Source: Planctomycetota bacterium (lineage in GTDB: Bacteria; Planctomycetota; JACOTG01; JAJDCM01). From it: a stretch of DNA of 54,712 nt. The notes under the pieces were generated by a model that saw only the letters and a program-made list of their open reading frames with translations, did not search any database and was not told where the DNA came from. Made by a program: the position numbers and the translations under genes. Every line of letters begins with the position of its first letter. Position 1 is the first letter of the stretch. Location of the stretch: the NCBI GenBank assembly GCA_029260825.1, contig JAJDCM010000350.1, positions 1 to 54,712 on the forward strand. The letters are read 5' to 3'. Positions 1 to 54,712 of this stretch are shown in pieces.

Positions 1-1592
1 GCAATCACGAGGTGCTAGCCCGGCTTCAAAAGGGAGAGTCGATTCCCCTGAGCGAATTCTACGAAGACTTCGATCCCATCACCCAGCTCGTTGTCCAGGA
101 AGGAGGGCTCTTCCCCTTCTCCAAGTCACTCGCGCGAGGAGAGATTACCCTTCCTCCCGTTGACACAAAAGCACGCCCCATGACCATGGCAGAGAAGATC
201 CTCGCTTCTCATCTCCATTCAACGGGAAAAGATAATAAATCCAATTCTTCGAGTGATTCCTGGGTAAAACCAGGAGACGCGGTCGTGGTAAATGTCGACG
301 GCGGCTACTCCCATGAATTCACAACCGCTCAGGTTCATTACTTCCTGCAGCAAGAATATGGCAACGACTATCGGGTCGCCAACCCGGAGAAATTCGCCGT
401 CTTTGAAGATCACCTCATTTACGCCGACTCCGTCGCCAAGATGAAACCTTTCGTCAACAAGATTGAAACCCTCCGAGAGCTCCAGAGAGAATTTCAAGCT
501 CATACCGGAGTTCAGGATTTCTCCGCAAAAGACGGGGTCTCACCCGGCATCTGCCACGAAGTCGCCCGGGAAGCACTCATCGAACCGGGAGAGTTCATTC
601 AGGCAACAGACAGCCACACCTGCATGGGAGGTGGGAACAACGCTCTTGCCTGGGGCGTCGGGGCGACCGAATACGCAAACCTCATCTCTTCCGGCTTCAC
701 CATGGTGGAAGTACCCGAATCAATTTGCTTTGAGCTCACCGGGGAACTTCCGGAGGGAGTGACCGCAAAAGACGTCATGCTTTACATCCTTTTGCACTTC
801 GCCAAGCCGCAAAAGACCCTCAATCGAATCATGGAATTCACGGGCCCTGGACTGCAAGGCCTCTCGATGGATGAACGCGCAACCCTCGCCAACATGGCCA
901 CCGAATGCTCGGCCCGAGGTGCGGTGGTTGCCGCTGATGAGAAGACCTTCGAGTGGATGGCACAAAAGAGGCCGGGCACCGACATTCAGAAACTAAGAGA
1001 AAAAGCCGTCGCTCCGGACGAAGGAGCTCACTACGACGGCGGTCTCCATACGATCGATCTCTCTTCCATCCAGCCTATGGTTGCCGACCCGGGCGACCCG
1101 GACCGGGGCATTCCATCCGATCCCACCAACGGAGCCTTGATCTCGGAAATCGGACAGGTGCCGATCAACATCGCCTACGGTGGAAGCTGCACCGCGGGAA
1201 AGGCGGACGATCTTGTCTTTTACCATCGCGTCGTCAAGGAAGCGGTAGACGCCGGGCTCACCGTCGCCGACAACGTCAACTTCTACATTCAGTTCGGCTC
1301 AAAAGCAGTCGAAGCGTTTGCCCGAGCGAACAAATTTCACGAGACGTTTGAGCGTGCCGGCGTCGTTCTCATTCAGCCCGGATGCGGCGCCTGCATCGGC
1401 TGTGGCCCGGGTGTTTCCGAAGACACGGAACAGGTCACGGTGAGCGCCATCAATCGAAACTACAAGGGGCGATCCGGTCCAGGTCGACTGTATCTTGCTT
1501 CCCCGCTCAGCGTCGCCGCATCTGCCTTCCGGGGCTACATTTCGGAATACCGCCCCGGAATGTTTGAAAAGTCGCTCGCCGGAAACAAGTAG
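1..1592 (+). CDS. Aconitase / 3-isopropylmalate dehydratase family protein, 5' truncated
   Basis: This is a [4Fe-4S] hydro-lyase of the aconitase superfamily that interconverts a hydroxy-acid pair (isopropylmalate, homocitrate or citrate type); the substrate cannot be fixed from sequence. The reading frame is open to the window edge (codons from position 3), so the GTG at 12 is probably not the start. The catalytic part begins near TMAEKILASH. It carries DSHTCMGGGN (first Fe-S cysteine), a GGSCTAGKADD segment (substrate region) and GCGACIGCGPG (the other two cluster cysteines) near the C-terminus. The roughly 60 residues before it (IPLSEFYEDFDPIT, EGGLFPFSK) resemble the end of a LeuD-type swivel domain, suggesting a fused protein with the swivel first. 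It is followed one base later by a UbiD-family gene, so the two probably form an operon. Cytoplasmic. Confidence 0.85.
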   Translation, partial: NHEVLARLQKGESIPLSEFYEDFDPITQLVVQEGGLFPFSKSLARGEITLPPVDTKARPMTMAEKILASHLHSTGKDNKSNSSSDSWVKPGDAVVVNVDGGYSHEFTTAQVHYFLQQEYGNDYRVANPEKFAVFEDHLIYADSVAKMKPFVNKIETLRELQREFQAHTGVQDFSAKDGVSPGICHEVAREALIEPGEFIQATDSHTCMGGGNNALAWGVGATEYANLISSGFTMVEVPESICFELTGELPEGVTAKDVMLYILLHFAKPQKTLNRIMEFTGPGLQGLSMDERATLANMATECSARGAVVAADEKTFEWMAQKRPGTDIQKLREKAVAPDEGAHYDGGLHTIDLSSIQPMVADPGDPDRGIPSDPTNGALISEIGQVPINIAYGGSCTAGKADDLVFYHRVVKEAVDAGLTVADNVNFYIQFGSKAVEAFARANKFHETFERAGVVLIQPGCGACIGCGPGVSEDTEQVTVSAINRNYKGRSGPGRLYLASPLSVAASAFRGYISEYRPGMFEKSLAGNK

Positions 1593-1593
1593 C

Positions 1594-3432
1594 TTGAACT
1601 ATAAAAGTCTTCGGCACTGCGTGGAGGATCTTGAAAAAAGCGGCCACCTCCTGCGCATCGAGGAAGAAGTCGATCCATACCTGGAAATGGCGGAGATTCA
1701 ACGCCGGGTGTATCAGGCTTCCGGACCGGCCATCTTCTTTTCCCGGGTGAAGCACTCCCCTTTTCCGGCGGTGTCCAATCTGTTTGGCACCGACGCCAGA
1801 TGCAAGTTTCTCTTTCGGAGCACTCTGCGGAGAGTGCAGAAAATCGTTCAGCTGAAAGCGGACCCAAGCTCCTTCTTCCGAGCCCCCGCAACGTTCTTGA
1901 CCCTTCCCTTGGCATCCTTTCCGGCTCTCCCCAAAAGAGCAAGAAGCGGGCCGATCTTTGCCGCCACCACCCAGATCGACCAACTCCCACGAATTCACAG
2001 CTGGCCCGATGACGGCGGCCCCTTCATCACCCTACCCCAGGTCTACACAGAAGACCCGGATCACCCGAGCATTCTTCGATCCAATCTCGGGATGTACCGG
2101 ATTCAGCTCTCCGGGAATCGCTACCAGCCCAACCAAGAAGTCGGACTCCATTACCAGATCCATCGTGGGATTGGCGTCCACCATCAAAAGGCCCTCTCCC
2201 GAGGCGAGCCACTCAAAGTAAGCATCTTCATCGGGGGACCTCCCTCGGCGACCCTCGCCGCTGTCATGCCTCTACCGGAAGGACTTTCCGAACTTCTCTT
2301 CGCCGGCATGCTCGGAGGACGCCGATTTCGCTACTGCCGACGAGACGGCCACGTGATCGCCACCGACGCTGACTTCTGCATCACCGGAACTGTCGATCCG
2401 AACAAGACCTCACCCGAGGGCCCCTTCGGGGATCATCTTGGCTACTACAGCCTCGCCCACGATTTCCCCGTCCTTCGAGTCGAATCCGTGTATCACCGAA
2501 AAGACCCGATCTGGCCCTTCACCGTGGTGGGCCGCCCCCCTCAGGAGGACACGTCTTTCGGAAAGCTCATCCACGACATCACCGCACCACTCGTTCCCAA
2601 AGAGATACCTGGAGTCAAGGCCATCCACGCCGTGGACGCCTCGGGAGTCCATCCCCTATTGCTGGCAATTGGTAGTGAACGATACACTCCCTACGCGGAG
2701 CGAAAACCCCAGGAGATCTTGACTCTCGCCAACGCCATCCTGGGATTTGGCCAGTGCTCCCTTGCCAAGTATCTGTTCATCGTTGCCGGAGAAGACGACC
2801 CTTCCCTCAAAGTTGATGACATCCCGGCCTTTCTCCAGCACGTCCTCTCCAGGGTCGATCTCGAACGAGATCTACATTTCCAGACCCGCACCACGATGGA
2901 TACATTGGATTACTCGGGAACCGGGATCAACCACGGATCCAAGCTCGTGATCGCCGTCGCTGGAGAAAAGAGGAGAAGCCTGGGAACCTCCCTCCCAACA
3001 AACTTCTCGCTCCCGGAGAACTTTCGCAACCCCAAGATTGCTCTTCCGGGGATCCTCATCATCGAGAGGCCTTCTGCCAGCGACAAGGAACAATGCGCCG
3101 ACGACCCGGCGCGTCTCGCCCAATTCCTCGGGGAAAGCCAGAAAGAAAACCTATCTGATTTCCCTTGGGTCGTCCTCGTCAACGACTCTCAGTTCTGCTG
3201 CGAAAGCCTCAACAATTTCCTGTGGGTCACATTCACCCGATCCAATCCCTCCCATGACACCTATGGCATTCATGAATTCTCGGAGAACAAACACTGGGGA
3301 TGCCATGGGTCATTGATCATCGATGCGCGAATCAAATCACATCATGCACCGCCACTGATCGAGGACCCCAAAGTCACGAAACGAGTGGATGAACTGGCAG
3401 AGAAGGGTGGCCCGCTGCACGGAATTTTGTAG
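1594..3432 (+). CDS. UbiD-family prenylated-FMN (de)carboxylase
   Basis: Predicted 612-residue decarboxylase of the UbiD family, which uses prenylated FMN to remove or add carboxyl groups on aromatic or alpha,beta-unsaturated acids. I chose TTG at 1594, one base after the preceding stop, because the protein then begins MNYKSLRHCVEDLEKSGHLL, the standard family N-terminus. The longer open frame upstream only overlaps the aconitase gene. Family motifs seen are NLGMYRIQLSG, GIGVHHQKALSRGEPL and EGPFGDHLGYYS (cofactor and catalytic Glu region). The length matches the roughly 500-610-residue family. No UbiX-type flavin prenyltransferase is nearby. Coupling to a hydro-lyase suggests successive steps on an organic acid, but the substrate is unknown. 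It could be UbiD itself or a catabolic paralogue. Confidence 0.88.
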   Translation: MNYKSLRHCVEDLEKSGHLLRIEEEVDPYLEMAEIQRRVYQASGPAIFFSRVKHSPFPAVSNLFGTDARCKFLFRSTLRRVQKIVQLKADPSSFFRAPATFLTLPLASFPALPKRARSGPIFAATTQIDQLPRIHSWPDDGGPFITLPQVYTEDPDHPSILRSNLGMYRIQLSGNRYQPNQEVGLHYQIHRGIGVHHQKALSRGEPLKVSIFIGGPPSATLAAVMPLPEGLSELLFAGMLGGRRFRYCRRDGHVIATDADFCITGTVDPNKTSPEGPFGDHLGYYSLAHDFPVLRVESVYHRKDPIWPFTVVGRPPQEDTSFGKLIHDITAPLVPKEIPGVKAIHAVDASGVHPLLLAIGSERYTPYAERKPQEILTLANAILGFGQCSLAKYLFIVAGEDDPSLKVDDIPAFLQHVLSRVDLERDLHFQTRTTMDTLDYSGTGINHGSKLVIAVAGEKRRSLGTSLPTNFSLPENFRNPKIALPGILIIERPSASDKEQCADDPARLAQFLGESQKENLSDFPWVVLVNDSQFCCESLNNFLWVTFTRSNPSHDTYGIHEFSENKHWGCHGSLIIDARIKSHHAPPLIEDPKVTKRVDELAEKGGPLHGIL

Positions 3433-3449
3433 TCCAGCAAGACCGAAAA

Positions 3450-3483
3450 AAAAGGCCGGAATCCCAAGAGATCCCGGCCTTTT
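3450..3483. terminator. Bidirectional intrinsic terminator
   Basis: A perfect 10-bp stem AAAAGGCCGG / CCGGCCTTTT with a 14-nt loop lies between the convergent UbiD gene (end 3432) and the porin gene (end 3516). A-rich and T-rich flanks on the two sides let it act on either strand. Confidence 0.8.
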
Positions 3484-3515
3484 GTAACGTCAAGATTCCG
3501 AAAGTAACTCGATCT

Positions 3516-4982
3516 TCAGAGACCCAGAATCAGATTCAAATAGATCCGGTCGGACGGGTCTTTGGAATCGAATCGATTCCGGACGTAGCCACCCGGAAAG
3601 AAATGGGCCCACGCGAACTGCGCCGAAACATTTTCGGTCAACTGCATGTTGAGGAACAAGTCCAGCTCCTGGCCAATGACATTCGATCCACCAGAAGACG
3701 CATCCGGACGGAATTCCGACGGCGCGGTTTGATCTTTCGTTCGATGAGCATAGAAAAGATATCCACCCACTCCAGCCCGAGCCCCTTCGCACACTTCGAT
3801 CGAGCCCTTGGCCGTGATGATGTGGGCATTGCTGGCCGTAATTCGATCCGAAAGACCGTACCGGGGATGCCGGTCCTGAAAAATCGGATTGAATGTATTA
3901 TCCGCCGAATCATCCGGGTTCTGGTCACCGGTCGCCAGGGTGTATCCAAGCTCGATTTCCGGGTCGATCGCCGAATCTTCAAACCCGATCAGCACGTTGT
4001 TTTCCCAGCCAAACGCCTTGATGTTGTGATCCATGGGGCCATGGTCGCCAAACTGCCAGGCAAGCTCGGAATTGAACGAGAAGGGGCCGGCCTCCGCGAA
4101 AACACGACCGCCGATGGTATGGCGCTTGTCTTCGACTCCGCTACTTCCCCGAGCCGCACCCGAACGTCGATCATGAACATTCAGCCAGTAAAGATCAAAA
4201 CCGGAATCACCTTCGTCGTTAGCGAAGGTCGAATAGATTCCTGCGAACGAGACATCTTCATTGTTCGGGTTCGTCTGGTCATTCTCGATCAACTTTCCCC
4301 ACCACGCGTCGATCGTCAAGTTGCCGGTCTGCATGGTTCCCTTGACAACATCATGAGACAGTCCGGCGCCAAAGTCTGAATCGCCGAGGAGAAACTCGGT
4401 TCCATAGACCAGCTCTTGTCGACCAATTTTGAAGCCCAGCCCACTTCCGTTGACATCTCGAGCTTCGAAGTAGCCCTGGTAAACCTTGATATCATCATCG
4501 TCGGTTAGATCCAGATTTAAAAACTTCGAGTCGTCGCCCCAGATACTGTTGTTCTGAAGCTCAAGAAATAGTCCGGTATTACCGGCGAGCTCGGCACCGA
4601 TACCGATCGTGAAGCGGTTCGTGATGAAGTCGTTGTCATCGTCAAAGCTGTCGTCAAAATCGCGAGAGTTCTCGAGATACTCTCCTCGCATTCTCGCGCT
4701 AAGGCTGAAGTAGACTCGCTTGACGACGTCCTTTAACGCACGCCCATCTTCAGTGAAAAGAAACTCGTCATCCTCATCATGATGGCCTTCACCGCCTTCA
4801 TCCTCTTCGTGGTCAGATGGACTCACTGAACTCGAGCCGGAGCTCGACTCAGGGGGCGCTGCTTGCCCTTGCGCCTCCGCAGCCAGGACAAAGCTCAGGC
4901 CAACTGCGCCCACGAAAGCCACAAGCAGTGGCACCCGTTTCCACCAGCTGTCGCTACATGTAGTTGCTTGCCGTCGATCCAT
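3516..4982 (-). CDS. Alginate-export-like outer-membrane porin
   Basis: 488-residue secreted protein. The N-terminus is basic and then hydrophobic (VPLLVAFVGAVGLSFVLAAEAQGQ), a signal peptide with cleavage near residue 37-40. A mature N-terminal stretch is Asp/Glu/His-rich (HEEDEGGEGHHDEDDEF). The rest has alternating beta-strand character with motifs common in the alginate-export (AlgE-like) porin family: FKIGRQELVYGTEFLLGD, NLTIDAWWGKL, and a C-terminal strand ending RIYLNLILGL. It probably forms a beta-barrel channel in the outer membrane for anionic sugars or other small solutes. Start ATG at 4982 is preceded by a GGGAGGGAG ribosome binding site. It is divergent from the AbgT gene. The family assignment is fair; the actual substrate is unknown. 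Confidence 0.72.
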   Translation of the reverse strand: MDRRQATTCSDSWWKRVPLLVAFVGAVGLSFVLAAEAQGQAAPPESSSGSSSVSPSDHEEDEGGEGHHDEDDEFLFTEDGRALKDVVKRVYFSLSARMRGEYLENSRDFDDSFDDDNDFITNRFTIGIGAELAGNTGLFLELQNNSIWGDDSKFLNLDLTDDDDIKVYQGYFEARDVNGSGLGFKIGRQELVYGTEFLLGDSDFGAGLSHDVVKGTMQTGNLTIDAWWGKLIENDQTNPNNEDVSFAGIYSTFANDEGDSGFDLYWLNVHDRRSGAARGSSGVEDKRHTIGGRVFAEAGPFSFNSELAWQFGDHGPMDHNIKAFGWENNVLIGFEDSAIDPEIELGYTLATGDQNPDDSADNTFNPIFQDRHPRYGLSDRITASNAHIITAKGSIEVCEGARAGVGGYLFYAHRTKDQTAPSEFRPDASSGGSNVIGQELDLFLNMQLTENVSAQFAWAHFFPGGYVRNRFDSKDPSDRIYLNLILGL

Positions 4983-5050
4983 ACTGTGCTCTCCCTCCCT
5001 GATCCGCCTATCAAATCAACGTCACACGGAACTTGCTACACGTCTTGCTA

Positions 5051-5099
5051 TTGACAACAGGAAGCTCTATCTTTCGAATACTCAAGATCAAGTCTTGAT
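5051..5099 (+). promoter_or_regulatory. Candidate promoter and operator palindrome upstream of the AbgT gene
   Basis: TTGACA at 5051-5056 could be a -35 box, with weak -10 candidates (TCGAAT/CGAATA) 17-18 nt downstream. A perfect 13-bp palindrome with a single-base centre, ATCAAGTCTTGAT, lies at 5087-5099, just past the putative transcription start. It is a plausible repressor site between the divergent porin and transporter genes. Confidence 0.35.
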
Positions 5100-5240
5100 T
5101 TCCCCCCTTCTTTTAGTCACACAGTTGGGACACGGCGATAATGATGCGAAAATCCTGAAGTCAAGCTAGTGGCAAGGCGCGGCAATACCACCACACCTTG
5201 TAGACCCGGACATCCAGAAGGCGAATATATAAGGCTTATT

Positions 5241-6818
5241 ATGAACACAACGTCCGTCCAAAAACGAAGGCTCACTGACCGGTTGCTAAACGGAATTGAA
5301 ACCGTTGGCAACAAACTTCCCGACCCGGCTGTCCTCTTTGTCCTCGCTTTGGTCATGACCTGGATCGCTTCTGCCCTCATGTCCGGAACCGAGTTCGATG
5401 GACCCAAATCCGGCGACGTGCTCACCATCAAGAACCAGCTCACCGCTGACTCGTTCGCCCAGTTCCTCTCCAATATGGTGACGACCTTCACGAGCTTCCA
5501 TCCCCTGGGAGTCGTCCTGGTCGCTCTTCTTGGCGTGGGGGTGGCCGAGCATGCCGGTTTCATCAACGCTACATTAAAAGGGATGCTCCGGTTTACTCCC
5601 CGAATGCTGATCACTCCAGCCGTCATCCTGGTCGCCATCACCAGTCATTCAGCCGCCGACGCAGGATACGTACTGGTCATTCCCTTGGGTGGCATCATCT
5701 TTCACGCAGCCGGCCGACACCCTCTGGCAGGAATCGCCGCCGCGTTTGCAGGAGTCAGCGGCGGATTCAGCGCAAACTTCGTTCCGTCGGCCCTGGATCC
5801 ATTGCTTCAAGGATTCACTCAATCAGCCGCGCAGCTCATCGATGCGGACATCGATGTAAACCCTCTTTGTAACTACTTCTTCACCAGCTGCTCCTGCCTC
5901 CTGATCGTCGGCATTGGATGGTTCCTCACCGACTGCATCGTCGAACCACGACTGAAGAACACGGAAATTGACGGAGATGAAGAGGGAGATTCCGCCGAGC
6001 GGGAAAACCAGAACCTCACGACCCGCGAAGGAAAAGCAGTCCTCCTCGCACTGGGTGCCATGCTGGTCAGCCTACTCCTCGTTGGTCTGGCAAGCCTGCC
6101 GGCAAACTCGGCCTTTCGCCCTCTCCTCCCGGATGGAACAAGAGGAAGTTTGACCGACCGCGGATCTCCTCTCATGGCATCCATCGTCCCCTTGATCTTT
6201 CTCCTCTTCCTCATTCCCGGGATCGTCTATGGCTACGCATCCGGCACGTTCAAGAATCATCGAGACATCATCAAGGGCATGTCCCAGTCGATGAGTACCA
6301 TGGGTTACTACCTGGTCATGGCGTTCTTCGCGGCTCTCTTCATCAAGGCGTTCAAAGATTCAAACTTCGGTTCTTTCCTCGCCGTGAAAGGGGCCACCTT
6401 CCTGAAAGAGCTCGGCCTGGGAGGATCGGTGACAATCGTTGGAATCGTCTTCCTCACCGCGTTCGTGAATCTACTCGTGGGCTCCGCATCCGCGAAGTGG
6501 GCGCTCCTTGGCCCGATCCTGGTTCCCATGCTGATGCAACTTGGCTATTCTCCCGAGCTGACTCAAGCCGCATACCGGGTCGGGGATTCCTGCACCAACA
6601 TTATTACCCCACTCATGCCCTACTTCCCGCTCGTGGTCGTTTTCTGCCAGCGCTACGTCAAGGGATCGGGCATCGGCACATTGACCTCTTTGATGCTTCC
6701 CTACTCCATCACCTTCCTTCTGGTCTGGAGCATCTTCCTGATCATCTACTGGAAGGTCCTTGGGCTACCTCTTGGTGTCAACGCAACCTATGTCTATGAG
6801 GCGGGAGTCGCCGGATAG
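5241..6818 (+). CDS. AbgT-family transporter
   Basis: Inner-membrane transporter of the AbgT family (p-aminobenzoyl-glutamate uptake or antimetabolite efflux), 525 residues from ATG 5241 (MNTTSVQKRRLTDRLLNG). The frame extends 24 codons upstream, but those residues are not family-like. Typical AbgT features are IETVGNKLPDPAVLFVLAL at the first membrane segment, SHSAADAGYVLVIPLGGIIFHAAGRHPLAG, SGGFSANFVPSALDPLLQGFTQSAA, and MPYFPLVVVFCQRY near the end. There are about a dozen hydrophobic segments, with a charged cytosolic loop (EIDGDEEGDSAERENQN) in the middle. No AbgA/AbgB peptidase is nearby, so the substrate is unresolved. It converges with the RdgC-like gene with only 8 nt between stops. 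Confidence 0.9.
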   Translation: MNTTSVQKRRLTDRLLNGIETVGNKLPDPAVLFVLALVMTWIASALMSGTEFDGPKSGDVLTIKNQLTADSFAQFLSNMVTTFTSFHPLGVVLVALLGVGVAEHAGFINATLKGMLRFTPRMLITPAVILVAITSHSAADAGYVLVIPLGGIIFHAAGRHPLAGIAAAFAGVSGGFSANFVPSALDPLLQGFTQSAAQLIDADIDVNPLCNYFFTSCSCLLIVGIGWFLTDCIVEPRLKNTEIDGDEEGDSAERENQNLTTREGKAVLLALGAMLVSLLLVGLASLPANSAFRPLLPDGTRGSLTDRGSPLMASIVPLIFLLFLIPGIVYGYASGTFKNHRDIIKGMSQSMSTMGYYLVMAFFAALFIKAFKDSNFGSFLAVKGATFLKELGLGGSVTIVGIVFLTAFVNLLVGSASAKWALLGPILVPMLMQLGYSPELTQAAYRVGDSCTNIITPLMPYFPLVVVFCQRYVKGSGIGTLTSLMLPYSITFLLVWSIFLIIYWKVLGLPLGVNATYVYEAGVAG

Positions 6819-6826
6819 CAAATCGA

Positions 6827-8266
6827 TCACGACGGGGACGAACCGTCGACGAAGGAGTCAACCGGCATCTGAGGCTTGGCTTCTTCGTCGTCTCCCGGGC
6901 CCTTGAGCTCGCCGGCTCCCTCGAGCTCGTCGATCTCCTCCAGCTGAGAGGCCTCCTCTACCTGGGCGGCTTCTTCAAGAGCATCGGAATCCAAAGAGTC
7001 TTCGGTGTTGTCGTCGTCAACCATGTCGGATGACGGCCTGTTTGCCACGGAACGACTCGAGCCACCGGCGGAATCATCCGGATCCACGATCACCATCCGA
7101 GGAGCGTCTGCTCCCACCGCCAGCCACTCCCGAATGGTTGTCGAACGCTCCTCCCAGTCCGCGCGGAGACGCTCGGCAAGAAAAGCCTCGTACATCAAAT
7201 CCAGAGTTTCAGTCAGATGTCTGAGCTGATTGATCCGGTCTTCATAGCGAGCCTGGATGGACTCACTCTCAAGGCGAGGAGGGAGAGCCGAAGAAACCCC
7301 GAGTGTCTCGGCCTTCAAGGTGAGCTCATACCTCTCGTCATGGCGGACAAGAGCAAGACCCGCTTTGCGGGGAAACTTCCCGAGGCCAAGAGCCTTCTTG
7401 GCTTCTGGCAGTCGGGACGGCATGTCACTCGAAAATGTGTCCTTCCCGGTCTCGCCAATCGGGCATTCCAGCGCTAGCGAGCGTGCGATCATGCAAGAGA
7501 GTTCGGTCTCATCCGAAAGGGTGATCACGTCCCCTTCCTGATCAAGAGTCCACCAGAGCCAGAGAAAAAACTCATTCCCCAGGAAATCGTTGGAGCCGGA
7601 GAAGTCCTGAAGCCAGTTGACCTCGATCTTCTTTCGGGGCCCGGCATAGGTCCAGGCATCCAGATCGTCGAGGCTCCGTGTATTTTCGAGGCGCTCTGCG
7701 ATCAACTGAGCCGATCCACCTGCGGTCAACAAACTGAGATCGACCCCGAAGGCCTGACGAAAGAGAGGTCGGAAGATATCGTGGACCGAGGAACTTGAAG
7801 CTCCGAGATAAAGGAGACCTGTCTGGCAATCCCACAGGACGGGATACTCCTTCATCCTGCGATATTGACCGGATTGAGCCTCACTGCGACACCGCTCTTT
7901 TGCCAGCTCCTTGGCCTGCCGACGCTGCTGCCGACTCGGGTAGCCGCTCGGATTATCTGCCGTCATAACCTCAAGCTCGATAGCGGTGTACGCTCGAACC
8001 AGGTCAGCCGGGACCTTGTTCGTGTCGATCCGCACCGAGAAGCAGAGGCAATCGTGGATGATGTTCTTTTCGGGCTTGAACTCGAGATCGAGAATATGGT
8101 CGCCCGCCAGAAAACCAATGTCGACTCCCTCTCCGGCAATCCCCGACCAGCGGCCGATTCCGAAGTTAGAGAGCTTTTCGACGTGCTCATCGGTAAAAGA
8201 AACAGGTGCTTCGCCGACCTTTACGGTGAAACGCTCAAAGCTCATTCGTCCAGATAGGAATCCCAT
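6827..8266 (-). CDS. RdgC-like recombination-associated protein
   Basis: 479 residues from ATG 8266 (MGFLSGRMSFERFTV), preceded by a GAGGGCGGGGG purine stretch; 22 upstream in-frame codons look non-coding. The N-terminal 300 residues resemble RdgC, a ring-shaped DNA-binding protein that modulates RecA. Supporting segments are the repeated FxV strands, a basic helix YPSRQQRRQAKELAKERC, and LWDCQTGLLYLGASSSSVHDIFRPLFRQAFG. E. coli RdgC is only about 300 residues, so this one is much longer. From about residue 390 it has an extra Ser/Asp/Glu-rich tail (EEAAQVEEASQLEEIDELEG) that is probably disordered. The similarity is by pattern memory, not alignment. The acidic tail could recruit partners as SSB tails do, which is an inference. 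Confidence 0.6.
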   Translation of the reverse strand: MGFLSGRMSFERFTVKVGEAPVSFTDEHVEKLSNFGIGRWSGIAGEGVDIGFLAGDHILDLEFKPEKNIIHDCLCFSVRIDTNKVPADLVRAYTAIELEVMTADNPSGYPSRQQRRQAKELAKERCRSEAQSGQYRRMKEYPVLWDCQTGLLYLGASSSSVHDIFRPLFRQAFGVDLSLLTAGGSAQLIAERLENTRSLDDLDAWTYAGPRKKIEVNWLQDFSGSNDFLGNEFFLWLWWTLDQEGDVITLSDETELSCMIARSLALECPIGETGKDTFSSDMPSRLPEAKKALGLGKFPRKAGLALVRHDERYELTLKAETLGVSSALPPRLESESIQARYEDRINQLRHLTETLDLMYEAFLAERLRADWEERSTTIREWLAVGADAPRMVIVDPDDSAGGSSRSVANRPSSDMVDDDNTEDSLDSDALEEAAQVEEASQLEEIDELEGAGELKGPGDDEEAKPQMPVDSFVDGSSPS

Positions 8267-8510
8267 GGTACCCCCGCCCTCGGTAACCGCAGAAATGCAA
8301 CCGCTGAAGTGCAGCTGCGGAAATGCCTTCATATCAGCTCAAGAATCTCGAGCCGCGAGCACGATCCGTTGTCGGCTCCTTTTCGCCGAACGGTGTCGCC
8401 TCGACCCCATACCCATCTTGGACCATGACGTGGGGGGCTAGCAAATGCTATTTCCCACGCCGTGCAGTAAGTCACACTCAGAACACGGTTAAACCCACCT
8501 GCCAACCTGT

Positions 8511-8516
8511 TAGAAT
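8511..8516 (+). promoter_or_regulatory. Candidate -10 box upstream of the EgtB/SenA-like gene
   Basis: TAGAAT (5 of 6 matches to TATAAT) lies 22 nt before the start codon at 8539. No good -35 box is visible at 16-18 nt spacing. Gene 8539 is divergent from the RdgC-like gene, and the 272-nt gap must hold both promoters. Weak. Confidence 0.3.
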
Positions 8517-8538
8517 CCTTGCCAGAGGAACAGGACGA

Positions 8539-9897
8539 ATGAACCAAAAACAGATCGCGGCGAATTTGCTACTCCCGGACATGACCCCTTCTGAGCGAGC
8601 CAAACTTGCGGCGGAAGCCGTGAAAGATGCCAGGGAACGCACGTTTGAGATGGTCGCCGACCTCACCGACGACGAGCTCATGGGTCACCACACCCCCGTC
8701 ACCAATCCTTTTCTGTGGGAAATCGGCCACGTGGCCTGGTTTCAGGAGAGGTGGGTCCTTCGCCACGCTCATGGAGAAAGCCCGCTTTTCAAAGACGCGG
8801 ATACCCTCTATGACTCCGCCGCTGTTCCTCATGATTCTCGCTGGAGCCTGCCCCTCTATCGGCGAGAAGAGACCCTCCGGTACCTCACCCTCACACGAGA
8901 TCGAAGCCTCGAGAAGCTCGCCGAGTCCCCAGACGAGACAACCCTTTACTTCGTGCTGCTAGCCCTCTTCCACGAGGACATGCACACGGAGGCCTTTTCC
9001 TACATGCGTCAGACCCTCTCATTTACCGCACCTCAGCTCTTTGGAGGAGCCAAAGAAAAGGCATCCCCCCCTCCAGGGGAGACACTCCAACGAAAAGACG
9101 TTCGTCTCCCCGGAGGGACTTTTCATCTGGGAGCCGGCAAGGATCTCCCCTTTGCGTTTGACAACGAGCAATGGGCCCACCCGATTACCTGCCAGCCTTT
9201 CTCCATCGCAACGACCGCCGTTACTCAGGAAGAATATCTGGAGTTCGTCGAGGAAGGTGGATATCGACGCAGAGAACTTTGGGACGACGAGGGCTGGTCA
9301 TGGCGGGAGGAGAACCCGGCAAATCACCCGATCTACTGGAAAAAGGACTCGAACGGAGAATGGCTCCGAAGAGACTTCGACCAGTGGCTGCCTCTTGTCC
9401 CCGACCATCCCATCATGAACGTGAGCTGGCACGAAGCCCAGGCCTTTTGTCGCTTCGCAAGAAGAAGGCTTCCCACCGAACTAGAATGGGAGGTGGCCGC
9501 CTCGGCAGAACTCTCCAAAGACCAATCTTCACTCACCGGGTGCAAGAGGCTTCACCCCTGGGGCGATACCCCTCCGACAGAAGATCGGGCTCACCTTAAC
9601 TGGAATCGAATGAGGCCGGTTTCCGTTGCCGCCTTTCCCGCTGGAGATTCGCCTGCGGGATGCAGACAAATGACGGGCAACGTCTGGGAATGGACGAGTT
9701 CGACATTTCTTCCTTACGCGGGATTCACCGCCGGACCCTACAAAGAATTCTCCGAACCCTGGTTTCACACCCGCAAGGTTCTCCGTGGTGGTAGTTTTGC
9801 TACGAGGTGTCGGCTCCTACGGAACACGTGCCGAAACTACTTCCCACCCGATCGACAGGATGTCTGGGCCGGTTTCAGAACATGTGCCGTCGAATGA
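8539..9897 (+). CDS. senA: EgtB-family non-haem iron enzyme, probable selenoneine synthase SenA
   Basis: 452 residues from ATG 8539 (MNQKQIAANLLLPDM); upstream in-frame codons overlap the divergent gene. It has an N-terminal DinB-like helical domain (about 25-160) followed by a formylglycine-generating-enzyme/sulfatase-modifying domain (about 185-450), the EgtB architecture. The iron-binding triad is visible as H64 (GHVAWFQERW) and H145/H149 (FHEDMHTEA). The C-terminus RNYFPPDRQDVWAGFRTCA resembles the EgtB-related/SenA signature rather than classical EgtB. EgtB joins hercynine to gamma-Glu-Cys, while SenA joins hercynine to a selenosugar. The SenA reading rests mainly on the next gene, a TIGR04348/SenB-type glycosyltransferase overlapping by 4 nt. 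No EgtD is in the window, so hercynine must come from elsewhere. Ergothioneine-type chemistry is the main alternative. Confidence 0.78.
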   Translation: MNQKQIAANLLLPDMTPSERAKLAAEAVKDARERTFEMVADLTDDELMGHHTPVTNPFLWEIGHVAWFQERWVLRHAHGESPLFKDADTLYDSAAVPHDSRWSLPLYRREETLRYLTLTRDRSLEKLAESPDETTLYFVLLALFHEDMHTEAFSYMRQTLSFTAPQLFGGAKEKASPPPGETLQRKDVRLPGGTFHLGAGKDLPFAFDNEQWAHPITCQPFSIATTAVTQEEYLEFVEEGGYRRRELWDDEGWSWREENPANHPIYWKKDSNGEWLRRDFDQWLPLVPDHPIMNVSWHEAQAFCRFARRRLPTELEWEVAASAELSKDQSSLTGCKRLHPWGDTPPTEDRAHLNWNRMRPVSVAAFPAGDSPAGCRQMTGNVWEWTSSTFLPYAGFTAGPYKEFSEPWFHTRKVLRGGSFATRCRLLRNTCRNYFPPDRQDVWAGFRTCAVE

Positions 9898-10835
9898 GAA
9901 TCCTGATCGTGACCCCGGCGAAGCCCCATCCGAGGACAGGAAACCGGATCACCGCCATCCGATGGGGAAGAATCCTTCGAAACCTCGGTCATCGCACACG
10001 GATCGTGCAACAGTACGATTCGCAGCCCTGTGACCTTCTCCTCAGCCTTCACGCCAAGAAGACCGCTGCGTCGATGCGAAAGTTTCGAAAAGAACATCCA
10101 GAGAAGCCTCTTCTCCTTGCGCTCACCGGAACCGACGTGTACGGAATCATCGACTCGGAAGCCAAAGAATCTCTCGCTCTTGCCGATCGATTGATACTTC
10201 TTCAGCCCCTTGCCAAAGATCTGCTTTCTCCCGAGGAGCAGGCCCGGGCTCGGGTCATCTATCAATCGGTGAAAGCCCCCTCCCCGAAAAAAAATTCCGA
10301 CGACGGGTTCATGATCGCGGTGGTGGGACATCTTCGGGAAGTCAAGGATCCCTTCCGGACCGCACTGGCAGCTCGTCAGCTTCCCCCTTCTTCCCGTATC
10401 AAAGTGGTCCATGTTGGCGCCGCACTCACCAGAGACATGGAGGAGCGGGCCCGAAGAGAAGAGGAAGAAAACCCCCGCTATCGCTGGCTCGGGTTGCAAA
10501 ATCGAAATGAAACCGACTCCCTGATCGCGCGGAGCCATTTTCTGTGCATCACCTCCACGATGGAAGGGGGAGCAAACGTGATCGGAGAAGCGATCGCCCT
10601 TGGCACCTCGGTTCTCGCCTCTCACATTTCAGGTTCCCTTGGCCTCCTGGGAGAGGACTATCCCGGAACGTTTCCGGTGGGAGACACTCGAGCCCTCGCC
10701 CATCTCCTGAATCGGGCCGAAACCGATACCGAATTTCGTTCCGATCTCGAAGCGAGATGCCAGGCCAGGCGCCCCCTCTTTGCCCCTTCGCGCGAGCAGA
10801 AAAGCTGGGAAGATCTCCTTGCCGAGCTCTTCTGA
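9894..10835 (+). CDS. senB: TIGR04348-type glycosyltransferase, probable selenosugar synthase SenB
   Basis: 313 residues from ATG 9894, which overlaps the senA stop as ATGA, so translation is probably coupled. The N-terminus MRILIVTPAKPHPRTGNRITAIRW, the segment CDLLLSLHAKKTAASMRKFR, LLALTGTDVY, RARVIYQSV, VVGHLREVKDPFR, and the donor-site EGGANVIGEAIALGTSVLAS are the conserved blocks of TIGR04348 GT-B enzymes. The E-x7-E donor motif is present. In selenoneine biosynthesis SenB makes a selenosugar from a UDP-sugar and selenophosphate; SenA then uses it. Cytoplasmic. The usual third gene senC (a SelD homologue making selenophosphate) is not adjacent: the next gene is convergent and unrelated. 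Confidence 0.82.
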   Translation: MRILIVTPAKPHPRTGNRITAIRWGRILRNLGHRTRIVQQYDSQPCDLLLSLHAKKTAASMRKFRKEHPEKPLLLALTGTDVYGIIDSEAKESLALADRLILLQPLAKDLLSPEEQARARVIYQSVKAPSPKKNSDDGFMIAVVGHLREVKDPFRTALAARQLPPSSRIKVVHVGAALTRDMEERARREEEENPRYRWLGLQNRNETDSLIARSHFLCITSTMEGGANVIGEAIALGTSVLASHISGSLGLLGEDYPGTFPVGDTRALAHLLNRAETDTEFRSDLEARCQARRPLFAPSREQKSWEDLLAELF

Positions 10836-10874
10836 GCCTGATGTTTGAGAAAGATCTTCGGGCGCGGCGCCCGT

Positions 10875-12506
10875 TCAGCGACGGCGCCCCATGGTTGTCT
10901 CTCCGACGAGATCGACATACTTCCCGTCATTTTGACGGGCCAGATCTCGGAGCAAGCTCGCTCCAGCAGGTGATTTCCCGAAGTTGATCGTATGAATGGA
11001 GACCCGCTTCAGCTTGTTCTTTCCACTGATTTCCCTGAGGATCTGCGGCGGTTGGGTGATCTTCCCCGCAGTCGGCTCGCCATCCGACAACAGAAAAATC
11101 GTATCGACGGCGGTTCGATAATGGCGATCAATGGCCCCCATTCCCGTGATGGCCATGGCCTCGACAAGGACGCCAAAGGTGTTCGTTCGGCCGATCTCCG
11201 CGTTCGCCGAGCTGCGTTTTCCGGGCCTCGCTTTGAGCCGCTCACTTCCTCGAGGCTTTTGCTTCGCGATGAAATCAATGGCTGACTTCCGGTTGCTACT
11301 CGTGCAAGGTTGGAGCTTCTTCTTCCAGCGATCGACCACGGTGTGAAATACAAGAACGTTGAACCGCACCCCGGAATCGAGCCCCTTCAAGGTATGGATC
11401 AGCTCCGCCTTGGCGATTTCCATCTTGACCTCTGAGTCAACATCTCGACCGGCAAGGAGCTCGGGCTTCAAGACCGTTACTTTGTCGGCCATGCTCTTGG
11501 ACACATCAAGAATGAACAGGATGCGATCGGAAGGAGTCTTGATTCCGTAGTACTTGGTCGTCGTGCCGTACCGGGTTCTTTGCTGGGTTGGCGCAGGCGC
11601 TGAGCGTGATTTCTGGGAGGCACCCGGACCCGGAGCGCTCTTCGATTTCCGCCCCTGCTTCTTTTCAGGAACCACGTAACCATCTTTATTCCGATCCCAC
11701 CATCCCTGCCACGTATCCGGATTGAGTCCGAAGTCAAACTCACTGATTGCTTCAAGCGCTGACCTGGAATCTTCCTGAAGCCGACCCGGCCTTCTCATCA
11801 AATCAATCAAAAGCTGAACACAACGAGGATCACGCAACTTTCCGAGTGATTTGATCACCGCTGCTTGAACCTGCCACTTCTCGTCCGCAAGCCCGGCAAT
11901 CAACCCGGGCACCGCCTCCTCATCCCCCAGATCCCCCAAGGAATCAGCAGCGATCGTTCGGATGACCGGCTCTGAATCTTCGAGGAGCTTCAGCAACGAG
12001 GAAGCGATCCGTTCATCATCCTTGTAGCGCCCGAGGGATTCTGCCGCCGCCCGGCGAACCTCCCAGGCACGATCCTCCGCTGCTTGAATCAACGCGGGAA
12101 GAGACGAGGGCCTTCCGATCTTACCCAGAGAAACAAGAACGATGGCTCTGGAGACGGAGGATCCCCTGGAGGAGAGCTCTTCCAGGGCGCGAACCGCCCC
12201 ATCGCTTGTATAGCCGGAAAAAACACGAAGAAGAGCCGCCTGCACCTTCCAGCTCTTGTCTGTCAAACTCTTCCCGAGCGCTTTTACCGCAGCCTCCGAA
12301 TCAATGGCCGCCAGGCTTTTCACGACCGCAGCACGAGAATCGTCGTTCTTATCCTTGATATAGCGATTGAACTTCTTGATCGCCGCGGTTTCTGCATCCT
12401 GATCGGCACCCGATGCGAACTCAGAACCGGGAAGAGCCAGAAGAATCAAGAAGCCAAGAAAAGAAATCAGCGTCTTCCTCGTCAGTCGAACGGTCGCCTG
12501 AGACAT
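10875..12506 (-). CDS. Secreted HEAT-repeat and von Willebrand A domain protein
   Basis: 543 residues. It has a signal peptide (residues 10-33, KTLISFLGFLILLALPGSEFASG). HEAT-like helical repeats follow at about 40-255 (AVVKSLAAIDSEAAVKALG, VRRAAAESLGRYKDDERIA and similar), then the linker LNPDTWQGWWDRNKDGYVV and a Pro/Ser/Lys-rich stretch. A C-terminal vWA domain runs from about 325. The metal-ion-dependent adhesion site looks intact: D334-x-S336-x-S338, Thr near 441-443 and D475 (LLSDGEP). Likely periplasmic or outer-surface protein binding; the partner is unknown. It starts 3 nt after the stop of the upstream zinc-ribbon gene, so the two are co-transcribed. A paralogue lies at 46108-47868. 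Confidence 0.8.
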   Translation of the reverse strand: MSQATVRLTRKTLISFLGFLILLALPGSEFASGADQDAETAAIKKFNRYIKDKNDDSRAAVVKSLAAIDSEAAVKALGKSLTDKSWKVQAALLRVFSGYTSDGAVRALEELSSRGSSVSRAIVLVSLGKIGRPSSLPALIQAAEDRAWEVRRAAAESLGRYKDDERIASSLLKLLEDSEPVIRTIAADSLGDLGDEEAVPGLIAGLADEKWQVQAAVIKSLGKLRDPRCVQLLIDLMRRPGRLQEDSRSALEAISEFDFGLNPDTWQGWWDRNKDGYVVPEKKQGRKSKSAPGPGASQKSRSAPAPTQQRTRYGTTTKYYGIKTPSDRILFILDVSKSMADKVTVLKPELLAGRDVDSEVKMEIAKAELIHTLKGLDSGVRFNVLVFHTVVDRWKKKLQPCTSSNRKSAIDFIAKQKPRGSERLKARPGKRSSANAEIGRTNTFGVLVEAMAITGMGAIDRHYRTAVDTIFLLSDGEPTAGKITQPPQILREISGKNKLKRVSIHTINFGKSPAGASLLRDLARQNDGKYVDLVGETTMGRRR

Positions 12507-12509
12507 GAT

Positions 12510-13643
12510 TCAATACCTCGCCTTCACCCACCTGCGCCACTCGTTGTCGAGTTCGGCGGGAAGCCAGTTATAGATCGATTGGACGGCTTCGAGTGAATCC
12601 GTTCCGCCCTTGATCCGGCCGACTAGATCTCGAAACTGCTCGATGTTGTAGTTCATCAGAAAATCAACATAAGCAAAAGAAAAAGCCATCTCTCGGTAAG
12701 TGTAGGCATTGATATCTTTGCCATAGAAATCGACAAACGCGAGTGGATTCCGCGACCCGGCCTCTTTCTTGACTTTGGACTTCCAGGAATTTCCACCCTG
12801 GAAACGATCGTCGGGCGCAACTTCGACGAAACAGAAGTTCCGATTCGCGCGATAATACTTATGTTCCATGAAGTGGGCAAAGCCGCAGACCAGCCAGGTC
12901 GGCGACTTTCTAGCTACCATGCACTTCTCCATCAGAAGATGAGCGAAGTTGTGGATCACCGTCTGCTCGAACTCATCCCCGCTTTGGCCCGCTTTTCGAG
13001 CACCCGCAAACCAAGAACGCTGGTTTCCCGTGCTCTTGTGGCCTCCAGCGTTGCCTCCTCCCGAACCGTAGTAATGCTTGAGAAAACTGGAGAGAACGGA
13101 AACGTCTTCGAGCAAGAAGACGGTGTGCCTGGGATTAACGATTTCCTCTTCGATATCGAAGATCTTGGTGTAGTCCTGAAAAACTTCTTCCAGTCGTTTG
13201 GCGAAATGATGGGCACCCCGGTGAAGGTCCACCCGTCTTTTCTTGACGGACATCTTGGGAATGGCATAGAACACCCGGACGTTCTCGGTCTGAACAAGAA
13301 CTCCTTTTTCGCCACAGGCATCTTCGAACTCGCGGCAAAGAGCGATCCACTGCTTGATTTCTAGAGTTGCATTGTCGAACTCGTATTGGGCTTCTTCGCT
13401 CTTGCATCGATTACAGACGGTAAAGCCAACCCCACCGCATTCGTCATCCGCCTTGTAGTAGTGAGTACAATCGAGAACATGGGTCTCGGCCTTCGGGACG
13501 GTGCATTCCAGCTTCCCGGTTCTCTTGCACTTGAAGCACCCGATCCTCTTTCCGGACTCCTGGGATAAAAGTGGACACGAAAAGCCAAACAGTGCCAGAA
13601 GCGCGGCTCCGCAAATCCAGTTCACTCGATGCCTGGTCCTCAT
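12510..13643 (-). CDS. Secreted zinc-ribbon protein with degenerate gluzincin-type protease domain
   Basis: 377 residues from ATG 13643, preceded by AGGAAGAG. The frame is open further upstream, but the signal peptide MRTRHRVNWICGAALLALFGFSCPLLSQ fits this start. Residues 36-80 contain paired cysteines (CFKC, C47, C59, C69, CNRC 77-80), like a DnaJ-type zinc-binding segment. The C-terminal half resembles secreted peptidase_MA-like proteins: HNFAH at 231-235 and WLVCGFAHFME at 250-260, where the family has HExxH and a downstream Glu ligand. The catalytic Glu is Asn here, so metal may bind but proteolysis is doubtful. It is followed 3 nt later by the HEAT/vWA gene. Function unknown. Confidence 0.7.
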   Translation of the reverse strand: MRTRHRVNWICGAALLALFGFSCPLLSQESGKRIGCFKCKRTGKLECTVPKAETHVLDCTHYYKADDECGGVGFTVCNRCKSEEAQYEFDNATLEIKQWIALCREFEDACGEKGVLVQTENVRVFYAIPKMSVKKRRVDLHRGAHHFAKRLEEVFQDYTKIFDIEEEIVNPRHTVFLLEDVSVLSSFLKHYYGSGGGNAGGHKSTGNQRSWFAGARKAGQSGDEFEQTVIHNFAHLLMEKCMVARKSPTWLVCGFAHFMEHKYYRANRNFCFVEVAPDDRFQGGNSWKSKVKKEAGSRNPLAFVDFYGKDINAYTYREMAFSFAYVDFLMNYNIEQFRDLVGRIKGGTDSLEAVQSIYNWLPAELDNEWRRWVKARY

Positions 13644-13820
13644 GGTGGACTCTTCCTTTCTCGAAAGGATCAGTGACTCACTAGCTTTCCCCATACTAAC
13701 CCCAATTGCCCCCACTCTCGAGACTCTTGTGGGATGATTGCTAACGAATGAAGGACGAGCCAACGGGGCTCGAGCGGGAAAAAGGAGGAAAAGATCATGT
13801 CAGCGGAGGGAATGAAGACG

Positions 13821-13854
13821 AGGCCAGAGAGCTGAATCCAGCCCTCTGGCCTCG
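13821..13854 (-). terminator. Strong hairpin downstream of the Sec-thioredoxin gene
   Basis: GAGGCCAGAG at 13821-13830 pairs perfectly with CTCTGGCCTC at 13845-13854. An inner GCTG/CAGC stem closes an AATC loop. It lies 38 nt past the stop at 13892 of the minus-strand gene. There is no T-run, so it is a terminator or a 3'-end-protecting hairpin. Confidence 0.6.
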
Positions 13855-13891
13855 GTGAACCTTCTCTTGTCGTGTTGTCACGAAGCGTGAC

Positions 13892-14707
13892 TCAATAATC
13901 TTTGGGCGCCGTTTTCCATTTCTTGAGCGTCCGCTCCAGTTTCCCACTCAATGATCTTGCCGTTCGCTTTCCGGAGATCTTCTGAAGAGGGCTTGTGTAC
14001 GGAGAATCAGCCGACACATCAACAACCATGATGTTGATCCCTTGGGTGACTCGATATTGCTTGCAGAGTTCGCAATCTCTTTTCACCACGTGTCGATGGA
14101 GAACGAACTGATCGATAAGAGTCTTGAGCTCTTTGTCAGCAAGCGCGTGCTCGGTGACCATGGAGTTCTTTTTTTCGTCCGTGAGGACGACCAACAGAAG
14201 CTTTCCTTCTTTTTTCGCCTGTCTTGCAGCCGCATCGTGGGTCTCGACCCAGGGCAGCTTGGCGGGGCCGGAAACAGCCTGCTTTCGACCGGGATACTTC
14301 CTGGCAATGTCTTCGATCTGCTTGGCGACACCGCTCGCACCCCGATCTTTCAGTTTCTCGACGACCTCACCTCGAGGGTCAACGAAGATCACGGTCGGGT
14401 AACCTCGAACTCCATATTTGGAGCTGACGTCTTTGTTCTTTCGACCCCAGTTGCAGTCAACAAGGATCGGAACGATTCTTTTGGACACCTTCACAACTTT
14501 GTCATCGGAGAACGCACCGCTCTCCAGTCTTGCGCAAGGGCCTCAGCCATCGCTCGTAAAATAGAGCATCATTCCCTTGCCGCTTTTCTTGGCCATTGCC
14601 ATGGCGGCCTCGGGATCTTCAAGCCAGCGGATCTTGCCGCCCTTGGCCGAGGCACTAACCCCGAGGGAAAGCACCATCGTGAAAAGAATTGTGACTCGAG
14701 CGAGCAT
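13892..14707 (-). CDS. Secreted thioredoxin-like selenoprotein with UGPC active site
   Basis: Read through an in-frame TGA (14543-14545), this is one 271-residue protein. It starts at ATG 14707, preceded by AGAGGAGGCGAAG, with signal peptide MLARVTILFTMVLSLGVSASA. The first thioredoxin fold is MMLYFTSDG-U55-G-P-C58-ARLE, then VPILVDCNWG and the cis-Pro segment GVRGYPTVIFVD. The TGA sits exactly where thioredoxins have the nucleophilic Cys of CGPC, and the frame stays open for 216 codons after it. A second thioredoxin-like domain (about 150-271) lacks the redox pair at the usual site. A SECIS-like hairpin follows the TGA. A conventional caller would split it into an 82-residue fragment and a 200-residue fragment. 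The likely role is redox or disulfide chemistry in the periplasm. The alternative is a nonsense mutation or sequencing error, which the coincidence of position makes unlikely. Confidence 0.85.
14507..14525 (-). promoter_or_regulatory. Putative bacterial SECIS element
   Basis: On the coding strand, GGAGAGC pairs with GTTCTCC (7 bp, one G-U), closing a 5-nt apical loop GGTGC. The loop begins 24 nt after the TGA. The compact stem, the loop starting with GG and containing GGU, and the distance (bacterial SECIS loops lie about 16-37 nt after UGA) fit the SelB-binding element. Confidence 0.7.
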
Positions 14708-14740
14708 CTTCGCCTCCTCTTTCAATAGCTGTGTGGAGCA

Positions 14741-14785
14741 GAACCCTATGTACATTAAGGTAGGTCCTGAGGGTTCCTCTGTCAA
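14741..14785 (-). promoter_or_regulatory. Candidate promoter and inverted repeat before the Sec-thioredoxin gene
   Basis: On the minus strand a perfect -35 TTGACA (14780-14785) is followed after 17 nt by a weak -10 TACCTT (14757-14762). A 7-bp inverted repeat, GAACCCT (14741-14747) and AGGGTTC (14770-14776), straddles the -10 and spacer, where an operator would act. This suggests the selenoprotein can be transcribed apart from the upstream oxidoreductase gene. Confidence 0.35.
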
Positions 14786-14812
14786 CACCATGGGCTCTTC
14801 ACAGCAGAACCA

Positions 14813-15835
14813 CTATCTGCGGGACAGGTTCTCGATCACGATTTTCCCGAAGTGATTGCCCGACTCGAGGGCGGAAAGCGCCTCGGGGAGCCGCTCGAAC
14901 CCCAATCGAGAGTCGATCTGGGGCCGTATTTTCTTTTCCTTGATGAACTGAAGAAGATCCAAAAAGGCCGACTTCGAGTCCACCATGATCCCCGCGACTC
15001 GAATCCGCTTCATGAGGATCGGTGCGATATTTACCTCCCCGACCAGGCCTGTGAGAGCACCCAGCATCCCGATCGTACCCCCTCCCCGCACACAACGAAG
15101 AGACTGACTCAGGGTCCCCACTCCACCATTTTCAACCACGAGATCGACGCCCTTCCCCTCCGTCAATCTCAACACTTCCTTCTCCCATTTCGGGTTGGAC
15201 CGATAATTAATGACATCGTCTGCTCCCAGCTCCTTGGCTCGAGCAAGTTTTTCGTCGCTGCTACTGGTCACAAGAACTCGAGCCCCCAGCGCCTTTCCAA
15301 GCAGAAGAGCGAAGATGGAGACCCCCCCGGTTCCCAGGGTGAGCACGGACTGCCCTGCCTCGATCTTTCCTTCCGTTCTGAGAGCCGACCAGGCAGTAAG
15401 TGCAGCTATCGGGAGAGTGGACGATTCGGCAAAATCAAGCCCCTCGGGAAGGGGTACCAGAGCATCCTCCGAAAGGACAACCTCATCCGCTGCCAGGCCG
15501 GGGCCAGGCGTGCCGAGGGTCGTTGTCGTATATTCACTTCGAAAGGGGCCCTTTCGCCAACCCACGACAAATTGGGTAACCGCTCGATCTCCGATCTTCC
15601 AGGAAGTCACCCCCTCGCCGACCGCTGTGACCTCTCCTGCACCATCGCTGACAGGCGTGCAAGGCAGCGCTAGTCGGGGGTTGTAAGCCCCGTTCACGAC
15701 GAGAAGATCCCGGTAGTTGAGACTGAAGGAGCGAGGAGCGAACCGCACCTCATTCGGGCCGGGAGATGGCAGGGGAACATCATCTCGTAGGATGAGGTTC
15801 GAAACTCCGAATTGACCGAGCTCATACTGGCGCAT
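14813..15835 (-). CDS. Zinc-independent medium-chain NAD(P)-dependent oxidoreductase
   Basis: 340 residues from ATG 15835 (MRQYELGQFGVSNLILRDDV), 13 nt after the stop of the potassium-channel gene. It shows the medium-chain dehydrogenase/quinone reductase pattern: a GroES-like N-terminal domain (VRFAPRSFSLNYRDLLVVNG, PVSDGAGEVTAVGEGV), then a Rossmann fold with LTLGTGGVSIFALLLGKALGARVLVTSSSDEKL. The catalytic zinc Cys usual before YRD is Asn, and the four-cysteine structural zinc loop is absent, so it is probably of the quinone-oxidoreductase type. The substrate is unknown. Cytoplasmic. Confidence 0.82.
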   Translation of the reverse strand: MRQYELGQFGVSNLILRDDVPLPSPGPNEVRFAPRSFSLNYRDLLVVNGAYNPRLALPCTPVSDGAGEVTAVGEGVTSWKIGDRAVTQFVVGWRKGPFRSEYTTTTLGTPGPGLAADEVVLSEDALVPLPEGLDFAESSTLPIAALTAWSALRTEGKIEAGQSVLTLGTGGVSIFALLLGKALGARVLVTSSSDEKLARAKELGADDVINYRSNPKWEKEVLRLTEGKGVDLVVENGGVGTLSQSLRCVRGGGTIGMLGALTGLVGEVNIAPILMKRIRVAGIMVDSKSAFLDLLQFIKEKKIRPQIDSRLGFERLPEALSALESGNHFGKIVIENLSRR

Positions 15836-15848
15836 CTTCCTTCTCCAC

Positions 15849-17816
15849 TCACTCGAAATTGCCAACCAGTTCGACCACGGAGGCCACCTGCTCCGAAGTT
15901 CCAATGAGAACAATCCGGGTCCCCTCGGTCAGTACCTCCTGACCGGATGGATTCGGACTGATCACTCCGGACTCCGCCGAACAAAGCGCCACCGGACGCA
16001 ACCCGGTTTTCTCGAAAATCCGGGCATCGTCCAGGGCCTTACCAACGACGCGGCCCTCTGAAGTGACCACAACACTCTCAATGCGCACCCCCCGCGGATC
16101 CGCAACCATTCTCTCGAGAAACCCGGAAACGGATGGTTGGATGATCTCAAGAGCCATTCGACCTCCACCGTATTTTCCTCGAGGACACACCTCGACTCCC
16201 GCACGTGCAAGTCGGCCCACTCCCCCGTGGGAGGCCAGGCTGACCACGCGCAAGTCTTTCTCCGCTTGCAGACCGGTAACGGCAGCAACAAGATTGAGCC
16301 TGTCTGATCCCAGTGTGGTCGCAAGTCCGCGACAGCCTTCGATTCCCGCCTTCCGGAGGGTTTCCGGATTCTCGGCCCCTTCCGGAATCACCAGCACTCC
16401 GGGAAACTCCGCCCTGCATCGATCCAATGCCTCTGGATCGGACTCAACCACCGAAAAGCTCCGACCGGTTGCCACGAGCTCTCGCGCAATCCAACCCCCG
16501 ACATCTCCCAGACCACAAATCACGTAGCGATGACCTTTCTCATTATCGCCAGGACTTGGGTCCGATGCGGACGAAACCGGTCTCGATCTGGAAGAGGGGA
16601 GCTCCGGTTTTTTCTCTACCGGCGGAGTGGCTTCAAAAAGAGCCTTCGCCGCTCTGATCTGAGACGCTTTTCCCGCCACATAGAGAACATCCCCGGCACT
16701 CAGGACCTCGGAGCCCTCCAGGTTATAGACGAGAACGTCCGACCCAGAGCGACCAAGAGCGAGAGCTTCCAAACCCGATTCTTCCCGGAGCCTCACTGCT
16801 GCCAGAGGTTCCCCACCCCAGCTGAGCGGGACACTCACCTCTCCCAGATGTAAGTCAACAACCGACCGGGGCTGGAGGATCAGGTCAATGTAAGCAACCG
16901 CGGTGGGACGGACCAAGGTGCTCGCAAGACGCAGTCCAGCGAGACGTCCTGAATCCACAACCGCCGCCCCCGCCGCCTCCAGACGTCGGGTCGAATCGCC
17001 CACCTGTCCACGGCTCACCACCTGCAGATCCGGATTGAGCTGGCGGGCTGTGACCACCACAACGAGGTTTAGCCCGTCGTCGTACAGGTTGGCGATCAGC
17101 GCTCGAGCTCGCTCGATTCCGGCATCCACGAGGATTCTCTCTTCCGAGCAATCCCCGGTCAGGCAAAGCAAACCAGGGAAGTCGGCCCGGAGTTCTTCGG
17201 CCTCCTTCGACTCGAAATCAATGGCAACGCAGGGAACTCCGTCCTCGGACAAGCGGCTGATCGCCTGCCTTGCATTCTCTCCCAGACCACAAATGACGAC
17301 ATGATCACTGAGCCTGGCGATTCTCTTGTTTGTCCAGCGGACGGTTCGCAGCTGCTGATAATCTCCCTCGACAAAAAAGGAGGTAATCTGGGCTATCACA
17401 TACAAGAAGAAGGCAATGCCCACAATGACCGAAACCGTGGTCACAAGACGGGTGAGCCAGGAAAAGTCGTGGTAAAGATTTTCTGTTTCCGGGTCGTAAC
17501 CCTCGTCCTCGTGAGCATCCATCCCGCTATCCCAGCGATAGTTTCCGGATGCATCCTGGTAGACGACAAGCCTCTCCGTACCGAGTAAATCTGTATATCC
17601 AACGGTGGTCAGCGTAATGGCCGCCGCATACAGGCACTCCGAGACCTCCCAATGATCGTCTTCGAGGGAAAACATCTTTTTCCCGAAGCCTCCGTTCATC
17701 CCGGTGACGCAGCCCAAGAAGTAGTAGGAAAACGTGGTGACCAGAAGGACAATCAGACCGAGAAAAAACGCCGCGCGCCCCCTCTTTGCCAGCTCGCTAG
17801 AATATTGATCCGCCAT
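15849..17816 (-). CDS. Two-TM potassium channel with tandem RCK (TrkA) domains and a TVGYT filter
   Basis: 655 residues from ATG 17816 (MADQYSSELAKRGRAAFF). TM1 is at about 15-37, with pore helix and filter at 62-76 (AITLTTVGYTD) and TM2 at about 122-148. Two RCK units follow: NAD-type domains start at DHVVICGLGENARQ (171) and HRYVICGLGDVGG (429), each with a TrkA-C-like region (EVSVPLSWGGEPLAAVRL; near the end RIVLIGTSEQV). This is the MthK-like architecture of a ligand-gated K+ channel. Oddities are filter residue 75, which is Thr instead of Gly, and an acidic insert of about 40 residues between filter and TM2. It follows the DinB gene by 2 nt. Confidence 0.87.
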   Translation of the reverse strand: MADQYSSELAKRGRAAFFLGLIVLLVTTFSYYFLGCVTGMNGGFGKKMFSLEDDHWEVSECLYAAAITLTTVGYTDLLGTERLVVYQDASGNYRWDSGMDAHEDEGYDPETENLYHDFSWLTRLVTTVSVIVGIAFFLYVIAQITSFFVEGDYQQLRTVRWTNKRIARLSDHVVICGLGENARQAISRLSEDGVPCVAIDFESKEAEELRADFPGLLCLTGDCSEERILVDAGIERARALIANLYDDGLNLVVVVTARQLNPDLQVVSRGQVGDSTRRLEAAGAAVVDSGRLAGLRLASTLVRPTAVAYIDLILQPRSVVDLHLGEVSVPLSWGGEPLAAVRLREESGLEALALGRSGSDVLVYNLEGSEVLSAGDVLYVAGKASQIRAAKALFEATPPVEKKPELPSSRSRPVSSASDPSPGDNEKGHRYVICGLGDVGGWIARELVATGRSFSVVESDPEALDRCRAEFPGVLVIPEGAENPETLRKAGIEGCRGLATTLGSDRLNLVAAVTGLQAEKDLRVVSLASHGGVGRLARAGVEVCPRGKYGGGRMALEIIQPSVSGFLERMVADPRGVRIESVVVTSEGRVVGKALDDARIFEKTGLRPVALCSAESGVISPNPSGQEVLTEGTRIVLIGTSEQVASVVELVGNFE

Positions 17817-17818
17817 GA

Positions 17819-18343
17819 TTAAGCATCTCGATTTCGGGCAGCATTGACCTTGGCGTTGTCGAAGAAAGAAATCCCATGCCCCTTTCCTCCCCGGGCCTTT
17901 GCAATCCAAACAGCTTGACCCACGTGCCAGCTAAAATGTTCGACAACGTGATAGACGGCGGACATTCCCGTGGTATCTCCTCCCTGGATGTCATAGGAGC
18001 CAAGTAGATCTTGCTCCCCCATTTTCTCAATGATGTCACAGGCCCTGAGAACCGTTCTTTCGAGGCGCGAGAAAAGCTCGGGTCCGACCGGGCCATCCGT
18101 CGCCGCAAATTCTTCCGCCCGGTCACGATGATCTTCCTCTTTCCCGATCCCGGAGATGATCCACTGACGGACATTTCCCTCGAGATGAAGAAGAATCGTA
18201 CCCATGGTGATGACTTGATCATGGGGCCGCCACCAGAGGTCGTCTTCTGGAAGGGCAGCAAGGGCAACCCGGATCCGTTGTAGATAGGTCTCTCTCATGT
18301 ATTGAACGGAATCTTGAACAAACTTCTCGGCCAGATTCGACAT
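17819..18343 (-). CDS. DinB-family protein
   Basis: 174 residues from ATG 18343 (MSNLAEKFVQDSVQYMRETYLQRI), preceded by GGAGGCC. It is a DinB-like four-helix protein. The putative metal ligands are H in ILLHLEGNVRQW and the pair in VYHVVEHFSWHVGQAVW, matching the three-His pattern of DinB/YfiT hydrolase or thiol-transferase folds. The biochemical role cannot be assigned. It is first in a tight minus-strand run with the potassium-channel and oxidoreductase genes (2 nt and 13 nt gaps). Confidence 0.8.
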   Translation of the reverse strand: MSNLAEKFVQDSVQYMRETYLQRIRVALAALPEDDLWWRPHDQVITMGTILLHLEGNVRQWIISGIGKEEDHRDRAEEFAATDGPVGPELFSRLERTVLRACDIIEKMGEQDLLGSYDIQGGDTTGMSAVYHVVEHFSWHVGQAVWIAKARGGKGHGISFFDNAKVNAARNRDA

Positions 18344-18543
18344 CGAAGGCCTCCATATTCGTAAGCCAGGCTCGGTCCAGAATGACTCATTATGCGAAGA
18401 AAAAAGACCTCGCGTCCACTCCGCCGTTCGATATCCACCAATCCCTGGCCGATTGACAGCCAAGGCCCCCCCGTGTACGGTTCCTGGCGGAAGACATCCC
18501 ATGAGTGTTGGGAAGGGATAAGAATACCAGGAGAAGAATCCTC

Positions 18544-19737
18544 ATGCCCAGTCCGGCAACCTGCGTTGAATGTGGAAAAACTTATCGGGTCCCCGACCCG
18601 AGCCGAACCTATCAATGCAAAGCGTGCGGTGGAACTGTCGAAGCAAATGCTCCGCAAGACACCGACCCCGCCGAGCCCAAAGAGGCGGAAAGACCAAGCT
18701 GCCCGGTCTGCGGAGCTCTCTCCACGCAAGATTCCCGTTTCTGCGAGGAATGTGGATCAGAACTCGAGGGAGACGGTGCACAAAAAAAGGCGCCTATCAC
18801 TCGACGGGGTCGAAAACGAGAGACAGACGAAGTCGCTCGCACGCTGCGTCAAAGCTACAAGTGGATTGGCTTTCTTCGCACTTTCTATGGCATCAATGCC
18901 GGAGTGTACTCCGTCCTCACTCTCTTTTCGGTGCTCGCCTATGCCAGCATGCCCGAGTCCAGGGGAGAGCTCGGGTTCGGGGTGGCGATCCTCACCTCTC
19001 TCACCATCGTCATGGTTGTGGGTACGATCCAGCTTCCCTTTCAACCTTTCGTCTGGTCAATCGTGCTGGCGTCCCTATCTACTCTGGATACAACCCTCTA
19101 TACCGCGAACATGCTGGCGGACGGAATCTCGCCGGTGTTTCTGGCGATCCGCTGGGTCTGGACGGCGGCCTACTGGTTCGGTGTTTCTCAGACCATTCAG
19201 GTTCGACACCTCATTCGAATGCACCCGGAGCTCTATATTGCCAAACGAATCCAGGGGATTCAGAGCAAACGCCGCACCCGGAGCCAGGACCCGGAGCAGG
19301 AAAAAGAAATGATGCGGATCGCGGCGAAAGCAGCCGCCAAACGGGCCTGGATCCACTCCGGCATCGGTAGCGCCATCATCTTGTTCATCGTCTGCGTCGG
19401 ATGCTTCTCAGGCGGACTGGCAAAGAAGGCTCCGGGAGATCCACCCGAAATCGATCGCGCGCTCGTCAAGTTTGAAAAGGCCTGGAGCGCTTCGGATCCA
19501 GTTGGCGTCGCCGAGCTCTTCTCCAAGGGAGCGTCAAACAAGAGGATTAGCAGCATCAAAAGGCTGGCAAAGAGGCGGGATTGGAGTGCCTATCCCAGCC
19601 TTGGAGAACCCAACCTTCGCACCCATTCCCACAAGGAAGCCTATGTCACCTACGATCTGTCAGCAGGACAGCTTTCCGTTTCCTGGAAATGGACTGGCAG
19701 TGAGTGGCGGATCGTCGGGCTGACTCCGCCAAAATGA
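18544..19737 (+). CDS. Double zinc-ribbon membrane protein of unknown function
   Basis: 397 residues from ATG 18544 (MPSPATCVECGKTYRV), preceded by CCAGGAGAAG. Two cytosolic zinc ribbons are visible: C7/C10/C25/C28 and C53/C56/C67/C70. Hydrophobic segments follow: YGINAGVYSVLTLFSVLAYA, FGVAILTSLTIVMVVGTIQL, and others to about 225. Then comes a basic cytosolic stretch (RIQGIQSKRRTRSQDPEQEK), another membrane segment (SGIGSAIILFIVCVGCFSGG) and a soluble C-terminal domain of about 100 residues (VKFEKAWSASDPVGVAELF), which resembles NTF2-like folds in pattern. The stop overlaps the start of the next zinc-ribbon gene, so they probably work together. Confidence 0.72.
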   Translation: MPSPATCVECGKTYRVPDPSRTYQCKACGGTVEANAPQDTDPAEPKEAERPSCPVCGALSTQDSRFCEECGSELEGDGAQKKAPITRRGRKRETDEVARTLRQSYKWIGFLRTFYGINAGVYSVLTLFSVLAYASMPESRGELGFGVAILTSLTIVMVVGTIQLPFQPFVWSIVLASLSTLDTTLYTANMLADGISPVFLAIRWVWTAAYWFGVSQTIQVRHLIRMHPELYIAKRIQGIQSKRRTRSQDPEQEKEMMRIAAKAAAKRAWIHSGIGSAIILFIVCVGCFSGGLAKKAPGDPPEIDRALVKFEKAWSASDPVGVAELFSKGASNKRISSIKRLAKRRDWSAYPSLGEPNLRTHSHKEAYVTYDLSAGQLSVSWKWTGSEWRIVGLTPPK

Positions 19738-20492
19738 TGGCCGCTCCCGGGCAACCATCCGGCAAGGCCCATTGTCCGGATTGCGGAAATACACTGGGCT
19801 CGGTTACCCGATACTGTGGAAACTGCGGACGGCCCACCCAAGAGCTGTCTCCGGTGATGTCGGAGGAGACCGGAGGACTGCCTCAACAACCCATCAACAT
19901 CACCGCTGCCCTCGCCGTCGTCTACTGCGGCGCCCTCATCGTCCTGACTCTCGAGTCTGTCTGCGCCTCCCCCATCACGCGAGGGCTTGTTCACTGGCTT
20001 GGCCTGACGGCGACTGGAGGGGTAGCCATTGGATTTCTCGGAAGAGGATCCTGGTTCTCGAGCACTCACGCATCCATCACGAAGCAGGGCTTCGGGTTGG
20101 GGGTTCTCGGAGGTCTCGCCATGATTCTCATCATGCGAGCCTATGTTGCCATTCTCCTTCTCGCCGCCGACGAAGAGGGGCTGGACTCCCCGTCCCCGGA
20201 TGCATGGGAAGCCATCGAGGTCGCCATCCTCGCCCCGGTCGTTGAGGAATGGCTGTGTCGCGGAGTCCTGTGGTCGGCGGCAAGGCGAGTGGTCGGAGTT
20301 CCCTGGACGATCATCACGACCGCCGCACTCTTTGGCCTCCTTCACGGGATCGGTCCGGGGATGCTCCTTGAGGTACCGAGTCGTTTCGGAGCAGGGATCG
20401 TCCTGGGTTGCCTTCGAGCAAAGACAAAGAGTCTCGGCCCCTGCGTCCTGGCTCACGGCTTGAACAACACGAGCGCCCTACTCATCGGCTGA
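19734..20492 (+). CDS. Zinc-ribbon CPBP (CAAX-type) intramembrane protease
   Basis: 252 residues from ATG 19734, overlapping the previous stop as ATGA; a second ATG at 19737 is also possible. The N-terminal zinc ribbon is C14/C17/C28/C31. Several membrane helices then carry the CPBP/Abi signatures: E171-E172-x3-R176 (APVVEEWLCRG), F200-x3-H204 (FGLLHG) and H241-x3-N245 (HGLNN). All catalytic positions of this glutamyl intramembrane protease family are present. The substrate is unknown; the adjoining zinc-ribbon membrane protein is the obvious candidate partner. The convergent typA stop is only 6 nt away. Confidence 0.82.
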   Translation: MMAAPGQPSGKAHCPDCGNTLGSVTRYCGNCGRPTQELSPVMSEETGGLPQQPINITAALAVVYCGALIVLTLESVCASPITRGLVHWLGLTATGGVAIGFLGRGSWFSSTHASITKQGFGLGVLGGLAMILIMRAYVAILLLAADEEGLDSPSPDAWEAIEVAILAPVVEEWLCRGVLWSAARRVVGVPWTIITTAALFGLLHGIGPGMLLEVPSRFGAGIVLGCLRAKTKSLGPCVLAHGLNNTSALLIG

Positions 20493-20498
20493 GTGCCA

Positions 20499-22334
20499 CT
20501 AAGTTGCGACCTTGTCCTTGCTCCGCTGGGTTCGCCGACGATCCTTATCGCTAAGAATGATCTTTCGAATCCGAAGGTGACTGGGAGTAACCTCAAGAAG
20601 CTCATCATCTTCGATGTACTCCAGAGCTTCCTCAAGACCCATGACGACCGGGGGAGCGATGCTGACGTTCTCGTCACGACCCGACGCTCGGAGGTTGGTG
20701 AGCTTCTTCGTGCGACACACGTTGAGGGCCAGATCTTCGTCTTTCCCGTTCTCTCCCACGATCATTCCTTCGTAGACCTCAACACCAGGCCCCACAAAGA
20801 ACTTCCCTCGATCAGCCAGGATGAAGAGCGCATAAGGAACGGTACTGCCACCGCGATCGGCAACCAGGACACCCGTGTTGCGACGCGGAATCCGTCCTCC
20901 GTCTTTTTGCCACGAGTCAAACACGTGGGAAAGAATGGCCTCACCCTGAGTCAGGGTCAGAAGGGCGGTTCGCGCTCCGATCAACCCGCGAGCCGGAATT
21001 TCAAACTCGAGCTTGGAAGAAGCACCGAGAGGCTCCATCTGGGTCATCCTCCCGCGCCGTCTGCCCAGATACTCGATGACCCGCCCCGAATGCTCGGTCG
21101 GACATTCCACCGTAGCCCTCTCGTAGGGCTCACACCACTTGCCATCCACGTTCTTGATGATGACCCGAGGCTTTCCGACCGCAACCTCGAACCCTTCCCG
21201 GCGCATCTTCTCGATCAAGACACCGAGGTGCAAAACCCCGCGCCCTTTCACTTCGTACGCATCCTTGGCGCCAGTTTCATCGAGAGTCAAAGCAACATCT
21301 CGAGTGCTAGCTCGTCGCAATCGCTCAAGAAGATGACGGCTCGTCACATACTTTCCGTCTTTTCCGGACAGGGGAGAATCGTTGACCCGGAAAATCATGG
21401 AGATGGTCGGCTCATCAATCTTGATGGCGGGAAGTGGATTCTGATGATCCTCGGGGCACAACGTATCCCCGATTTGAAACTCCTCGATCCCTCCCACGAC
21501 CGCGATGTCCCCACAGGAGACCTCGTTCGTCGGCGTACGCACCAGACCCTCGTAGCGAAACAGACTTTTTACCGTCACCGGAAAACTTCGGTCTCGAAGG
21601 GGGTGACACAAGAAGAGTCGGCTGCCGAGCTTGAGGACACCTTCTGTTACGCGGCCCACGGCAATACGCCCGAGGAAATCGTCATGATCCAGAGTCACTG
21701 CCTGGAATCGAAGCGGGTTTTCAAGGTTGATCTCAGGAGGGGGTATGTGATCGAGAAGCATGCGAAAGAGGGGCTCCAGATCTTTGGATCCGTCTCCCGG
21801 CTCATCTCCTGCGTAGCCGTCTCGTCCGGAACCGTAGACTACGGGAAAATCGAGTTGATCTCCCGTCGCCCCGAGCTCCACGAACAGATCAAAAACCTCG
21901 TCCAAGACCTCTTCGGGTCGACAATCCTGGCGATCGATCTTGTTGATCATGACCAGTGCTTTCAACCCGTGCTCGAAAGCCTTCCTCAGCACAAAGCGGG
22001 TCTGAGGCATCGGCCCCTCGAAGGCGTCCACAAGAAGGAGAACGCCGTCGGCCATGGAAAGAGTTCGTTCGACCTGTCCGCCAAAATCCGCGTGTCCAGG
22101 GGTATCAACAACGTTGATCCGGACGTCGCGGTACACCATGGAGGTGTTCTTGGCGAGGATCGTAATCCCTCGCTCCCGCTCCTGGTCCTCCGAATCAAGT
22201 GCTCTCTCCACCACCTGCTGATGGCTTCGGAAAGTACCTGCGTGACGGAACATGGAATCGACCAGGGTAGTCTTGCCGTGGTCAACGTGGGCGACGATAG
22301 CCACGTTTCGGATGCTTTGTGTGGAAGATGACAT
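20499..22334 (-). CDS. typA: Translational GTPase TypA/BipA
   Basis: 611 residues from ATG 22334 ([29 protein letters not shown]). The G domain has AHVDHGKTT (P-loop), RGITILAKN (switch I), DTPGHADFG and NKIDRQD. EF-G-like domains III and V and the BipA-specific C-terminal domain follow ([51 protein letters not shown]). It assists 50S ribosome assembly, especially under stress or cold. Length matches the family (about 605). I see no good Shine-Dalgarno sequence before the chosen start. It is divergent from ttcA. Confidence 0.95.
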
Positions 22335-22528
22335 GGTGTACGACTTTTCGGAAAAAGGAGGGTGAAAGGTAAGCGTTCCCAAAAAAAGAGCTCCAATTCC
22401 AGGAGACCGGGAAGCAATCATCGTCCCGGGGGAGCGATCCTGCGCCGGCTAGCTAAAGAGGGAGTTTCCTTCTGGGAGCAAAGTCGGGGGAGTATAGAGT
22501 TCCAAACGCCCTCCGACAAGGGGATTAC

Positions 22529-22556
22529 TTGCCACGGGTACAGTTCCTATTGTAAG
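22529..22556 (+). promoter_or_regulatory. Candidate promoter for the ttcA operon
   Basis: TTGCCA (22529-22534) and TGTAAG (22551-22556) are separated by 16 nt and lie 26 nt before the ttcA start codon. The matches are 5 of 6 and 4 of 6 to consensus. Confidence 0.35.
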
Positions 22557-22581
22557 GTGCCCGTTTTCACCGGGATACCCC

Positions 22582-23412
22582 ATGGAGAGCACGCCTACCA
22601 CACCGACCCCGCTCGCGAGCGAAAAAGAGCTTCGTTCGCTGCGAAAATCGCTCCTGGGATCCATGCTCCGGACCGTCCTCGCCTACGACCTCATCGAAAA
22701 GGGCGACCGGATTCTGGTGGCCATATCCGGCGGCAAAGACAGCTACACCATGCTGGACCTTCTCGAAAGGGCCCGAGCCAAGTCCCCGGTTCCGTTCGAG
22801 ATCTTCGCCCTCCACGTCGATCAGGCTCAACCCGGCTACGACGGTACGAAACTCGCTTCCTGGCTCTCCGAGCGAGAAATCCCCCATGAGATCCTCCGAG
22901 AAGACACCTATTCTGTCGTCATGGAAAAAACCGTCCCCGGGGCGACCTATTGCAGTCTTTGCTCAAGACTTCGCCGAGGGATCCTCTACACGGCCGCCAG
23001 CCGGCATGAGTGTAATAAGGTTGCTCTTGGTCACCATCGAGAAGACACTCTCGAGACCCTTCTCCTGAATCTATTCTACTCGGGTCGGCTCCAGGCCATG
23101 CCTCCCCGGTACACAAGTAATGACGGCCGCCACGAAATCATTCGCCCTTTGATAGAAACCGCTGAGGACGATATCGAAAACTACGCCAAGAAGGTAGGCT
23201 ACCCTATCATCCCCTGCAACTTGTGCGGTTCCCAGGACAACCTGAAACGGGTTCAAGTTGGCCGACTCCTCACTCGGCTGGAAAAAGAGATCCCCAATCT
23301 ACGCACCGTGATGATGAGCGCGCTCAAAAACGTGCGCCCCTCCCACCTTCTGGATGGCGAGGTGGCAAAAGCCTGGGGAACCCAAGAACACTTGTACCCA
23401 CGACGTCAGTAA
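22582..23412 (+). CDS. ttcA: tRNA 2-thiocytidine(32) synthetase TtcA
   Basis: 276 residues from ATG 22582. It has the PP-loop ATPase motif SGGKDS at 49-54, the cysteine pair CSLC at 124-127, and CNLCGSQDNLKR at 212-223, with KVALGHHREDTLETLLLNLFYSGRLQAMPP between. These are diagnostic of TtcA, an iron-sulfur enzyme that thiolates cytidine 32 in tRNA. The order and spacing match the family (about 280-310 residues). It is the first gene of the plus-strand group with the phosphatase and RuBisCO-like genes; the 44-nt gap to the next gene leaves open whether they share a transcript. Confidence 0.92.
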   Translation: MESTPTTPTPLASEKELRSLRKSLLGSMLRTVLAYDLIEKGDRILVAISGGKDSYTMLDLLERARAKSPVPFEIFALHVDQAQPGYDGTKLASWLSEREIPHEILREDTYSVVMEKTVPGATYCSLCSRLRRGILYTAASRHECNKVALGHHREDTLETLLLNLFYSGRLQAMPPRYTSNDGRHEIIRPLIETAEDDIENYAKKVGYPIIPCNLCGSQDNLKRVQVGRLLTRLEKEIPNLRTVMMSALKNVRPSHLLDGEVAKAWGTQEHLYPRRQ

Positions 23413-23456
23413 CACCCGCAAGACGACGTCAACTTTCGATAGGGAACCTTGCATTC

Positions 23457-24275
23457 ATGAGCCAAAATTTCCAATCTGGATCCGAACTCCGAAAAGATCT
23501 CGTCCGTATTGCCGAGGCGGCCGCCACACTCTCCCTTGGATTCTACGAGAAGACGGGCTACGAGCTCAAAGAAGACAACAGCCTCGTCACCGAGGCCGAC
23601 CGATCGGTGGAGAGATTTCTCCAGAAGGAGCTCATCGCGCTCATCCCCGAGGCAGTTTTCATCGGGGAAGAAGAACGAGCGAATGCGGAGGCAGTCGAAC
23701 GGGCTCGAAAAAGCGAATGGGTCTTCGCCGTGGATCCGATCGACGGCACCACCATGTTCGTGGACGGCGTTGGAACCTACACCATCAGCATCGGAGTGTT
23801 GCGCAACCACCTTCCTTTCGCCGGAGTGGTGGCTGTTCCTGCCCTGAGCCGGATGTACAGCGCCGCAAAAGGAGAGGGCGCCTACTACCAGGACCAGAAG
23901 ATCTTCGCTCTCCTTGAACCACCGGAAAGGAACCGGGCCGCCATCTACGTGAACTCAACCGCCCACCGAAACTTTGACATCTTGTTTCGGGGGAAGATGA
24001 GATCACTTGGTAGCACGGCGCTTCACTATCTCATGGTGGCAAAAGGGGTGGCCCTGGGAGCACTTGCCGCCGCCCACGTCTGGGACTATGTCGGAGCAGC
24101 AGCGATCGTCGAAGAGGCCGGAGGAGTTCTTCGGCATCTCGATGGAACTGAGATCGACTGGCCCCAGCTCTACGACGGTTCCACTGCCTGGCCACCGGTC
24201 CTTGGTGCCCCCAAGGTTTTTTGGGACGAAATCGCTGCCAGCATTCGCCCCAAACCAAGAAAGAAGATGGGTTAG
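23457..24275 (+). CDS. Inositol-monophosphatase-family phosphatase
   Basis: 272 residues from ATG 23457 (MSQNFQSGSELRKDLVRIAEAAA). It has the Mg2+-dependent phosphatase signatures: E71-E72 (FIGEEE), D93-P-I-D96-G-T-T (WVFAVDPIDGTTMF) and W209-D210-YVGAAAIVEEAGG. Family members act on inositol-1-phosphate, histidinol phosphate, bisphosphates or sugar phosphates, and this one cannot be assigned by motif alone. It ends 3 nt before the RuBisCO-like gene, so it may remove phosphate from the substrate or product of that enzyme (inference). Cytoplasmic. Confidence 0.88.
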   Translation: MSQNFQSGSELRKDLVRIAEAAATLSLGFYEKTGYELKEDNSLVTEADRSVERFLQKELIALIPEAVFIGEEERANAEAVERARKSEWVFAVDPIDGTTMFVDGVGTYTISIGVLRNHLPFAGVVAVPALSRMYSAAKGEGAYYQDQKIFALLEPPERNRAAIYVNSTAHRNFDILFRGKMRSLGSTALHYLMVAKGVALGALAAAHVWDYVGAAAIVEEAGGVLRHLDGTEIDWPQLYDGSTAWPPVLGAPKVFWDEIAASIRPKPRKKMG

Positions 24276-24278
24276 AGA

Positions 24279-25409
24279 ATGGCTCGGATCCAGGTAATCT
24301 ACCGGATAGCGGCGGCTCCCGGAGAAATCGAGGAAAGAAGCCGATCCATCGCCTATGAGCAAACCGTCGAGGTTCCGCCCGAGCTCGTTCCCGAAGAAAT
24401 CAAGGAACGAATCGTAGGTCGGGTCGAAACCCTGGAAGAACGTAGTGACGGTTGGGACGTGACCATCAGCTACAAAGAAGAGCTCGCCGCTTCTCATCTT
24501 CCCCAGCTCCTGAACTTGATCTACGGGAACATCTCAATTCACCCCGACATCCGGGTCGCCGATTTGAAGCTTCCCTCGACTTTCCTCCAGAGGTTTTCGG
24601 GTCCTCGCTACGGAATCCGTGGGATCCGGGACCTGCTGCAGGTTCATGATCGTCCTCTCCTCGCCACGGCTCTAAAACCTCGGGGGAGCAAACCGGCAGA
24701 ACTTGCAAAGGTCGCCCACGATTTCGCTCTTGGCGGAGGAGATCTCGTCAAAGACGACCACAATCTCGTGGAGGACAAACCGGACGTTTTCAGAGATCGG
24801 GTGAGACAATGTCGTGATGCCGTTGCAAAAGCCACCCGGAAGACAGGAAAGGTGACCCTCTACCTTCCCTACCTTTCCGCGCCTACGGAAGAACTCGAGG
24901 AGAGGATTCACTTTCTTCTCGAAGAAGAGATTCCCGGAGTCCTTCTCTGCCCGTTCCTACTCGGACTTGATCTTACTCGATCACTCCTGGCTCGATTTCC
25001 TCTTGTCTCCATGGCACATCCGTCTTTCAGCGGATCTTACTACCAATCCAGGAACCAGGGAGTCTCCCATGGGATCATGCTCGGAACGCTCCTTCGGCTC
25101 GCCGGCTGCGACATCTCGGTCTTTCCGAACCACGGAGGTCGATTTTCTTTCACCCAGGATGAGTGTCTTGAAATTCAAAAGAAGCTGAACGAACCTCTTG
25201 GCGGACTCGCCCCCGCCTTTCCCGCGCCGGCAGGGGGCATGAACTTCGAACGCTTGCCATCGATGGGAAAAGACTACGGAAAAGACGCGGTTTATCTCAT
25301 CGGAGGAGCTCTGATCGGGCACTCCAATGACCTCTGTCAGAGCACGCAACGGTTCCTGGTGGAGATCGAAAAGATCTTCAGCAATATTGGTAGCGGAGAA
25401 CAAAGATGA
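24279..25409 (+). CDS. Form IV RuBisCO-like protein
   Basis: 376 residues with the RuBisCO large-chain fold pattern. Active-site segments are ATALKPRGSKP (K133 corresponds to RuBisCO K175; R135 replaces K177), GGGDLVKDDHNL (K158 and D160 keep K201 and D203; H161 replaces E204), MAHPSFSGS, FPNHGGRFSF (loop-6 K334 absent), PAPAGGMN, and the phosphate-binding GGALIGHS. Loss of E204 and K334 rules out CO2 fixation. The KDDH version resembles form IV non-photosynthetic RuBisCO-like proteins, of which some decarboxylate or isomerise sugar-phosphate-like beta-keto acids (oxo-isoapionate phosphate type) and others act in methionine salvage. It is 3 nt after the phosphatase and overlaps the methyltransferase by 4 nt. 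The substrate is unknown. Confidence 0.9.
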   Translation: MARIQVIYRIAAAPGEIEERSRSIAYEQTVEVPPELVPEEIKERIVGRVETLEERSDGWDVTISYKEELAASHLPQLLNLIYGNISIHPDIRVADLKLPSTFLQRFSGPRYGIRGIRDLLQVHDRPLLATALKPRGSKPAELAKVAHDFALGGGDLVKDDHNLVEDKPDVFRDRVRQCRDAVAKATRKTGKVTLYLPYLSAPTEELEERIHFLLEEEIPGVLLCPFLLGLDLTRSLLARFPLVSMAHPSFSGSYYQSRNQGVSHGIMLGTLLRLAGCDISVFPNHGGRFSFTQDECLEIQKKLNEPLGGLAPAFPAPAGGMNFERLPSMGKDYGKDAVYLIGGALIGHSNDLCQSTQRFLVEIEKIFSNIGSGEQR

Positions 25410-26158
25410 AACCAAAAGCCTACGCTGAGGATCTCGCTCACATTCACGACGTGGGGTTTGGATTCTTCGCCCATGGGGCCGCCCCGGAACTTCTGAATCT
25501 CTTGCAAGAAAACGGAATCGAAGACGGCCTCGTTACCGATCTTGGATGCGGGAGCGGGATCTGGGCGAAGGAACTCGCGGATCACGGTTACGACATTCAC
25601 GGCATCGATATTTCGGCTTCCATGCTTAAGATCGCCAGAAAACGGGTACCCGATGCTACTTTCCGGAAGGCGTCCATCCTGGAGGCCAAGATCCCTGAAT
25701 GTCGAGCGGTGACTGCGATGGGAGAGGTGCTGAATTATCTCTTTGATCCGACGAATTCCAAGAAGGCCCTTACGAAGGTGTTTCGCCGGGTTTTTGATGC
25801 CCTGGAATCGGGGGGACTCTTCGCCCTGGATCTAGCCGGACCGGGCCGAGGTGGTGCCCCCAAGATCAGGCACTGGAATGAACCCACCTGGGCCTTGATG
25901 CTCGAGCTCATCGAAGATCAGAAGAAGATGCGATTGACTCGAAAGATCACAACGTTCCGATTGGTGCCATCTTCGAAGTCCAAGGGCTCAACGCCCCTCT
26001 ATCGCCGCGACCATGAAACTCACGACCTCCGGCTCTATAGGAGCACGGAGGTCGCAAAAGAACTTCGCCGGGTCGGATTTCGAGTCCGGGTAGCCCGCTC
26101 CTACGGAGATTTTTCGTTCCCCAAGGGGCTGAACGGCTACATCGCTCGGAAACCTTGA
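25406..26158 (+). CDS. SAM-dependent class I methyltransferase
   Basis: 250 residues, with the ATG overlapping the RuBisCO-like stop as ATGA, so translation is probably coupled. Motif I is VTDLGCGSGIWAKEL (43-57), followed by the acidic end of beta-2 (YDIHGIDIS), MLKIARKRVPDATFRKASI, and AMGEVLNYL as motif IV. The C-terminal half holds strands typical of small-molecule methyltransferases (HETHDLRLYRSTEVAKELRRVGFRVRVARSYGDF). The acceptor is unknown. Its tight coupling to a RuBisCO-like protein is unusual. The stop lies 1 nt from the convergent tricorn gene stop. Confidence 0.85.
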   Translation: MKPKAYAEDLAHIHDVGFGFFAHGAAPELLNLLQENGIEDGLVTDLGCGSGIWAKELADHGYDIHGIDISASMLKIARKRVPDATFRKASILEAKIPECRAVTAMGEVLNYLFDPTNSKKALTKVFRRVFDALESGGLFALDLAGPGRGGAPKIRHWNEPTWALMLELIEDQKKMRLTRKITTFRLVPSSKSKGSTPLYRRDHETHDLRLYRSTEVAKELRRVGFRVRVARSYGDFSFPKGLNGYIARKP

Positions 26159-26159
26159 A

Positions 26160-29100
26160 CTATCTCCTGGCCCGCACGGGGAACGGAGGTCGTTTGGGAG
26201 TTTGAGGAGGGTTCTTCTCCAGCTCTTCGAGAATCTCTTTGATGGCTCTTTCAAGCTGGGGATCCCGTCCGGCAATCACGTCGACGGGAAGCTGTTCGAC
26301 TTCGATATCGGGGGGTACTCCAACGCTCTCGACAACGAAACCATCCTCCGTCCAGATACCAAGATTCGGCGCCGTGACGACTCCTCCGTCCATCAGCACG
26401 GGAAATCCAAGAGTACCCACCAGACCCCCCCAGGTTCTACGCCCGATCAACTTTCCCAGACCGAGCTTGTGAAACATCCAGGGGAGAAGATCCCCGCCAG
26501 ATCCTGCTGTTTCGTCGATCAACATGACCTTGGGCCCCTGAATGGAAGAAAGAGGCGATTTGAAATCGTCACCGTAGCGAGTTGCCCAGTAACAAAGAAC
26601 CGGGCGATTCAACGCATCGATGTAGTAGTCAGCAACCTGGCCCCCTCCATTATGACGTTCATCAACGATGATCGCGTCCTTGTGAGCCTGAGGATAAAAA
26701 TAGCGCTTGAAGTAGGTGTGCCCGAGACTCGTCGTGTTTGGAACATACACGTAGGCAACCCGACCGTCTGTTGCCTCGTTCACTCGTTTCAGGTTACCCT
26801 CAACCCAATCTCGGTTTCGAAGAGCAGCCTCATTGTTCACCGGCACCACATGAACCAGGCGAGAGTCTGATCCGTCCGCATTGGGGCCGACTTCCAGCTC
26901 AACCCGGCGACCGCTCGTTTGCTCAAAGAAACGGTAGAGGTTATTCGGCGCTCGCACCTCATCACCATCGACGGAAAGCAGATACTCCCCCTCCTTCACT
27001 CCCACTCCGGGCTCGGTGAGAGGGGAACGAAGAGTCGGATTCCAGTTCAAGCCGCCGTAGACTTTCTTGAATCGGTAGCGTCCATCATGAACTTCATAGT
27101 CGGCGCCGAGCAAACCACCAGGGATGGAGGTTGCCTGGTCCGGTCGATCTCCGCCCCCAACACGATGATGGCCCACGGCAAGCTCGCTGCAGAGCCACTG
27201 AATGACCCGGTTCAAATCCGATCGGACCGCAAGGTGGGGAAGGAAGACTGAATATTTCGAAAGAAGCCCGTCCCAATCCGCTCCATGCATGTTCGGAGCA
27301 TAGAAGTAGTCCCGGTTGATCCGCCAGGCTTCATCGTAGATCTGTTTCCATTCCTTCCGCGGATCGACCTTGACCTGAATCGCTTCCGTTCGAAGCTTAC
27401 CCTTGGCCAGACTCGCCCCCGGCGATGCATTCACGATGGAAACCGTTCCCCCGGCTCCTTGAGCAAGGATCTTCTTCCCGTTCGCAGAAAGCGAAAAGCT
27501 GAAGACACCCGAGGCGACCGTCTCTTGCTTGCGGCTCTTCAAGCTGAAGCGATGAAGGGTTGGACTACCGGAAGATCCAAAGAGTCCTGCTCCACGATCG
27601 ACCTTGAGGAAGTAGAGCATCCCACCATGAGCACGCAAGTTGGAGTACAGAGCGGTGGAAAGTGGAAGAGCAATGATGCGATCCGCAATACCCGCCAAAT
27701 CGATCTTGATCCCTTCGTTCTCCTCCTCATCCGAGGCCGCGTCAGACGATGCTTCGGCCGAAGGATCCAACGATTCTTCCTCTTCTTCTCCTTCTCCTTC
27801 GGCATCATCGGAAGACGGGGCCTCTGAATCGGTCGCTTCTTCCTCTGGCTCGTCGACCTCTTCCTCATCGCTTTCTGGAAGAAACGGCGAGGACTCATCA
27901 GCATCCAGAACCACCAGGTAGACCGAATTGGTCATTTCCATGTCCGCATTGGACATGGCAAACCACTGGCGAACCGGTCCGGCATCGGTGGAGGCCGTGC
28001 AATAGAGATACTTACCCCCCGGGTCGAACACGGGCTCCCCGACATCACTCAACCCATCCGTCACCGGATAAGATTTCTTTTCCTCGACGTTGTAAAGAAA
28101 CACCCGCTGAAAATAGGTCCTGGTGATCCGGGTGTAGGCAATCCAGCGAGAATCGGGTGACCAGGAGTGGGAAAGGGTCTTGACCGGCCCGTAGATCGGT
28201 TCCGTCGATATTTTGGTGCTGTCACCCGTATCGAGATCGAGGACATAGAGCGACCAGGAGTTGTCCGAGAAGCTCACCCGTTTCGAGTCTGGAGACCAGG
28301 CAAGAGAGTCGTAGAATCCGGCGCCTTTCAGCTGGAACTTGCGCTTTCCACCCTTGCCACCCTGGTGGACAACATGGAGTTCGTACTCACCCGCTTCATC
28401 GGAAAAATAGGCAATCCACCTGGCATCCGGAGACCAGACCGGGTTTCTCTCATGAGATCCAGTCGTTCGAGTCAAATATCGAGGCGCGCCCTTTTCGCGA
28501 GGTAGGGTCACCACTTCGCCCCGAAACTCAATCGCCGCTCGAGCGCCCGAGGGAGAGATCGATCCGTTCCGAACGTACCGGTTGCCCGAAGCGTAGCGAG
28601 GTCGGGTTTCGGTCAGGTCGGCGGCCACCCCGATCTTCATTCGACGACGATCGCCGCTTGCGATGTCGTATTCATGAAGCCATCCGGCCTGCTCATAAAC
28701 GATTGTCTTGTCGTTTGAAGAAGCACTCAAGACAGGAAAATCCTGATGTTGAGTTACCTGAGTAACTTTGTTGTTGCTCGGATCAAACCTGAACAGGTTG
28801 AATTCCCCAGCACGATCCGAGCGAAAGAAGACCTGATCGCCTTCCCACATCGGGTTGGTGTCGTTGCACCGCCCCTCGGGTTGGGGAACCTGAATAACGG
28901 AGTGATCGCCCCGGTCGTACAACCAGATACGAGATGCGGTTCCGCCCCGATAATTCTTCCATTGCAGGTGAGCTCCGGGAAGAGGTGTGTAGGCAATCTT
29001 CTTCCCATCAGGGGAATAGGTCGCGTCAAAGGCGTTCGGGATCGGAAGCCTTTCCGGCTGTCCACCCAGGACCGAGGCCTCAAAGAGCTGAAAGAAGCGT

Positions 29101-29522
29101 CGGGTATAGACCTCACGTTGTGAGATGAAAAGTACTTTCGTTCCATCCACGGAGAAATCCTGGACGAGATCCAGGCCAGGATGAAATGTGAGCCTCCGGG
29201 GTTCCCCTCCAGAAACAGCCACCGTATAGACGTCGGTATTGCCGTCATACTGGGCGCTGAAGGCAAGGGTCTTCCCGTCGGGAGAAAATCGCGGATTCGT
29301 TTCCCTGCCCTTGTGAGATGTAAGTCGGCGCACCTGACTCCCGTCAGGGCGGCAAACCCAAAGATCTTCCGCATAGACAAAAGCAACGTGGTCCTCACTC
29401 ACGGCGGGGAGGGTCATGAGCCGGGTGTCGGTCAGGTCGATCGCGGAAGCAGACGTTGCCAGCCCGCCGATCCAACCCATGAAGCTCAAAGCACTGATCC
29501 ACAGTCTCATCCTGGTGTTCAA
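26160..29522 (-). CDS. Tricorn-type protease (S41) with beta-propellers and PDZ
   Basis: 1120 residues from TTG 29522 (GGAG 6 nt upstream); an ATG 4 codons later is the alternative. Signal peptide MRLWISALSFMGWIGGLATSASA. WD40-like beta-propeller repeats (KGRETNPRFSPDGKTLAFSA, GSHERNPVWSPDARWIAYFS) fill about 40-540. An unusual run of about 60 acidic residues lies near 544-604. Then come the tricorn core, a PDZ domain (LTEPGVGVKEGEYLLSVDGDEV) and the S41 protease with VDERHNGGGQVADYY and the nucleophile S1008 in DETAGSGGDLLPW. The family degrades oligopeptides; this one is exported, so probably periplasmic. Length fits the tricorn family (about 1050-1100) plus the insert. Confidence 0.88.
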   Translation of the reverse strand: MNTRMRLWISALSFMGWIGGLATSASAIDLTDTRLMTLPAVSEDHVAFVYAEDLWVCRPDGSQVRRLTSHKGRETNPRFSPDGKTLAFSAQYDGNTDVYTVAVSGGEPRRLTFHPGLDLVQDFSVDGTKVLFISQREVYTRRFFQLFEASVLGGQPERLPIPNAFDATYSPDGKKIAYTPLPGAHLQWKNYRGGTASRIWLYDRGDHSVIQVPQPEGRCNDTNPMWEGDQVFFRSDRAGEFNLFRFDPSNNKVTQVTQHQDFPVLSASSNDKTIVYEQAGWLHEYDIASGDRRRMKIGVAADLTETRPRYASGNRYVRNGSISPSGARAAIEFRGEVVTLPREKGAPRYLTRTTGSHERNPVWSPDARWIAYFSDEAGEYELHVVHQGGKGGKRKFQLKGAGFYDSLAWSPDSKRVSFSDNSWSLYVLDLDTGDSTKISTEPIYGPVKTLSHSWSPDSRWIAYTRITRTYFQRVFLYNVEEKKSYPVTDGLSDVGEPVFDPGGKYLYCTASTDAGPVRQWFAMSNADMEMTNSVYLVVLDADESSPFLPESDEEEVDEPEEEATDSEAPSSDDAEGEGEEEEESLDPSAEASSDAASDEEENEGIKIDLAGIADRIIALPLSTALYSNLRAHGGMLYFLKVDRGAGLFGSSGSPTLHRFSLKSRKQETVASGVFSFSLSANGKKILAQGAGGTVSIVNASPGASLAKGKLRTEAIQVKVDPRKEWKQIYDEAWRINRDYFYAPNMHGADWDGLLSKYSVFLPHLAVRSDLNRVIQWLCSELAVGHHRVGGGDRPDQATSIPGGLLGADYEVHDGRYRFKKVYGGLNWNPTLRSPLTEPGVGVKEGEYLLSVDGDEVRAPNNLYRFFEQTSGRRVELEVGPNADGSDSRLVHVVPVNNEAALRNRDWVEGNLKRVNEATDGRVAYVYVPNTTSLGHTYFKRYFYPQAHKDAIIVDERHNGGGQVADYYIDALNRPVLCYWATRYGDDFKSPLSSIQGPKVMLIDETAGSGGDLLPWMFHKLGLGKLIGRRTWGGLVGTLGFPVLMDGGVVTAPNLGIWTEDGFVVESVGVPPDIEVEQLPVDVIAGRDPQLERAIKEILEELEKNPPQTPKRPPFPVRARR

Positions 29523-29672
29523 CGGAATCTCCTTCTTTCAATGCGATCTAGGAAACATCTCCTGGGTACGGGACAAAGAGGCCCGAGTTTGCTTCCTTTT
29601 CTTTTCGATCTCCACCAGAAAGCTGCGCCCCGATCGCACGGGACCTGTGACATCAAAAAGTCTGCGACTCAA

Positions 29673-29701
29673 TTGATCCCAGGTGCGGAATCTCCCATAA
29701 T
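29673..29701 (+). promoter_or_regulatory. Candidate promoter for the ankyrin gene
   Basis: TTGATC (29673-29678), a 17-nt spacer and CATAAT (29696-29701) lie 41 nt before the ATG at 29742. This argues against the in-frame ATG at 29700 being the start, since that ATG would lie inside the -10 box. Confidence 0.5.
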
Positions 29702-29741
29702 GAGAGCATTCCCTGTTCCCGATCAACTCCAAGAGAGCTCA

Positions 29742-31073
29742 ATGGATCCCACACCTTCGGAAATCGATAAGTTCATCCAGGCTGCGTGCGCCATGAACTG
29801 CGCCATTTCGGACGATGCCCACGAGGCGGAACTCGACCAGGCTAACGCCTCCCTTACCGAAACTCCAGGTCTCGCAAAGGCGAATATCTTTGCCGCCTCG
29901 GTTGCCGGCGAGGTAGAAGCTATTCGGGAACTTCTTGCCTCGGATCCTACGGCAGCGAGAAACAAAGGAGGCCCACGAGACTGGACCCCGCTTCTCTACC
30001 TCTGTTTCTCACGGTTCTTTCGGGATCCTCGCCATCCTCAAAAAGCAGATCAACTGGTCGAATCCGCAAGACTCCTGCTTGATCAGGGAGCAGACCCTAA
30101 CACTTTCTTCATGCTTGGCGATGAAAGGGAAACCGCTCTCTACGCGGCAGTGGGAGTGAGCAATCACGCCCCCCTCGCGCGAATCCTTCTGGAACATGGG
30201 GCCGAAGTGAACGACGAAGATGGTTCCTATCACGTGGCCGAGTTCGAAGATCATGAATGCATCCAGGTCCTTTTTGATCACGGGATGGACGCCGATCGAC
30301 TGGCGACCGTACTCCTCCGAAAGCTCGACTTCGACGATCTACCCGGGGTGCAGTTCATTCTCTCCCTCGGGGTCGATCCGAATCACAAAGGAACATGGGG
30401 AAAGACCGCTCTTCACCAGGCAATTCGACGGGGACGAGATCTCGATTGCATCCGCTATCTCCTTGATCATGGAGCAGACTTCGACATCAAAGAAAACACC
30501 GGACTCAGCTGTCTTTCGCTAGCCGCACGGAATGGCCGACAAGAAGTTGTCGACGAACTCGAAAAACGAGGAGCGGTGAACGATCTTGCCGGAACCGAGC
30601 TGTTCCTTGCGGCGTGCGGTCTTGCCGATCGAAAGACGGCGGAAGAGATGATTGCAAGAGATCCGAACCTCGTTTCCAACCTCTCCAAAGAGGATCGGTT
30701 CGTCCTCACCGACGCCGCAAGACCCGGTAATCAAAAAGCCATCGAACTGATGATCGATCTCGGCTTCGACCTCAAAACATCGGATGGCCAGGGCTTTACC
30801 ACTCTCCACTGGGCGTGCTGGTTCGGGCACCTCGATCTCGTGGCGTGGCTCCTTACGAAAGGAGCCCCCGTAGATGCAAAAAACAACTACGGGGGAACGG
30901 TACTCGACTCCACCGTCTGGGGCTATGCCAACTCAAATGGCGATGATCGAAACTGCGTCGCCATCATCGATGCTCTCATCGAGGCGGGAGCCACCACCGA
31001 TGAGGTGACTCCCTTCCCATCCGGCCATCCTGCCTCGGATGAGGCGATCAAGCGGCATGCCGAAAACCGTTAG
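29742..31073 (+). CDS. Ankyrin-repeat protein
   Basis: 443 residues from ATG 29742 (MDPTPSEIDKFIQAACAMNCAI), with AAGAGAG upstream. Ankyrin repeats are seen as ARLLLDQGADPNTFFMLGDERETALYAAV, LARILLEHGAEVNDEDG, KTALHQAIRRGRDLDCIRYLLDHGADFDI, LSLAARNGRQEVVDELEKRGAV, and TTLHWACWFGHLDLVAWLLTKGAPVDAKNNYGGTVL among others, about eight to ten in all. There is no signal peptide or membrane segment, so it is probably a cytosolic protein-protein interaction protein. No enzymatic domain is visible. It converges on thrS with 10 nt between stops. Confidence 0.85.
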   Translation: MDPTPSEIDKFIQAACAMNCAISDDAHEAELDQANASLTETPGLAKANIFAASVAGEVEAIRELLASDPTAARNKGGPRDWTPLLYLCFSRFFRDPRHPQKADQLVESARLLLDQGADPNTFFMLGDERETALYAAVGVSNHAPLARILLEHGAEVNDEDGSYHVAEFEDHECIQVLFDHGMDADRLATVLLRKLDFDDLPGVQFILSLGVDPNHKGTWGKTALHQAIRRGRDLDCIRYLLDHGADFDIKENTGLSCLSLAARNGRQEVVDELEKRGAVNDLAGTELFLAACGLADRKTAEEMIARDPNLVSNLSKEDRFVLTDAARPGNQKAIELMIDLGFDLKTSDGQGFTTLHWACWFGHLDLVAWLLTKGAPVDAKNNYGGTVLDSTVWGYANSNGDDRNCVAIIDALIEAGATTDEVTPFPSGHPASDEAIKRHAENR

Positions 31074-31083
31074 GTCATGGGGG

Positions 31084-33165
31084 CTAAACCGCCTCTTCCG
31101 CGGGGAACTTCTCCTGCACGGTCGTCGCACCTCGGGTGCGGATCTCCTCGGATAGAGCCTCGACGAATTCCCAAAGATCCATGGCTCCAAGGTCTTTTTG
31201 GGTTCCTCGAGCCCGAACGCTCACCTGACCGGCCTCGGCGTCACGAGGCCCGACAATCAAAAGGTAGGGAATCTTCATTTCAGCTCCATTTCGAATCTTG
31301 GCCTGGAGCCTCTCACTTGAATGATCCACGGTGGAGCGGGCCCCGGCGCCGATGATCGCCGCGTTGACCTTCTCCGCGTACTCCTCTGTCTTCTCACTGA
31401 TGGGAAGCACCCGGACCTGTTCCGGCGAAAGCCAAAGCGGAAACGCTCCGGCAAAATGCTCGATGAGCACCCCACAGAAACGCTCCATCGACCCGAAAGG
31501 AGCTCGATGGATCATGACCGGCCGATGGGATTGATTATCCGCACCTGTGTAATTGAGCTTGAACCGGTTGGGCAGGTTGTAGTCCACCTGAACCGTTCCA
31601 AGCTGCCACTCTCTCCCGATCACATCTTTCACCACGAAATCGATCTTTGGGCCATAAAACGCGGCTTCACCTGGTTCCTCGCTGAACGGAGCTCCCAAGC
31701 TCTTCGCCGCATCTCGGCACGCCTCTTCCGCACGATCCCAGTTTTCACCGCTCCCGATGTACTTGCTTGAATCCGTATCTCGAAGCCCCACTCGAACCCG
31801 GTAATCTTTCATTCCGAGGGTCTTGAAGATGACCTTGACGAGATCCAGGCAACCCGTCAGCTCACCGGCAACCTGGTCTTCAGTGCAAAAGATGTGAGCA
31901 TCGTCCTGGGTGAAACCTCGTACCCGGGTCATACCCGAGATTTCTCCCGACTGCTCCCAGCGGTATACGGTGCCAAACTCAGCAAGGCGCACAGGAAGGT
32001 CTCGGTAGGACCTCTTTTCGCTCCGGTAGATTCCGATGTGGAAGGGACAGTTCATGGGCTTCAGAAGATATCCACCGGCCTCGCCATCCTCGAGCTTTTG
32101 GGCCAGATCCGCGCAGCTGCAACCCGCTGCGGAAAGAGCGGTAAAGTGATCCCTTTCCGGTATTGGTGCATACTGAGATTCCTTGTAGTACGGAAAATGC
32201 CCGCTGGTGCGAAAGAGATCCAGCTTCCCGATATGCGGAGTGAAGACCTGCTCGTATCCCTGCCGGGTCAGCTCGGCTCCGATGAAATCCTGAAGTTCTT
32301 TTCTCAGAATCGAACCTCGAGGTGTCCACAAGATGAGGCCCTGCCCCACTTGCTCATCAATCACAAACAGTTTCTGACGCTTTCCGATCTCCCGGTGATC
32401 TCTCTTCTTTGCCTCTTCGAGTTGATGAAGATAGACATCAAGATCGCGCACGGTGGGAAACGCAGTTCCGTAGACCCGGGTCAAGTGATCGGAAGCCGCA
32501 TCTCCGTGCCAGTAGCTCGCAGCGACTGAGAGAACCTTGAGGCCCTGAATTCTTCCTGTACTTGGAGCGTGAGGTCCCCGGCAAAGATCCTCCCAGTGTT
32601 TTCCTGGCTCACCGGTGGCGTACCAGGAGAGCTCGCTCGAACCTGCCTCGACCGCCTTCTCCGCATTGTCGAGCTTGTATTTACTTCCCTCTCCCTTGAG
32701 CTTGGCCATACCCTCTTCGAGGGGGAGATCATAGCGAGTAAAGCGACGGTTCTCCTTCACGATCTTCTGCATCTCCTTCTCGACTTTTTCGAAGTCGTCG
32801 GAAGAAAGAGACTTTCCTTCCGGAAACGCAATGTCGTAGTAGAAGCCGTGATCGACCGGTGGGCCATACACAAGAAGCGCTTCGGGGAACAATCCTTGAA
32901 TTGCCTCCGCCATCACATGGGCGCCAGAATGACGAAGGAGATAAAGGCCGTCTTCGTCAAGATCACCCTCTCGGTTTCGAGGCGTCACGATGCTGAGATT
33001 GCAGTCCTGAGAGAGAGTCGTTCCAAGGTCACTCAGAACTCCATCCACCTTGCATCCCAACGCATCCTTCGCCAGTCGTTTCCCGATGTCGGAAGCGACC
33101 TCGAAAGCCGAAACCGGCTTGTCGAAATCTCTAACCGAACCGTCCGGGAGGGTAATTCTAGGCAT
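31084..33165 (-). CDS. thrS: Threonyl-tRNA synthetase
   Basis: 693 residues from ATG 33165 (MPRITLPDGSVRDFDKPVSA); a TTG four codons earlier overlaps the TGAGG ribosome binding site that serves this ATG. Domains in order: TGS (1-60); editing domain with the HSGAHVMAEAIQ metal site and CRGPHAPSTGRI; class II catalytic core with MNCPFHIGIYRSEKRSYRDLPVRLAEFGTVYRWEQSG and RVRGFTQDDAHIFC (motif 2), QLGTVQVDYNLPNRF and PVMIHRAPFGSMERF (motif 3); and the anticodon-binding domain (LWLSPEQVRVLPISE). It is a housekeeping enzyme charging tRNA-Thr. It is slightly longer than the E. coli enzyme (642). Confidence 0.96.
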   Translation of the reverse strand: MPRITLPDGSVRDFDKPVSAFEVASDIGKRLAKDALGCKVDGVLSDLGTTLSQDCNLSIVTPRNREGDLDEDGLYLLRHSGAHVMAEAIQGLFPEALLVYGPPVDHGFYYDIAFPEGKSLSSDDFEKVEKEMQKIVKENRRFTRYDLPLEEGMAKLKGEGSKYKLDNAEKAVEAGSSELSWYATGEPGKHWEDLCRGPHAPSTGRIQGLKVLSVAASYWHGDAASDHLTRVYGTAFPTVRDLDVYLHQLEEAKKRDHREIGKRQKLFVIDEQVGQGLILWTPRGSILRKELQDFIGAELTRQGYEQVFTPHIGKLDLFRTSGHFPYYKESQYAPIPERDHFTALSAAGCSCADLAQKLEDGEAGGYLLKPMNCPFHIGIYRSEKRSYRDLPVRLAEFGTVYRWEQSGEISGMTRVRGFTQDDAHIFCTEDQVAGELTGCLDLVKVIFKTLGMKDYRVRVGLRDTDSSKYIGSGENWDRAEEACRDAAKSLGAPFSEEPGEAAFYGPKIDFVVKDVIGREWQLGTVQVDYNLPNRFKLNYTGADNQSHRPVMIHRAPFGSMERFCGVLIEHFAGAFPLWLSPEQVRVLPISEKTEEYAEKVNAAIIGAGARSTVDHSSERLQAKIRNGAEMKIPYLLIVGPRDAEAGQVSVRARGTQKDLGAMDLWEFVEALSEEIRTRGATTVQEKFPAEEAV

Positions 33166-33337
33166 CTTAATCCTCAATCAAAGGTCAAGGTATGGGGGCG
33201 TCCTCGATGCGAGCCTTCACGGAAGGCAACCGCCACGGAAGCGCCTGTTCGGTAAGGCTCTGAGTCTATTTCTCCAGATCGACCTGGGCAAGGCGCAAGC
33301 GCGGCCAAACGAGAAAGAATTCAAGCCAAAGGGGCCC

Positions 33338-33367
33338 TTGACATTATAGACACAGCCCCCTTAAGAT
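33338..33367 (+). promoter_or_regulatory. Candidate promoter for the small unknown gene
   Basis: A perfect TTGACA (33338-33343), an 18-nt spacer and TAAGAT (33362-33367) lie 66 nt before the ATG at 33434. The 268-nt gap between thrS and this gene holds nothing else I can recognise. Confidence 0.5.
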
Positions 33368-33433
33368 ATCGCTCACGAAGACGGATGGGAATCAAGCTTG
33401 CGCCAAGGAAGCGCCTCGAACTGGAGAAACCTG

Positions 33434-33871
33434 ATGCCACCCTATATCAAAGCAATCAAGAGCAGTGACAACCTCGCTCAACAATTCCTGCTGACCATCA
33501 AGGTCGTTGACAGCGTACTCCAGCGGAACCCTCTTCTCCCGGGTGGACAAACCATCTACAAGGGAATCTCGAGGGGGCCGCTCATGTATCAGCTCCAAGC
33601 ATCCTGGGACCTGACCCATTTCCAGGTCGTTCAGGACTCTGGCGTCACTCCTGCGCCGGTAGACATCGCCCAGAATACTCAGACAAACCGGGTCGAGGTT
33701 ACCTGGAATGTCGCCGAGGGGCAGACATATCCCCAGTTTGTGATCTCCATGGTCGCCACCCTTCCCCCAAAAGATCCCAACGTGCCAAGCATGGACTTCA
33801 AGGTCACCGGCATCATGATGAAGAACGGAAACATTACGGATACCGATGTCTATCATCACTACGATACGTGA
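33434..33871 (+). CDS. Small beta-rich protein of unknown function
   Basis: 145 residues from ATG 33434 (MPPYIKAIKSSDNLAQQFLLTIKVVDSV), with GGAG 9 nt upstream. I do not recognise a family. The protein has no signal peptide or membrane segment. The alternating hydrophobic pattern (GPLMYQLQASWDLTHFQVV, NRVEVTWNVAEGQTYPQFVISMVATL, SMDFKVTGIMMKNGNI) suggests a beta-sandwich. It has its own good promoter candidate. The reading frame ends at TGA 33869-33871 but stays open after it for 62 more codons that encode a Lys-rich tail. Confidence 0.6.
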   Translation: MPPYIKAIKSSDNLAQQFLLTIKVVDSVLQRNPLLPGGQTIYKGISRGPLMYQLQASWDLTHFQVVQDSGVTPAPVDIAQNTQTNRVEVTWNVAEGQTYPQFVISMVATLPPKDPNVPSMDFKVTGIMMKNGNITDTDVYHHYDT

Positions 33872-34060
33872 AGAGCTGCCCTGACCACTGGCAAAGGGGG
33901 GAGCAGTACCCCTAAAAAAGCCAAGGGAAAGGGTAAGAGGAAAAAGAAGAAGAAGAAGAACCGGGGAAAAAAGGCAAAGCGCGGAGACAACTCATCCCAA
34001 GCGTTCCCCTCAACTATTCACCCTGACCGGCGAGAATCGATTTCTTTTTCCTGGCTTTGA
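33872..34060 (+). other. In-frame Lys-rich extension after the TGA of the small gene
   Basis: Directly in frame after the TGA at 33869-33871, the sequence reads 62 sense codons and then TGA at 34058-34060. They include runs such as STPKKAKGKGKR and KKKKKNRGKKAKR. The last 47 nt overlap the convergent kinase gene. The region also includes an AAG-repeat-like purine tract (33941-33960). It may be non-coding, a read-through tail, or the remnant of a longer basic protein. Confidence 0.3.
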
Positions 34061-36536
34061 TGAGAAGCCCTGCCAGAAACTCCTGGAGCGTCGCATCCAA
34101 CAGTCGCTCCTTCAGATTCATTTCCTGCACAAGAGCCTCGGCCTGTGCGAGGTCCGCCATTGTCAGGTTCTTCGCCAAAATCAGACCTTCCACCCACCCG
34201 AGCAGATGGGCCGGATCCTCCGGGGGAACCTCCTGCAACCGCGGTGCATGGAGGGCCGCAAGTTCGTCCTTGCCCAAAATTCGCGCCGTTGCATAGAGTC
34301 CGGTGGTGATCCCCTGACGAAGACTCGATTCGTTCCACCCCTCGGCCTCGTAGGCAGCGTCGGCCCGAACGAAGAAACGGTTCGCGGACTCAAGCTGCTT
34401 TTCCGCCCATCGATTCCAACCCAGTTGATTCAAAGCTAGCGCGTGCTCTCCATCAACTTCCAGACACCGCATGAAAGCTTCATTCGCTAGCAGCTCCTCT
34501 CCCTGATCCTGCAGTCGGGTCCCCTCGACATAAAACTCCTGAGCGTTGATGGATCGAAGAAGCCCACGGGCATCCCTCAAGTCTTCTTCTGTTGCGCTAG
34601 GAAGCCTCATCGCTTTTTGCACTTCCTCTTTTGCCCGGGAAAACCTCTCCCGCTGACTGGCCACGCTACCGAGCACCAGGTAAATCTGAGGAAGGTAGAG
34701 GGGTTGCTTCCACAACCTGTTCAAGGAAAGAGCCGCCGTGGCGCTATCCTCGGCACTCTGCAAATCACCGAGGGCACAATAGGCGTGAGCCCTTTGAACC
34801 CAGGACTCGATGTGATCCGGAAAGTCGACAACGACCCGATCAAGGTGCCGCACCGCGGATTCATAGTCGTCAAGCCGACACAACACCCGGCCCAGATGCC
34901 AACGTAGCTGGAGACACCTGACGACACTCTCGTCTTGTGTGTCAAGGAGATCCTCCAGAACTCGCTGAGCTTCGCGGTATTTCTTGTGGTCCTCTCGAGA
35001 TGAACTTTCTCCGGTCGTAGCGCTGATTGCTTTTCCGTCATGCTCCAGCAGCAGGGCGTCGACCAGCTTGGACTTCGGGTTCACTCCCAGAATGAAATGA
35101 TCCCGATAAAGCTCAAGCGTATCCCGCGCACGTTCCTCCAGACCCGAAGTGGTCAACACGTGATAGAGGGGAAGGCAAGCGCGATCCAGAGGCTTATCCC
35201 GATTCACCAGGGTATCCAGGACCTCAAGTGCAATGACCGGCCTGCTTGAAAGACGTTCAAAAAGGGAAAAACATAAGGAGTCCAGATCTGTCCTCAGGTC
35301 GGTAAGAACCCCAGGGGATCCACGATCCATGGCCTTTTTGAACTCCGCCTTCGCCTCCGGATAGAGACCAAACTCATAGAAGGCCGCTCCTCGATAGACG
35401 TACCCATCGGAGCGATCAGGCTCGAGTTCAATGGCCGAATCGAGAAGAGCCAGGGCCTCATCGAATTCTCCCGAGTCCAGCGCCCCCGACCCCTTGATCA
35501 ACAACACTTCGATCTCTCGGTCGACCCCCTCAAGGTAGATCGCTCGGCCTACGACAAACCCAATCACCGTGACCAGAACGAGCAGAAGCGCAATGATCCT
35601 CGTTCTGTTCCGAAAGACTCTTCTAAGCGAGCGTCGATGCAGAACCCATCGACTTGCATGGGTGGGGTACTTTCCGTCCGCAATGCGCAAGAGGTCCGAA
35701 GACAGATCCTCTGCGGCCTGATAACGGTGCCTCCGTTTCTTCTCCAGGCACCGGAACAGGACTTCCTCCAGGCCCGGGAACTCCCTTGCAACTTCCGGCC
35801 GAATCCGAGGCAACTCGCCGAAAAGAACGCTTTCTCGGATCTCCTCGAAGTTACTTCCAGAAAATGGCGGGCCACCCACAACCCCCTCAAACGCCGTCAT
35901 ACCCAGAGAATAAATATCACTACGATAGTCGACGCGATCGAGATCCCCGAGGATCTGCTCCGGTGCCATGTAAAGCGGGGTTCCCACCACCATTCCCATG
36001 CTGGTAATGGTGTCGTCCCCAAGATTTCTAGCCAGGCCAAAGTCGGCGAGAAAAGCATGCTGATCCCGATCTCGCACGAGAATATTGCTTGGCTTGATAT
36101 CCCGATGAATCACTCCCTGCTCATGGGCATGAGCCAGAGCCGACGCCACCTGGGACACCACTCGAATTTGAGCGACAAGATCCGCCGGATGAAAACGTTT
36201 GGTGGTCGCACTCGGGGTTCCAGTCTTCTTCCGGGGCCCGGCAATCATCTCCCCGAATGTCTTTCCTTCAACATACTCCATGATGAGGTAGTAAACCCCA
36301 TCGACCCGACAGAAATCATGCACGGGAAGAAGGTGAGGATGATGAAGATTCTTGCCGACTCGACCCTCCCGGCAAAACCGCCGGATGTCCTTTTCGCAGA
36401 CGGCGATCTCGTTCTTGAGACGCTTGATGGCCACCTTGGTGCGAGGATCGGCTTCGGTTTCAGCGAGGAAAACAGCTCCAATACCGCCTTCGGCGATTTT
36501 TTCGAAGTTACAGTAGCCTGGGATGTGGATGGGCAT
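34014..36536 (-). CDS. Transmembrane Ser/Thr protein kinase with TPR sensor domain
   Basis: 840 residues. The kinase domain (about 8-290) has the G-loop AEGGIGAVFLAE, catalytic K38 (VAIKRL), HRDIKPSN with D145/K147/N151, DFGLA with D165, and GTPLYMAPEQ. All key residues are present, so it is probably active. One membrane helix follows at about 313-333 (RIIALLLVLVTVIGFVVG). The extracytoplasmic part is built of tetratricopeptide repeats (GSGALDSGEFDEALALLDSAIELEPDRSDGYVYRGAAFYEFG, HLDRVVVDFPDHIESWVQRAHAYCALGDLQSA). This PknB-like topology fits a sensor kinase. The gene stands alone between the unknown gene and the RND operon. Confidence 0.92.
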   Translation of the reverse strand: MPIHIPGYCNFEKIAEGGIGAVFLAETEADPRTKVAIKRLKNEIAVCEKDIRRFCREGRVGKNLHHPHLLPVHDFCRVDGVYYLIMEYVEGKTFGEMIAGPRKKTGTPSATTKRFHPADLVAQIRVVSQVASALAHAHEQGVIHRDIKPSNILVRDRDQHAFLADFGLARNLGDDTITSMGMVVGTPLYMAPEQILGDLDRVDYRSDIYSLGMTAFEGVVGGPPFSGSNFEEIRESVLFGELPRIRPEVAREFPGLEEVLFRCLEKKRRHRYQAAEDLSSDLLRIADGKYPTHASRWVLHRRSLRRVFRNRTRIIALLLVLVTVIGFVVGRAIYLEGVDREIEVLLIKGSGALDSGEFDEALALLDSAIELEPDRSDGYVYRGAAFYEFGLYPEAKAEFKKAMDRGSPGVLTDLRTDLDSLCFSLFERLSSRPVIALEVLDTLVNRDKPLDRACLPLYHVLTTSGLEERARDTLELYRDHFILGVNPKSKLVDALLLEHDGKAISATTGESSSREDHKKYREAQRVLEDLLDTQDESVVRCLQLRWHLGRVLCRLDDYESAVRHLDRVVVDFPDHIESWVQRAHAYCALGDLQSAEDSATAALSLNRLWKQPLYLPQIYLVLGSVASQRERFSRAKEEVQKAMRLPSATEEDLRDARGLLRSINAQEFYVEGTRLQDQGEELLANEAFMRCLEVDGEHALALNQLGWNRWAEKQLESANRFFVRADAAYEAEGWNESSLRQGITTGLYATARILGKDELAALHAPRLQEVPPEDPAHLLGWVEGLILAKNLTMADLAQAEALVQEMNLKERLLDATLQEFLAGLLIKARKKKSILAGQGE

Positions 36537-36584
36537 TGAGTGGGTGATTATACCGTGGCTTGACGCCGAGCCCGGTAAACGAAA

Positions 36585-39500
36585 TCATAGAGCCCCTTCC
36601 TTGGCGCCCATGACTCGGCCCTGGGGGAAAGTAAGTCCCCTGGATTTCTTGCCGCGACGGGGTAGCACTCTTGCCAGCATCGCTCCCCAATCCTCCACCA
36701 TCGTGTACCACACCGGGAGCCCGACCAGGGTAAACAGAGTCGACGTGGACAACCCTCCAATCACGGCGACAGCAAGGGAGTCGATGTAGGCCCCGGCCAC
36801 CGTCGAGGCGGAAAAGGCCAGAGGGATGAGGCCAAACAACGTTGTTATCGCCGTCATGAGAACGGGACGCAGACGGTGCCCGCATCCCTGAAGAAGCGCA
36901 TCCACCCGGGAAGAGCCTGCCCCTCGAAGGGTATTCACATGGTCCACCATCACGATCCCGTTGTTCACCACGATCCCGATGAGGATGATGATTCCGATGA
37001 ACGCAACCGGATCCAGCTCATAATCAAAAAGCCAAAGTGCCCAAAATGCCCCGAAGAAAGCAAAGGGTAGAGTAATCACGATCGCCAAAGGCTGAGTGAG
37101 AGACTCGAACAGCGCTGCCATGAGAAGCATGACCACAAGGAGAGATAAGATCACACCGGTCGCCATTTGAGAAAGAGCGTCATCTCGGTCCCTCCCCCAC
37201 TGACCAAAATCCCAGGTGTAGCCTTGTGGCAGAGTGAAACCTGCGAGTGCGGTGGTCACCAGCTCCTGGGCTTCCTCGGTGGTGTATTTCTCCTCGTCGA
37301 ACTGCACCGTGACCCAGCTCGTAGTCTTCCGATCTTCCCGTCTGATTTGGGGAGGAGTCCGGGCCATGGTCATTGCTGCGACGGATCCGAGAGGAACTGT
37401 CGTCCCGCCGTCAACCGATGGTTCCCCGGCCATGAAGGGTTCGCGAGGAAGCTCAACGTCGGAAAGAGCGTCCAAACCCAATTGAGTATCCTCCGGGAGA
37501 CCCATCACCATTTCGACCTCTCCTGTTTCGGTTGTAAACCGACGGAGATTCCGGCCGCGAAAGATAAAGCCCACCGTATCCGCCACGAGCCGGGGCGTTA
37601 CTCCAAAATTGCGAGCCTTATCTGGATCGACAACGAGTCGGACTTCCTTCTGGCCTTGAATACTTGGCCCGAAAACATCCTTGGCTTCGGGGATCTTCTT
37701 GAGGTGCCCTTCAACTTCAAGCGCTACATCCTCGAGGTATTCGGGGTCTTCCCCGTGAAGGGCCACTGAAACCATGCGACGCCCCTGGCTTCCCCGGCGC
37801 CAAAACTCCCGGTCTCCGACCTCGACCTTCACTCCGGCAATCGTCGGCATGTTCCCCTCGAGCTTCTTCGTTAGCGCACGAATGTCCTTTTTCGTTGCCT
37901 TGTCCTTGGGGAGATACAGCCGAACCATGCATCCACCATGCTCGCTATACCAGGAGTACATGCTCTCGAACCCAAGCTCGTCCTTTCGTGCAAACAAAGC
38001 CTCTTCAACCTGATTGATATGCCCTTCCAGAACTTCCTTGGTGGAGGTGTCATGGACGGCAAGATTTACCTCGACGGTCCGCTCGAGCATACGCGGTTCA
38101 CCGGATTTCTCCACGTTCATTACCGGATAGACGGCGCTTGCGGAAAGACCGACCAGGATGAGTAGAGTCAGCATTCGATGCCGCAGGGTAAAACCAAGAA
38201 TCCCGCGATAGAGCGGAACGATTCTAGTCAGCAGAAAGCCAGGCTTTTCCTCCCGGTGAGGGATGAAGCGAGAAGCAGCGAGCGGAATGAGCGTGACCGA
38301 AATGATGAGGGAGCAGATGACCGCCAGGCAAATCGTCAGGGCGACGCTTCCAAGGTAAATGGTAAGAGATCCACGTTCAAGAACAAGCAACCATGACCAA
38401 ACAATTACCGTTGTTGCCGTAGACGCGACAACGGCCATGAAGACCTCCCGCACCCCGACTCTTGCCGCTTCTCGCGGCGGAAGTCCCTGGCCTTGCTTGC
38501 GGTGAATGTTCTCCATGACAACCACCGCGTTATCGACCAGCATTCCCACCCCCAGCATCAGCCCAAGAAGGGTAAGAACGTTGAATTCGGACCCGAGGAG
38601 ATACATGGCTCCGCAGGCCACCATGAGGGAAAATGGAATGGCCACGGCAACGATGAGCGTGGTGCTGAACCGTCGAAGAAACGAAAAAAGGATGATGACG
38701 GCGAAGATGCCGCCGATGATGCCCGCGTTGCGAAGGCCCCGCAAAGACCCTCGAATCTCTTCCCCCGCATTGTTCCAGACCAGAAGGTTGATTCCCTCGA
38801 GCTGGGGATCCTGTTCGATCTCACCGATACGACCAAGAAGACGATCGACTGTTTCAACCGTGTTCGCGCTGGGCTCCTTGAACACATCGATTCCCACAGC
38901 AAAACGACGGTCAAGATGGCGACCGTAGTCGAGCGTTGGCTCTCGCAAACTGACCTCAGCCACATCTCGCAAACGAAGCCCGCTCTCCGAGATGGGAAGA
39001 TCCTGGATATCTTCAATATCCTCAAACTTGGCAACCGTCCGAACATCGTAACGAATCAAATCGCCCCGGACAGTCCCAAGATCCATGTCCAGATTGGCGC
39101 CGTTGATCTTACCGATCAACTCGCCTGCCTCGATCCCGTGCTTCTGAAGGGCTTCAAAATCCAGATCGATGCGAAGCTGCTGGCGCTCGACACCGTAGAG
39201 ATGAACTCGAGCAACGCCCTTGATCCTTTCCAGCGGACGCTTGATCCGTCGATCGAGAAGATCCCAGCTTTCCGACAGATTCCTTTCGGCCGAAATTCTC
39301 CCCTGAAGGATGGATCCACCGGCCGGACCATCCACGTTTCCCTCGACCTTGATGAAGTCGACTCCCTCCGGAAGTCGGGGGCGAGCTCGCTCGACAGCCT
39401 CTCGCACTTCCATCTTCTTCAGTTCAATATTCGCCGACCATTCAAACCTTGCCTCGAGCTCGGCCTTCCCCGATCGAGCATCCGCTTCGATCTTGGTGAT

Positions 39501-39770
39501 TCCCGGTATGGTCGCAAGCTCTTCTTCGATGGGCATGGCGACCTCACGCAATGCCTCGAGGGGATGACTTCCCGGAAAGGGAACTTCCACATCGACCTCG
39601 GGCTCCACGATGAGCGGCATGAAATCGAGAGGAAGCCTGAAAATCGAAACGACGCCAAGCACGGTGAGACACAAAAGAAACATCAACGTGGCAACAGGAC
39701 GATCAATCGGAATACCCGTCAAGCGCACTCCAAAGGGAACTTTCTTGGGTCCTTCCCCGATCGAATTCAT
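36585..39770 (-). CDS. RND-family efflux permease, second of the operon
   Basis: 1061-residue inner-membrane transporter of the resistance-nodulation-division (HAE1/AcrB) type, from ATG 39770 with GGAGAAA upstream. It has the first TM (RPVATLMFLLCLTVLGVVSIFRLPLDFMP), the porter domain, the TM4 proton-relay region (LGLMLGVGMLVDNAVVVMENIHRKQGQGL, with the conserved Asp), and the repeated second half (FIGIIILIGIVVNNGIVMVDHVNTLR). It lies 24 nt after a second, distinct RND permease. Two different permeases behind one adaptor suggest a heteromeric pump of the MdtBC kind. The substrate is unknown, and no TolC-like outer-membrane gene is in the window. Confidence 0.93.
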   Translation of the reverse strand: MNSIGEGPKKVPFGVRLTGIPIDRPVATLMFLLCLTVLGVVSIFRLPLDFMPLIVEPEVDVEVPFPGSHPLEALREVAMPIEEELATIPGITKIEADARSGKAELEARFEWSANIELKKMEVREAVERARPRLPEGVDFIKVEGNVDGPAGGSILQGRISAERNLSESWDLLDRRIKRPLERIKGVARVHLYGVERQQLRIDLDFEALQKHGIEAGELIGKINGANLDMDLGTVRGDLIRYDVRTVAKFEDIEDIQDLPISESGLRLRDVAEVSLREPTLDYGRHLDRRFAVGIDVFKEPSANTVETVDRLLGRIGEIEQDPQLEGINLLVWNNAGEEIRGSLRGLRNAGIIGGIFAVIILFSFLRRFSTTLIVAVAIPFSLMVACGAMYLLGSEFNVLTLLGLMLGVGMLVDNAVVVMENIHRKQGQGLPPREAARVGVREVFMAVVASTATTVIVWSWLLVLERGSLTIYLGSVALTICLAVICSLIISVTLIPLAASRFIPHREEKPGFLLTRIVPLYRGILGFTLRHRMLTLLILVGLSASAVYPVMNVEKSGEPRMLERTVEVNLAVHDTSTKEVLEGHINQVEEALFARKDELGFESMYSWYSEHGGCMVRLYLPKDKATKKDIRALTKKLEGNMPTIAGVKVEVGDREFWRRGSQGRRMVSVALHGEDPEYLEDVALEVEGHLKKIPEAKDVFGPSIQGQKEVRLVVDPDKARNFGVTPRLVADTVGFIFRGRNLRRFTTETGEVEMVMGLPEDTQLGLDALSDVELPREPFMAGEPSVDGGTTVPLGSVAAMTMARTPPQIRREDRKTTSWVTVQFDEEKYTTEEAQELVTTALAGFTLPQGYTWDFGQWGRDRDDALSQMATGVILSLLVVMLLMAALFESLTQPLAIVITLPFAFFGAFWALWLFDYELDPVAFIGIIILIGIVVNNGIVMVDHVNTLRGAGSSRVDALLQGCGHRLRPVLMTAITTLFGLIPLAFSASTVAGAYIDSLAVAVIGGLSTSTLFTLVGLPVWYTMVEDWGAMLARVLPRRGKKSRGLTFPQGRVMGAKEGAL

Positions 39771-39794
39771 GACGATTTCTCCACGAACGAGTTC

Positions 39795-42700
39795 CTACGA
39801 CTGTAGTGCTCTTGCCTCGATGGACGCGGTGCCCTCTGACGGTTCTTCCTGGATCTCTACTACCGATGAAACCGGGGGCGTCTCCAGCGACGGTCGATCC
39901 TTGCGGGTCAAAATACGATACATGCAGGGAATGATGAGCAACGTCAAAAGAGTGCTCGCCGTCAAACCACCGATCACGGTGATTGCCATGGGCCGGCGAA
40001 GTTCGTCTCCTGCTCCGAGACCAAGAGCCATGGGAATCAAGGCAAGGACGGTGGTCGCGGTGGTCATCAGGATCGGCCGAAGTCTCTCTTGCCCGGCAGC
40101 GATGATCGCGTTCTTTCGAGGTTCTCCCGCGCGACGTCGCCGATTGATCGCGTCAACGAGAACAATGGCATTGTTGACCACGATCCCCGCGAGCATGACC
40201 GCGCCGATCAGAACCAAAACATTGATGGAAGTATTCGTTAACAAGAGGGCGCCAAGCACTCCGATGAACCCGAGCGGCACCGAGAAGAGAATCACAAAAG
40301 GATGAACAACCGATTCGAACTGCATCGCCATCACAACGAACACGAGAAAGATGGCCAGGCCAAGCGCAAGACGCAAGCTATCGAAGGAAACTTTTAGCTC
40401 CTCATCCTGCCCCGCCATCTCGGCCACCGCATCACCAGCAAGAAGAAGCCCTCCCACTCGCTCCCGAACAACCTGAAGGGAGTCCCCCAGATTGGAGGCC
40501 GATGCCTTGGCGGTGATTCGCGCAACCCGAGCTCCTCCCGAATGATGAACCGCTGCCGGACCGCGCCCCACGTCGATGGTCGCGATCGCCGAGATAGGAA
40601 TCGCTACCCCCCCGGCAAGCCGGACGCGCAGATCTTTGACTTCCGACGCCCGATTCCGAGAACTTTCATGGGCTCGAAGGCGAATATCCAGTCGCTCTTC
40701 GTCTTCCCGGAACTGCCCAACGATCTCTCCTCTGATCTGTCCCCGAAGGGAACGTCCCACCATATCGGCCTGGACTCCCAGGGTACCCGCCCGCTCCCGA
40801 TCCAGCTCAACCGTGACCTCTGGACTCCCAGGCTCGCTCGTATTCGCAATATCCTCGAGGCCGGAAATGTCGGCAATCGCCTGGCTTACCTGGGCAGAAG
40901 CGGTTTCAAGAACGTCCAGGTCTTCGCTGAAGATCATGACCTCGATCGGAGGCCGAATCGACAGCACCGACGGAAAAACAATCTCCGATTCCACATTGGA
41001 AAAGAGACCCACCACCGTACGCACCCGCTCGATCGCCGATGACTCCGCTTCCTTCTCGGTTCCCTCCGGCAAGATGAAGTTGACCTGAGCGAGGTTCTCC
41101 CCCAGAGTCTGACGACCGGAGGCAGTAGAAGGCAGGCTCCCCACCGTGGAGAAGATACGGCTGAATCGAGAATCCCCAACAAGATGCTTTTCAATTCTCT
41201 CGGTCAAAGCCCCGGTTGATTCCAGAGGAGTTCCCTCGGGAAGATGAAGGCGAAAGGCGAACTCTCCCTGAGCAAGCTCCGGAACCAGGTTCGTTCCAAG
41301 TCGGGGAACTCCGTACCAGGACGCCACAAAGAGAAGAGCAAAGGTTGCGGGGAGAAGAAGCCATCGGATCGCAAGAGCTCCCCGAAGCGTTCCGGGATAG
41401 ACATGAGCGATCAGCCGAAGCACCGATGAAACCGGGTAAGCCGCGACATGAAAAGACCAGGAAATCAGCCACCAGGCGCCGGAAAGAAGGAGTACCACGA
41501 GCAACAAGACAAACCGCACGGGAAAAAACACGACGGTCAGCAGCCGGCTCCACCAGTGACTTCCGTTGCCAAGAGGAGGCAGAATCAGCCCGAAAAGACG
41601 AAAGGTGAAGGGAAGGCTCTCAAGAGGTTGATCCCTCCGGTCCCAGGGAAACAAGGTCTCCGTAAATCCTCGCGGCAAAGACTGGGCATCGATGGCGGAG
41701 AGAGCCGGAATCAAGGTGAGGGAGACGAAAAGAGAAGCCAGAAGTGAAAGACAAACCGTGACTGCCAGGTCGTAGAAAAGTTGCCCGGCGATCCCCATCA
41801 CGAACACGATGGGTAGAAAGACTGAAACGGTTGTCAGAGTTGCTGCGATTACCGCGCCGGATACTTCGCTGGCACCAACAATTGCCGCCTCTCTCTTGGA
41901 CAGCCCGCCTCTCCACCTCCGATCAATCGCCTCCAGGACCACGATCGAGTTATCAACGAGCATTCCGACACCAAGGGCAAGGCCGCCAAGAGACATGATA
42001 TTCAGACTGACTCCGGCCTGACTCATGGGAAGAAAACTTGCGACCACCGAAACCGGAATGGTGACGGCAATAATCAGGGTCGCAATGGCGTCCCGGAGAA
42101 AGAAGAAGAGCACGAGGACGGCAAGGAGACCTCCTATACGAGCGGCAGACCAGACCTGCCCAACGGCCGCGGAAATGTACTTGGATTGGTCGGTGAGAAC
42201 GGTGAGCTTCAGACCGTCATCCAGCTCTTCTCCAAGGGCATCGAGCTCGGCATGGATCGCCGCGGCAACCGCGGTTGTGTTGGCAGATCCTTCTCGATGG
42301 ATAGCAATTTCAACTCCCTCGACCCCATCAAATCGAGTGATTTCATCCCGGTCTCGGTGACCTCTCTTGACCGTGGCCACGTCTTCGACCCGTACTCTTC
42401 CCGCGTCTCCACCCCGGACCACCGTTTTCTTGACCTGGTCCAGATCCTCGAATTCGCTGAGAGTTCTGACCAGATAAACGGACCCCCAGTCCTTGAGCAC
42501 TCCCCCCGGTCGGTTGATATTCTCTGCTTGAAGAGCCGTGGCAACATCGCCCAGGGTGAGCTCGAGCGCTGCCAACCGGTCCTCGTCGACCTCCACCTGT
42601 ATTTCCGGATCCAGCCCTCCCCGTACCTTGGCGGCAGCGGCGCCCTTGACGGCCTCCAGACGGGGTTTGATCCATCGCTCGGCCAGACGACGAAGCTCAT

Positions 42701-43142
42701 CAAGAGGCCGATCTCCGGTAAACGCAAGACGGAGAATCGGATCAAGGGAGGGATCGAAGCGGAGGACCCGGGGGAGCTCTGCTTCCCGAGGGAGCTCGAC
42801 CAGACCCAGCTTCTCTCGCACATCGAGGGCGACGAAATCCATTTCCTCGTCCCACCCGAACTCGAGGACAACCTCGGAGAATCCGGCACGCGATGTTGAA
42901 CGCATGTCCCGAACTCCGGGGATGACCCCGGCCGCTTCCTCCACCGGCTTCGTGACAAACTGCTCCACCGAGACCGGGGCGGCATCCGGATAGACGGTCT
43001 GGATGGTAAGAGTTGGATAGGACAGATTTGGAAGGAGCTCCACCGGAAGACGACTTACGGAGAGATATCCAAAGACCGTAATCGCGATGACCGCCATCAT
43101 GACGGTCACCGGCCGCTTCACAGAAAGCTCAGGGAGGGTCAC
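39795..43142 (-). CDS. RND-family efflux permease, first of the operon
   Basis: 1115 residues from GTG 43142, which overlaps the adaptor stop as GTGA. The N-terminus MTLPELSVKRPVTVMMAVIAITVFGYLSVSRLPVELLPNLSYPTL is typical of AcrB/HAE1 proteins. The TM4 region is LGGLALGVGMLVDNSIVVLEAIDRRWRGG, and the second-half counterpart is GAVMLAGIVVNNAIVLVDAINRRRRAGEP. An extra hydrophobic stretch in the middle (VVFFPVRFVLLLVVLLLSGAWWLI, about residues 540-570) makes it longer than usual. It is probably a proton-driven exporter of drugs, bile-like compounds or lipids. Confidence 0.93.
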   Translation of the reverse strand: MTLPELSVKRPVTVMMAVIAITVFGYLSVSRLPVELLPNLSYPTLTIQTVYPDAAPVSVEQFVTKPVEEAAGVIPGVRDMRSTSRAGFSEVVLEFGWDEEMDFVALDVREKLGLVELPREAELPRVLRFDPSLDPILRLAFTGDRPLDELRRLAERWIKPRLEAVKGAAAAKVRGGLDPEIQVEVDEDRLAALELTLGDVATALQAENINRPGGVLKDWGSVYLVRTLSEFEDLDQVKKTVVRGGDAGRVRVEDVATVKRGHRDRDEITRFDGVEGVEIAIHREGSANTTAVAAAIHAELDALGEELDDGLKLTVLTDQSKYISAAVGQVWSAARIGGLLAVLVLFFFLRDAIATLIIAVTIPVSVVASFLPMSQAGVSLNIMSLGGLALGVGMLVDNSIVVLEAIDRRWRGGLSKREAAIVGASEVSGAVIAATLTTVSVFLPIVFVMGIAGQLFYDLAVTVCLSLLASLFVSLTLIPALSAIDAQSLPRGFTETLFPWDRRDQPLESLPFTFRLFGLILPPLGNGSHWWSRLLTVVFFPVRFVLLLVVLLLSGAWWLISWSFHVAAYPVSSVLRLIAHVYPGTLRGALAIRWLLLPATFALLFVASWYGVPRLGTNLVPELAQGEFAFRLHLPEGTPLESTGALTERIEKHLVGDSRFSRIFSTVGSLPSTASGRQTLGENLAQVNFILPEGTEKEAESSAIERVRTVVGLFSNVESEIVFPSVLSIRPPIEVMIFSEDLDVLETASAQVSQAIADISGLEDIANTSEPGSPEVTVELDRERAGTLGVQADMVGRSLRGQIRGEIVGQFREDEERLDIRLRAHESSRNRASEVKDLRVRLAGGVAIPISAIATIDVGRGPAAVHHSGGARVARITAKASASNLGDSLQVVRERVGGLLLAGDAVAEMAGQDEELKVSFDSLRLALGLAIFLVFVVMAMQFESVVHPFVILFSVPLGFIGVLGALLLTNTSINVLVLIGAVMLAGIVVNNAIVLVDAINRRRRAGEPRKNAIIAAGQERLRPILMTTATTVLALIPMALGLGAGDELRRPMAITVIGGLTASTLLTLLIIPCMYRILTRKDRPSLETPPVSSVVEIQEEPSEGTASIEARALQS

Positions 43143-44254
43143 TTTTCGACGACCTCCACCAGCGCTCCTTCAGAAAGCGCCGAAGCACCGACTACCACGA
43201 CGTCGTCGCCCTCTTCGATCGGACTGGCAGTCTGATCCTCATCGTGAAACACCTCGACCAGATCCCCCTCCTCGAAGCCAGGGGAGACTTCAACTTGCTC
43301 CACCGACTTCCCATCCTCCCGGAGTCGGAAGAGGTGCCATCTTCGTCCGTCCGCAACCAGGGCGGATCTTGGAACAACCAGGGCATTCTCGTGCGTGTCG
43401 GTGACCACGTTGACCCGCACAAAAGTGCCGGGGCGAAGAGAATCAGATCGAGGAACGGCGAGGGTAACCTTGACGGTTCCGGTTCCTGGATCGACCGCCG
43501 GAGCGATTCGTTCGATCACTGCCTCGTATTGATCCTTCGAGATGTCGGCGAGTAATCGAACTTTCTGGCCGGGAGAAAGCCGGGCGATACTGCGCTCAGG
43601 CACATTGACATCGGCGTAAAGCGGATCAAGATCAGCAAGGTCATAAACTGCGGTTCCGTCCCGAACCATGGCTCCTACATCGAGAGACCGCTTGACGATT
43701 CTACCGCTGAAGGGGGCCCGAATAACGGTTCGAGTCAGGTTGAGTTCGGCCAGGGCGGCAGCATGCTTGGCCTCTTCCGCTTCGCGCCGAACGACCTCAA
43801 AATCGTTTTCGCTCAAAACCCCCCGAGCCACCATGGCTTCGCTTCTCTCGAATTCCTTCTTCCGGATCTCGCGAATAGCCGTCGTCCGTTCGAACGCAAT
43901 CTGCTGTTCGTCATCTTCAAGAATGGCAAGAGCCTGGTCGGCCTCAACCTCGTCGCCCTCTTCCACCATGAGCTTCTTGATCACACCCTGGGTTCGGGCA
44001 GAGACCGTTGCCTGAGCGTCGGACCTCAAGTTTGCGCTGGTGGTGTAGAGAGCAGAAACAGGCTCTTTTCGCACCGGCGCAATCTTCACGGTAATCGCAT
44101 CGGCCTTGACCTCAACCTCGCTGGCTTTGACATCGTCGGTTGAAAGATCATCGCCAGCTCCGGCTTCGCTGGAGCAACCAACAAGAGATGGGATCCAGAT
44201 CAAGAAAACCCCGAGGAAGAGGCAATGGGTGGAACGCGGGATACAGGGCATCAT
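43139..44254 (-). CDS. RND efflux periplasmic adaptor lipoprotein
   Basis: 371 residues from ATG 44254 (a second ATG follows directly). The signal peptide ends in the lipobox LVGC, with lipidated C28. The membrane-fusion-protein order is visible: beta-barrel/lipoyl half (ATVSARTQGVIKKLMVEEGDEVEADQALAILEDDE), alpha-hairpin (AIREIRKKEFERSEAMVARGVLSENDFEVVRREAEEAKHAAAL), second lipoyl half (RTVIRAPFSGRIVKRSLDVGAMV), beta-barrel (LYADVNVPERSIARLSPGQKVRL) and membrane-proximal domain. It links the inner-membrane permeases with an outer-membrane channel. First gene of the three-gene operon; the promoter should lie in the 306-nt upstream gap. Confidence 0.92.
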   Translation of the reverse strand: MMPCIPRSTHCLFLGVFLIWIPSLVGCSSEAGAGDDLSTDDVKASEVEVKADAITVKIAPVRKEPVSALYTTSANLRSDAQATVSARTQGVIKKLMVEEGDEVEADQALAILEDDEQQIAFERTTAIREIRKKEFERSEAMVARGVLSENDFEVVRREAEEAKHAAALAELNLTRTVIRAPFSGRIVKRSLDVGAMVRDGTAVYDLADLDPLYADVNVPERSIARLSPGQKVRLLADISKDQYEAVIERIAPAVDPGTGTVKVTLAVPRSDSLRPGTFVRVNVVTDTHENALVVPRSALVADGRRWHLFRLREDGKSVEQVEVSPGFEEGDLVEVFHDEDQTASPIEEGDDVVVVGASALSEGALVEVVEK

Positions 44255-44560
44255 TTTGTGCTTGGGTTTCCTTTCGTGGCCAGGAGTCCTGGTCGGGCAA
44301 ACCAGTCCGAATCTCCCCACCTATACGTTAGTAGGCGCGCATCGCACGATGAGATTTCGCCGGTTTTATCAAGCCACGATTTCCCCATCACGACAACCGG
44401 AGCCCCAAGCCCCCCTCACTAACCATAACTACATGATCAAAAGATATTTACGCAACCATTCATTCCTGTCAAAACGAAGGAAAAGATTCGCAAAATCTGC
44501 ACAATCTAGATTGAAGTCGGTCCGGAATTCGCGGCAGTCCCCAATCTGGGGAGTGATTGC
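44255..44560 (-). other. 306-nt intergenic region upstream of the RND operon
   Basis: This is the longest gene-free stretch. It must hold the RND operon promoter (minus strand) and the 3' end of the GT87-like gene. It is more AT-rich in 44420-44510 than its surroundings. A small basic plus-strand frame from ATG 44432 to TGA 44573 (MIKRYLRNHSFLSKRRKR...) is present but lacks a clear ribosome binding site and overlaps the GT87-like stop. I consider it probably fortuitous. No clear -35/-10 pair or terminator stands out. Confidence 0.4.
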
Positions 44561-45865
44561 TCAGACCATTTGATTGCGAGCTGAGGGACCCGCAGAGGCA
44601 GACCTGGAACGAAAAAGCCCGGCGGTCAGAGCCACGCAACCGACCGCCCAGATGGACCAGAGATAGTTGAGGTGAACCATCTTGTTGAACGCAATGAACA
44701 CGACGTAGGAGACAAACGCCAGACGCATCACCCGGGGAACGTCCAGGAATTCCTCGTCGATCCGATGAGACCGCAAACCAAGGAGGACTATCCCGACGGA
44801 TATTCCAACGCCCAACCACAGGAAGAGAGGTCGGATCGACGGAGGCAGCAAGAACCAAAACGACGTGCTATCTCCCCCTCCATGGTTCGTCAGATAAAAA
44901 AGCACCGTTGCCGAGACAAAGGCGCTCGGATCCCAAACGACAAACGGCAAGATGATTCCGAGTGAAACCAACGAAAACGATCCGAAGAAAGACCGCCACC
45001 CCGTCTTTCGAAATAAAGCCAGCAGAACGACTCCAAAAAGAAAAGGAGCCGGCAGAAGCTTCGCCGCCTGAGCAAGCCCCAGAAACGCACCCGACAAGAT
45101 CAACTGCCTCCGGACAAGAAAGATACAACCAAAGACAAGAAACGTCGAAATCACGATATCCGTGACACCTGCCCTGAAAAGCTGTTCTCCCCAGTTCCAG
45201 ACCCCGAGAAATGCCACGGAGGAGAACAGCATTGCACACCATCGATCCTCGCGGTGAACCAACTCGCGGGTAAGAATCCCGACACCGATCAGGTTCAAAA
45301 GAAGAAGTACACCGTTTCCCCAGCGGATCGAATTGTGATCAGGAGACACCCACCGAAAGGGTTCATAGGTAGCAAACATGACCGGAAAATACGGGTAGCC
45401 ATAGGAATAACGCACCCCGTACATGTAGACATCTCTTCCCCGAACTTCTACATGAGGAAACTCGCGGCCAACCCGATAGCCAAGCTGGCTCCGGCAAGAA
45501 TAAGGATTTCTACCCGCACCAAAAAAAGCTCGGTCCGCTCGAAACGTATTCATCCCCACATCGATCAAAAGATCGATTGACGCTTCGCCTGTCTGGGCCC
45601 GAACAAACTCACGTCCGTGGCGAAAAACAAGAAGGCCCAAAACAAGGAAGAGAAAGACCTGGATGCCCCGTTTCGATGCATGCTGCCCCGCTCCAGAAAA
45701 AAGAGGCAATCGCCTGCACCGACTCGCCCCGAGCAAGACCCCACAAAGCAAGATCAGCACGCAAAACGTCGAGAAACCATATTCCCAGACGTGGCTGCAG
45801 AGCCAGTTGACCCCCAGCAGCCACACCCCAAGAAAGGTCATCCTTAAAGTGACCATAAACTCCAT
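44561..45865 (-). CDS. Polytopic membrane glycosyltransferase, GT87-like (DUF2029)
   Basis: 434 residues with about 10 hydrophobic segments. The first extracytoplasmic loop contains the acidic pattern of GT-C enzymes (IDLLIDVGMNTFRADRAFFGAGRNPYS), followed by YGVRYSYGYPYFPVMFATYEPFRWV and LSGAFLGLAQAAKLLPAPFLFGVVLLALFRKTG. These resemble the polyprenyl-phosphate mannose-dependent alpha-mannosyltransferase group (GT87). It probably transfers a sugar from a lipid-linked donor outside the membrane. The acceptor is unknown. It stands alone, divergent from the HEAT/vWA gene. Confidence 0.65.
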   Translation of the reverse strand: MEFMVTLRMTFLGVWLLGVNWLCSHVWEYGFSTFCVLILLCGVLLGASRCRRLPLFSGAGQHASKRGIQVFLFLVLGLLVFRHGREFVRAQTGEASIDLLIDVGMNTFRADRAFFGAGRNPYSCRSQLGYRVGREFPHVEVRGRDVYMYGVRYSYGYPYFPVMFATYEPFRWVSPDHNSIRWGNGVLLLLNLIGVGILTRELVHREDRWCAMLFSSVAFLGVWNWGEQLFRAGVTDIVISTFLVFGCIFLVRRQLILSGAFLGLAQAAKLLPAPFLFGVVLLALFRKTGWRSFFGSFSLVSLGIILPFVVWDPSAFVSATVLFYLTNHGGGDSTSFWFLLPPSIRPLFLWLGVGISVGIVLLGLRSHRIDEEFLDVPRVMRLAFVSYVVFIAFNKMVHLNYLWSIWAVGCVALTAGLFRSRSASAGPSARNQMV

Positions 45866-46032
45866 TACTGTCGTTGAATCAAGTTTTCCCTCTTGATCAA
45901 GACCCCATCACCATCATTTGTATCTCTTCCGCGTCAAATGAGCGAGCGAGAATCTCTCCTTTTTTTCGGTCCCCATCAGAAACCTACTGACAGATACCGC
46001 GACGCAAAAGGAGGTCTTCCCCAAGGTCGCTC

Positions 46033-46055
46033 TATAGGGGAGAATACCCCCTATA
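46033..46055. repeat. 8-bp inverted repeat upstream of the second HEAT/vWA gene
   Basis: TATAGGGG (46033-46040) and CCCCTATA (46048-46055) are perfect complements around a 7-nt loop AGAATAC, 53 nt before the start codon at 46108. It could be an operator or a leader hairpin. Confidence 0.6.
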
Positions 46056-46057
46056 CC

Positions 46058-46071
46058 TCATGGATCCATGA
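46058..46071. repeat. 14-bp perfect palindrome
   Basis: TCATGGATCCATGA is perfectly self-complementary and lies 2 nt after the neighbouring inverted repeat, in the gap between the divergent GT87-like and HEAT/vWA genes. Operator candidate. Confidence 0.55.
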
Positions 46072-46107
46072 TCAACACGAGAGACAGTCTCCGCCCGGGA
46101 AACAACC

Positions 46108-47868
46108 ATGACCCTATTAGCAACTCTTACCGGCATCTTGCTTTGCGTTCTTCAGCCAACCGAAAGAGAGCAATTGTCGACTCTTCTTCGGACCTTTCGC
46201 TCCAGCTCGCCGTCCGTAGCCGAACAGAGAGCCGCCCTGGCGCAAGCGCAAGGCGTGGACAGTCCAAGAGCAGTCCAGGCGATCCTTGAAGTTTTTCAGA
46301 TCCTCAACGAAGAGTCTTCTCGTCTTCAAAAGCGAATCCGGTCCGCCGCAAAGAGCTCAGGACGTCGGGACACCGGACTCGCTGAAATGCGAAGGAAAGT
46401 CCGCCCGCTACTGGCAATGCAACAAGACATCGTCAACATGCTGCGCGCCATGAAGAACAAGGATACCCACAAGTTCTTCTTCGAAGAGGTCATCGGCAAT
46501 GGAAAGGTGCACCTCACCATCCGAACCGTCGCCCTGGTTACGATGGGGACCAACCTCCCTGATAGCCCTCAGTCCGCGAATCAACTCGTCAAGATTTTCA
46601 CGAAACTAGAATCCATGGCGCTCCCCCTGGAAAAGAAACGTCGCCAGGCTATTCACTCGATGGACAAGAAACCGGTGGCCGAACTGCGTCGAGATCTCGA
46701 TCCCATCCGACGTTTCCAGGACAGAATCCTCACCGCACTCCTGTCTCTCTCAAATCCGGAGACTCTCTCCTGGCTGTTCGAGAACACGATCGAGAACTTC
46801 CGGATCCCTTTGAGCCTTCGAGTTTCCCTCATTCAGAGCAACAGTCAAAACAACGTCATATCAATTCCTGCAATCGTGAAGAGCCTCGAGGATGCCAGAG
46901 ATCCGGGAGCGATCGCCATCCTGCTTCGCGGCATCGCCAGGTCCGGCAAACGGGGTCAAGAGGCGGGCATCTTGGTGATCTCGTTCCTTTCCCACGAAGA
47001 CGAAACCGTCCGGGAACAAGCGGCCTACACCCTCTCAAAGCTTGCTCTTCCTGATTCCATTCAGCCCCTACTTGATCGACTGGAACACGAGGAGGGCCGT
47101 ACGCTTCACCGAATGATCCAGGCCCTGGAGGTCATTACCGGGCAAAACCACGGGACTCGCATCAAGGCGTGGAAGCAATGGTTTTCCGACCGAGGACAAG
47201 CCTATCTCAACGGAACCGTTCCTCTTGGCAAGGGGACCGGCACGGGCAGCGAAGAAGTCACTCGAGGCTACTATTTCGGGATCCCTCAGATCGGCCAATC
47301 CATCGTCTACGTCATTGACGTATCCGGCTCCATGAATGAGTCGATGGATTTTGCCGGAAAGGGAAGAAGAACCCAGAAGGCTAAAGATGGAGAAACAAGC
47401 CGTCTTGACGCCTGCAAGACCGAACTGACTCAAGCCCTTCGCGCCCTGCCGAGCAACACCCGATTCAATATCATCTACTACAGTGATGTCGCTCGCATCT
47501 ACTCGAAGAAGATGGGAAAGGCCTCTGAGTCTACTCTGCGCGCCGCTAGCAAATGGGTCAATCAACTCGAGGCCGGTGGTGCCACGAATATCTACGATGC
47601 CCTCGATGCTGCCTTTGCCCTTGCCGGAAACGGAACGACCGACAAGTACTACAATCCAATCGTAGAAACCGTGTTTCTTCTGACGGACGGGAAGCCCCAG
47701 CTACCCAATGGCGCCATGGACAACACAGAACGAATCCGGGCAGCGGTTCGCCGGTGGAATCCCTATGGAAAGCTCGTGATCCATACGATCGGGATGGGCG
47801 CAGGAGTCAACGAAGACTTCCTGAAGAATCTCGCCCTCGAAAACGGCGGGCGCTACGTTCCCCGGTAA
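46108..47868 (+). CDS. Secreted HEAT-repeat and von Willebrand A domain protein (paralogue)
   Basis: 586 residues from ATG 46108. The N-terminal signal segment is short (MTLLATLTGILLCVLQ). A helical region follows (about 20-345), with HEAT-like repeats clearest at 255-345 (ISFLSHEDETVREQAAYTLSKLALPDSIQPLLDRLEHEEG). The linker TRIKAWKQWFSDRGQAYLNG parallels that of the gene at 10875-12506. The vWA domain has an intact metal site: D404-x-S406-x-S408 (YVIDVSGSM), T in GGATNIYDALDAAF and D in FLLTDGKP. It probably binds a protein or surface ligand in the periplasm. The convergent stop is 3 nt away. Confidence 0.8.
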   Translation: MTLLATLTGILLCVLQPTEREQLSTLLRTFRSSSPSVAEQRAALAQAQGVDSPRAVQAILEVFQILNEESSRLQKRIRSAAKSSGRRDTGLAEMRRKVRPLLAMQQDIVNMLRAMKNKDTHKFFFEEVIGNGKVHLTIRTVALVTMGTNLPDSPQSANQLVKIFTKLESMALPLEKKRRQAIHSMDKKPVAELRRDLDPIRRFQDRILTALLSLSNPETLSWLFENTIENFRIPLSLRVSLIQSNSQNNVISIPAIVKSLEDARDPGAIAILLRGIARSGKRGQEAGILVISFLSHEDETVREQAAYTLSKLALPDSIQPLLDRLEHEEGRTLHRMIQALEVITGQNHGTRIKAWKQWFSDRGQAYLNGTVPLGKGTGTGSEEVTRGYYFGIPQIGQSIVYVIDVSGSMNESMDFAGKGRRTQKAKDGETSRLDACKTELTQALRALPSNTRFNIIYYSDVARIYSKKMGKASESTLRAASKWVNQLEAGGATNIYDALDAAFALAGNGTTDKYYNPIVETVFLLTDGKPQLPNGAMDNTERIRAAVRRWNPYGKLVIHTIGMGAGVNEDFLKNLALENGGRYVPR

Positions 47869-47871
47869 TCG

Positions 47872-48828
47872 TCAATCTGTGGCCTTCAGCGAGTCAAGAG
47901 AGACCTGGTACAGATCTCGTTGCTCGTTGGAAAAGCGAATCTCCCCATCATTGACCCAGCAGACCCCTTCGACTTGACGGGTGTCTGACATGGGAAGCAG
48001 GATCTTTCTTGACCTTCCTGAGAGCCAGTCGTCTCCCGTCTTTGGGCGAGCGAAGACCCATAGCGAAGAGTAAGTCAACACACACAAGTGGTTGGAGTCT
48101 GGCGAAAGGCGCGCTGACGTTGGCACATCGAAATCCGGATGGATCGACACAAGCTTCGCAACGTTGACCCGATCAGAATACTCCGTATCTAACCGGTATA
48201 GCTTCGTTCCCCCTACGGTGACGCCAATGCGATTTCGATGCTTGGAAAGAAGGTAGATCTTCTCATCCGAAAAGAAAAACCCTTCGCAATCAAACTGCAA
48301 TCGGCTCGGCGGAAATTCATCTTGATCGGGATAGGCAACGGGAATGAATTTGAGGACTCGCGCTTTCGTGGTTACTCGAGGATTGGGCTCCCGGACTACA
48401 TAGATGCCAAGATCTCTCCTCGCATTCAGATTGTTGCCAAGATCGGCAATGTAGATGGAACCATCGTGAACAGCAATGTCTTCCCAGTCGACATTGTGAG
48501 CCCCCAAAACCTCAAGCCCGGGCCAAAGCTCCTTCTTCCCTTTCTCACTCCCTCCACCCTTTTTCTTGTTCTCGACCCGGAAAGCCGCTCTTGCGGAATC
48601 CGGCATGATCACTCGCCCTTTTCCATCCAGAGCGAACAGGCGTGGATCGCTTCCACTATCGTTGTGCACCCACCAGACGTCCTGGTACGTGACACTCTTT
48701 GCAATTCCACTCATCTCATTGACGGGTGGGTGCAAAACCTTGCCAATGTGCCTGATTGACTCATCCGCACCGGAAGCGGGCAAAGAAAAACAAAAGACAA
48801 GAAAAACAAACGTCGGCAAAGTGGTCAT
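47872..48828 (-). CDS. Secreted beta-propeller-like protein of unknown function
   Basis: 318 residues from ATG 48828 (MTTLPTFVFLVFCFSLPASGADES), which gives a clean signal peptide; the frame is open further upstream into the PiT gene. The body shows propeller-like strands (MSGIAKSVTYQDVWWVHNDSGSDPRLFALDGKGRVI, DWEDIAVHDGSIYIADLGNNLNARRDLGIYVV, LQFDCEGFFFSDEKIYLLSKHR, SARLSPDSNHLCVLTYSSLWVF, VEGVCWVNDGEIRFSNEQRDLYQVSLDS). These resemble secreted SdiA-regulated or esterase-like-phytase propellers, in which EG and ED acidic pairs bind calcium. No catalytic assignment is possible. Confidence 0.65.
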   Translation of the reverse strand: MTTLPTFVFLVFCFSLPASGADESIRHIGKVLHPPVNEMSGIAKSVTYQDVWWVHNDSGSDPRLFALDGKGRVIMPDSARAAFRVENKKKGGGSEKGKKELWPGLEVLGAHNVDWEDIAVHDGSIYIADLGNNLNARRDLGIYVVREPNPRVTTKARVLKFIPVAYPDQDEFPPSRLQFDCEGFFFSDEKIYLLSKHRNRIGVTVGGTKLYRLDTEYSDRVNVAKLVSIHPDFDVPTSARLSPDSNHLCVLTYSSLWVFARPKTGDDWLSGRSRKILLPMSDTRQVEGVCWVNDGEIRFSNEQRDLYQVSLDSLKATD

Positions 48829-48881
48829 CAACCGGGACAAAAGAGATTCCTTCCGAGCTACAGCCCGTTTTCCTGCGAGCC

Positions 48882-49982
48882 TTACGTGAGAATTCGCCAG
48901 GAAACCCAACCGATCATTCCCGCTACTGGCAATGTGGTGACCCAGGCCAGAAGGATCTGTCCAACGACTCCTCCTCGAACCTGACGATTCGCGAGACCGA
49001 TACCAAAGAGGCTTCCGCAAGACACATGGGTCGTACTCACCGGAACACCGAAACGAGACGCGAAGATCACGAGAAACGAGGTGACCAGGTTCGCGGTGAA
49101 GGCTTGCCCGTCGTTCATGGTGGTGATTCGCTCACTCATCGTGTGAGCCACCCGGCGAGCCGCAAGGAGTCCGCCGAGCACAATCACGACTCCGATCATC
49201 AGGAGCGAGCTTCCAGAACCCAGGGCACCGGCGGCGATCAAAAGCGCAGCCATCTTGGGCGTGTCATTGAGTCCCCGAGCAAAACTCGCCGCACCGGCGG
49301 AGACAAAGTGCGCAACATCCAGAACCCGTTGAGCGTCGATCCCGACGAACTTCCCATCATATCGCTCTGCACAAGATCCAACATCTCCCTCCACGACTGA
49401 AATCGCGGGACCGTTCATCATGACCTGTCCAGCCGCAGCTGGAGACAATGACGTGACCTGACCATCGACGCAAACACAGGAGTTCCGTGTCACTCCAAGG
49501 CGCTTTCTTTGCCATCGAAAGTAGAGATAGAGGGGAAGCGAAAGCACCAGGGCAAGAAGAGGGGCGACAAGCAACGGAACCACAAAGGCACTCGCCAGGG
49601 CCGAAAAGTGAAGAGCGTGAGCGGATAGACCGACTCCAGCAATGGCCCCCACCAGGGAATGTGTCGTCGAGATCGGCATCGAAATTCGAGTGGCCATGAG
49701 AACGGTAAGGCATGCGGCGAGACCCACACACGCCAAGAACTCGGGAGCCGCGAGCACTTCCGCGTCGACGAGTCCCTTGCCGCTGAATTTTTTGATCAGT
49801 CCACCCGCCAGCAGCATGGCCGCGAGCGAACCGAGAAAAGTCGTGACCGCAGCGAAGTAGAGTGCCGTCTTGACCGAAAGAGTCTTACCACCAATCAATG
49901 TGGCGACGCCCTTGGAGTTATCATTGGCACCGTTGGCAAATGCTAGACCCAAAGCAGCCAGAAAGAGCAATGCAGTGATCAA
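48882..49982 (-). CDS. PiT-family inorganic phosphate transporter
   Basis: 366 residues from TTG 49982, with GGTGGAGGAG upstream. The duplicated PiT signature is seen as GANDNSKGVATLIGGK (18-33) and ARGLNDTPKMAALL in the second half. The paired SMPISTTHSLVGAIAGVG and GVPVSTTHVSCGSLFGIG helices also match. A soluble central loop contains C-V-C and another Cys (NSCVCVDG, VGSCAERYDG). Low-affinity uptake of phosphate (as metal complex) by proton or sodium symport across the inner membrane. No PhoU-like partner is adjacent. Confidence 0.92.
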   Translation of the reverse strand: MITALLFLAALGLAFANGANDNSKGVATLIGGKTLSVKTALYFAAVTTFLGSLAAMLLAGGLIKKFSGKGLVDAEVLAAPEFLACVGLAACLTVLMATRISMPISTTHSLVGAIAGVGLSAHALHFSALASAFVVPLLVAPLLALVLSLPLYLYFRWQRKRLGVTRNSCVCVDGQVTSLSPAAAGQVMMNGPAISVVEGDVGSCAERYDGKFVGIDAQRVLDVAHFVSAGAASFARGLNDTPKMAALLIAAGALGSGSSLLMIGVVIVLGGLLAARRVAHTMSERITTMNDGQAFTANLVTSFLVIFASRFGVPVSTTHVSCGSLFGIGLANRQVRGGVVGQILLAWVTTLPVAGMIGWVSWRILT

Positions 49983-50011
49983 TTTTCCGCTCCTCCACCA
50001 AACTTGAACCC

Positions 50012-50027
50012 CTCCTCAGACGAGGAG
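50012..50027 (-). terminator. Short GC-rich hairpin between the CYTH and PiT genes
   Basis: CTCCTC (50012-50017) and GAGGAG (50022-50027) flank a 4-nt loop, 35 nt after the CYTH gene stop and 30 nt before the PiT start. There is no T-run. It may attenuate read-through into the transporter gene, or be chance. Confidence 0.3.
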
Positions 50028-50061
50028 AGCTCAATCTATCGCCCGGATGCAACTGGAAATC

Positions 50062-50622
50062 CTACGATCCTGACGAATGATTGTCTCCTTTTCCCGGTGA
50101 CGCGGCCTCAGTTTCCCGCGAAAGGAGGTCGACGTAGGCAACATTTATCAGATCCTCGTCCTCGATCTCCAGCGCTCCCATGAGATGTTTCACCTCAGCT
50201 TCCCCTTCTTCTACGGATTGATCCGGGCGAAGAACGACTTCGAGCTCAAGAAAAGATCCCAACCCTTCGACCTCATCCAGGTGAATCCGAGTCTGACCCG
50301 ACCAATAGACGGTTCGATGCTTCCTGACTTTCGCCCGCACCCCGAGGGCATTCCGTAGGCACTCATGGAGTTGATCGGGAGCATCGATTGGAGTTCGGAC
50401 ATAGGAAGACGTTACCAGCCCCTCCGAATCAGGCCTCTCATAGTAAATGAGCTCTGCCCTCCCTCCTCCGAACTGCCGAAGCTTCAATCGCCCCTTCGTA
50501 CAGGAGAAGAAGGTATCCGTCTGATCGAGATGTTCCGGCCTCCGGGTGGCAAGGGCAGATGCCAGCTCCTGGAGCCTCTTGGGCAGCCTGGCCCGAGCTT
50601 TGATTTCAACGTTCCTGGGCAA
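50062..50622 (-). CDS. CYTH-domain protein (class IV adenylate cyclase / triphosphatase type)
   Basis: 186 residues from TTG 50622, with GGAGG 7 nt upstream. The N-terminal signature NVEIKAR (4-10) is the ExExK-type metal/triphosphate motif of CYTH proteins, here with E6 and K8. Other tunnel strands are GRLKLRQFGGGRAELIYYERPD, VRKHRTVYWSGQTRIHLDEVEGLGSFLELEVVL, and YVDLL. Such proteins hydrolyse inorganic or thiamine triphosphate, or cyclise ATP; motif content does not separate these. Cytoplasmic. It lies in a minus-strand series with the GNAT and PiT genes. Confidence 0.87.
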   Translation of the reverse strand: MPRNVEIKARARLPKRLQELASALATRRPEHLDQTDTFFSCTKGRLKLRQFGGGRAELIYYERPDSEGLVTSSYVRTPIDAPDQLHECLRNALGVRAKVRKHRTVYWSGQTRIHLDEVEGLGSFLELEVVLRPDQSVEEGEAEVKHLMGALEIEDEDLINVAYVDLLSRETEAASPGKGDNHSSGS

Positions 50623-50706
50623 GATATCCTCCGTTTCCTGTTTGCATCGACTCGAGGATCATGAGGTCCACGGATTTCAGGGGTTTGCTCGACAGGTCTT
50701 CCTGAT

Positions 50707-51261
50707 TCAATCGTCATCGCATCCGGGTCGACAAACGGCATATTCGACCGTCTCCATCCCATCCTCCACTCCGTGCCCGGACTGCTTCATGCCCAGTTTC
50801 TCCATGACCTTCACCGATGCATCCAGCTGGGGAAAAGTTTGGGCGGTAACACGCCTCACTCTCTTACTGAACGCCCACTCGATGAGCCGGGCCACTCCCT
50901 CGGGAGCATAGCCGTGCCTCTGAAATTCGGGAAGAATGGCATAACCACATTCAACGACCCCATCGAGACCTGGAGGACCCTTGAAACCTCCATTCCCGAT
51001 CAGGACTCTCTCCTTTCCTTCCTCAACCCGGACAAACAACCACATCCACCACACCGATTCATCCGGGTGCTTTCCGATCCTGTTCATCAAATAGTCAAGC
51101 GCATCCACGAGAAGCTCCGGTGGCCATTCTTCCGTGACCCGAGCTGTCAGGAGCTCACCAAGACGATTCGAATCAAAGGACGCCGCAGCGGCAAGCATAT
51201 CGGGAGTAGGCGCAACGAGCTCAAGGCGCGAGGTGCCTAGGCAGAATGGGCCGGATTCCAT
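50707..51261 (-). CDS. GNAT-family N-acetyltransferase (RimJ/RimL-like)
   Basis: 184 residues from ATG 51261, with AGGAGAG upstream. The pattern is GNAT: TSRLELVAPTPDMLAAA at the start, then WWMWLFVRVEEGKERVLIGNGGFKGPPGLDGVVECGYAILPEFQRHGYAPEGVARLIEWAF, where FQRHGYAPEG is the acetyl-CoA-binding Q-x-x-G-x-A loop. VKVMEKLGMKQSGHGVEDG is the usual C-terminal strand. Acceptor unknown (protein N-terminus or small molecule). Confidence 0.88.
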   Translation of the reverse strand: MESGPFCLGTSRLELVAPTPDMLAAAASFDSNRLGELLTARVTEEWPPELLVDALDYLMNRIGKHPDESVWWMWLFVRVEEGKERVLIGNGGFKGPPGLDGVVECGYAILPEFQRHGYAPEGVARLIEWAFSKRVRRVTAQTFPQLDASVKVMEKLGMKQSGHGVEDGMETVEYAVCRPGCDDD

Positions 51262-51453
51262 AACGTCTCTCTCCTGAATTGATGATCGCCAAAGAAATAC
51301 AGTACCCTAACCTGGACGATTCATGAAGGTCGTCCAGGGCCAACGAAAACGGTCTTCCGTCAACCAAACCGTGACGTCCCGCGTCGACCGCTGCTATCCT
51401 GGGGCCTCAATTGCTGCCGCTCCCTTACTCTTCCAGGCAAAAAGGAGATCATC

Positions 51454-53145
51454 ATGGTTCGCCTTTCGCTCTCGATTATCCTCCTGCTGGGGCTCATCGG
51501 CTCAAGCCCCTCGCATCGGACGATTTCTGACCTCTATCAGCCAGGCGATGAACGAGGGTGGATCTTCAAGAGCGACGGGGAGCGCATCGGCGACCACTGG
51601 TTTCGCTACGACGGCCCCGCCGAATTCGCCGGACGCTCCGGAGTTCACCGATTTAGCAGCCGGACTCGCCTTTCCAGTGACACCGGTGTCGGCATAATCG
51701 AACAGCTGTATGCCTCCGAGCTTCTGACCCGGGAAGACGGACGCCCGATCTATCACCGCCTCACCGCGAAGATCGGAGACAACACCCAGAGCGCTGAACT
51801 AACTTTTGTGCAAGACAACAAGGCCGAAGCGGTCATCGTTCAAGGGCAATCAAAACGGAAGCTCACCGTGGACGCTCCTGGCGATGCCTACATCCAGGCA
51901 AATAATTTCATCGGCTACTTTGATCTCCTTCTGGGGCTCTCGCCTCCCGGGGAAGGGTCTCCCATCAACGTGACATTATTCTCGGGCAACAGCCTACAAG
52001 CCCTCCCGTATCAGGCTCGATGGATTCAGGACAGCTCGACGGACGAGGGAGGCATTGTTCTCAAAGACTCCCTGGGTGAAACGATTCACCTGGGGAAAGA
52101 TGGACACCTGCAAAAGATCGAGGTCACGGCGCAAAAGCTGGTCATCATGCAAACCAAGGATGTCCTCGAACCCTTCACCATCGAGGCAAAGGAGGTGATC
52201 GCTCCATCTCCTGACTTCTTGTACGAAGACGTTGTCGTTCAACATGGCAACGTTTCGCTTGCCGGATCCTTGACACGCTTGAAAGAAAGCCAGGGAAAAC
52301 TTCCAGCCGTCTTCTTCATCTCCGGATCCGGCTTGCAGGATCGTCACGGTTATTCGTCCGGAATTGACACAGGAACTCACGAAATCCTCGACGCAGTTAC
52401 CCGCGCGGGATTCGCCGTCCTTCGCGTGGACGATCGGGGAGCAGGAGATAGCAAAGGCCCCACATCAGGGATGAGTTACGATGACCTTGTCGAAGATGCC
52501 CGGGCCTGTTTGCAGTTTCTCTTCAAACACAAGGACGTTGACCCGACCAAGGTCAGCCTGATCGGCCACAGCGAGGGAGGAGTCACCGCTCCCATTCTTG
52601 CGGCGGAGGAACCACGAATTCTCGCCATTGCTTTGATGGCTTCCACCGGGCGTCCTCTTGCCGACGTCATGATGGATCAAAACGACGCGGCTCTCGAGAA
52701 TTCCGGCGTCACAGGAGAAGAAAAGAAGAAACAACTTGCGCAAATCCGGGCGATTTTTGACCGCATCGCCACCGACGAAGTCATTGAACCCGAGTCGGTT
52801 CCAAAGGACCTGCGTCAAGTCCTCCAGATGCTCCCCTGGCTGAGGAGCCATGCTCGCCAAGACCCCAGCAAGAACATCACAAAAGTGACTTGCCCCATTC
52901 TCATCTTGCAGGGAGGAAAGGACTTCCAGGTATCGCCGGAGAAAGATGCAAAACCTCTGGTGGAGGCACTCTCGGCAGCCGGGCACCCCAACTACGAGAT
53001 GCAGCTCTTTCCGGAACTGGATCATCTGTTCAAGAAGGCGCCCGGAAAAAAGTCTCAATTTGCTGATTACCTGACGGACCGCCCCATCGACTCCGGGTTC
53101 CTTTTCGTCTTAACTGCATGGCTGAAAAAACAAGCCAAGAAATAG
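51454..53145 (+). CDS. Secreted alpha/beta hydrolase
   Basis: 563 residues from ATG 51454, preceded by AAAAAGGAGATC. Signal peptide MVRLSLSIILLLGLIGSSPS. An N-terminal beta-rich domain of about 250 residues (DGERIGDHWFRYDGPAEFAG, a DUF-like region) precedes the hydrolase fold. The triad appears complete: S373 in IGHSEGG, D490 in LQGGKDFQV and H524 in PELDHLF. The oxyanion-side segment is PAVFFISGSGLQDRHG, and LRVDDRGAGDSKGP is typical of the dienelactone-hydrolase/S9-like group. It is probably a periplasmic esterase or peptidase; the substrate is unknown. The next gene follows after 28 nt. Confidence 0.88.
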   Translation: MVRLSLSIILLLGLIGSSPSHRTISDLYQPGDERGWIFKSDGERIGDHWFRYDGPAEFAGRSGVHRFSSRTRLSSDTGVGIIEQLYASELLTREDGRPIYHRLTAKIGDNTQSAELTFVQDNKAEAVIVQGQSKRKLTVDAPGDAYIQANNFIGYFDLLLGLSPPGEGSPINVTLFSGNSLQALPYQARWIQDSSTDEGGIVLKDSLGETIHLGKDGHLQKIEVTAQKLVIMQTKDVLEPFTIEAKEVIAPSPDFLYEDVVVQHGNVSLAGSLTRLKESQGKLPAVFFISGSGLQDRHGYSSGIDTGTHEILDAVTRAGFAVLRVDDRGAGDSKGPTSGMSYDDLVEDARACLQFLFKHKDVDPTKVSLIGHSEGGVTAPILAAEEPRILAIALMASTGRPLADVMMDQNDAALENSGVTGEEKKKQLAQIRAIFDRIATDEVIEPESVPKDLRQVLQMLPWLRSHARQDPSKNITKVTCPILILQGGKDFQVSPEKDAKPLVEALSAAGHPNYEMQLFPELDHLFKKAPGKKSQFADYLTDRPIDSGFLFVLTAWLKKQAKK

Positions 53146-53173
53146 ACATCGCACTGTCTTAGTTGGAGCCCCC

Positions 53174-54199
53174 ATGTCGACCGACGAGTTCAAGATCCCC
53201 GACAATCCACTGGATCGCTTTTGCGCCATCTATACCGCTCTCATGGAACAAAAGCGCTGGTTTCAAGACCCAACTCCCCTTCGTTTTGCGGCGGTAACCC
53301 TCTCCCTCATTCCAGGCACCCCCAGAAGCGTGGCCTTGAGCCTGGAGAACATGGCCAACGAATTGAAGAATCTTGCCGGGTGGACGAGCCCTCTTCAGAG
53401 CTCGATTCGCTTTGCCGTCGCCGCCATCCTCCTTCGTTCCGGCGACACGGCAAGAGACTTCACCGACGAAGTCGAGCGGGTGAAAGATCTCTTCAAACAA
53501 CATGGATTGCGCCGGGGATCGGTTTACTTCCTCATCGCCGTCCTCATCCTTCGGGACCACCTTCATGGCCGAAAGATCGGCGAGCGAGATGTCGAACGGA
53601 TGCGAGCCATCTATGACATGATGAAATCCCATCACTTCTGGCTCACTGGCGTTGATGATTATCCTGCGTGTGCATTCCTCTCGATTGCCCAGACAAGAAC
53701 AGGAGGGGCCTTTTCTCCGGAAGAGATCGGAGTCCGCGTTGAAGAATTCTACAACGGGCTCAATGATCAGGGCTTCTCCAGAGGGAACCAGCTCCAAACA
53801 GCATCCCACGTTCTTTTCTTCAACCCGGACAACACCTCTTCCGTCGTGGAAAAATTCAACGACATCTACAAGTTGTTCGCCGACCGGGGGCTATACATGC
53901 ATGGGGGTGATTATGACGAGGTTGCAATCCTGACCTATCTTCACCATACACCGTCCGTCATCGTCGACCGAGCCCTCAGTGATCGCGAGGCGATTGCCAC
54001 GCTCAAGCCGACTCCTCCACGGGAAATCAGCTTTAGCCTCTGCGCTGGAACCGCCTTCTTGTCTCTGGCTCGGCTGAGCGAAAAGCTACAAAAAATCAAC
54101 GATATCCAGGCCCTCATGCAAGTCCAGTCCATCTTGCAGGCCCAGCAAGCCGCCGCGATGGCTTCTGTCGCTGCCGCGTCCGCTGCCGCTTCAAATTAG
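53174..54199 (+). CDS. DUF4003-like helical protein
   Basis: 341 residues from ATG 53174 (MSTDEFKIPDNPLDRFCAIYTALMEQKRWF). It is all-helical with no signal peptide or membrane segment. The pattern (LRFAAVTLSL, FLIAVLILRDHLHGRKIGERDVERMRAIYDMMKSHHFWLTGVDDYPACAFLS, HVLFFNPDN, GDYDEVAILTYLHHTP) resembles DUF4003 proteins of Firmicutes and some other bacteria, by memory and not by search. The C-terminus is Ala/Gln/Ser-rich low complexity (QAQQAAAMASVAAASAAASN). No function is known. It probably shares a transcript with the upstream hydrolase. Confidence 0.6.
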   Translation: MSTDEFKIPDNPLDRFCAIYTALMEQKRWFQDPTPLRFAAVTLSLIPGTPRSVALSLENMANELKNLAGWTSPLQSSIRFAVAAILLRSGDTARDFTDEVERVKDLFKQHGLRRGSVYFLIAVLILRDHLHGRKIGERDVERMRAIYDMMKSHHFWLTGVDDYPACAFLSIAQTRTGGAFSPEEIGVRVEEFYNGLNDQGFSRGNQLQTASHVLFFNPDNTSSVVEKFNDIYKLFADRGLYMHGGDYDEVAILTYLHHTPSVIVDRALSDREAIATLKPTPPREISFSLCAGTAFLSLARLSEKLQKINDIQALMQVQSILQAQQAAAMASVAAASAAASN

Positions 54200-54259
54200 T
54201 GGAAGGCACAGCTGAATCACCGCCCCGTTGTCCCAGGAAATTAATCGAGGAGACCGACC

Positions 54260-54712
54260 ATGTGCGTTCCAGGCTGTCAGGAAAAGGTGATTTCAAATTT
54301 GAGCCGAAGGGGTTTTCTCACCGCAGCAGGTAGCGCCGCCGCTGCACTGACTGCGACCGGTTGCCTGACCCTCTCCGTTGAGAAGAGGAAAGACGAGGCC
54401 CGATCATTCCGGAAAGTCTTTGACCTCACCCACACTCTTACCCCTGACTTCCCGAGCTACAGCGGAGATCCTCAGCTGGAAGTAGAAGCCCTATTCACCG
54501 TCACGGAAAACGGCTACTCACTGAATCGCTGGCACCTATCCGAACACACCGGAACCCACCTGGACGCTCCCATACACTTCGCAAACGATGTTCTTTCGGC
54601 CGACAGGATTCCCGTAGACGATCTCGTCGTGCCGCTTGCGATCGTGGATATCCGTGACAGAGCCCGAAAAAACCCCGACACCCAGGTAACCCCGGACGAT
54701 CTTCGCGAATGG
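54260..54712 (+). CDS. Tat-exported cyclase-family protein (kynurenine-formamidase-like), 3' truncated
   Basis: 151 residues are visible from ATG 54260, preceded by CGAGGAGACC; the gene runs off the window. The N-terminus MCVPGCQEKVISNLSRRGFLTAAGSAAAALTATG carries a twin-arginine signal (SRRGFL). The mature part begins KVFDLTHTLTPDFPSYSGDP and contains EHTGTHLDAPIHF, the His/Asp metal-binding motif (HxGxHxD) of the cyclase family (PF04199 type). Such proteins hydrolyse N-formylkynurenine or other amides and esters. The frame is open to the last base. Confidence 0.87.
   Translation, partial: MCVPGCQEKVISNLSRRGFLTAAGSAAAALTATGCLTLSVEKRKDEARSFRKVFDLTHTLTPDFPSYSGDPQLEVEALFTVTENGYSLNRWHLSEHTGTHLDAPIHFANDVLSADRIPVDDLVVPLAIVDIRDRARKNPDTQVTPDDLREW

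Follow-up and report, generated by a model that had tools for sequence, protein, structure and literature searches.

A probable two-domain, thioredoxin-like selenoprotein with a U-G-P-C active site in a Planctomycetota bacterium

The window analysed here, by which we mean the whole stretch of 54,712 nucleotides, carries on its minus strand (13892..14707) what is very probably a selenoprotein gene of 271 codons plus a stop, with UGA predicted to be read as selenocysteine (Sec) at codon 55. The frame begins with an ATG at 14707, meets an in-frame TGA at 14545-14543, the putative Sec55 of a U-G-P-C motif, and continues through 216 sense codons to a TGA stop at 13894-13892. Five nucleotides upstream of the ATG lies an AGGAGG (14713..14718), a possible ribosome-binding site, and 3' of the gene the hairpin search gave a terminator-like hairpin of 16 pairs (13819..13854), both on the minus strand; three such hairpins fall within 13700-14900, compared with a mean of 1.4 in shuffles. 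Residues 1-21 (14645..14707), which end in A-S-A, form a probable signal peptide by inspection of the sequence, and the AlphaFold2 model has a pLDDT below 50 across them. Read from this N-terminus, export of the protein (secreted or periplasmic) seems probable.

The product of the next gene downstream on the same strand (12510-13763) looks secreted, is rich in Cys over a stretch close to its N-terminus and matches Peptidase_MA_2 below threshold (22.4 bits against a cut-off of 32.4). Five neighbours of the gene in the window had no match at E 1e-4 among the loci then fetched, of which only those of the two closest relatives (L051 and L052) included flanks of several kb. Within the window, Rfam gave nothing at gathering score and ARAGORN gave no tRNA. 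When TGA codons in motif-like settings were looked for by eye across the window, only the one at 14545 stood out.

The earlier note had claimed that the frame stays open past the TGA, and re-reading the sequence bears this out for all 216 codons down to 13892. It had also argued that a stop mutation followed by no decay downstream is very unlikely, a view strengthened by two results: the part after the TGA remains open in none of 20,000 mononucleotide shuffles, and the TGA is aligned with a TGA in three relatives (L051, L052 and L023). Downstream of the UGA, the differences between the window gene and these relatives are most frequent at third codon positions, with counts at positions 1/2/3 of 84/50/124 for L051, 82/66/126 for L052 and 101/88/125 for L023. 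The mechanical list of open reading frames covers only the part after the UGA (13892-14494), and routine annotation can thus be expected to miss the active site.

A scan of contigs gave two relatives that share the position of the UGA: L051 (55% identity), also present in a genome of the same order as that of the window (G002), and L052 (46%), also present in another genome of the phylum (G187). Of 392 genomes of the phylum searched with a profile built from four members, 77 have a match at E ≤ 1e-18. The profile search lists 98 matches, 30 of which were taken as loci; to these were added 18 hand-picked stretches around listed matches, most of them containing TGA and at least two overlapping other loci, and two stretches of the window's own genome, the remainder of the fetched set coming from two earlier searches. 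Duplicates were dropped (L022, L053, L055, L056, L054, L066, L068, L070, L074, L077, L081 and L091), and some loci, such as L079, L046, L036 and L073, contribute two or more rows.

The 78 non-redundant fetched matches have U at residue 55 in 48 cases and C in 25, with A, S, G and H once each and one match unaligned; window-like and TGA-bearing matches are over-represented in the fetched set, so that 48 to 25 cannot be taken as a ratio for the phylum. The 27 fetched rows with two domains have U in 22, C in 2, and A, G and an unaligned residue once each. It is clear that the UGA is aligned with the redox Cys of homologues, as in bacterial selenoproteins generally, and this upholds the earlier claim that U takes the place of the first Cys of CGPC; the comparison with Cys orthologues that the note had proposed thus came out in its favour. 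Row counts of this kind are not independent because the rows are related by descent. A quick tree over 109 columns needs 12 changes of the Sec label, but 35 of its 74 inner branches are open and the starred branches force only 4 changes, which leaves the number of Sec/Cys switches uncertain.

Several members of the fetched set depart from the common motif. Three two-domain proteins (L061, L095 and L089) have C-U-x-x-T or U-x-x-T in place of UxxC, and in one genome (G304) one such protein stands in tandem with a UxxS copy. One of the two C rows in the two-domain set, L040 (G013:C10), has its UGA three residues on, in C-G-A-U, and carries in the same open frame an extra C-terminal stretch, which we take to resemble the YbhB/PEBP family. 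L029, L034, L050 and, from the window's own genome, L101 (contig C396) make up another Thioredoxin_7-like group with UGA, in which the motif is F-T-R-S-Y-x-x-U-x-P-C or similar.

Domain 1 of the window protein (14297..14629, minus strand) is a thioredoxin fold of the Thioredoxin_7 type that holds the U-G-P-C; it belongs to Pfam PF13899 with 62 bits against a gathering cut-off of 27, the match spanning the UGA, and is seen in the structure model as well. Cys58, the last residue of the motif, is kept in 21 of the 27 two-domain rows, and the three closest members all have U-x-P-C. P104 of G-Y-P-T (14396..14398) occupies the cis-proline position, where P is found in 25 of the 27 rows; its cis state we assume from what is known of the thioredoxin fold. 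C85 (V-D-C, 14453..14455) follows the third strand of this domain and is C in 16 of the 27 rows.

Domain 2 (13910..14260, minus strand) is predicted by the model to be a second thioredoxin-like fold and lacks a canonical active site; Pfam gave no match when 13892-14275 was searched alone. It contains a C212-x-x-C215 pair (14063..14074) away from the canonical active-site place, which the window protein shares with L051 and L052 and which the other 24 of the 27 rows lack. The earlier description of this domain as having no redox pair consequently fits those 24 rows and fails for the window protein and its two closest relatives.

The AlphaFold2 model, computed from three sequences, shows two thioredoxin folds with a mean pLDDT of 80 and a pTM of 0.46, and because of this pTM the arrangement of the domains is unsure. 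The top Foldseek ranks are PDI, ERp44 and QSOX1, while DsbH and the DsbD gamma domain appear further down within the first 50; whole-chain TM-scores to PDI, ERp44, QSOX1 and others are about 0.3, for a model whose domain arrangement is uncertain. For domain 1 the sequence profile search agrees with Foldseek. A redox-active thioredoxin domain joined to a redox-inactive one is the layout of PDI and QSOX. The architecture, which had been called unusual, does have the second thioredoxin-like fold in the model, and is less unusual than supposed given this layout and the Foldseek ranking.

Downstream of the UGA lies a SECIS-like hairpin (14506..14526, minus strand) of 9 bp with a 3-nt loop, GUG, and a free energy of −11.2 kcal/mol, the distance from UGA to loop being 25 nt. 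The bacterial SECIS model, as given in a figure legend of PMC13188914, places the loop 16-37 nt away, with a G in the first two loop bases and an energy of −7.5 kcal/mol or lower, and the window hairpin conforms to it. So do 33 of 48 UGA rows (15 miss), compared with 1 of 24 Cys rows and 2 of 5 rows of other kinds (L040 and L038); the background was 55 of 1319 codons sampled from 23 hand-chosen long open reading frames of the window, and 11 of the 149 Cys codons of those frames. Identical downstream stretches were counted once in these tests. In codon shuffles that preserve the protein, p fell below 0.05 in 20 of 48 UGA rows and stayed at or above 0.05 in 28, as against 0 of 25 rows of the Cys class, where L040 is placed with Cys in this test and among the others in the test of the SECIS model.

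For the window hairpin the same shuffles give p 0.013. In the two closest relatives the hairpin barely reaches −7.5 kcal/mol and is no better than the codon shuffles (p 0.19 for L052 and 0.32 for L051), and the whole 51-nt stretch is no more stable than shuffles (z 0.11). The pairing register varies among members (for example between the window gene, L051 and L058) while the G-rich tip stays in about the same place, as would be expected under a constraint on the RNA. A Cys homologue with TGC, L087 (G187:C105), nevertheless has a SECIS-like hairpin of −11.9 kcal/mol, and is probably a former Sec gene with a recent Sec-to-Cys change.

The genome of the window (8.37 Mb in 425 contigs, 90% complete) contains the Sec machinery, the search that the earlier note had recommended returning all of its parts: selA (546.5 bits); a tRNA-Sec about 110 nt after it (71.5 bits), called by ARAGORN as tRNA-SeC with anticodon tca (UCA); selB (373.3 bits over 579 of 581 profile positions); and selD (371 bits), which has a UGA of its own. 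A second match over the tRNA-Sec cut-off, on contig C166 (49.1 bits), is a serine tRNA according to ARAGORN and was set aside. Of the 35 genomes that have UGA copies, counting that of the window, 34 show SelA over its cut-off, and the remaining one (G279) has a fragment at a contig start. This compares with 25 of 35 comparison genomes (Fisher p 0.006), which were hand-chosen for listed matches without TGA, though a weaker match in one of them, G017, does contain TGA.

The window's own genome has TGA in four more Thioredoxin_7 matches (contigs C364, C396, C309 and C407, those of C309 and C407 being under the Pfam cut-off), and in all four the TGA lies within an active-site-like motif, which makes UGA usual in such proteins of this genome. 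The protein on C309 (L114) scores 345.8 bits with NF041383 (cut-off 275) and is a VPGUxxT type 2 selenoprotein with the variant V-P-G-U-S-T-C. That on C407 (L115) scores 305.8 bits with the Trx7/PDZ model NF041199 (cut-off 300) and carries two UGA codons, in F-R-U-E-V-U-K-D-C, where the listed motif is CxxU.

On these results, we consider it very likely that the product is a thiol-disulfide oxidoreductase, secreted or periplasmic and built of two thioredoxin folds in tandem, with UGA decoded as Sec by way of the hairpin. A Cys or Trp codon might instead have turned into TGA, in a pseudogene or through a sequencing error, with the remainder of the gene not yet decayed. TGA is one base away from TGC, TGT and TGG, and a draft genome in 425 contigs leaves room for error, yet the same TGA recurs in independent genomes at 30-55% protein identity, an indirect answer to the resequencing condition set in the earlier note, U predominates in the two-domain rows, and both hairpin and Sec machinery are present, all of which make this explanation highly improbable. 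The open frame by itself says nothing about the residue inserted, and UGA could be read as something other than Sec, through reassignment to Trp or Gly or through plain read-through. We give this very little credence as well: no Trp occurs at position 55 among the 78 fetched matches, UGA ends the window gene itself (in two relatives the stop, a few residues away at most, is TAA or TAG) and also the neighbouring frame 12510-13763, and tRNA-Sec, SelA, SelB and SelD are all in the genome.

Acceptance of Sec would still allow a protein that is no oxidoreductase of substrates of its own and serves instead in selenium storage or delivery, or as a docking protein whose active site drifts. Such drift might be read from relatives that have lost one residue of the pair (U-x-x-S, U-x-x-T, U-x-x-D, A-x-x-C and G-x-x-C). 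The retention of C58 and of the cis-proline position in most two-domain rows, together with U-x-P-C in the three closest members, argues the other way, and we regard this alternative as unlikely.

Set against the selenoprotein families on record, the gene very probably encodes a genuine selenoprotein, a variant at family level of a kind already known, and the computational support is strong. To our knowledge, known Sec thioredoxins are single-domain, cytoplasmic proteins, whereas the window protein probably starts with a signal peptide and has two domains. They share with it the fold and the UxxC motif with the first Cys replaced (PF00085, in Table 1 of PMC13188914). Table 1 of that paper (2026) is an inventory of 119 families; it has no UxxC entry under PF13899, and "PF13899" does not occur in the accessible text. 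The nearest UxxC entry there is a PF13098 thiol:disulfide interchange protein, also in PMC9312934, and since the window protein passes PF13098 as well (47.4 bits against a cut-off of 27), a lenient reading of the available entry could place it there. Compared by Pfam model and motif, it differs from that entry in being a stand-alone two-domain protein whose best Pfam match is PF13899. Planctomycete selenoproteins as such are on record in the accessible part of PMC4807772.

At the level of NCBIfam, no model reached its cut-off for the window protein or three relatives. The best match is TsoB (NF045694), a rhodanese/DsbD fusion-like selenoprotein, with 56.8 bits against 805, and it covers only the C-terminal thioredoxin part of that model (profile positions 439-554 of 572). 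The Trx7/PDZ family NF041199 is likewise a Thioredoxin_7-type selenoprotein, but the window protein scores 25.6 bits against 300 and has no PDZ among its Pfam matches; moreover its Sec would be the first redox residue, while that of the CxxU motif, listed as such in the accessible text of PMC13188914, is the second. With the VPGUxxT type 2 model NF041383 it scores 32.9 bits against 275. Among solved structures, domain 1 resembles DsbH and the DsbD gamma domain in fold and sequence, and in fragments of PDI, ERp44 and QSOX1 a redox thioredoxin fold precedes another thioredoxin fold, as is predicted for the window protein; all of these structures have Cys rather than Sec. In the open-licence literature, preprints aside, we recognised no paper as describing the two-domain family.

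The mechanism we envisage would have SelB and tRNA-Sec decode the UGA at 14543-14545 as Sec, guided by the hairpin 25 nt downstream, after which the protein would be exported (secreted or periplasmic). The Sec55 selenolate would then attack a substrate disulfide and Cys58 would resolve the resulting Se-S bond, while domain 2, by analogy with the b domain of PDI, may act as a substrate-binding or docking domain. Re-reduction could possibly proceed through the one DsbD found in the genome, itself UGA-bearing (UTNC).

This DsbD, the genome's one DsbD membrane domain at E ≤ 0.001 (L117:799-3267, on contig C364), has a UGA in the active site of its C-terminal thioredoxin part, GFTUTNC. Matches to it occur in 29 of the 35 UGA genomes, the window's own included (E ≤ 1e-30). 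Twenty DsbD loci were fetched. In 17 of them, that of the window's genome included, a stretch matching the C-terminal domain carries UGA at the active-site position, and the other 3 have Cys alone; L128, with one UGA and one Cys stretch, is counted among the 17, and in L134 and L137 the C-terminal stretch was matched alone and may sit outside the protein with the membrane part. In G187 the gene for a Gly-form two-domain relative is followed, after 120 nt and in the same orientation, by that of a UGA-bearing DsbD. Taken at the level of sequence, this suggests that DsbD may reduce the family of the window protein.

For the family, the analysis describes two-domain proteins that are mostly predicted to carry Sec in the fetched set, and a range of naturally occurring active sites with Sec, Cys, Ala or Gly which, with the hairpin-bearing Cys copy L087, offers material on the exchange of Sec and Cys. 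Together with the UGA-bearing DsbD, this family would point to selenium-based redox chemistry outside the cytoplasm. We raise tentatively the idea that in many Planctomycetota a Sec-containing DsbD may pass electrons across the membrane to a set of secreted Sec thioredoxin-like proteins, in an extracytoplasmic Sec-to-Sec relay on the reducing side of disulfide chemistry, of which the window gene would represent the two-domain branch.
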